Positions 1 through 35,200 of a stretch of 35,200 bases of DNA are shown here, one piece after another (within the stretch, counting starts at the first letter, position 1; each line of letters begins with the position of its first letter). The DNA is from Candidatus Parcubacteria bacterium (GTDB taxonomy: Bacteria; Patescibacteriota; Minisyncoccia; Phycocordibacterales; UBA2100). Under the pieces are notes generated by a model. The model had not been told where the DNA came from and did no database searches. It saw nothing but the letters and a program-made list of their open reading frames with translations. Made by a program: the position numbers and the translations under genes. The stretch is from the NCBI GenBank assembly GCA_003599295.1, contig QZJK01000015.1, positions 1 to 35,200 on the forward strand, read 5' to 3'.

Positions 1-1
1 A

Positions 2-1945
2 AGGAACGCGGATGCAGCGAAAGCCATCACGTGGCGCATTACCTCGAATCTCGTCATTGGCATCGTCGTGACCATTATTACCGTTTCCGGCGCCATCTAC
101 TGGATGGCGCGCAGCCAGAACGAGCAGGCGGCGGAAGCTACGCGGACGATGGTCTTGGGAGGCCTTGGCGGGCTTGAGGAGTATATTCAACAATTTGCGA
201 ACGACTACGCGTGGTGGGAGGCAGGATACGACGCGTATATAGCAGGCGACAGGGAATGGGTGGATGAAAACTACGGCTCGGGCATCATCGATACGCAGAT
301 ATCCGACCTCATTTTCATTATCTCAACGACGACCCGAGATATTGATTACGATTGGGCCATCATTGATATCCCGACACCCATCCGGCAAGTCTTCACAAAG
401 GACGTCATCGAGGATATCTTCGCACTCACAGCTGACATGCCGCATGCACACGATGCGGCGCGCTCTGCATACATTCAAGACGGCGACAAGATAGTTCTCA
501 TGGCCGTGAATCGTATTACGCCGGTGTCCAAGGTGCCGGACGTCGACCCCAACAGCCTGCCGCTTCTCGTGCAGGGCATTTATCTGAGCGAAGAGCGATT
601 GACCGAGATGGGCCAACAATTCCTCATTGATGACGTGCGTCTCTACGTGGGAGAACCGACGCTCGACATACTCTCGAATAATTTCCCGCTTATCGAGGAC
701 ATGGACGACCGCACCATCGGAGCACTCGTGTGGACGTCGCCGACCCCTGGATATGCGGTCCTCCGAAGCGCGGCGCTTCCCATCGGCATCGCGCTCGCGC
801 TCTTCTCCATCATCGCCCTCGCAACGGCGTTCCGCGCGCGCAAGATAGCGACCGAGCTCGCATCAGAAAAGGAAAAGATAGAGACGGTGGTCTCGAGCAT
901 CGGAGAAGGGGTGCTTGTCGTCGACGCGGAAGGAAAGATATTCCTATGCAATCAATTTGGGGGGCTCTTGCTCGGGCTCACGCAGGAAGAGATATTAGGC
1001 AAGTCACTCTCGGAAGTGTTCCAGATACCGTCCAAAGGGCGGGGAGAGCAGCCGGCGCTTGCGGCCATACTTGACGTGGTGAACGCGCGGAAAACGATAA
1101 AACTTCCGGAAGTCACGTTCCCGCGCGTTGATGGGAACACCATCGTGCTTTCCGTCGTCGGGACCCCGGTCGAGCTGACCGGCATATTCATCGGCGGCGT
1201 CATTGTGTTCCACGACGTGACCGAACAAAAGATAATAGAGAACGCGAAACAGCAATTCATTTCGATAGCCGCTCACCAGCTCCGGACGCCGCTTTCCGGC
1301 ATCAAGTGGGCTATCAGCTTACTCGTCGACGAAAGCATGGGCGCGATGAGGAACGAACAGAAAGTGCTTCTCTCGAAGAGCTACGAAAGCGTCAATCGCC
1401 TAGTCGAGCTCGTCAACGACCTTCTTAACATCGACAGAATAGAATCCGGCCGCATGGAGTTCTCGTTCGAGCCGACCAATCTCGTCGACCTCCTCCACAC
1501 CATCATCGCCGACGTGACGGCTCCCGCGGAGAGGAAGGATATCAGGATAGAATTCAAGCCGGATGCCGGTTTGCCGGAATTGGAGCTCGACCACGGGAGC
1601 ATTCGCATCGTATTCCAGAACTTGCTCGAAAATGCCATTCACTACACGCCAGAGAAAGGCCAGGTAAGCGTCCGGGCCATCGGGGAGGGGAATGCCGTTC
1701 GCGTCAGCGTCAAAGACACCGGTATAGGGATACCGCACAGCCAGCAAAAGAGCATCTTCGGGCGATTCTTCCGCGCAACGAACGCGGTGCTTCACCAGCC
1801 GGACGGCTCTGGCCTCGGACTCTACATCGTGAAGCAGATAGTTGAACGGCATAAAGGGAAGATATGGTTCGAGAGCGAGGAGAATAAGGGCACGACCTTC
1901 CACGTCGTCTTGCCGACTGACAGGGCGCACTCGGAGCTCGTCTAA
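2..1945 (+). CDS. Membrane sensor histidine kinase (extracellular sensor, TM, PAS, HisKA, HATPase_c); 5'-truncated by the window edge
   Basis: Frame is open to base 2 (RNADAAKAITWRITSNLVIGIVVTIITVSG), so the GTG at 68 lies inside the first TM helix and is unlikely to be the real start. H-box AAHQLRTPLSGIKW; N-box NLLENAIHYTPE; G-box DTGIGIP and GSGLGLYIVKQIVE. Confidence 0.9.
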   Translation, partial: RNADAAKAITWRITSNLVIGIVVTIITVSGAIYWMARSQNEQAAEATRTMVLGGLGGLEEYIQQFANDYAWWEAGYDAYIAGDREWVDENYGSGIIDTQISDLIFIISTTTRDIDYDWAIIDIPTPIRQVFTKDVIEDIFALTADMPHAHDAARSAYIQDGDKIVLMAVNRITPVSKVPDVDPNSLPLLVQGIYLSEERLTEMGQQFLIDDVRLYVGEPTLDILSNNFPLIEDMDDRTIGALVWTSPTPGYAVLRSAALPIGIALALFSIIALATAFRARKIATELASEKEKIETVVSSIGEGVLVVDAEGKIFLCNQFGGLLLGLTQEEILGKSLSEVFQIPSKGRGEQPALAAILDVVNARKTIKLPEVTFPRVDGNTIVLSVVGTPVELTGIFIGGVIVFHDVTEQKIIENAKQQFISIAAHQLRTPLSGIKWAISLLVDESMGAMRNEQKVLLSKSYESVNRLVELVNDLLNIDRIESGRMEFSFEPTNLVDLLHTIIADVTAPAERKDIRIEFKPDAGLPELELDHGSIRIVFQNLLENAIHYTPEKGQVSVRAIGEGNAVRVSVKDTGIGIPHSQQKSIFGRFFRATNAVLHQPDGSGLGLYIVKQIVERHKGKIWFESEENKGTTFHVVLPTDRAHSELV

Positions 1946-1960
1946 CCGTCTTTCATGCGC

Positions 1961-1986
1961 GCCGGCGCGGCCGCGCCGGCTTTTTT
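1961..1986 (+). terminator. Rho-independent terminator after the histidine kinase
   Basis: GCCGGCGCGGCCGCGCCGGC palindrome followed directly by TTTTTT. Confidence 0.88.
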
Positions 1987-1992
1987 CCGAAC

Positions 1993-2021
1993 TTGATTTT
2001 CGCTTTCAATGCTAGTATTGT
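1993..2021 (+). promoter_or_regulatory. Putative sigma70-type promoter of the purL cluster; predicted TSS at or next to the ATG
   Basis: TTGATT (1993-1998), 17 nt, TATTGT (2016-2021), 5 nt, ATG at 2027. Confidence 0.5.
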
Positions 2022-2026
2022 GAGGT

Positions 2027-4969
2027 ATGATACGTCGGATAGCGGTATCCTCGGGTGTTGGGGATGCACGCGCCCGGCACTACCTCGCGAGCCTCAAAGC
2101 CCTCTTTCCCGAAGCCCCGCTGACCGGAGTCGCTACCGTCGCGGCCTACACCGTTGACGCGGAGCTATCCTTAAAAGAACTCGAGTCGGCAGCGGAGCGC
2201 CTCACGAATCCGATAACGGAACAGTATTCGCTCGACGTCCCGAGTCCGGACGCTTTCTCATACTGCATTGAGATCGGCTATCTGCCGGGTGTCACCGATA
2301 ATGTCGGGCACACAGCCAAGGAAACAATCGAGGACGCCATTCATCGGGCATTCGGCGCGGATGAGGGCGTGTATTCGTCCACTTTTCTTTTCCTCGAAGG
2401 CTCGCTCAATGCGGAACACGCCGCAGCGCTCGCCAAAGAACTCCACAACCCGCTCATTGAGCGGGCGACTATTTTTTCGGCCGATGATGCGAAAAAGGGA
2501 TTTCCTTTGAGCGCTCCAAAAGTAATGCTTCGTGCGCAAACGCTTCACGCTGATGAAGTGGACCTCGACGTGCCTGACGATGAATTGGTTCGGATAGGAA
2601 AAGAGGGTATCAAAGGCAAGGACGGCACGCGACGCGGCCCCTTGGCACTCTCGCTCGACGCGATGAAGACCATACGCGGCCATTTCAAGAAGTTGGATAG
2701 AAAGCCCACGGATGTCGAGCTGGAATCGCTCGCGGGGACGTGGTCCGAACATTGCAAGCATACGATTTTCGCCGACCCACTGGATGAAATCGAGGACGGC
2801 ATCTATCGCTGCTACATCAAAGGTGCGACGGAAAAGATACGAAAACAAAAAGGAAAGAAAGATTTCTGCGTTTCCGTGTTCAAGGATAATTCCGGCGCAA
2901 TCAGGCTCGACGACAAGTATCTCATCACGCACAAAGTGGAGACGCATAACGCACCCTCGGCTTTGGACCCTTTTGGAGGTGCGATTACCGCAATCGTCGG
3001 AGTCAACCGGGATTGTCTGGGTTTTGGATTGGGCGCGAAGCCCATCGCCAACGTCTATGGATTTTGTGTTGCCGACCCGCACGACGAGTCGGCGTTCTAT
3101 CGCGACTCCGCAAAAACACAAGAACTGCTCGCGTCTCGGCGCATCCTCGAGGGCGTCGTCGCCGGTGTGAACGCGGGAGGGAACCAGAGCGGCATTCCGA
3201 CGCCGCTCGGATTCGTCGCCGTTGACCAGTCATTCCGGGGGAAGCCTCTCGTTTTCGGCGGCACCATAGGCCTCATCCCCCGAAAAGTGCGGGGGCGCAA
3301 GCTCTATGAAAAGAAAGCGCGGCCGGGCGATTATATCGTCATGCTCGGCGGGCGGGTCGGATTGGATGGCATTCATGGCGCTACATTCTCGTCCGAGGCG
3401 CTTGCGACAGGCTCTCCCGCGACCGCCGTTCAGATAGGCGATCCCATCACGCAGAAAAAATTGTCTGACGCGCTTGTGCGCGAGGCGCGCGATAAGGGAC
3501 TCTACACGAGCATCACCGACAACGGCGCGGGCGGGCTCTCCGGTTCGGTGGGTGAAATGGCGCGAGAGGCGGGCGGATGCCGCGTGGATCTTGAACACGT
3601 GCCGCTCAAGTACGAAGGACTCTCGCCTTGGCAGATATGGCTCTCGGAATCGCAGGAGCGGATGACGCTCGCCGTGCCGAAAAAGAACTGGGCGGCGTTC
3701 AAAAAAATAATGGACCGTTACGGCGTCGAAGCGACGCGCATCGGAGAGTTCACAAAGACAGGAAAGTGCGTCGTCCGATATCAGGGAAACACGGTGATGG
3801 ATCTTTCGCTCGACTTTTTGCACGAGGGACGACCGGTCCTGATGCAGAAAAGCGTGAAGCAAGAAGCAAGAAGCAAGGAAGCGGCACAGATGCCGAACGT
3901 TGATGTGCGGCAAGCAATACTCGATGTGCTCACACGGCCGAGCGTCGGCTCGACCGCGTTCATCGCGGGGCAATACGACCACGAAGTGCAGGGCATGTCG
4001 GTCACGAAGCCGCTTCAAGGTCGCGGCCGCGTGAATGCGGAGTCAGGAGTATTGAAACCGCTTCCCAACTCCAAACGGGGCGTCGTCCTTTCGCAGGGAT
4101 ACTGTCCGTGGTATTCGACACTCGACACCTATGCAATGGCCGCCGCCGCGATAGATACCGCCGTACGGAACGCCGTGTGTGCAGGCGCATCGCGAGACTA
4201 CCTCGCCATCTTGGACAATTTCTGCTGGTCGAGCTCGGAGAAGCCGGAGCGGCTTTGGGAGTTAAAGCAGGCGGCGAAAGCGTGCTACGACATCGCCACT
4301 CGCTATGGGACGCCGTTCATTTCCGGAAAGGACTCCATGCACAACGATTTTCGCGGCTACGATGAGAGCGGAAAAGCGGTCCACATTGCGGCGCTCCCGA
4401 CCCTTCTCGTCTCCGCGATAGGTGTTATTCCGGATGTCGCGCGTGCGATGACGCTCGATTTTAAGGAGGTCGGCGACGCGCTCTACATCGTCGGGGAAAC
4501 GAACGATGAAATGGGCGCTTCGGAATATTTCGAACTGCTCGGCGTGCGTGGCGGACAAGTTCCCGTCGTCGATGCGAGCAAACATGCAAAAGCATATGAT
4601 GCCGTCGCGAAGGCAATTGAAAAAGGCTTCATAGCATCAGCGATAGGAGTCGGCCGCGGCGGTCTCGCCGCGGCACTTGCCAAGTCGGCAGTCGGGGGGC
4701 AACTAGGATTCAACGCCGATCTTTCGAATATCCCTGGAAAAGCACGACGTCCCGACGCCACTCTCTTTTCCGAAAGCCAGGGGCGTATCCTACTATCTGT
4801 ACGAAAGGGAAAGGAAAAAGAGCTCGAGAAACTCTTGAAAGGCGTCCCGTTCGCGCGGGTCGGCGAGGTCGGCAAAGGTGCGTGCGCGATAACAACGGGA
4901 AAAGAGAAATTCGAATACTCCGTATCCGCACTTACCGAAAGCTATCGCTCGTTTTTCAAACAATGGTGA
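2027..4969 (+). CDS. purL: Phosphoribosylformylglycinamidine synthase, PurL with N-terminal PurS-like region (980 aa)
   Basis: Motifs GTWSEHCKHTIF, HKVETHNAPSALDPFGGA, GGNQSGIPTPLG, SVTKPLQGRG, GKDSMHND; about 150 aa PurS-like N-terminus; PurQ is encoded separately downstream. Confidence 0.93.
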   Translation: MIRRIAVSSGVGDARARHYLASLKALFPEAPLTGVATVAAYTVDAELSLKELESAAERLTNPITEQYSLDVPSPDAFSYCIEIGYLPGVTDNVGHTAKETIEDAIHRAFGADEGVYSSTFLFLEGSLNAEHAAALAKELHNPLIERATIFSADDAKKGFPLSAPKVMLRAQTLHADEVDLDVPDDELVRIGKEGIKGKDGTRRGPLALSLDAMKTIRGHFKKLDRKPTDVELESLAGTWSEHCKHTIFADPLDEIEDGIYRCYIKGATEKIRKQKGKKDFCVSVFKDNSGAIRLDDKYLITHKVETHNAPSALDPFGGAITAIVGVNRDCLGFGLGAKPIANVYGFCVADPHDESAFYRDSAKTQELLASRRILEGVVAGVNAGGNQSGIPTPLGFVAVDQSFRGKPLVFGGTIGLIPRKVRGRKLYEKKARPGDYIVMLGGRVGLDGIHGATFSSEALATGSPATAVQIGDPITQKKLSDALVREARDKGLYTSITDNGAGGLSGSVGEMAREAGGCRVDLEHVPLKYEGLSPWQIWLSESQERMTLAVPKKNWAAFKKIMDRYGVEATRIGEFTKTGKCVVRYQGNTVMDLSLDFLHEGRPVLMQKSVKQEARSKEAAQMPNVDVRQAILDVLTRPSVGSTAFIAGQYDHEVQGMSVTKPLQGRGRVNAESGVLKPLPNSKRGVVLSQGYCPWYSTLDTYAMAAAAIDTAVRNAVCAGASRDYLAILDNFCWSSSEKPERLWELKQAAKACYDIATRYGTPFISGKDSMHNDFRGYDESGKAVHIAALPTLLVSAIGVIPDVARAMTLDFKEVGDALYIVGETNDEMGASEYFELLGVRGGQVPVVDASKHAKAYDAVAKAIEKGFIASAIGVGRGGLAAALAKSAVGGQLGFNADLSNIPGKARRPDATLFSESQGRILLSVRKGKEKELEKLLKGVPFARVGEVGKGACAITTGKEKFEYSVSALTESYRSFFKQW

Positions 4970-4970
4970 T

Positions 4971-5780
4971 ATGAACAGAAGTAAGAAGCAAGAAAAAAGA
5001 AGTTCGAAGCGGGCAAAGCCACACGTCATTATTCTTTCCGGATACGGCCTCAATACGGAGGACGAAACGAAGGCCGCATTCGAATCGGTGGGTGCCACGG
5101 CGGACATCGTGCACATCAATGATCTCATCGCTAGACCTACACTCCTCAACAAAGCGAACATACTCGTCGTCGGCGGGGGATTCGCCTACGGTGATCATAC
5201 CGGCGCGGGGAAAGCATACGGCAACCGCCTCAAGGCGCACCTCGGTAAAGACATTTCTAAATTCCTGGAGCGCGACACCCTGATGCTCGGCATCTGCAAC
5301 GGATTTCAAATACTGACAAGCGCAGGTTTTCTTCCCGGGGCTCTCATCGCAAATAACGTACCTCGCTACTCCGCACGCTGGGTTGACCTCAAAGTAAAAG
5401 GGGAGAGCCCGTGGCTACGGGGTATTAACACGATGTCGGTACCCATTGCGCATGGAGAAGGCAAATACTACGCACCGCCGGAGGTTTTGGAGACGCTCGA
5501 GAAGGAGAATGCAATAGCACTTCAGTATATCGATGGGGAAGTCTCACAGCATTTCGGTCTACCTCCAAATCCGAACGGCTCTCTTAAGAACATCGCCGGC
5601 GTCACGTCGCACGGCGGCCGCGTCTTGGGGCTCATGCCGCATCCCGAGCGGGCGGTATTTTTCACCCAACTTCCGCACTGGACCCTGCTTCGCGAAGAGT
5701 ACGTTCGGAGCGGCAAGAAATTTCCCCAGGAGGGGCCGGGTCTCCAGTTGTTTAGAAATGCAGTACAATATTTCGTATGA
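4971..5780 (+). CDS. purQ: Phosphoribosylformylglycinamidine synthase glutaminase subunit PurQ
   Basis: Class I glutamine amidotransferase: VVGGGFAYGDHTGAGKAYG, MLGICNGFQIL nucleophile elbow, GLMPHPERA. Lys/Arg-rich N-terminal extension. Confidence 0.92.
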   Translation: MNRSKKQEKRSSKRAKPHVIILSGYGLNTEDETKAAFESVGATADIVHINDLIARPTLLNKANILVVGGGFAYGDHTGAGKAYGNRLKAHLGKDISKFLERDTLMLGICNGFQILTSAGFLPGALIANNVPRYSARWVDLKVKGESPWLRGINTMSVPIAHGEGKYYAPPEVLETLEKENAIALQYIDGEVSQHFGLPPNPNGSLKNIAGVTSHGGRVLGLMPHPERAVFFTQLPHWTLLREEYVRSGKKFPQEGPGLQLFRNAVQYFV

Positions 5781-6313
5781 CCAACAAACCACAGGTAGGC
5801 ATTCTTATGGGCTCAGATTCTGATCTTTCGGTGATGCAGGAAGCGGCGAAAGTGTTAGAGGAATTCGGCATCGGCTCTGAAGTGCATACGCTTTCCGCGC
5901 ACCGCACTCCCGAGGCGGTCGTCGAGTACGTGACGAAGAGCGAGGCCTCCGGCTACAAGGTATTCATCTGCGGCGCCGGAGGCGCCGCGCACCTTGCCGG
6001 CGTCGTCGCGGCGCACACCGCACTTCCCGTCGTTGGCGTGCCGCTCTTAAGCAGCAAAATGGGGGCCGCAGGCGTTGACGCACTTTTCTCTACGGTACAA
6101 ATGCCGCCGGGCATTCCTGTAGCGACTGTTGGTATCGGAGCGGCTAAGAATGCGGGAATTTTGGCGGCGCAGATCATCGGAGCGGGAGATTCGACGGTCA
6201 AAGCTAAGGTCACGGCATATAAGGAGAAAATGGCAAAAGACATCAAGGCGAAGGACAATGAACTGCAGGAAAAAGGATTTACAAAATATCTGGAGGAGAA
6301 AGGGCTGCTATGA
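5777..6313 (+). CDS. purE: 5-(carboxyamino)imidazole ribonucleotide mutase PurE
   Basis: [58 protein letters not shown] overlap with purQ. Confidence 0.94.
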
Positions 6314-7425
6314 GTGACAGCGCCTATGCACGAGCGGGAGTAGATTACACGAAGATGGAGCCATTCAAGATGGCGATGATAGAAGCCGGCAAAAAAACCC
6401 TCTCGTTCCCGAATAAGCGCGGCGTATTCATCAACGAAGACGCAGCGCACGCGCACGGCGCGGTTTTCGAATATAGGGGTTCCGAGCCGCACATCTGGTG
6501 CAAGACGCAGGAAGACCTCGGCAACAAGAATTGGATAGCCGAATGGATGTACGAGAAAACCGGGAAGTCCTACTACGAGAATATCGCGATAGACACGGCA
6601 CTCATCGTTGTGAATGACGTCATCGCGCAAGGCGCGCTTCCGGTCGTTTTTACCGACCAGCTTGAAGCAAGCAGCAGTGCCTGGTATGCGGACGAGAAAC
6701 GAGCGAAAGACTTGGCGAGCGGATTCCTGAAGATCTGCGAAGAAGTCGGCATGGCGCTTCCCGCAGGGGAGTCGGCGAGCGTCAGCTACATCGTGAATCC
6801 GAAAGCTCCCGTCAAAGAGATAGCGACGCTTTCCGGCTCGGTCACAGGCATCGTGGTACCCGCGAAGCGGCTCATCACTGGAAAAAAGCTTGCCGCGGGA
6901 GACGTAATTATCGGCGCATCGTCGTCCGGCCTTCACGCGAACGGCATTTCTCTCGTGATACAAAAAGCCCTTGAATTACCGGAGCAATTTCTCACAAAAC
7001 TCCCTAATGGCCATACGCTCGGTGAAGAAGCATTACTACCAACGCGCTCCTATGTGGCGCTCGTCGAGGCTCTTCTTGAAAACGAGATAGACGTGCATGC
7101 ATTCCTTCCTGCGACCGGGGATGGCGTCGGAAAGATCGCGTTCGACAAGCGCCCTTTTACGTATCGCATCAGAAATTGGCCGAACGTGCCAGAGTTGTTC
7201 CGCTACTACGACGACGAATTGAATGTAAGCAGTCAGGATTGTCTCAAAACATTCAATTGGGGCGTCGGCTATTACACGTTCGCCGCGCAAGAAGACGCGG
7301 AACGCATTGTAGAGACCGGCGCAAAAGCCGGCTACGAAATGACGATACTTGGCGTCGTAGAGAAGGGAGAGCGGCAGATCATCTTCGAACCAGCATCGGT
7401 CATCTTGTCACCGCCGGGAGAGTAG
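6310..7425 (+). CDS. purM: Phosphoribosylformylglycinamidine cyclo-ligase (AIR synthase) PurM
   Basis: [66 protein letters not shown] overlap with purE. Confidence 0.9.
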
Positions 7426-7437
7426 CGAGGATTCGCA

Positions 7438-7466
7438 TTGACATCTTACAATCATTATCGTATACT
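7438..7466 (+). promoter_or_regulatory. Near-consensus sigma70 promoter of purC; leaderless geometry
   Basis: TTGACA (7438-7443), 17 nt, TATACT (7461-7466), 5 nt (AAAAT), ATG at 7472. Confidence 0.8.
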
Positions 7467-7471
7467 AAAAT

Positions 7472-8407
7472 ATGACGGAAGTGTTAAAGGAAACGAACTT
7501 CACAACTCTTGGGAATAAAAAGGCCGGCAAAGTGCGCGACATATACGAACAGCCGGAGCGCCTCATACTCATCACAACCGACCGGCACTCGTCGTTCGAC
7601 CGCATCATCGCGCATATCCCGCATAAAGGGCAGGTCCTAAATCAGACGAGCGCGTGGTGGTTCGAGCAGACGAAAGACATCGTCCCGAACCATGTGCTTG
7701 CGGTCCCTGACCCGAACGTAACGGTCGGGAAACGGTGCACACTCGTACCCGTCGAAGCGGTGATGCGCGGTTATCTCACCGGCGTTACCGATACCTCTAT
7801 TTGGACACGATACTCAAAAGGCGTTCGCGAATTCGGCGGGATCACACTCCCTGACGGCATGAAGAAGAATCAGAAACTGCCCGAACCCATCTTCGACCCG
7901 ACGACGAAAGAAGAAACGCATGACCGGACGCTGACGCCGGCGGAAATGATAGCAGAGGGTTTCATTACGGCCGAGCGATTCGAGGAATTGAAGAGAACGG
8001 CTCTCGCGCTTTTCAAGCGGGGGCAGGAGCTTGCCGCAACGCGCGGCCTTATTCTCGTCGATACGAAATATGAATTCGGGACGGACGAGAAGGGAAAACT
8101 CGTGCTTATTGATGAGATACACACGCCGGACTCGTCACGCTACTGGAAGCTCGGGAGCTATGAAGAGCGCGTCGCGAAAGGCGAGGAGCCGGAATATTTC
8201 GATAAAGAGTTCCTGCGGCTGTGGTTCAAGGAGCACAGCGACCCGTACAAGGATGCGACACTCCCCGAAGCACCCGCGGAGCTTGTTGCGGAGCTTTCCA
8301 GGCGCTACATTCAAATGTACGAGCTGATAACAGGAAAGACATTCGTCCCGGGAGAGGAGCCGATACTGCCTCGCATGGAACGCAATCTAAAGAGCTATTC
8401 CATATGA
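7472..8407 (+). CDS. purC: Phosphoribosylaminoimidazole-succinocarboxamide synthase (SAICAR synthase)
   Basis: GKVRDIYE, DRHSSFDRIIAHIPHKGQVLNQTSAWWFEQTKDIVPNH, VEAVMRGYLTG, LVDTKYEFG, IDEIHTPDSSRYW. Confidence 0.95.
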   Translation: MTEVLKETNFTTLGNKKAGKVRDIYEQPERLILITTDRHSSFDRIIAHIPHKGQVLNQTSAWWFEQTKDIVPNHVLAVPDPNVTVGKRCTLVPVEAVMRGYLTGVTDTSIWTRYSKGVREFGGITLPDGMKKNQKLPEPIFDPTTKEETHDRTLTPAEMIAEGFITAERFEELKRTALALFKRGQELAATRGLILVDTKYEFGTDEKGKLVLIDEIHTPDSSRYWKLGSYEERVAKGEEPEYFDKEFLRLWFKEHSDPYKDATLPEAPAELVAELSRRYIQMYELITGKTFVPGEEPILPRMERNLKSYSI

Positions 8408-8559
8408 TTCGAAAGGATTTAATTCGACTAAAGCGAGAAAGGGGATATCGTTTTTGCCGTGTCTCGCAGCGCGTCGGCGCGAGAGGCAGCGCTGCCGGAG
8501 CACCGGCAGACAGCGACGGCAAAAATGATATTCTCAACGAGCGACCCTATGCCGCTTGA
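8404..8559 (+). CDS. Small ORF (51 aa) carried by the structured intergenic cassette; function unknown
   Basis: MIRKDLIRLKRERGYRFCRVSQRVGARGSAAGAPADSDGKNDILNERPYAA. ATGA overlap with the purC stop; its stop overlaps the purB start. Homologous in frame to ORFs at 11672-11824 and 30632-30787. Confidence 0.45.
   Translation: MIRKDLIRLKRERGYRFCRVSQRVGARGSAAGAPADSDGKNDILNERPYAA
8451..8525 (+). repeat. Family-1 structured cassette, copy 1 (purC/purB junction)
   Basis: Outer stem TTTTTGCC/GGCAAAAA; hairpin A TCTC-GCA-[GCGC]GTCG[GCGC]-GAGA; hairpin B CGCT-[GCCGG]AGCA[CCGGC]-AGAC-AGCG. Confidence 0.9.
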
Positions 8560-9940
8560 ACAACTAACCGCAGTAAGCTCCGTAGACGGTCGTTACCGCG
8601 ACATCGCAGGCGCTCTTTCCGAACATTTTTCGGAGTACGGATTGATACGAAAACGAATGACGGTTGAGTGCGAATATCTTCTTGCACTTTCAGAAGCAGG
8701 CATAGGAGTGCGAAAACTCACGAAAGAGGAAATTGCCATCCTCCAGCAGCTGCCGCACACTTCTCTCGAAGAAGCCGCTATCGTAAAGAAAATAGAAAAG
8801 GAAGGATACGACGGCATTCCGGCCACGAACCACGATGTCAAAGCCGTCGAGTATTTCATAAAGAAAAAACTTGCCGGGACCTCGCTTAAAGATATTTCAG
8901 AGTGGACGCATTTCGCGCTGACTTCCGAAGACGTGAATAGCACAGCCTACGGCATCGCGCTTCGGTCTGCTCTCCAATCCGTCATCCTGCCGGCTCTCAC
9001 GGAGATACAAAGCACACTTCTCGCACTTGCCAAAGAGCATGCAGGGACGCCGATGCTTGCCCGCACCCACGGCCAACCGGCGAGTCCGACGACGTTCGGC
9101 AAGGAAATGAGGGTGTTCGAAAAACGGCTTGAGCGGCAGATGAAAGAACTTTCGCGCCCTATCTTGGTAAAATTCGGCGGGGCGACGGGAAATTACAATG
9201 CGCATGTTGCAGCGATGCCCGAAGTGGACTGGCAGGAATTCGCCGGGAACTTCGTCGCACGCCTCAATGTGGGTTATAAAATACCGCTTGAACTCAATGC
9301 ATATACAACCCAGATAGAGCCGCACGACACCTATGCGGAACTATTCGATACGATGCGCCGCATCAATACGATACTACTCGACCTTTCGCAGGATCTCTGG
9401 CGCTACATAAGTGACGGGTGGCTTGCCCAGAAAACGAAGGAAGGGGAGGTGGGCTCTTCGGCGATGCCGCACAAGGTGAACCCGATAGATTTCGAGAACG
9501 CGGAAGGGAATCTCGGGGTCGCAAGCGCGCTCTATGAACATTTTTCTCGGAAACTCCCGGTATCCCGTCTTCAGCGGGACCTTTCAGATTCAACGGTTCT
9601 TAGGGTTTTCGGTACCGCATTCGCACATGCACTTGTCAGTTATACCGCGCTCGCACGCGGTTTGAAGAAGATCAGCGTGGCCAAAGAGAAAATGCTTGAA
9701 GCTCTTCAGGCGCACCCGGAAGTCATTTCAGAAGCAATACAGACGGTCCTTCGTCGAGAAGGAGTGGAAGTGCCGTACGAGAAGCTGAAGGAATTAACAC
9801 GCGGCAAGGATGTATCGCTTGACGACTTTGCAAAATTTATCGATGACCTGTCGATAGACAATAAAGTAAAAGAGCAACTTAAAAAACTACGCCCGGAGAA
9901 TTACATCGGTTTGGCGTTGGAAATCGCAGAAGGAACATAG
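8549..9940 (+). CDS. purB: Adenylosuccinate lyase
   Basis: Signature GEVGSSAMPHKVNP, ARTHGQPASPTTFGKE, FALTSEDVNSTA. Start placed at MPLEQLTAVSSVDGRYRD, because the longer ORF (8459) begins inside the repeat. Confidence 0.93.
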   Translation: MPLEQLTAVSSVDGRYRDIAGALSEHFSEYGLIRKRMTVECEYLLALSEAGIGVRKLTKEEIAILQQLPHTSLEEAAIVKKIEKEGYDGIPATNHDVKAVEYFIKKKLAGTSLKDISEWTHFALTSEDVNSTAYGIALRSALQSVILPALTEIQSTLLALAKEHAGTPMLARTHGQPASPTTFGKEMRVFEKRLERQMKELSRPILVKFGGATGNYNAHVAAMPEVDWQEFAGNFVARLNVGYKIPLELNAYTTQIEPHDTYAELFDTMRRINTILLDLSQDLWRYISDGWLAQKTKEGEVGSSAMPHKVNPIDFENAEGNLGVASALYEHFSRKLPVSRLQRDLSDSTVLRVFGTAFAHALVSYTALARGLKKISVAKEKMLEALQAHPEVISEAIQTVLRREGVEVPYEKLKELTRGKDVSLDDFAKFIDDLSIDNKVKEQLKKLRPENYIGLALEIAEGT

Positions 9941-9943
9941 TGT

Positions 9944-10025
9944 AAACCGGCAGAGCCGGTTTCTGGACTCCTCGGCTCGGATATGCGAAAGCTAGCTTTC
10001 GCATATCCCTCGCATAACGCTCGCC
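9944..10025 (+). repeat. Family-2 structured repeat, copy 1 (directly 3' of purB)
   Basis: AAACCGGC-aga-GCCGGTTT hairpin, TCTGGACTCCTCGGCTC, 30-bp perfect palindrome GGATATGCGAAAGCTAGCTTTCGCATATCC (9979-10008), CTCGCATAACGCTCGCC. Second copy on the minus strand at 22912-22989. Confidence 0.85.
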
Positions 10026-10060
10026 AGTAGAAATTCGGTCGTCCGGATCCCTTCACGCTC

Positions 10061-10098
10061 TCTTCATAATGAAGAGTTCATGTTGTGTAATATGAACT
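10061..10098. promoter_or_regulatory. Tandem inverted repeats upstream of the secreted peptidoglycan-binding gene (possible operator/promoter)
   Basis: TCTTCAT-A-ATGAAGA (10061-10075) and AGTTCAT-N10-ATGAACT (10075-10098); a TAATAT box lies inside the second. Confidence 0.4.
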
Positions 10099-10159
10099 CG
10101 GGTGAGTCGTCTTCATGATGTAAAGGTCGCACATTACAAGCAAACGATCAAAACACAAC

Positions 10160-10828
10160 ATGAGTATGAACAATCTTTTGAGACACCACGAAATCGCATT
10201 CATTGGCGCGTTTGTCGCGCTCCTTGGTGCACTTATGTTTGTCGGCACGACTTCCACGAACGCGCTTGTTACTTCCACCCTCTCGCCGGGAGCATCTGGG
10301 TCGCAAGTATCCGAACTTCAAACATTCCTCGCAACGGACGCAACGATCTATCCGGAGGGTCTTGTGACAGGGTATTACGGCTCTCTGACGACTGCCGCAG
10401 TACAGCGTTTGCAGTGCAGGGAAAGTATCGTCTGTTCGGGAAGTGTCGGAACGACCGGCTATGGCCGTGTCGGACCGATAACACTTGCGAGGATACAGGT
10501 ACTCCAGGGTAGTGTAGGAGGACCTGTTATCGGAGGAGATGTATCGGCTCCTATCTTAAGCCGACCGACTGTTGCAACGACGTCCACCACCGCCTCGATC
10601 CATTGGACGACGAACGAACCGGCGTTTTCTCGCGTCATGTATGCGACAACCTGGCCGTTCCTCTTCACGGCGGCAGCTTCAACTGCTGACGTTTCGATGG
10701 ACATGTCGAGCGACGTCACCTTGACCGGACTCCAGCCAAACACGCTCTACTTCTTTGCTCTCCAATCGGCAGATGTTTCCGGGAACTTGCAGTGGGGCAT
10801 CGGGCATAGTTTTCGGACGAATCCCTAG
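10160..10828 (+). CDS. Secreted/anchored peptidoglycan-binding-domain protein with fibronectin type III-like domain
   Basis: N-terminal TM/signal (FIGAFVALLGALMFVG); LSPGASGSQVSELQTFLATD...YYGSLTTAAVQRLQ; C-terminal ATTSTTASIHWTTNEPA...LTGLQPNTLYFFALQSADVSGN. Confidence 0.78.
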   Translation: MSMNNLLRHHEIAFIGAFVALLGALMFVGTTSTNALVTSTLSPGASGSQVSELQTFLATDATIYPEGLVTGYYGSLTTAAVQRLQCRESIVCSGSVGTTGYGRVGPITLARIQVLQGSVGGPVIGGDVSAPILSRPTVATTSTTASIHWTTNEPAFSRVMYATTWPFLFTAAASTADVSMDMSSDVTLTGLQPNTLYFFALQSADVSGNLQWGIGHSFRTNP

Positions 10829-10862
10829 AAAGAATGCAGTAGCCTCACGAGCAATCGAAAAG

Positions 10863-10889
10863 ACCCCGCGCGTAGCGCGAGGTTTTTTC
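10863..10889 (+). terminator. Rho-independent terminator
   Basis: CCCCGCGCGTAGCGCGAGG hairpin followed by TTTTTT. Confidence 0.85.
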
Positions 10890-10892
10890 TAA

Positions 10893-11675
10893 TTATTGCC
10901 GCAGCCCCAAGCCGGTCTTAATGAAGTACCAGTTTATCGCGGTGAGGGCGAGTATCATAACGGTCAGCACATATAAGGAGGTGAGGATAGGTATATCCGC
11001 TATGCCGAGAAAACCGTAACGGAAACCGTTCACGAGATAGAAGAGAGGGTTGCCATAGGTAATAGCCTGCCACCAGTCGGGGAGCACGTGCACTGAATAG
11101 AAGATGCCGCCGAGGTAGACCAAGGGAGTCAGGACGAACGTCGGGACGATGTTGATACCATCTATCGTTTTCGCGTAGATGCCATTCACGAGGCCTGCTA
11201 GCGCGAAGACGAGCGCCGTCAGAATGGCGAACAACAGTATGATGAGAGCGTTGAAGATAGATAACTGGAGTCCGGTGAAGAATAACGAAACAGTGAGGAC
11301 CAATGCTCCGACGAGTACTCCTCGTACGATGCCCCCCGCGACGAATCCGCCGATGAGAAGCCATGCTGGTGTGGGAGAGACGAGTATTTCATCTATCGAA
11401 CGAGCGAAGAATTTAGAGGTGAAGAACATGAACGACGTGTTCGCATACGATGTCGTAACGATAGCGAGCATAACGAGACCGGGCACGACGAATGTCATGT
11501 AATCCACTCCCTGCATATCGCCTATGCGCGAGCCTAAGATGGTGCCGAAGACCGCAAAGTAGAGGATTGCGGTGATGACACTCGGAAGGAACGTCTGCAC
11601 CCATATCCTGAACATGCGCACGATATCTTTGCGCAGCATGGTATAGAACGAGATCCACATTTGATAAGGCGTCAT
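10893..11675 (-). CDS. ABC-2 type transporter permease
   Basis: About six TM segments; LPSVITAILYFAVFGTILGSRIG, VPGLVMLAIVTTSYANTS, LTPLVYLGGIFYSVHVLPDWWQAITYGNPLFYLVNGFRY. Confidence 0.9.
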   Translation of the reverse strand: MTPYQMWISFYTMLRKDIVRMFRIWVQTFLPSVITAILYFAVFGTILGSRIGDMQGVDYMTFVVPGLVMLAIVTTSYANTSFMFFTSKFFARSIDEILVSPTPAWLLIGGFVAGGIVRGVLVGALVLTVSLFFTGLQLSIFNALIILLFAILTALVFALAGLVNGIYAKTIDGINIVPTFVLTPLVYLGGIFYSVHVLPDWWQAITYGNPLFYLVNGFRYGFLGIADIPILTSLYVLTVMILALTAINWYFIKTGLGLRQ

Positions 11676-11824
11676 ATGGTTCGCTCGTTAAGCATGGCGC
11701 TTTTGCCGTCGCTGTCTGCGACTGCTGTCGCAGCGCTGACTCTCGCGCCGACGCGCTGCGAGACACGGCAAAAGTGCCATGCTCGCACTCGTTTATTAGT
11801 TATTATGTGGTTGCTTCGCATCAT
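11672..11824 (-). CDS. Small ORF (50 aa) of family-1 cassette copy 2
   Basis: MMRSNHIITNKRVRAWHFCRVSQRVGARVSAATAVADSDGKSAMLNERTI. ATGA overlap with the ATPase stop at its start and with the permease start at its end. Confidence 0.5.
   Translation of the reverse strand: MMRSNHIITNKRVRAWHFCRVSQRVGARVSAATAVADSDGKSAMLNERTI
11693..11781 (-). repeat. Family-1 structured cassette, copy 2
   Basis: Minus strand: outer stem CATGGCacTTTTGCC/GGCAAAAgcGCCATG; hairpin A [GCGC]GTCG[GCGC]; hairpin B [GCGAC]AGCA[GTCGC]. Confidence 0.9.
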
Positions 11825-12597
11825 AACTTTGATTTTTCCGGTTCGCTCGTGAGTTTCAAGAATACCTCTTCCAGTCTGCCTCCTCGGTACCCGTCTTTCT
11901 GGGCTTCACTAGTGTGATGTTTTGCGAGCACCTCATCCATTGTGCCGGACGCGACGATTTCTCCCTTATTGATGATGGCCACATGCTTGCAGAGTTGTTC
12001 CGCCTCTTCGAGGTAATGGGTCGTGAGAAGTATCGTAAGCCCTTCGGACTGGAGTTTTCGAAGATAATCCCACATGCCGCGGCGCAGTTCCACATCAACG
12101 CCCGCAGTCGGTTCATCGAGAATAAGGAAGCGGGGACGATGGATGAGCCCTCTCGCTATCATAAGACGGCGCTTCATGCCGCCCGAAAGTTCCATAGAGC
12201 GCCCTTTCATTTTGTCGCGGAGCCCCAAGTCGGTGAGGAGTTTTTCAGCGCGAGGGATCGCTTCCTTGCGCGGAATACCATAATAACCCGCCTGATTGAT
12301 GACGATGTCGAGGGGCTTCTCGAAGGGGTTGAAATTCACTTCTTGACCCACAAGCCCTATGTTGGTCTTAGCTTTCTCGAATTCTTTATCGATATCATGG
12401 CCGAAAATCTTCACCGTACCGCTGGTTTTATTCACGAGGGACGTTGCGATGCCGATGATGGTCGTTTTTCCAGCGCCATTCGGCCCGAGAAGCGCATAAA
12501 AATCCCCAACGGGAACCGTTAAAGAGACCCCTTTCAGCGCGACGGTGCCTGATTTGTAGGTCTTTTTGAGGTCTTTTATTTCGAGGGCCGGGGGCAT
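11821..12597 (-). CDS. ABC transporter ATP-binding protein (ABC-2 exporter/DrrA-like)
   Basis: Walker A GPNGAGKTT, signature LSGGMKRRLMIARGL, Walker B FLILDEPTAGVD. Confidence 0.93.
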   Translation of the reverse strand: MPPALEIKDLKKTYKSGTVALKGVSLTVPVGDFYALLGPNGAGKTTIIGIATSLVNKTSGTVKIFGHDIDKEFEKAKTNIGLVGQEVNFNPFEKPLDIVINQAGYYGIPRKEAIPRAEKLLTDLGLRDKMKGRSMELSGGMKRRLMIARGLIHRPRFLILDEPTAGVDVELRRGMWDYLRKLQSEGLTILLTTHYLEEAEQLCKHVAIINKGEIVASGTMDEVLAKHHTSEAQKDGYRGGRLEEVFLKLTSEPEKSKL

Positions 12598-12621
12598 GAG
12601 GAGCTAGTGTAGCACATTCGC

Positions 12622-14016
12622 TCAATGTCCGGATGTATCCCATTTTGCGCTCACGGTACTGAAGGCGGCAAGCTTTGCACGGAACAGGTCCTTTATTCTC
12701 TCAAGTGTTTTCTCATCTTTGGCTTCGAATCTGAGTACGAGAGTGGGGGTATTTGATGAGGCCCGAACAAGACCCCATCCGTTATCAATATAGACACGCG
12801 CTCCGTTTATATCTATCACACGGTATCCGTCGTTCTTGAATTCCTTCGTCAGGGTCTCGACGATACGGTACTTATCTTCGTCCGTTGTCTCGACCTGTAT
12901 GGTCGGCGTCGAAATGTAATAGGGGGTAGAAGCGACCACTTCAGACAGCGTTTTCTTTTGCTCGCCTAAATACTCCAGTAGTTTAAGAGCGGCAAAAAAC
13001 GCATCGTCGAAGCCGTAATAATCATCAGCGAAAAATATGTGTCCGCTCATCTCTCCGGCAAGTGCCGCATGTTCTTCGTTAAGCTTAGCCTTGATGTATG
13101 AATGGCCTGTTTTGCACATGATGGGCGTGCCCCCGTGCGCCTCAATATCCTCCGGAAGCGCTTCGGATACTTTGACATCGAACACGATCTTTGCGCCGGG
13201 CTTTTTTGAGAGCACGTGTCGAGAGAGAAGTATCATGTAGCGGTCCGGCCATATGGTTTGGCCTTTTTCGTCCGTCATGCCAAGACGGTCGCCGTCGCCG
13301 TCAAACGCTATTCCGATGTCGCTTTGATTTTTTACTGTTTGAGCACCAGTATCTTCCATCATCGCGAGACCATCAGGATTCGGCGTGTAGTTCGGATATG
13401 TAGGATCTACATTGGTGTAGTGTTCGACGACTTCACAACCTGCTTTGCGCAGGATCTCGGGTGCATAGAGCCCGGCAGTGCCATTTCCCGTATTCACAAG
13501 CACCTTGAACTTTTTCGATAGTCTAATGCGAGAGAGCACGTCAGCCATGTATGGTTCAGTAATATTTTCTGCGCGGACGGAGCCTTTTCCATTCACGTAA
13601 TCCTCCTTTTCGATTATTTCGTACAGGGCTTGTATTTCTTCGGCGAGCAATGTTCTCGAAAGCCCGACACCCAGTTTGAGACCATTCCACCCGACAGGAT
13701 TATGGCTTGCGGTAATAGTGCATAGGCCCTTTGTATTGAAGTGGTACTGTGCCCAATAACTCATTGGTGTCGTGACCACGCCGATATCGATAACATTGAT
13801 GCCGGACTCGACGAGCCCTCTCATAGCGCTTTTTTGGAATGACTCGGAAGTACCGCGTGCGTCGCGCGCTACAACAGCATCGGCGATACCTCTGTCATGC
13901 AGGATCTTCGCGAAGCCGCGCGCAATTGCATAGATCGACACTTCGTTCAGCTCGTCCTCCGATTCGCGGCCGCGAATGTCATATTCGCGGAACATCGTTT
14001 TCTTGAGCACAGCCAT
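12622..14016 (-). CDS. Phosphomannomutase/phosphoglucomutase
   Basis: MFREYDIRG; active-site TASHNPVGWNGLK; DGDGDRLG; GEMSGHIFF. Confidence 0.93.
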   Translation of the reverse strand: MAVLKKTMFREYDIRGRESEDELNEVSIYAIARGFAKILHDRGIADAVVARDARGTSESFQKSAMRGLVESGINVIDIGVVTTPMSYWAQYHFNTKGLCTITASHNPVGWNGLKLGVGLSRTLLAEEIQALYEIIEKEDYVNGKGSVRAENITEPYMADVLSRIRLSKKFKVLVNTGNGTAGLYAPEILRKAGCEVVEHYTNVDPTYPNYTPNPDGLAMMEDTGAQTVKNQSDIGIAFDGDGDRLGMTDEKGQTIWPDRYMILLSRHVLSKKPGAKIVFDVKVSEALPEDIEAHGGTPIMCKTGHSYIKAKLNEEHAALAGEMSGHIFFADDYYGFDDAFFAALKLLEYLGEQKKTLSEVVASTPYYISTPTIQVETTDEDKYRIVETLTKEFKNDGYRVIDINGARVYIDNGWGLVRASSNTPTLVLRFEAKDEKTLERIKDLFRAKLAAFSTVSAKWDTSGH

Positions 14017-14022
14017 AAGGAA

Positions 14023-14595
14023 TCACTTGAGCTTGCCCTCCCAATAGTCGGCCGAGGTGCTCACATATTCCGCGACGCGGCGTTCGGCGGCAGCGGCGAG
14101 TTTTTCAGCAAGGGCTTGCCGCTCCGGCTCTTTCGCTCCGCTCGACAGCCAGCGTTCAATGTCGTCAATTTGCGTCGGGGACGACAGCGCGAGCCGGCGC
14201 CCTTTGGCGGCAGAGCGCAAAAGCGTCGGTCCTCCGATATCTGTTTTCTCGATAACGTCTTCCGGCGTTGCGCCCGGGTCGGAGACAGTCTTTTCGAGCG
14301 GGTAGAGGGTGACGTATACGAGGTCTATCGGCTCGACACCCAGGCTTTTTAATTCGTCGCCGTCTTCAGGTTTTGCAAGAAGTCCCGCATGGAGCTCGCG
14401 GCTTAACGTAACGACTCGGTGTCCCAGTATCGGTTTCCCAACGATTAGAGCTACATCACGGCAGGAAATCCCGTTCTCATTCAGGTATTTCGCGGTACCC
14501 GACGAGCCGAGAAGCGTCCACCCGTTCTTCTCGAGGAGCGTGGCGAGCCGCAGAAGGGGCGCATCTTTTTCGTACGAGGCGAGCAATGCTTGCAT
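14023..14595 (-). CDS. purH: Stand-alone IMP cyclohydrolase (PurH N-terminal domain only)
   Basis: GSSGTAKYLNENGI, GHRVVTLSRELHAGLLA, IDLVYVTLYPLEKTV, IEKTDIGGPTLLRSAAKG; the ORF ends at 190 aa with no AICAR transformylase domain. Confidence 0.8.
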   Translation of the reverse strand: MQALLASYEKDAPLLRLATLLEKNGWTLLGSSGTAKYLNENGISCRDVALIVGKPILGHRVVTLSRELHAGLLAKPEDGDELKSLGVEPIDLVYVTLYPLEKTVSDPGATPEDVIEKTDIGGPTLLRSAAKGRRLALSSPTQIDDIERWLSSGAKEPERQALAEKLAAAAERRVAEYVSTSADYWEGKLK

Positions 14596-14657
14596 TGATG
14601 CATTCTATCACAGGGCTCTTTTCCTCCATGATTCTGCCTGTGGTATGCTGATTTCCA

Positions 14658-15092
14658 ATGAAAAACGGAAAGAAAGTCGGGGTAACCGTCGGGGCGTTCG
14701 ACCTCTGCCATGCCGGGCACATTTTGATGTTCAAGGAAGCAAAGGAGGTTTGCGATTACCTTATTGTCGGTCTCCATTCAGATCCGACGATCGACAGACC
14801 TGAAAAGAACAAACCCATCATGACCCTTCCGGAGCGGCGCATCATTCTCGAATCGATAAAGTATATTGACGAGATATTCGAATACGATACGGAGACCGAG
14901 TTATACGACATCTTGAAAAAGAACGAGCTCGGCATTGATATACGCATCATTGGTGCGGACTGGAAAGGGAAGCCGTACACCGGACACGACCTGCCCATCG
15001 AGATGTATTTCAATGCGCGCGATCACGGTTTCTCGACGACGGAACTGCGCCGCCGCATTTATGAAGCGGAGAAAGAGAGGTTCAAAAAATAG
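14658..15092 (+). CDS. Adenylyl/cytidylyltransferase-like protein (TagD/GCT-like nucleotidyltransferase)
   Basis: VTVGAFDLCHAGHILMFKEAKEVCDYLIVGLHSDP (HxGH) and GFSTTELRRRI (ISTT-like). Confidence 0.85.
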   Translation: MKNGKKVGVTVGAFDLCHAGHILMFKEAKEVCDYLIVGLHSDPTIDRPEKNKPIMTLPERRIILESIKYIDEIFEYDTETELYDILKKNELGIDIRIIGADWKGKPYTGHDLPIEMYFNARDHGFSTTELRRRIYEAEKERFKK

Positions 15093-15098
15093 ACCTCA

Positions 15099-16010
15099 TC
15101 AAATCGTTTCAATGCGCACTGTGTCGAAAGACACATCCATGAAGTCCGTGCGCATGCCGACGAGGTGGGCGCCGATGATCGGAGCCGTACCGCCATATTC
15201 TCCACTATCGCGCGCTTCGAGCAGTTTTTTCCACGTGCCATCCCGCCGTTCCATGTAAAGCCGTATGGTGACGCTGCCATCCGCCTCCGTTTTAGTCTCG
15301 CTGCGCAATCCTATCCAACTCTGGTGGGGAAGCATGCTAATGCGCTCTCCCGTTACATACGTTCCAGCGAATTCCTTTTTTTGCGCCATCGTATAATACG
15401 CACCGCGGTATTTTTTCTTAATGACCGCCAACCCGTCGACACGGATACCAGCGTAATACAACGTGTCGTCATTTACGTAGCGGTTCATGAGAAGGAGTCC
15501 GTTCGAAGCGTTGCGGTTAGGGCTCGTACTCCAGTTGTCTTTCAGTATCTTGAACTGCGCTTCCATGCGCACGTTTTCCCAGGTGCTTCGCGAGACAAGG
15601 CGGAATATGTTCTGTGGGTGCGCTCCGAGGTCAGTGTCGGTAGGATTCGTAAGCGCATACAGAAGGCGCCAGTAGCTCCAAAGAGGGGCATCACCTAACA
15701 TCGTATTGCCAAAACCTCCCTCGATACTGAATTGGCCTCCCGAGTTAAGCCACCAGTAGGGAGAGGTGGATTCTTCCATGTTCGGAGCTTCGTTCAAAAC
15801 GCCGGTACTTTTGAACGTGTAGACGAACGGAGAAACGATGGAAACGGCCGCAACATGCCGCGGAGGCTTTGGATTGAGAGAACTTCCCGGAAAAAGGTTA
15901 AGCGCAAGTAATACCGCGAATGCGAGGAGAAGTGGAAGAATGAATCCCTTATACTCACGCATTCCGTTCATACGCAGAGAGAACGTGTGTTTGAGTGCGT
16001 GCGCGTACAT
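15099..16010 (-). CDS. Membrane-anchored ConA-like/DUF1080-like secreted protein
   Basis: One N-terminal TM (FILPLLLAFAVLLALNLFP) and a beta-rich ectodomain (SWIGLRSETKTEADGSVTIRLYMERRDGTWKKLLEARDSG). A later Met (MREYKG) is an alternative start. Confidence 0.6.
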   Translation of the reverse strand: MYAHALKHTFSLRMNGMREYKGFILPLLLAFAVLLALNLFPGSSLNPKPPRHVAAVSIVSPFVYTFKSTGVLNEAPNMEESTSPYWWLNSGGQFSIEGGFGNTMLGDAPLWSYWRLLYALTNPTDTDLGAHPQNIFRLVSRSTWENVRMEAQFKILKDNWSTSPNRNASNGLLLMNRYVNDDTLYYAGIRVDGLAVIKKKYRGAYYTMAQKKEFAGTYVTGERISMLPHQSWIGLRSETKTEADGSVTIRLYMERRDGTWKKLLEARDSGEYGGTAPIIGAHLVGMRTDFMDVSFDTVRIETI

Positions 16011-16134
16011 TGGAGAGAGTTGTACTCGCTCCGCGCACGCCTGTCGATAGATTTATGAAGGAATTTTTTTCTCAACAACAGCCCGTTCTTCATGTCTAGC
16101 TTATAATCTCGGAAATAAGGATTTTTTCAGGAGT

Positions 16135-17739
16135 TCATGAACCGAACGGCCGCACGAGTATGCTCCAAACTTGTACTGCAGCGCTTCCAAGTTCCGGGTT
16201 CCATACTTGTATTCCGATGCCTCCTTTCGCACTCATTGCTCGGGAATACGCTTCGACGACCGATGAGTAATCCCAAAGGCATTCAATGACGGCGCCGTGC
16301 ACGCGGATGCCCATCCGAGCGCTTTCGCCGTACGCGAACTTCGGATCACGTATCTCGGCAAGTACGCGCGTTTCTCCGTTCTTTGTCGATTGGATGCGAA
16401 CTGTACCGGGAGAGAATACGCACGCGTTGTAGGTTTTCGAATTGGTAAGGTCGGCGAGAAGGAATACAGAACCATCTTGCCAATTCAAGGTGGCGTCGAA
16501 CGAATAATCCGCCCATAAAGCAGAGCCGTCGAGGAACGCGGAGGCGCTCGAGGCGCCTTCGTCGGCCCTCAACAAGAAGTTATTTGTCCCGAGATCGAGC
16601 GTTCCCCATGCCGGTATCCAGCCGCGGTCTCTCGAAAAGTCGTCTTCGAAGGGAAGCTCTTTCGGAAGGCCTCCTTCAAGCTCGCGAAGAAGCCTCTCTC
16701 CACTCCAGTCATGGTCAACGTGGATGCGACGCGCAATGAACGAACGGTCTTCTAGATAGTTGAACGTAAAATTGTTGTTATCGGTCTGGAGGAACCCAAG
16801 GTCGTACAGTTTCTCTGCCTCATCCTCGGTGATACCCGCTCCCGGAGGAAAATTTGCAGCGCCTTCGATGCCTGTTTCGTTCCCGAGAGGAAATGCGAAA
16901 GTATTAACGATAACTCCGTATTCATCTTCGAGCACTTTCCGTGCATGTGCGAGGTCATTCGAGACGCGCGCGGTGAACTCTTCAGTAGTTTCAAGCCTGC
17001 TTTCTTCTTCGAGCCACAATTTGTCTGCAAAGAAGATGCCCGTGTTGCCGTTTCTGTCCGTCGGATACGGACGATGTCCGTCGTATGAGTGAGAACCGAT
17101 CTCCCATCTTCCCGTATCGAGCATTCTCCGGAGCTCATTTGGGGAGAGATAGTAGGTGCTCTTCTCGGTATACATGGCGCTCGCAATGACGTAGATGACA
17201 CCTTCGTAGCCGAGCATATCGAAGAGTGGATCGACCGGATAAAAACTTTCTTTTGCGCCGTCGTCGAACGTGATGAGAAATGATCGTTCGGGAAGTTCAC
17301 GAGTCCCATCCATGAACTCCATGTACTCTTTGAGCGTTATGGTTTCCCAGCCGGCGCGTTTTAGGGCAAACATCTGGTCACTGAAATTTCGCACGGTCAC
17401 GTTGTTGAGGTCGTTCCGATTGCCAACGATGCGGTGGTAGGTGAGGACGGGGATCGCACGCGCCGTCCGACCCCCAGCCCCTCCCCGGGTTGCCTCCTCT
17501 TCTCCAGAGAAGAACGAGAATGCGGCGGATGCTACTTGCCCTGTTTTCCACACACTGCTTTCGATGGCGTACCGCACTCGGAGTGTAAGCTCTTGCCACG
17601 CAAAACCGATAGACGCCACAGGGGGTGTCGAGCCATATCGGCGCTCTTTTATATTGCCGGTCGCGGCAACAGATACGAGAAGCACCATGCCGATTACAAG
17701 CATGGGAAGCATTCTCCTCAATGACAAGTCGATATACAT
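16135..17739 (-). CDS. Polysaccharide deacetylase (NodB fold) with C-terminal ConA-like domain
   Basis: PVLTYHRI, FLITFDDGAKESFY, RWEIGSHSYDGH; start placed at MYIDLSLRRMLPMLVIG, because the longer ORF (to 17904) runs through the intergenic structured element. Confidence 0.83.
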   Translation of the reverse strand: MYIDLSLRRMLPMLVIGMVLLVSVAATGNIKERRYGSTPPVASIGFAWQELTLRVRYAIESSVWKTGQVASAAFSFFSGEEEATRGGAGGRTARAIPVLTYHRIVGNRNDLNNVTVRNFSDQMFALKRAGWETITLKEYMEFMDGTRELPERSFLITFDDGAKESFYPVDPLFDMLGYEGVIYVIASAMYTEKSTYYLSPNELRRMLDTGRWEIGSHSYDGHRPYPTDRNGNTGIFFADKLWLEEESRLETTEEFTARVSNDLAHARKVLEDEYGVIVNTFAFPLGNETGIEGAANFPPGAGITEDEAEKLYDLGFLQTDNNNFTFNYLEDRSFIARRIHVDHDWSGERLLRELEGGLPKELPFEDDFSRDRGWIPAWGTLDLGTNNFLLRADEGASSASAFLDGSALWADYSFDATLNWQDGSVFLLADLTNSKTYNACVFSPGTVRIQSTKNGETRVLAEIRDPKFAYGESARMGIRVHGAVIECLWDYSSVVEAYSRAMSAKGGIGIQVWNPELGSAAVQVWSILVRPFGS

Positions 17740-17749
17740 AGGGGTAATA

Positions 17750-17914
17750 TTAAGAAACTCTCGCGCTGTATATTTTGTGGAGGCACGGATATTTTTCTGC
17801 TGAAAAATTCCTCGAGTTCGCGCCGCCGCGCTCACTAGGCCCCACAAAACACACATCGCCTCGAGTTTCTCTCGGGAGGGGAGTTGGGAAGATTTTGTAT
17901 CCAAGATTCGTCAT
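17750..17914 (-). CDS. Small ORF (54 aa) spanning the intergenic structured element; function unknown
   Basis: MTNLGYKIFPTPLPRETRGDVCFVGPSERGGANSRNFSAEKYPCLHKIYSARVS; begins 2 nt after the GT2 stop and ends 10 nt before the deacetylase ATG. Confidence 0.35.
   Translation of the reverse strand: MTNLGYKIFPTPLPRETRGDVCFVGPSERGGANSRNFSAEKYPCLHKIYSARVS
17754..17869 (-). repeat. Intra-operon structured element, probable distant relative of family 1
   Basis: Nested arms GAAACTC/GAGTTTC and TTTTGTGG/CCACAAAA; on the minus strand GCGC-GGCG-GCGC and ATTTTTC-AGCA-GAAAAAT hairpins (the AGCA loop matches family-1 hairpin B). Confidence 0.6.
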
Positions 17915-17916
17915 AT

Positions 17917-19248
17917 TTATCGCGTGCCCCAGCGTGTATCACGGAGCGTCATGATCGCCCAAGGAAGCTGCCACATAAGGATGACCGTGTTGAACCAGAA
18001 GCTGCATATTGCGAGGAACCATGCACGTGGTCCGACCTGTATGCGGTAGTAGAGGCCATGAAGAAAGAGCATGAGAAATAGACCCGAAAGGTACACGATG
18101 GGCCACGTGTGGTATACGACGGGGAACCACACCATCGCGCGGAAAAATACGATGGGAGAAACGAACGCGAGGAACACATAGGAGTAGAACGAAAGCGCCG
18201 CAAGAGAATGCTTCTTCCACATGAACGACGAGGCAATGAATGTTTCGCGTATCCAAGATTTTTTCCACCGCTGCTGCTGGCGCATATATTTTCCGAACGT
18301 ATCCGGCACTATGGTATGCGCCTGCGCCTCCGACGAATAGACAGCCCGATACTTCAGTATCATGAAGTTCGTAAGAGAGCGGTCGTCGCCGTAGGTGCAT
18401 TGCACACCGAAGAATTTCTGATGCAGCCACTCGTCGATGAATTTTAGGACGTATTCACGGCGGTACGCGCTGCAGCACCCGGGGCAGCAGGTGACCGTTC
18501 CGAAAATGGATTCAGCCGCTTTGTATACCTTGAATGAAATGTAGTAGCGGACCGCCTGCATTTGTGTCAAAAGATTAGTATCTCGATTCCACACGTCCGT
18601 GTGTCCGGAAACCGCGCCGACCGATCTGTCCGCAAAATATTTCACGAGATGGCGTACGGCCGAGGGTTCGATGAAGCTGTCGGAGTCTATGAAGATGACG
18701 ATATCGTGTTCCGCGCGCTTGACCCCTTCTGCCATTCCGTACCGCTTTCCGCGGTTCACCTTGAAGTCAACGACCTCGATGCGGCGCACAGAATATCGTA
18801 TTTCCTCTGCGACCCTGTGCATTTCTTCCAGAGTTCTGTCCGTCGAGCCGTCGTTTATCGCGATGACCTCTACCTTTTCCCGTGGGTAATCCACCTCGGC
18901 GAAACGTTGTATCGTTTCAGCGATGTGCGCTTCTTCGTTCTTCGCGGGAACGACGAACGTGACCGTCGGTTCATATCGCACGTCGACCTGAACGGGTTTG
19001 TGCACGTACGCGAGGAGAAAACGCGAGAGTATGTACGTCGTAATGAGCACGCTGTAGAAGCCGAAGAAAAGATGATTCGACAGCGCTTCGTAAAACACTA
19101 CTTTGTAAATGAGTATCACGTAGACGACGCCGAAGAAGACGAACCACCACCCAAGGTCGCCGACTTTTTGCGCCGTACTTCCGAAATCGCTAAAGACAGC
19201 TCCTTTCGGATTCTTGTTCGTTTCTGGCAGGTGATTGTGTGTGTTCAT
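17917..19248 (-). CDS. Processive family-2 glycosyltransferase (hyaluronan/chitin synthase-like)
   Basis: TFVVPAKNEEAHIAETIQ, AINDGSTDRT, IFIDSDSFIEP, GDDRSLTNF, QQQRWKKSW (QxxRW), several TM segments. Confidence 0.9.
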   Translation of the reverse strand: MNTHNHLPETNKNPKGAVFSDFGSTAQKVGDLGWWFVFFGVVYVILIYKVVFYEALSNHLFFGFYSVLITTYILSRFLLAYVHKPVQVDVRYEPTVTFVVPAKNEEAHIAETIQRFAEVDYPREKVEVIAINDGSTDRTLEEMHRVAEEIRYSVRRIEVVDFKVNRGKRYGMAEGVKRAEHDIVIFIDSDSFIEPSAVRHLVKYFADRSVGAVSGHTDVWNRDTNLLTQMQAVRYYISFKVYKAAESIFGTVTCCPGCCSAYRREYVLKFIDEWLHQKFFGVQCTYGDDRSLTNFMILKYRAVYSSEAQAHTIVPDTFGKYMRQQQRWKKSWIRETFIASSFMWKKHSLAALSFYSYVFLAFVSPIVFFRAMVWFPVVYHTWPIVYLSGLFLMLFLHGLYYRIQVGPRAWFLAICSFWFNTVILMWQLPWAIMTLRDTRWGTR

Positions 19249-19251
19249 ACA

Positions 19252-20586
19252 TTATCTTCCTATCCCGCGATAGGTAATACCTTTTCGTTCGAACGCATCC
19301 TTGTCGAGGCAGTTGCGTCCATCCACTACGATATCGACGCCGCACTCTTCGAAATCTTCCGGACCAAGCGCCTTGAATATCGAATGGTCGGTCGCAATGA
19401 GAGCCGCGTCAGCCCCAGTCAGCGCCTTTTCAAGGTCGCTTGCGGTCGAAGCGCCGGGGATGTACGGGTCGTACACGTTCACTGTCGCCCCGGCTTTTGA
19501 GAGAAGGTTCTTTATGACGACCGCGGGGCTTTCGCGCATGTCGGGCACATCGCGTTTGTAGGATAGGCCGAGGAGTGCCACGGTCGAACCTTTCAGTTTC
19601 TTCTTTTTTTCTCGGAGCGTTCGTTCAAGCGCGCGCACTGCATAACGAGGCATGCCGCTGTTGATGCGGCGCGCGGTCACGAGGAACTGGTGTTCAAACC
19701 CGTTCTCGCGGCCATATCGGATGAGGTAGTACGGATCGACGGGAATGCAGTGTCCTCCGACGCCGCAGCCGGGATAGAACGGCATGAATCCGAACGGCTT
19801 CGTCGAGGCTCCCTCGATGACGTTCACAAGGTCGATACCGGCTCTGTCGAAGCTAATGGCAAGCTCGTTCACGAACGCGATGTTGATGTCGCGGAATGCG
19901 TTTTCCATCATCTTGACCGCTTCGGCCTCCTTGATGCCTTTCATGCGGATTATTTCGCCGTCAATGAGCGAACTGTATAAAAAAACGGTTCTTTCAAGCG
20001 CTTCCTCGGTCAGTCCTCCGACAACGCGCGGTATCGTGCGCACGTTCCATTTTTCGTCGCCCGGATTAATGCGCTCCGGACAGTGGGCAAAATGGAATTC
20101 GTCCCTTGAGAGTCCCGATACGCGTTCGAGAATAGGAAGCGCGACCGCTTCGCAGACTCCCGGGCTTACAGTCGACTCGATGACGACTAAGGCGCCGTAG
20201 GCAAGGTGCCGGCCTACTATCTCGCACGCGCCTTCAAGCGGCCGGAGATCTGGCAGGCGATTCTCGTGGACAGGCGTGGGCACGCAGACGATGTACGCAT
20301 CAAGGCCCTCGAGGTCGCGTTCTTCGGCGGTCACGGAAAGCGCTCCGGCGCGCTTGAATTGCACCGCCTCTTCGGCATTCAGGAATCCTGCTTCACGGCG
20401 CATGAGCTGCGCTATTTTCTTTTCGTCAATATCGAATCCGACGACGCGGAACCTACGCTCTGCCGCGAGAATAGATAAAGGAAGCCCGACGTACCCAAGA
20501 CCGATGACGCCGACGGACGTTATTGTTCGGTGATTGGTTTGTAAGGAAGTGTATGAACGTTCTTTTTCGAGGTAATCGAGTGACAT
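19252..20586 (-). CDS. Nucleotide-sugar dehydrogenase (UDP-Glc/GDP-Man/UDP-ManNAc dehydrogenase family)
   Basis: VGVIGLGYVGLPLSI; ESTVSPGVCE; PERINPGDEKW; YPGCGVGGHCIPVDPYYL (catalytic Cys); GLSYKRDVPDMRESPA. Confidence 0.93.
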   Translation of the reverse strand: MSLDYLEKERSYTSLQTNHRTITSVGVIGLGYVGLPLSILAAERRFRVVGFDIDEKKIAQLMRREAGFLNAEEAVQFKRAGALSVTAEERDLEGLDAYIVCVPTPVHENRLPDLRPLEGACEIVGRHLAYGALVVIESTVSPGVCEAVALPILERVSGLSRDEFHFAHCPERINPGDEKWNVRTIPRVVGGLTEEALERTVFLYSSLIDGEIIRMKGIKEAEAVKMMENAFRDINIAFVNELAISFDRAGIDLVNVIEGASTKPFGFMPFYPGCGVGGHCIPVDPYYLIRYGRENGFEHQFLVTARRINSGMPRYAVRALERTLREKKKKLKGSTVALLGLSYKRDVPDMRESPAVVIKNLLSKAGATVNVYDPYIPGASTASDLEKALTGADAALIATDHSIFKALGPEDFEECGVDIVVDGRNCLDKDAFERKGITYRGIGR

Positions 20587-20591
20587 GTATA

Positions 20592-20626
20592 AGATGCGGG
20601 CAACTGTGTGCTACTCTGCCGCATCT
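20592..20626. promoter_or_regulatory. Inverted repeat just upstream of the dehydrogenase start
   Basis: AGATGCGG (20592-20599) / CCGCATCT (20619-20626), with 19 nt between. Confidence 0.35.
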
Positions 20627-20717
20627 GGAGGTGAGACGTTCAAGAATGTGTGGAGATTTCGTCTTTTCCGCACCACACAATGCAGGACATGAAGCGAAGA
20701 TGAATGTACCCGCATAT

Positions 20718-20783
20718 AGCCGGGGAGGCCGCGCCCATTCTCGACTGCGGCCTCCCCGGCTCACTCGGTCCCTTCCAGGGACC
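20718..20783. repeat. Double-hairpin structured intergenic region
   Basis: 15-bp perfect stem AGCCGGGGAGGCCGC/GCGGCCTCCCCGGCT (14-nt loop), followed by GGTCCCT-tcc-AGGGACC; no U-tract on either strand. Confidence 0.75.
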
Positions 20784-20996
20784 CTTTGCACGCTCGTTCC
20801 TTCTCTGTATTCGTCATGCGCTCTACGTCATTATGTTGCTAAAGAGCTCTTGGGTGTGCAGTGCGCAACTCTCCTCTGCTTCTGCAGATCAATTAATTGC
20901 GATTTGGTTACGCACTGCGCTCCCCGCACCTCTCTAAGGAGCAGAACTATCGCCCATCATAAGAAAATGGTGATGAGGACACTGTGAAGCCTCTAT

Positions 20997-22172
20997 TTAT
21001 TTTGAATCAACGGCGTTCGGAGAGCTTCTCACACCATTTTCTTTAGAGAAATCAACCGAAATCTCGCTCATGTTCTCTCGGCTTCTTTCCGGTGGCGCTT
21101 TCGCATCAGGGCTCTGTTTTCCTCCCGGAAGAAGCACGCTCACGATGGTCCCGTGTCCTTCAACGCTTCGCACTGTTACTTTTCCTCGATGGAGACGCAC
21201 GAGTTCCGAGGCTATCGGAAGTCCGAGGCCGATACCGCCTTTCGCGCGAGTGCGCGAGCGTTCTGCGCGATAGAACGGCTCGAAAATGCGAAAAAGGTCC
21301 TTCCGCGCGATGCCTATACCGGAATCGCGGACGGTCAATTCTATGTAGTTTGGATACACCGGTTCGACAGTGATGGTAATGTGGCCTCCGGGAGACGAGT
21401 ACATGATAGCGTTCTTCAATATGTTGGTGACGATCTGATCAAGTGCCGTCGCATTGCCCCATACGACCCTTCGCTCGCTCATACGTGCAGTCACTTCAAG
21501 ATGTTTCGGTTCGGAAAATTCCTCTAGTTTCCGCATAGAATTTTCGACGATAGGGCCGAGGTCTTCGTCGCGGAACTGTATGCGTTCCGGTCGGACCGAC
21601 GCCGAAAGGGTCAAGAGGTTATTGAGGATATTGGAAATGCGATCAAGTTCCTCGACGGTGTTTAAGAAGACCTTTCGCGTCGCATCGCGCATGTCGGAAT
21701 CGAGGAGCGCCACCTCGCTGTTCGTTTTTATTATCGAAAGGGGAGTGCGAAGCTCGTGCGCCACGTTCGCAATGAACTGTTTTTGCGAATCCAACGCACT
21801 TCTTGTCGGCGAAAGGACAATGCGCCCGACGACATATCCGGCTGCCATGGTAACGGCGATGACGATCAGTGATAGAGCGATCATATTGCCCCTTTGAATG
21901 TTCTCCAGTTTTTCCGCGACCGACGCGGCAATTTCCGCGGTCGTAGAATCAAGCGTTACGCTTTCTTGGATAGCCTCCGTCATCGTCGTTATGACGTTCT
22001 TATAGAGGTAGCTCGAAGATATGGCGACAGTGCCCAGTATGAAAAGAGAGAACAGTACGAGAAGCGCGATGGTCCGCGCTTCTGTTCGGACGAACGGATC
22101 GAGATGATACCTACGTACGTAGGCGATAGCCCACGCCACGAATCGTTTCGAGAACGTCCTCACCGCTCGCAT
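20997..22172 (-). CDS. Two-component sensor histidine kinase
   Basis: Two TM segments; ANVAHELRTPLSIIKTNSEVAL; DQIVTNILKNAIMYS; DSGIGIARKDLFRIFEPFYRAE; GGIGLGLPIA. Start uncertain (ORF extends to 22232, overlapping the regulator). Confidence 0.88.
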   Translation of the reverse strand: MRAVRTFSKRFVAWAIAYVRRYHLDPFVRTEARTIALLVLFSLFILGTVAISSSYLYKNVITTMTEAIQESVTLDSTTAEIAASVAEKLENIQRGNMIALSLIVIAVTMAAGYVVGRIVLSPTRSALDSQKQFIANVAHELRTPLSIIKTNSEVALLDSDMRDATRKVFLNTVEELDRISNILNNLLTLSASVRPERIQFRDEDLGPIVENSMRKLEEFSEPKHLEVTARMSERRVVWGNATALDQIVTNILKNAIMYSSPGGHITITVEPVYPNYIELTVRDSGIGIARKDLFRIFEPFYRAERSRTRAKGGIGLGLPIASELVRLHRGKVTVRSVEGHGTIVSVLLPGGKQSPDAKAPPERSRENMSEISVDFSKENGVRSSPNAVDSK

Positions 22173-22785
22173 CGCTGAGCTTCTTTCGAAGATTCTTGAT
22201 ATGGACGTCCACCACGTTGCTAAAGGATGCATAGTTGAAATCCCATAAATGCGCCAGTAAATCTTCCCGGTTCACGACCTGATCCGGATGCCGGAGGAAA
22301 TATTCGAGGAGTCCGAATTCCTTCAACGTAAGCGGTACCTCTTTGCCCTCCCGGTACACTCTCCGTTTTACCACGTCCATCTCGATATCGCGTGCTTTCA
22401 GTATTTCCGGAAGCATTTCGTTCGGACGGCGCAGGAGTGCCTTGATCCGCGCAAGCAGCTCGGCGAATGAGAATGGCTTCACCATGTAGTCGTCGGCCCC
22501 CGAGAGAAGGAGGTTCACCTTGTTCTCCGTTTCATTGCGGGCGGTCAGAACAAGGATCGGTATGACTATCTCCAGATCCCGGATGGATTTGCATATCTCA
22601 AGCCCGTCCATCGAGGGAAGCATGAGGTCAAGAATGACAAGGTCATAATCGTCCCGATGCATCGATATCCTCGTCTGTGCTTTCTTTCCGTCGCTGATGA
22701 TGTCGACGGCGTACCCGTGTGCCTGAAGGCCGCGCGAGAGCGCTTCCGCGAGTTTTTCTTCGTCTTCTACAATGAGTATTTTCAT
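22111..22785 (-). CDS. OmpR/PhoB-family response regulator
   Basis: MKILIVEDEEKLAEALSRGL; DLVILDLMLPSMDG; winged-helix C-terminus ...VVDVHIKNLRKKLSD...IRGVGYRL. Start corrected from 22833 to 22785. Confidence 0.93.
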   Translation of the reverse strand: MKILIVEDEEKLAEALSRGLQAHGYAVDIISDGKKAQTRISMHRDDYDLVILDLMLPSMDGLEICKSIRDLEIVIPILVLTARNETENKVNLLLSGADDYMVKPFSFAELLARIKALLRRPNEMLPEILKARDIEMDVVKRRVYREGKEVPLTLKEFGLLEYFLRHPDQVVNREDLLAHLWDFNYASFSNVVDVHIKNLRKKLSDASGEDVLETIRGVGYRLRT

Positions 22786-22911
22786 AGTATTGCTTCTATA
22801 ACGTGTAATGTGCCGGGCAATGCATGCGCCCACCCTTATATTCCATAGTGTGGCATGGATATTTCATGAAGACCGCCTTCATAGAGACGGGCGAGCTACC
22901 CGCGCATTACA

Positions 22912-22989
22912 GGCGAGCGTTGCGAGCGAAATGCAAAAGTGCTCTTTTGCATTTCCGAGCCGAGGAGTCCAGAAACCGGAAGAGCCGGT
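22912..22989 (-). repeat. Family-2 structured repeat, copy 2 (directly 3' of the DUF1761 gene)
   Basis: Minus strand ACCGGCTCTTCCGGTTTCTGGACTCCTCGGCTCGGAAATGCAAAAGAGCACTTTTGCATTTCGCTCGCAACGCTCGC; matches 9944-10025 outside the re-paired stem. Confidence 0.85.
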
Positions 22990-23010
22990 GTACAATCGTC
23001 GCTTTTCTGT

Positions 23011-23433
23011 TCAGACCCAAAGGGCAAGGATAACGCCCATGGCGAGGAGCGAGGCCAAGTAGTAGCCGGCAGTGATGAACCAATAGGTCCAGGACTTTCC
23101 GTCCCAAAGGACGGCCCCGAGCGAGACCGGAACAACATATCCAAGCCAGTTCCAAAATCCGGCCTGGAGCCCGGCGGAAACTCCGCTCGTATTCAGGTAG
23201 GTGTTCGCGAACAGGAGAGAGTGTGCAAGCACGTAACTCATGATGAGCGTGCTGACGACCATAATCGTGTAGGTCTTTCCCATGCCTTTTGCTTTCGCGG
23301 CGTTCAATTTCTCTTCGGTCAGTCCCGCTTCCTGCATCCATTTTTTACCGAAAACGGGCCCATACCAGAGAAACCCAAGAACTATCGCCGCCGCGGCGGC
23401 TCCGATGACTGCGAGAAGATTAATAGGTATCAT
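23011..23433 (-). CDS. DUF1761-like membrane protein
   Basis: Four TM segments; VLGFLWYGPVFGKKWMQEAGL...GFWNWLGYVVPVSLGAVLWDGKSWTYWFITAGYYLASLL. Confidence 0.8.
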   Translation of the reverse strand: MIPINLLAVIGAAAAAIVLGFLWYGPVFGKKWMQEAGLTEEKLNAAKAKGMGKTYTIMVVSTLIMSYVLAHSLLFANTYLNTSGVSAGLQAGFWNWLGYVVPVSLGAVLWDGKSWTYWFITAGYYLASLLAMGVILALWV

Positions 23434-23611
23434 ATACGCGATACGTAGCGAATTATTGGGCTAATGGCCCAATTGTAGCCTTAATTCATCGCTGTCCCAA
23501 CGGGTCTCCCCGGGGAGTGGATAACGAAATAGCGCATATTCCACGGGTATTCCATACTTATGCCACTGGTACTAAAGGGGTCGAATTATCAATCAATAAG
23601 GCCTTTTCTCT

Positions 23612-23845
23612 ATGAAATCACTGCACATGGCCGCGTGGATACTTATCATCGTCGGGGCGCTCAACTGGGGGCTCGTCGGCTTAGGAGGATTCCTGGGTGG
23701 TAATTGGAATCTCGTTCAAATGCTTCTTGGTTCATGGCCCGCTCTTGAGTGGATCGTGTACATCCTCGTAGGCGCTTCAGCCGTCTACGAGATCGTAACG
23801 CACAAGAAGAACTGCAGACAGTGCAATCCTTCGGGCGGCATGTGA
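23612..23845 (+). CDS. DUF378-like small membrane protein
   Basis: AAWILIIVGALNWGLVGLGGFLGGNWNLVQMLLG...VYILVGASAVYEI. Confidence 0.82.
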   Translation: MKSLHMAAWILIIVGALNWGLVGLGGFLGGNWNLVQMLLGSWPALEWIVYILVGASAVYEIVTHKKNCRQCNPSGGM

Positions 23846-23868
23846 CGCTTTTGTGCGTCTCGCCCGGG

Positions 23869-23895
23869 AACGGACTGCCCTTAGGGCAGTCCGTT
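23869..23895. terminator. 12-bp perfect hairpin between convergent genes (weak or bidirectional terminator candidate)
   Basis: AACGGACTGCCC-TTA-GGGCAGTCCGTT; no long U-tract. Confidence 0.5.
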
Positions 23896-23899
23896 GCGT

Positions 23900-24676
23900 T
23901 CAGAAGGCGACGGTCGTGCCGACCGCGAGATGGTCCGAGACACGGTCCGGGAACACTGCGTAGTCGGTCATAGCGATTTCCGGCGAGGCAAATATCCAAT
24001 CTATCTTTCTCCGCGGGTTCCATGCCGGATACGTCGCGAAGCGCGGTTCGAGCACGGAGCGATGTGTTTTTACTTTCAACTGTTGCGTCAAAGAGCGAAA
24101 GTTCCTTTTCCCGACGAACGACAGGCTCATGTTCAGGTCTCCTCCTATAACGAACGGCCCCTTTCCCATGAGCGCCTTCGCCATCTTTTGGATCTGAACC
24201 TCTTTCGAATACATGTTCAGCATGTCAAACGGCGGGAGATGCGCCGAGACGACCGTCAGTTGTTTTCCGGGCGGGAGGTCGAGCGTCGCGATAAGAAAGC
24301 CTTTCCGCAATGTTGGAAGGCTCTGGTCGAACTTTACGTGTTCCGAGGTCAGAATGGGGAAGCGGGACATGATGCCGCAGCCTGCCGAGTAGACAACGCG
24401 TTCTCGAATTCGCCACTCGCTCGAGGCGCCATGGACGAGGTGTAGGTATCCAACGCGCGACGCGATGTAGCGAAGTTGGTCAATACGACTCGTAAGCGGG
24501 GAGATGCGGTCGACTTCTTGGAGGAGAACGACGTCCGGTTGATGCTTGTTGAGAAGTTCGACTATCTTGTCGAGGTTCGCGACTATCTCGCGGCGCCTGA
24601 AAGAAAGGGGGACCGGATTGTCCGAATTCCACCCATGCTGAATGTTGAGGGAGACAATCTTTACTTTTCGGTTCAT
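23900..24676 (-). CDS. Endonuclease/exonuclease/phosphatase (EEP) family protein
   Basis: KIVSLNIQHGW; DVVLLQEVD; VIGGDLNMS; KIDWIFAS; SDHLAV. Confidence 0.88.
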   Translation of the reverse strand: MNRKVKIVSLNIQHGWNSDNPVPLSFRRREIVANLDKIVELLNKHQPDVVLLQEVDRISPLTSRIDQLRYIASRVGYLHLVHGASSEWRIRERVVYSAGCGIMSRFPILTSEHVKFDQSLPTLRKGFLIATLDLPPGKQLTVVSAHLPPFDMLNMYSKEVQIQKMAKALMGKGPFVIGGDLNMSLSFVGKRNFRSLTQQLKVKTHRSVLEPRFATYPAWNPRRKIDWIFASPEIAMTDYAVFPDRVSDHLAVGTTVAF

Positions 24677-24686
24677 TAACTTCTAA

Positions 24687-24795
24687 GTATACCCCGTGAG
24701 ATAGCTCCTCTGGAATACTCCCCAGTGTATAGGTTGCACGAGATATACCGGCCGTTTCAATTAAACGCAGGGTGCGCATATCTCACGGGGTATAC
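24687..24795. repeat. 17-bp perfect inverted repeat flanking a divergent promoter region
   Basis: GTATACCCCGTGAGATA (24687-24703) / TATCTCACGGGGTATAC (24779-24795); the right arm is nested in CGGGGTATACCCCG (24786-24799). Confidence 0.9.
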
Positions 24796-24870
24796 CCCGC
24801 CGCCGTCAGGTTTCCCTGGTGAATCCACAGAGGGTCGCTTTCGGCTCCCTGCCTGGTATACCATTGCATT

Positions 24871-25296
24871 ATGTTCAGGGTCCTGACTTTTGCTGCAGCC
24901 GTCGTTGTCGTGTTTGCCGGCATGACGACGGTATTTCCTATATTGGAAAGCGAGGTAGATCCCGGTATTTCGAGTGTCGCGGTGGCGGGAGCACCCATCA
25001 TTATCGGTTCGGAAGAGGACCGTCCGGCACGCGTACCCGTATTGGAGCGTCCGAAAGACAAGACTCGTCCCTCCTGCATCCTCTCGTCAAAGCCCGCGAC
25101 GGTCGCGCGCGGAGAGCAGGTGAGCATCGCCTGGGGTTCGGAGAATACGACGGTCGCCTGGCTCTCGGGGGTGGGCGCGGTCCTGCCGGAGGGCGGCATG
25201 TATGTGCGTCCTTTCAGATCAGGCGCGTATACGCTCACTGTGCGTTCGGCTGAAGGAAGGTTCGGCTATTGCAGGACGTGGATAACCGTCCGTTAA
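24871..25296 (+). CDS. Secreted Ig-like/PKD-like domain protein
   Basis: Signal/TM MFRVLTFAAAVVVVFAGM; SCILSSKPATVARGEQVSIAWGSENTT...GAYTLTVRSAEGRFGYCRTWITV. Confidence 0.68.
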   Translation: MFRVLTFAAAVVVVFAGMTTVFPILESEVDPGISSVAVAGAPIIIGSEEDRPARVPVLERPKDKTRPSCILSSKPATVARGEQVSIAWGSENTTVAWLSGVGAVLPEGGMYVRPFRSGAYTLTVRSAEGRFGYCRTWITVR

Positions 25297-25304
25297 TCTT
25301 TTTG

Positions 25305-25829
25305 CTACCGCGGAAGAAGCCGCAGGACATCCGCAGGAGTACCCGCGAACGAGATGTATTCCTCAAGTGCACGCGCAATGAATCCTTCACGTTCCATTCG
25401 AAGTAGCTGCGAGCGGAACCCGTCGTAAAAGTCGTCCGTGTTCAGAATGACGATGGGCTTATGATGCAGCCCATGCTTCTTCTGTTCGAGTATTTCCGTT
25501 ATCTCATCAAATGAGCCGATGCCGCCGGGAAGGAGCACGAATGCATCTGCGCGTTCGCGCATCATGAACTTCCGCTCGGAAAGGTTTTTTGCCACCACCA
25601 TATCGTCAGCGTCACTCCGAGCCGTGGCACGAATGTCCTCCATCGTGACGCCGAATATTTTTCCGCCGCCGTTCTTCACCGCGTCCGACACGACCTTCAT
25701 GAGACCGCTATTGGTACCGCCCCACACGAGCGCGTGACCTTCCTTCGCAAGCCCGCGCCCGAATTCCGCCGCGGGCTCCGTATACTTTGTGGCGACATCA
25801 TACATAGAACAAAAGACGCACACATTCAT
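25305..25829 (-). CDS. LOG-family (lysine-decarboxylase-like Rossmann) protein
   Basis: VCVFCSM; VWGGTNSGLMKVVSDAV; ERKFMMRERADAFVLLPGGIGSFDEITEIL. Confidence 0.9.
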   Translation of the reverse strand: MNVCVFCSMYDVATKYTEPAAEFGRGLAKEGHALVWGGTNSGLMKVVSDAVKNGGGKIFGVTMEDIRATARSDADDMVVAKNLSERKFMMRERADAFVLLPGGIGSFDEITEILEQKKHGLHHKPIVILNTDDFYDGFRSQLLRMEREGFIARALEEYISFAGTPADVLRLLPR

Positions 25830-25979
25830 TCAAATAGTGTATCAAAGTGTTGACCGTACCCGGGTTCCCAGGGGACGCTTCGCCGAGCGCCCGCACTGTC
25901 CCCAGCGCCTCTGGCGGCCTCCTTTCCACAGGGTACAATGCTCCGTATAGCAATTATTAATTCACATCACTAATCTTTT

Positions 25980-26234
25980 ATGGCAAAAGCTAATTCCGCC
26001 TTTATGAAGCCCTTGAACGTCAGCGACGAACTGGCGGCCGTCGTAGGGAAAGGCCCGATGCCGCGCTCAGAGGTCGTATCAAAGCTCTGGATATACATCA
26101 AGAAGAACGGTCTTCAAGACTCGCAAAATAAGCGAAATATCAACGCGGACGCGGCTCTAAAGAAGGTATTTGGCGGCAAGGCGACGGTAAACATGTTCGA
26201 AATGACCTCGCTTGTCTCGAAGCACCTCTCCTAA
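25980..26234 (+). CDS. SWIB/MDM2-domain protein (84 aa)
   Basis: FMKPLNVSDELAAVVGKGPMPRSEVVSKLWIYIKKNGLQDSQNKRNINADAALKKVFGGKATVNMFEMTSLVSKHL. Confidence 0.92.
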   Translation: MAKANSAFMKPLNVSDELAAVVGKGPMPRSEVVSKLWIYIKKNGLQDSQNKRNINADAALKKVFGGKATVNMFEMTSLVSKHLS

Positions 26235-26235
26235 T

Positions 26236-26285
26236 AATAAAAAAGCAGCTTCGCGCAGAGCTGCCTTTCGGCAGTTGCGCGAAGC
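26236..26285 (-). terminator. Rho-independent terminator on the minus strand
   Basis: GCTTCGCGCA-act-GCC-GAAA-GGC-...-TGCGCGAAGC, then TGCTTTTTTATT, reading minus. Confidence 0.85.
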
Positions 26286-26306
26286 GAGTATGGCCGGCAT
26301 CGCCCG

Positions 26307-26678
26307 CTACATCTGAGCGGAAGTCTGGTCCGGCGTCACGATGAACTTCAGGCACTCCCTGCCGAGCGCGTCGTTGACGCGCGTCTCCCCGGGCAACGTC
26401 CGAAATGCCTCGGGAATGTGCTTCATCTGGGCATACGCTCCGTTCGCTTCCCTGAGTTCCGCGAGTTTCCCCTCGGCATCCGGCTGCGCCATGAAGAGCG
26501 AAGCGCAAACCGGCGCTTGCGCAAGCGTGTAGCCGGCGTTGTAGGCCGCGGCGATTTCCTTGTCGGCAGCGCTGTCCAACTGCCACCCCGGCCAGAACTG
26601 GGCCAGGACGACGAGCACGACGATTGCTGCGGCGCCTTGAGCTCGCCCGACCATACGGGCTTCGGTCTCTGCGGTCAT
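26307..26678 (-). CDS. Small single-TM hypothetical protein
   Basis: MTAETEARMVGRAQGAAAIVVLVVLAQFWPGW...; likely start at the internal Met with GAAGGAAG upstream. Confidence 0.55.
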   Translation of the reverse strand: MTAETEARMVGRAQGAAAIVVLVVLAQFWPGWQLDSAADKEIAAAYNAGYTLAQAPVCASLFMAQPDAEGKLAELREANGAYAQMKHIPEAFRTLPGETRVNDALGRECLKFIVTPDQTSAQM

Positions 26679-26698
26679 TGGTTTCTTCCTTCTGCATT

Positions 26699-26720
26699 GA
26701 GAGAGGACATTTCCTCTCTC
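26699..26720 (-). promoter_or_regulatory. 9-bp hairpin in the putative 5' leader of the 26307-26678 gene
   Basis: Plus strand GAGAGAGGA-CATT-TCCTCTCTC. Confidence 0.45.
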
Positions 26721-26771
26721 TTCACTAACAGCAATCATAGCACCGCACCCTTGTCTTGCCTATTCTTATCT

Positions 26772-28283
26772 TCATCTCCCCGGCGTTCCGCCGGGGTTTG
26801 CGGAAGTTTTCCATGAAAGGTCGCTCGTGCGCTCCATTGTTTGTTTGGTCTTGTTATCGCCCGCCGGCCACGATGAGGCGAGCGGTATCTCATCTATAAG
26901 CATGCAGTCGTTGTCGAACAGTCGGAGTCCCTCGCGCGTATTCCGGAGCGAGCCGGTGAAAATGAACTTCGTGCCAAGGCTAAGCGCATCATTCGCGGCG
27001 CTTCGGGCGAGTACCGCGAATTGGGAGTCCAGAGATGATGCTTGGGGGAATGTGAAGTGGAGGCGCTCATTCTCGTTCACTACTTGCCAGCCGGATACAT
27101 TCACCGGTTTTCCGGAAATATTCCGCAACTCGAGCCACTCATGTGTGGTGCCGCTCGACGCGCCCATCCACGCTACCTCATTGAAAATGACCGGAGAGTG
27201 CCGCGGCGCACCTTCGGTTTTGAATGAACACTCTTTGTACGGAGTCAGGGCAAACTCAGGCTCGGCTTTTCGAACTTCATGCAACGAGACAGTGGTCATC
27301 GAGGCTTCCTTATACGAGCCTGTCAGGATGCTTCCGATAGAAGCAAGGAGGCCTTTCTTCTGCGGGGGCTCTGCAGAAACCGCATCATCGGTAAGCGGGA
27401 TTTGTATCGTCCCATCTTCGTCAGTCCGATACACGCGCGAACCGGCGAGATCGAGTGTGTCGAGGACGCGCGGGGTCGGGTGGCCGTAGCTGTTTTTCCC
27501 GACGCCGATAGTGGACACGAGCGGCCGCACCGCGGCGATGAAGTTCTCACTCGACGAATTCTTCGAGCCGTGATGCCCGACCTTCAGTATGTCGGCTGAA
27601 AGGTCGCGGTATTTCTTAAGGAGCATGTTCTCGGCGGGGAAGCCGATGTCGCCCGTGAATAATACGTTAGCGTCCTCCGATTTGAGCATCAGAACGATAC
27701 TTGCCTCGTTCACTTCTTTATTCACAAGCAGAACGCGATCCGGCGAGAGAATCGAAAGCGTATTCCCGCCGTAGCGCACCACATCTCCTTCAATGAGCAC
27801 CTCGGAAGGAATGTCGCGTTCGGCCAGCACATCCTGAAGAGCGATATATGCATCCGAGCCCGCTTCTCGGCCATTCGATATGAATAGTCCGATGTCGTAC
27901 CGTGTTGCGACTTCGACAAGCCCTCCCATGTGATCGAGGTCGGTGTGCGTCATGATGACGATATCCAGATACTTATTATTCGAAGAACCAAGCGCCTCAT
28001 CGAGCGCCGTAAGCACCATACGGTCCTTGCCGCCGTCTATTAGTATTTTTACGGGCGGGCCGCCTCCTTCTCCTTCTAGGATGACGAGCTGGCTGTCGCC
28101 CTGTCCCACGTCAAGCACATAGAGCGTGTCTTCGACATTCTGCGCAGAAAATATGCCGAACCATATCCACGCCGTTAGGCCGATAGTGACAATGGCGGCA
28201 AGTTGCAACAGTATTTTCCGCGACGCAAGAGCCGCTTCGGGAACCTCGATGCCGAGAGGGTTGCTAGTTCGGTCTTTTTTCAT
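26772..28283 (-). CDS. ComEC-type metallo-beta-lactamase domain protein with C-terminal lamin-tail domain
   Basis: YVLDVGQGDSQLVIL; MTHTDLDHMGGL; LFTGDIGF; ILKVGHHGSKNSSSENF; C-terminus VIFNEVAWMGASSGTTHEWLELRNISGKPVNVSGWQV (LTD). Confidence 0.9.
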   Translation of the reverse strand: MKKDRTSNPLGIEVPEAALASRKILLQLAAIVTIGLTAWIWFGIFSAQNVEDTLYVLDVGQGDSQLVILEGEGGGPPVKILIDGGKDRMVLTALDEALGSSNNKYLDIVIMTHTDLDHMGGLVEVATRYDIGLFISNGREAGSDAYIALQDVLAERDIPSEVLIEGDVVRYGGNTLSILSPDRVLLVNKEVNEASIVLMLKSEDANVLFTGDIGFPAENMLLKKYRDLSADILKVGHHGSKNSSSENFIAAVRPLVSTIGVGKNSYGHPTPRVLDTLDLAGSRVYRTDEDGTIQIPLTDDAVSAEPPQKKGLLASIGSILTGSYKEASMTTVSLHEVRKAEPEFALTPYKECSFKTEGAPRHSPVIFNEVAWMGASSGTTHEWLELRNISGKPVNVSGWQVVNENERLHFTFPQASSLDSQFAVLARSAANDALSLGTKFIFTGSLRNTREGLRLFDNDCMLIDEIPLASSWPAGDNKTKQTMERTSDLSWKTSANPGGTPGR

Positions 28284-29715
28284 GGGCGGTCAACGCGGGC
28301 GAATACCGCCAGCATATCCATATCAACACAGCATAGTACAAAGTTGCAGCTACGAATCCGATATTCGGGTTGAAGGGGAGATACACGACCGCGAACGTTT
28401 CGACGATCAGAACAACGTAGTCTATGAGGAACGCGATAGGCTTGCTTAAGAGAAGTGCGAGCGGGGGAAACAGCATGTACGCGAATGCGACCAGAAATCC
28501 CGCGACCGTGAGAAGCGGAATGACCGCGAGAATACCAATATTGGCGAGAAGCGCGGTCAGCGAGAAATTCCCGAAGTTGATGATGGTCAACGGCGCAACG
28601 CCAAGCTGTGCTGCGAGCGTAATGGCGAGCACATCGCGCCAGCCGAGAACGCCGTCTTTTTTGAGGAATGGCAGACGCTTTATAACCGGGGTCAAATAGA
28701 TTATCGCCAGGGTTGCGAGGAAACTTAATTGGAATCCTAGGTCGAAGACCGGCGCCTTGGGGTTCCATGCAGTTATGACAAGTGCTGCGAAAGCTATCGC
28801 GTTATGCGGACTGTAGAGCCGGTGCGTCATATCGGCGAACCCGACCAGAAACGCCATCAGGGCAGCGCGGACAGCGGAAACCTGGAAGCCGGTCATGGCG
28901 ACGAAAAGCGCGACCAGTGAGAATGTGGCAATGAACTGCGGGCGTTTTCGTTTCCAGAATATGAGTGAGAAAACCCCAAGCGCAGCGAAGACGATGATGG
29001 TCATGTTGAGTCCGGAAAGCGCCATTAAGTGCATCGTCCCGGAGACGGAAAGTTTCTCCAGGAATTCGGGCGAGAATCCGTCTTTGTCGCCGAGAAGTAT
29101 GCCGGAGAGAAACGCGGCTTGTTGGCTGTTAAAAAGGCGCGCGAGGATAGTTTGCAAATGATTCCGCACGCCGAAGAGCACTTTAAAAAGGGGATTGGCT
29201 TCATTCCCAAGTACTTCTATTTCAGGGTAGAACGCTGTGCCGTGCACGTGCTCTTTCGCCATGTAATTTCCGTATGAATCCGAGGGCGGCGGGATGATTT
29301 CTCCCGATACACGCACGATATCGCCGTAGGAGAGTTCAGGGTGAAGTTCCGTTCGGACATACACGCGGCTTCCAGCCGCTTCCGGAACATCTGCACTCCG
29401 GATATCCACTTTCGCGGTCTGCGCTTCAAGGCTCCGGCGCGGCTCATCGACGAGTCTACCCTCAAAGCCCGTAACATGTTCCACGGCGCGCAAGGCCGAA
29501 CGGTACGCGTAGTCGTCCAGCGCGTAATACAAGTTACCGGCGATGAACACCGCCGCCATTCCCATGATGACGGCAAAACGCAGTCTCCGAATAAGCGCGG
29601 GGATTACGAGTAGGGAGGCGAAAAACGCGAAGAGAGGCGGCACGCCGAGGCCGCCGGAAATCACTCCTCCGACAAAACCACACGCTGAAAGAAAAAGAAC
29701 GTTCTCGGGGCGCAT
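28264..29715 (-). CDS. comEC: ComEC/Rec2-family membrane competence protein (OB and competence domains; MBL domain encoded separately)
   Basis: Multi-TM; AFLSGILLGDKDGFSPEFLEKLSVSGTMHLMALSGLNMTIIVFA; QVSAVRAALMAFLVG. Confidence 0.9.
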   Translation of the reverse strand: MRPENVLFLSACGFVGGVISGGLGVPPLFAFFASLLVIPALIRRLRFAVIMGMAAVFIAGNLYYALDDYAYRSALRAVEHVTGFEGRLVDEPRRSLEAQTAKVDIRSADVPEAAGSRVYVRTELHPELSYGDIVRVSGEIIPPPSDSYGNYMAKEHVHGTAFYPEIEVLGNEANPLFKVLFGVRNHLQTILARLFNSQQAAFLSGILLGDKDGFSPEFLEKLSVSGTMHLMALSGLNMTIIVFAALGVFSLIFWKRKRPQFIATFSLVALFVAMTGFQVSAVRAALMAFLVGFADMTHRLYSPHNAIAFAALVITAWNPKAPVFDLGFQLSFLATLAIIYLTPVIKRLPFLKKDGVLGWRDVLAITLAAQLGVAPLTIINFGNFSLTALLANIGILAVIPLLTVAGFLVAFAYMLFPPLALLLSKPIAFLIDYVVLIVETFAVVYLPFNPNIGFVAATLYYAVLIWICWRYSPALTAHEKRPN

Positions 29716-29745
29716 GGATAATGCTCCTCATGGTATCGTATTTCC

Positions 29746-29910
29746 ATGGAAGAATTTGAAGTGAAAGGAACATTCTGGGAAGAGCACAAGTGGGAGCTTA
29801 TAATTTTCCTCGCCATACTGGTCATTGCTGCGTTGAGTTTCGGACTCGGATATACGATGGCGAGAGATTCCGCACGGACGCCTATCATTATCGAAAAGAA
29901 TTCCGAATAA
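29746..29910 (+). CDS. Small single-TM protein (54 aa), divergent from comEC
   Basis: MEEFEVKGTFWEEHKWELIIFLAILVIAALSFGLGYTMARDSARTPIIIEKNSE; preceded by TGGTATCGT 6 nt before the ATG. Absent from the supplied ORF list because of its length. Confidence 0.65.
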   Translation: MEEFEVKGTFWEEHKWELIIFLAILVIAALSFGLGYTMARDSARTPIIIEKNSE

Positions 29911-29919
29911 CACGTATTT

Positions 29920-29952
29920 AAAAAAAGCGCACCTGCGCGGTAAGGATGCGCT
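29920..29952 (-). terminator. Terminator of the MacAB-like operon
   Basis: Minus strand AGCGCATCC...GGTGCGCTTTTTTT. Confidence 0.65.
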
Positions 29953-29957
29953 GTGCG

Positions 29958-30635
29958 TTAGCGATCCGCTTCGACAGAGACTATTCTGCCGTCATCAATG
30001 CGCACTATCTTTCCGGCCTCTGTCGCGAACTCTTCTTCGTGGGTGACCATGATGATGGTCTGGCCTTTCCTGTGAAGCTCGCGAAATATCTCGAGGACAG
30101 CATGTGAGGACTCGTTGTCGAGGTTCGCGGTCGGCTCGTCGGCGAAAAGTATCTTCGGATTGTGCGCAATGGCACGCGCAATAGACACGCGCTGTTGTTC
30201 GCCGCCGGAGAGCTGCGACGGGAGATTATTCGGCCGATGCCCGACGCCGACTTTTTCGAGCGCGGCGCGCGCTTGGTGGTATGAAAGCATCTTCCCGAGC
30301 CCTTTCATGAGAAGGGGAAGTGCGACATTCTCGAGTGCGGTCAATTCCGGGAGAAGCGCATAATCTTGGAATACATACCCGAATTCGGAGAGCCTGAATT
30401 GCACTTTTTCGCTCTCCGACATTGAATGCGCGTAACGTTCGTCAACGAGTATCTCGCCTGCCGTAGGCTCGTCGAGAAGGCTCATTTGATAGAGGAGCGT
30501 CGATTTTCCTGCGCCGGAGCGTCCCATAATGGCGATGAATTCACCGTCCGCGACTTTGAGGTCGATGCCCTTCAAGACCGGCGTTTCTATTTCGCCGTTC
30601 ACGAAAGTCTTTTTAAGATTGCGTACTTCTATCAT
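29958..30635 (-). CDS. ABC transporter ATPase (MacB/LolD family)
   Basis: GRSGAGKSTLLYQMSLLDEPTAGEI; LSGGEQQRVSIARAIAHNPKILFADEPTANLD. Confidence 0.93.
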   Translation of the reverse strand: MIEVRNLKKTFVNGEIETPVLKGIDLKVADGEFIAIMGRSGAGKSTLLYQMSLLDEPTAGEILVDERYAHSMSESEKVQFRLSEFGYVFQDYALLPELTALENVALPLLMKGLGKMLSYHQARAALEKVGVGHRPNNLPSQLSGGEQQRVSIARAIAHNPKILFADEPTANLDNESSHAVLEIFRELHRKGQTIIMVTHEEEFATEAGKIVRIDDGRIVSVEADR

Positions 30636-30787
30636 AAGAGGGGCGCTCGGAGCGCCATTCTCCTCGGGTCGCTGTCTGGCCGTGCTCGGCCAGCGCTCAC
30701 TCTCGGCCCGACGGCCTGCGAGAGACCCTCGGAGAACGATGCCCCTCGCTCAATTAGCTTATAGTGGTCGCTTCGCGTCATATTCAT
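30632..30787 (-). CDS. Small ORF (51 aa) of family-1 cassette copy 3
   Basis: MNMTRSDHYKLIERGASFSEGLSQAVGPRVSAGRARPDSDPRRMALRAPLL; ATGA overlap with the downstream ATPase start. Confidence 0.48.
   Translation of the reverse strand: MNMTRSDHYKLIERGASFSEGLSQAVGPRVSAGRARPDSDPRRMALRAPLL
30638..30747 (-). repeat. Family-1 structured cassette, copy 3
   Basis: Outer GAGGGGC/GCCCCTC and TTCTCCgaGG/CCgaGGAGAA; hairpin A [GGCC]GTCG[GGCC]; hairpin B [GGCCG]AGCA[CGGCC]; extra GGCGCTC-G-GAGCGCC hairpin at 30642-30656. Confidence 0.9.
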
Positions 30788-30791
30788 TTTA

Positions 30792-32042
30792 TTAATTCCT
30801 TCCAAGTATCGAATCAAGGGTGTTCTTGCGGATTATCATCCACGCGGGGATGTAGCCTGCAATGATGGTCGAGGTAACAAGAAGCCCGACGCGGAAGAAG
30901 GTTTGCTCAAGCGGAGCGACGAGAATACCATCACTGAAAGGAAAATCTATCGGATTCGCGACAAAGTACGGCACAAGAAATCCATATACCAGCGCAAGGC
31001 CGACTGCCGAGCCAATGACTGCGTAAAAAATGGATTGGAAGACGTACGATATCTCAATAGCTCTCCCGTTGATGCCGATACCTTTGAGAATGCCGATGAA
31101 TTTCCGGCGCGTGAGGGCGTTGACGAAAATGACGATAAAAATGGTAATAGACGCCACGACGAGCCCTATCGAAGAGAACATGGCGCCTAACATGTTGAAC
31201 GTCGCGATGATGTCCTTGAAAGCCTGCGGTTGTGCGTCTTCAAATGTCTGCACCTTCGCTTCCTCTCCCACACCGCGGAGGAGAAGGGCGTCGCGTACGT
31301 CTCTAGGATCCACGCCTTCCTCCACCTTGATGGCGATCTCGTCGACATTGCCGTCGTTCCGGCCGATGATGCTCCTGAATTGCGAATCTACCATGAATGC
31401 ACGGAGCGCTATTTCATCGACCTTCGATTTAAGAATGCCTTTTACCGTAACCTCGCGCGTTACATCTCCCACGTGCACGCGGATTTTTGAGCCGACGCCG
31501 ACGTTGTCGAGCGTCGCAAGTCCTGGCGTGTCTATCGGAATGTATTGATCAAGAAGATAGTTGCCGAGCACTATCTTGTCGTAATCGCCCGGTGCGAGGA
31601 ATTCTCCCTCGATGATGTCAGCGGCAATGCCGGTTACGGCGTCCTCTTCACGCGGATCAATGCCGATGACGTACGCGTTCGCGATGTTCGGCTTATCCGA
31701 CGCTTTCCTCGTCTGATACCCCGCCTCGAGACGAGATGCTTCAGCGTATCGAGCAGTCAGTCCTTCGACGTCGGGGAGCGAAGCCGCGATGGCAATAATG
31801 TTGGGACTGTTCTCAATGTAGCTCTTGTCGCTTAAGGTCGAGACAATGACATCGCTCGTATATTCGGTGCGGACGGCGTCAACTGCTCCTTGGAGAAGTC
31901 CTACGAGGATACCTGAAATGACGACAAGATTCAGGAACGTCAACACCATGACGAAAATGATGAGCCCGGTCGTCCAGAGGCTCGCGCGGCGGAGCGCCCG
32001 CACGGCGAGGAAAAAACCGATGCGGATGTTGAGAGGGAACAT
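30792..32042 (-). CDS. ABC transporter permease (MacB/FtsX family)
   Basis: FLAVRALRRASLWTTGLIIFVMVLTFLNLVV; large extracytoplasmic domain; three C-terminal TM segments. Start placed at MFPLNIRIGF, 4 nt after the upstream stop. Confidence 0.87.
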   Translation of the reverse strand: MFPLNIRIGFFLAVRALRRASLWTTGLIIFVMVLTFLNLVVISGILVGLLQGAVDAVRTEYTSDVIVSTLSDKSYIENSPNIIAIAASLPDVEGLTARYAEASRLEAGYQTRKASDKPNIANAYVIGIDPREEDAVTGIAADIIEGEFLAPGDYDKIVLGNYLLDQYIPIDTPGLATLDNVGVGSKIRVHVGDVTREVTVKGILKSKVDEIALRAFMVDSQFRSIIGRNDGNVDEIAIKVEEGVDPRDVRDALLLRGVGEEAKVQTFEDAQPQAFKDIIATFNMLGAMFSSIGLVVASITIFIVIFVNALTRRKFIGILKGIGINGRAIEISYVFQSIFYAVIGSAVGLALVYGFLVPYFVANPIDFPFSDGILVAPLEQTFFRVGLLVTSTIIAGYIPAWMIIRKNTLDSILGRN

Positions 32043-32046
32043 GAGT

Positions 32047-33606
32047 TTATTCTTCCAAGAGGACAACAATGTCTCCGTCCAGAAGGCCCGATGTTATCTC
32101 AACAGAACCTATTGAAGAGACGCTTCCGGTCGTCACTTCGCGCTCCACGGTCGTTCCTCCTTCTTTGACACGTACGAATTTCTTGCCGTCGCGCGATATG
32201 ACAAGACCCTGCGGAATGCTTATCACATCGTCACGCTCTTGCGTCGTTATTGTAATGTTAGCGGTCATACCTGCTCTAATGCGAGGGTCTTGCGTACCGA
32301 ATTGGAGTATTGCTCGATAGGTAGACACGCCATCGCGCATCGTTTGCGCTGGATCGATAGAAACGATGATTACCTCGAACGGAACATCATCGCCATAGGC
32401 ATCGAGAGTCACTGTCGCCCGATTTCCGACCGAAAGGAGCGGAATGTTTATTTCAGGTACATACGTCTCGATCTGGAGCGCGTCCGCACTTATCATCGAA
32501 ATATCGGAGCCATTCGGAGACACGATCTCTCCGGGAGTAATGTCGACGTGCGTTATAACCCCTCGAAACGGCGCCACAATGAGCGTCTTTTGGAGCGCGG
32601 CGCGCGCATCGGCAAGCTGTGCCTCGGCGACGCGCACCTGCGCTTTTTGCACGTCGATATTCGCCACGGTCGAACCAGCGCGTTTAAGCGCGAGATTCTT
32701 TTCCGCGGTATTCAAGGCGGCGGCGGCGCTCGTCTCGGCCGTCGCGGCGCTCGTTACAGCGGAGATCGCCGAATTGATAGCGCTTCGCGCGGCCGCAATG
32801 TCCGTTACATAACCGTCTATCTCGCTTTGTGTAGTCGACGAAGAGGGAATTGCACTGCTTAAAGCAGTCGAGGCGGCAGAGAGAAGGGACGAAACGCTTG
32901 AGAGATTTTTCTGCGCGTTCAGAACGGCCTTTGTGAAATCGCTTGAAAGCGACAGAGAGAGTATTTCTGTTTGCCAGAGCGCAAGCATCGCCTCGACAAG
33001 CGGGCGATCGTTCTCAATGGTCGTGATGACCTGCGAATTCGTACTCAAAAAGTCGACTTTCGGGTTTTCTGTTCGGGGATTTGTCAAAAATTGATCAAGC
33101 TGGTTTCGAATGGCGTCATCTGCGTCGGCGTATGCGCTTTCTATCGCATCAATCACCCCCTGATTTCTCTGCGCGAGCGTTGCTTTAGCGCTTTCAACTT
33201 CTGCTTCCGCAACAGCTAACTCTTCAAGGCGAGTGCCCTCCTCAAGCGAGCGAAGCCGCGCCTCTTCCGCTTCAAGTGCAGCTTGCCTTTGAAGGACTGC
33301 CGCACGCGTATCACCGTTCTCTATTTCAGCGAGGACTTTTCCGATCGCGACCGTGTCACCGACTTTCACATACACGCGGGAGATGCGGCCGCTTAGAGTG
33401 AATCCGAGCTCAACGTCGTCCGCAGCCACGACCGTTCCTGAAGTAGATACCTGTTGGACGAATGTTCCGGCTCTCACGACCAGCGTCTCTCCATTGCCGT
33501 TGCCGTTCTTAAGGAAGATGGAGCTTCCGATAATAGCCACCACCGCAATAAGCGCCACCCCTGTGAGGAGGGAGTACTGGGAAAGCAGGGAAAATACCTT
33601 TTTCAT
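32047..33606 (-). CDS. HlyD/MacA-like membrane-fusion (efflux adaptor) protein
   Basis: N-terminal TM; VVRAGTFVQQVSTSGTVVAADDVELGFTLSGRISRVYVKVGDTV; coiled coil; LIVAPFRGVITHVDITPGEIVSPN. Confidence 0.9.
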   Translation of the reverse strand: MKKVFSLLSQYSLLTGVALIAVVAIIGSSIFLKNGNGNGETLVVRAGTFVQQVSTSGTVVAADDVELGFTLSGRISRVYVKVGDTVAIGKVLAEIENGDTRAAVLQRQAALEAEEARLRSLEEGTRLEELAVAEAEVESAKATLAQRNQGVIDAIESAYADADDAIRNQLDQFLTNPRTENPKVDFLSTNSQVITTIENDRPLVEAMLALWQTEILSLSLSSDFTKAVLNAQKNLSSVSSLLSAASTALSSAIPSSSTTQSEIDGYVTDIAAARSAINSAISAVTSAATAETSAAAALNTAEKNLALKRAGSTVANIDVQKAQVRVAEAQLADARAALQKTLIVAPFRGVITHVDITPGEIVSPNGSDISMISADALQIETYVPEINIPLLSVGNRATVTLDAYGDDVPFEVIIVSIDPAQTMRDGVSTYRAILQFGTQDPRIRAGMTANITITTQERDDVISIPQGLVISRDGKKFVRVKEGGTTVEREVTTGSVSSIGSVEITSGLLDGDIVVLLEE

Positions 33607-33612
33607 CGGCGA

Positions 33613-33641
33613 AAAATAGCACGAATTTGAGCCAATATCAA
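33613..33641 (-). promoter_or_regulatory. Promoter of the MacAB-like operon, leaderless geometry
   Basis: Minus strand TTGATA, 17 nt, TATTTT (extended TGC), 6 nt, ATG at 33606. Confidence 0.6.
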
Positions 33642-33711
33642 ACGTTCCGGCTATGCACAGACTGGCGCTTTGCGGCGATATCCGATGCTATGATTCTCTC
33701 ATCAATTGCAT

Positions 33712-34776
33712 ATGAATTCTGATTTCTTAAAGAATATCGACCTTTCTTCAAAGAATATTTTGAAGTTCGCCGGATTCGCCCTCGCGGGGGTTGTGCTCCT
33801 TGCGCTCGTGATAGCTTTTTTCAAAACATCGTTCGATACGTTCACGAGAGGAGGATGGGGAGACGGCATTGCTGGCATGCCCGCCATGATGGTGGAGCCT
33901 GCGTATTACGGAGGCGTTGCGTATGATTCCGTGGGTTCGTCGTATTACGAGGAGTCCGACATGATGCAGGGTCTTTCGTCGCGGAACGTTTCGAGCATCT
34001 ATCCGCCGAGCCCGGGAAATACCGTCGGCGGTGATGCGGAAGAATACGAAGTCACCGAATACAGTGCGACCGTAGAGACGCGCGACCTCGAAGGCACGTG
34101 TAGCGCGGTCGAGGAATTGAAAGCGTTCGACTACGTCGTCTTCGAGAGTGCGAACATGTACGACCGAGGATGCAACTACTCATTCAAGGTGGAGCATGCG
34201 CATGTGGAAGAAGTGCTTGCCGCTATAGAAGCGCTCGATCCGAAAGACCTTTCCGAAAGTATTTTCACCATCAAGAGGCAGATAGACGATTTCACAAGTG
34301 AACAGGACATTTTGACGCGGAAACTCGCCTCCATAGACGAGACTCTGCGAAGCGCGACGAAAGCGTATGACGATTTGACGGTGCTTGCGACGCGCGCACA
34401 GAACGTCGAGAGCCTCGCGAAAATAATTGACAGCAGACTTTCTCTCATCGAGCGGCTGACACAGGAACGCGTCAATATCAACGCACAACTGGAGCGGCTC
34501 GCACGCGCGAAAGAGCAGCAGCTCGACCGCCTCGTGTATACGTACTTCAACGTCAGCGTGTACGAGAACAAGTTCGTTGACGGTGAGAACATCAAGGATT
34601 CGTGGAAACAAGCGGTCAGAGAATTCGTCATGAACACGAACAAGGTCATTCAGGACATCACGGTGAATCTCATCGGTCTCTTGTTCCTCATCCTTCAATT
34701 CGCCATCTACGCGCTCATTGTGCTCGTTGTTGCGAAATACGGTTGGAAGGTTGCCAAATACATCTGGCAAAAGTGA
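33712..34776 (+). CDS. DUF4349-like membrane protein with coiled coil
   Basis: N-terminal TM, YSATVETRDLEGTCSAVEEL, long coiled coil, C-terminal TM (LLFLILQFAIYALIVLVVAKYGWKVAKYIW). Start at MNSDFLKN rather than TTG 33706. Confidence 0.8.
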   Translation: MNSDFLKNIDLSSKNILKFAGFALAGVVLLALVIAFFKTSFDTFTRGGWGDGIAGMPAMMVEPAYYGGVAYDSVGSSYYEESDMMQGLSSRNVSSIYPPSPGNTVGGDAEEYEVTEYSATVETRDLEGTCSAVEELKAFDYVVFESANMYDRGCNYSFKVEHAHVEEVLAAIEALDPKDLSESIFTIKRQIDDFTSEQDILTRKLASIDETLRSATKAYDDLTVLATRAQNVESLAKIIDSRLSLIERLTQERVNINAQLERLARAKEQQLDRLVYTYFNVSVYENKFVDGENIKDSWKQAVREFVMNTNKVIQDITVNLIGLLFLILQFAIYALIVLVVAKYGWKVAKYIWQK

Positions 34777-34965
34777 GGTTTCTCCACAGGGGGCTTTTTA
34801 CACCACTCCCGGAAGAGCGCATAGTTTCGGCCTCTTTTCGGCATTTCTCACAGAAAACCGCTTTTTCTCTGTTTGACTTTTAACTTCCGGCTCTCAAAAA
34901 GCCGGTACAATAGAGATAGGGAAACGATTATCAATCGGAAAGGTAAGCTCAACGTACTCAAACGT

Positions 34966-35200
34966 ATGAAAAAGCTACTCATGCTCGCATGTGCTCTCCT
35001 CGTGGTCGGGCCGGGTATCGTACTTGCGCAGACATACTACGGATACAGCGGCAACAACAATATGTATGGCTACGGCCAGACGTATAGCAGCTGCACGAAT
35101 CTTTCGAGCGACCTCTCGCACGGTTCGAAGGGCAGCGACGTGTCCTCGCTTCAACAGTTCCTCGTCAGTCAGAACTATCCGGGAACAGGAAGCTGGATGG
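34966..35200 (+). CDS. Secreted peptidoglycan-binding-domain protein, truncated at the window end
   Basis: MKKLLMLACALLVVGPGIVLAQTYYGYSGNNNMYGYGQTYSSCTNLSSDLSHGSKGSDVSSLQQFLVSQNYPGTGSWM; open to 35200. Confidence 0.75.
   Translation, partial: MKKLLMLACALLVVGPGIVLAQTYYGYSGNNNMYGYGQTYSSCTNLSSDLSHGSKGSDVSSLQQFLVSQNYPGTGSWM

Follow-up and report, generated by a model that had tools for sequence, protein, structure and literature searches.

The junction between the GT2 gene and the polysaccharide deacetylase gene in this DNA, which belongs to an ultra-small Candidatus Kaiserbacteria bacterium, raises the question of what the strongly foldable sequence between them is: a small gene, a regulatory RNA of the operon, or a repeat that has arrived from elsewhere. 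The preliminary description took it for a fourth, divergent member of a family with three clear copies in the window, that is, the whole stretch of 35,200 nucleotides analysed here, and we keep the name copy 4. Its parts and its two neighbours are as follows.

17917..19248, minus strand: GT2 gene (NodC/PgaC-like), upstream, assigned by profile matches
17914..17915: TA, 5′ flank of copy 4 (target dinucleotide); the other copies of the window, like filled orthologous sites, usually have TA on both sides
17741..17913, minus strand: inserted element, 173 nt, starting TGACGAATC... and ending ...TTACCCC
17863..17870, minus strand: 5′ arm AGAAACTC of the outermost stem, an inverted repeat typical of the GAAACTC subtype
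17842..17859, minus strand: 5′ arm of the long outer stem, an inverted repeat (83% complementary) and covariance-model match
17816..17835, minus strand: hairpin A of the three-way junction, GT-GA-GCGC-GGCG-GCGC-GA-AC, from the fold and the covariance alignment
17787..17811, minus strand: hairpin B, GGA-ATTTTTC-AGCA-GAAAAAT-A-TCC, from the fold, with AGCA tetraloop and a bulged A on the 3′ side
17763..17780, minus strand: 3′ arm of the long outer stem, inverted repeat and covariance-model match
17753..17760, minus strand: 3′ arm GAGTTTCT of the outermost stem, inverted repeat
17750..17914, minus strand: 54-codon ORF, regarded as a by-product of the insertion
17739..17740: TA, 3′ flank of copy 4, which with the next base makes the deacetylase ATG (17739-17737)
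16135..17739, minus strand: polysaccharide deacetylase gene (PgaB-like), downstream, 534 aa, start corrected to ATG 17739 (Pfam PF01522; orthologue starts)

The pairings named in the preliminary description were recovered from the minus strand: GAAACTC/GAGTTTC at 17863-17869/17754-17760, TTTTGTGG/CCACAAAA at 17842-17849/17773-17780 within the long outer stem, GCGC-GGCG-GCGC of hairpin A at 17820-17831, and ATTTTTC-AGCA-GAAAAAT at 17791-17808, where the tetraloop, a 7-bp stem and the bulged A are all present. The fold of this strand has an energy of -57.6 kcal/mol (z = -5.7 relative to shuffled sequences). The ORF has the spacing reported for it, beginning 2 nt past the GT2 stop (TAA 17919-17917) and stopping 10 nt before ATG 17739. 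Equally justified was the warning that a frame-shifted read-through would lengthen the deacetylase N-terminus: an ORF with a TTG start (16135-17904) crosses the element in another frame, and the first codon of the orthologous deacetylases, which matches ATG 17739 (MYIDLS / MYVDFS / MYLDLS), shows it to be a mis-start. The match of the deacetylase to TIGR03938 was below the cut-off. The exact 9-bp direct repeat CCTCGAGTT does occur at 17810-17818 and 17859-17867, but L016, the copy closest to copy 4, does not have it, and we therefore take it as incidental; about 3% of shuffles contain a repeat like it.

The same pair of genes is found in six relatives (G012, G014, G025, G028, G030 and G021) whose junction has no counterpart of the element. 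G012 reads ...GGCACTCGATAAATATATGTACCTCG, against ...GGCACGCGATAAA-TA-[173 nt]-TA-TGTATATCG here, and since the relatives without the element keep the same GT2/deacetylase junction, copy 4 is an insertion. Their empty site reads TATA, which is compatible with a TA that was duplicated or one that was borne by the element. Orthologous junctions were found empty at three sites in all; which species are filled and which empty varies, and subtypes differ at the same junction. At the junction of purC and purB three genomes are filled by the family: the filled sequence is CCA-TA-[TGATTCG...GACCC]-TA-TGCCGCTTGAAC and that of the empty relatives TATGCCATTTGAAC, so that the TGA of the element now terminates purC and the 3′ TA re-creates the start of purB. 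Between the ABC ATPase and permease genes the family, in differing subtypes, is present in 6 of the 30 genomes shown, the rest being empty or carrying other inserts. The TA on both sides at these two junctions fits a duplication of TA and equally an element that ends in TA. It may be noted that mobility is read here from filled and empty sites, and that the presence of several copies at one junction could reflect old, inherited insertions.

Over the genus as a whole (L157-L186) the ATPase/permease junction is an insertion hotspot, with several kinds of cassette at one stop/start junction. Reading of the translations points to a GIY-YIG-like gene and to putative four-helix ORFs like those intervening in 23S rRNA among the inserts. 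One insert of about 130 nt (L172, G030:C2) is bounded by palindromes (CCCGGTAGTAGATTTTGGCGA.../...TCGCCAAAATTCACTACCGGG) and uses the same TA, without the three-way-junction core.

Membership of the family was decided with a covariance model, R1, built from six copies with copy 4 excluded. These six are the three clear copies of the window, given below, and three more elsewhere in the genome.

8405..8547, plus strand: c1, between purC and purB, TA-flanked; R1 127.9 bits; junction empty in relatives
11677..11823, minus strand: c2, between ABC ATPase and permease genes, TA-flanked; R1 133 bits; most relatives empty there
30637..30780, minus strand: c3, upstream of an ABC ATPase gene, TA-flanked; R1 111.4 bits

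R1 matches copy 4 in full length (51.5 bits, E=5.5e-13). The match spans 17745-17863 and model positions 1-120, while the next unrelated match in the window reaches 13.9 bits. Its place as a fourth, divergent member therefore stands, and a joint covariance model with the window's first family is supported; R1 as it is already finds copies of the copy-4 subtype. The whole genome holds nine sense-strand sites, including two more that are divergent (C2:7231 and C4:164). The copy on C4, L016, is the nearest relative, having GAAACTC...GAGTTTC, CTAGYGAGCGCGRCGGCGCGARCTCGAGGAA and the AGCA hairpin in common with copy 4. One proposed resemblance fell: the linker GGGGCCTAGTGAGCGC had been likened to GGGCCGAGAGTGAGCGC of copy 3, a comparison of the 5′ side of hairpin A with the 3′ side of the same hairpin in copy 3. 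In the covariance alignment GGGGCCTAGTGAGCGC falls opposite the 5′ side, not the 3′ side, and judged by this alignment the likeness is not one of homology.

Further copies across CPR genomes are many, with folds that can be aligned, and they measure about 140-175 nt. The family occurs in 42 of the 52 genomes of the genus (Candidatus Kaiserbacteria) with 1 to 21 copies each, its core being common to some 300 copies there, and in 9 of 142 genomes (7 genera) sampled from the class. Records with the exact core come from Candidatus Kaiserbacteria, Nomurabacteria and Zambryskibacteria, besides other Parcubacteria and bacteria; no match was seen in viral contigs with the two patterns searched or in plasmid records with c2. 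The copy-4 form of hairpin B recurs in L016, L046, L177, L296 and L303. Since L296 and L303 are distant relatives from other genera of the class with a hairpin closely similar to ATTTTTC-AGCA-GAAAAAT, copy 4 is similar to a form that is widespread in the class. No Rfam family scored above its gathering score, the best matches of c2 being far below the cut-off, and no description of the element family was found in the open-access literature.

The six-copy alignment has one structure, made of an outer stem, hairpin A (CTC-GCA-GNNC-GWCG-GNNC-GA-GAG) and hairpin B (GCG-CTGNNNN-AGCA-NNNNCAG-A-C-A-GC), with 97.7% of cells paired and changes on both sides in 20 of the 36 pairs, a result reached by 0 of 500 shuffles. 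In hairpin A the family has an internal loop GCA/GA and a tetraloop G[A/T]CG; at the same places copy 4 has the altered letters GA/GA and GGCG, and L016 has GACG. At the core lies a three-way junction whose loops hardly vary; it is set inside an outer stem whose sequence drifts and yet keeps pairing. Over 142 aligned matches the unpaired letters of the core are mostly 90-100% conserved and those of the AGCA hairpin about 83-98%, against 30-70% for most letters of the outer stem, which nevertheless pairs in about 95% of its 2690 cells (Watson-Crick 2401, G·U 149, A·C 25, other 115). The element is thus recognisable better by its shape than by its letters, the sequence drifting almost freely.

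The imperfect pairs tell which strand matters. G·U outnumbers A·C in the outer stem by 149:25, counts that ignore shared ancestry, and by 88:18 in the ungapped arms only (p=3e-12, shared ancestry again ignored), a way of counting that gives G·U no advantage over A·C. A mutational process on double-stranded DNA alone should leave G·T and A·C alike, and strand-biased deamination in transcribed DNA should reverse the bias in antisense copies, whereas copies antisense to both neighbours still have 61:14 (shared ancestry ignored). One strand of the element itself therefore folds and matters. The folding strand is the same whichever way a copy lies relative to the genes, and the counts fit RNA or single-stranded DNA alike.

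We consider it probable, at roughly 75%, that copy 4 is an inserted copy of a small, dispersed, non-autonomous, TA-flanked mobile element whose folded single strand is recognised in trans. The best reading of the family as a whole is a new one of such elements, comparable to ERIC and RPE, with its single-strand fold under selection. An enzyme supplied in trans would recognise the folded strand, either as single-stranded DNA at the replication fork or as the element's own RNA, and would then move the element to TA sites. Copies would persist where the ends of the element mend the damage, its 5′ TGA giving a stop and its 3′ ...CCC-TA restoring a TATG start, or, read backwards, its end TAGGG restoring a TAG stop. 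Template switching from one arm to the other may contribute to the perfection of the outer stem.

As to which enzyme this could be, Y1 transposases act on folded single strands, and a REPIN/RAYT-like system, in which a resident Y1 tyrosine transposase recognises and spreads the single-stranded fold, would be a special case of the mobile-element reading. Strand-specific folding suits an enzyme of single-stranded DNA, and Y1 proteins (PF01797, most of them in ORFs of about 220-260 aa) are present in 44 of the 52 genus genomes, with one in this genome. Yet Y1 count and copy number are uncorrelated over the 52 genomes (rho=0.04); five genomes with copies have no Y1 match, and G042 has 15 Y1 and no copy. 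No GTAG/GTGG head was seen beside the stems and, comparing coordinates among the matches listed, no Y1 gene is flanked by copies, so we regard this special case as doubtful and the Y1/RAYT link was set aside. IS630-type DDE_3 transposases are the usual TA-targeting family, but they occur in 1 of the 52 genomes and not in this one, and IS630 was rejected as the mobiliser. Reverse transcriptases (18 of the 52 genomes) were rejected likewise, being absent from this genome and uncorrelated with copies.

An unlikely alternative is that pairing is kept mainly by mutation, through template switching in quasi-palindromes, and not by selection on the fold. Hairpins are known to arise and to be maintained by this process (PMC8794818), and the outer stem, different in every copy, is nevertheless long and in many cases perfect. 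Acting on double-stranded DNA the process should leave G·T and A·C equally, while G·U exceeds A·C by about 4:1 or more in every context, and the invariant unpaired loops are left unexplained.

More remote still is a cis-regulatory or translational-coupling RNA, by which the folded GT2-deacetylase mRNA tunes translation of the downstream gene. The window copies do lie in sense orientation between coupled genes, often with ATGA overlaps, and the sense-strand fold is strong. The co-directional context noted in the preliminary description is true of these copies but is not a rule of the family: of 128 copies whose neighbouring genes were called by a simple method based on codon usage, 62 have both neighbours antisense and just 26 have both sense. 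The strand-specific pairing is retained in antisense copies, the element is tied to no one gene type, and most orthologous junctions are without it. A leader RNA of the downstream gene was rejected on the orientation counts and the antisense pairing test. Of 88 copies with a minus-strand gene on the 3′ side, 63 have the stop codon of that gene no more than 16 nt from the element end, where ...CCC-TA gives TAG-GG when read backwards. Tolerance is the better explanation of the open frame, with insertions surviving where the element ends leave the gene ends intact.

That the locus is instead a small-protein gene of the operon (MTNLGYKIF...), the DNA structure being secondary, is scarcely credible: a frame is open over almost the whole interval between the GT2 stop and the deacetylase start and the peptides of the close copies c1-c3 can be aligned, but there is no Pfam or NCBIfam match, the core is read NFSAEKY in copy 4 and, in another frame, IFQQKNR in the copy of G014, the frame is open in 57 of 102 uncoupled against 6 of 12 coupled copies (a crude count), and the stems change on both sides regardless of codons. 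The idea of a peptide conserved across copies was accordingly dropped.

In size, palindromy, TA ends and occasional ORFs the family appears to work like ERIC, RUP and RPE, and by this analogy it would best be filed among the small palindromic mobile elements. ERIC (also IRU, RU-1) of enterobacteria, which we compared by its description, is a palindromic intergenic element of about 127 bp with TA at both ends that is cotranscribed with its neighbours and carries ORFs (PMC2229807). It differs in having a 7-bp terminal inverted repeat where the main type of our family has no inverted-repeat termini, and in belonging to a different phylum; the family core is a branched three-way junction with stems that drift with compensation. 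The Rickettsia palindromic elements are likewise palindromic insertions (105-146 bp) that stay open for translation (PMC2229807), but they are known as in-frame fusions inside proteins, whereas the present family lies between genes at stop and start codons and its peptide is not conserved. RUP and other MITEs mobilised by IS630 are also short, intergenic and targeted to TA (PMC2229807), but besides the scarcity of IS630-type transposase in the genus, terminal repeats (TAGAGCATGTT...) are confined to a minority subtype. The inverted termini that MITEs share with an autonomous element have no equivalent, since the termini of the main type show no common inverted repeats and no partner was found; a search with the minority-subtype repeat TAGAGCATGTTTTGAAAAC gave 5 matches in 4 genomes with no gene seen between. 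REP/REPIN sequences resemble the family as palindromes that can fold as single strands and keep complementary changes (PMC2817692), and Y1 genes are present in most genomes of the genus, but the family has a much larger, branched fold, no GT(A/G)G head and, among the matches listed, no copy-flanked RAYT gene. The attC sites of integrons conserve structure, leave the stem sequence free and fold on one strand, as does this family, which differs in inserting at TA in any orientation with no cassette arrays seen.

Because the minority subtype has true terminal repeats around the same core, the core may be a module shared between different carriers. Seven copies (L037, L078, L083, L097, L108, L131 and L132) have terminal repeats TAGAGCATGTTYNGAAA... 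with the family core inside; L289 and L291, the latter pair including a site in the present genome (C13:1634), have the same terminal repeats and no score with R1. Tentatively, one may go further and picture an element whose identity lies in its shape: on one strand it keeps only a few dozen letters of loops and junction and, for the rest, any stem that is complementary, and an enzyme of single-stranded DNA or RNA would recognise this three-way junction and insert it at TA. If true, the Candidate Phyla Radiation would harbour a class of transposable element unlike both terminal-repeat MITEs and REPs. Streamlined CPR genomes are thought to hold little dispensable DNA; the family nonetheless occupies most genomes of one genus, with up to about 20 copies. 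Ordinary repeat finders easily miss it, as the copies share shape more than letters, and it causes false small ORFs and wrong N-termini in annotation. It also makes a clear-cut test case for which form of a mobile element selection acts on, RNA or single-stranded DNA.

The surrounding region (15099-20586) is an operon of a UDP-glucose dehydrogenase-like protein, the NodC/PgaC-like GT2, the PgaB-like deacetylase and an uncharacterised 303-aa protein. Close homologues of its GT2 are present in only 7 of the 52 genus genomes. The operon is an ordinary polysaccharide locus with no visible connection to the element. Another palindromic family, unrelated to this one, has two copies elsewhere in the window, at 9941-10014 (plus strand) and 22921-22994 (minus strand), reading CCGGTTTCTGGACTCCTCGGCTCGG..TGC(G/A)AAAG....CTTT(T/C)GCA..CTCGC, and the arms of their central hairpins differ compatibly. 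A long GC-rich hairpin (GAGTGAGCCGGGGAGGCCGC...GCGGCCTCCCCGGCTATATG) at 20697-20781, downstream of a response-regulator/histidine-kinase block, scores weakly with R1 on both strands and is probably a different palindrome or a terminator.
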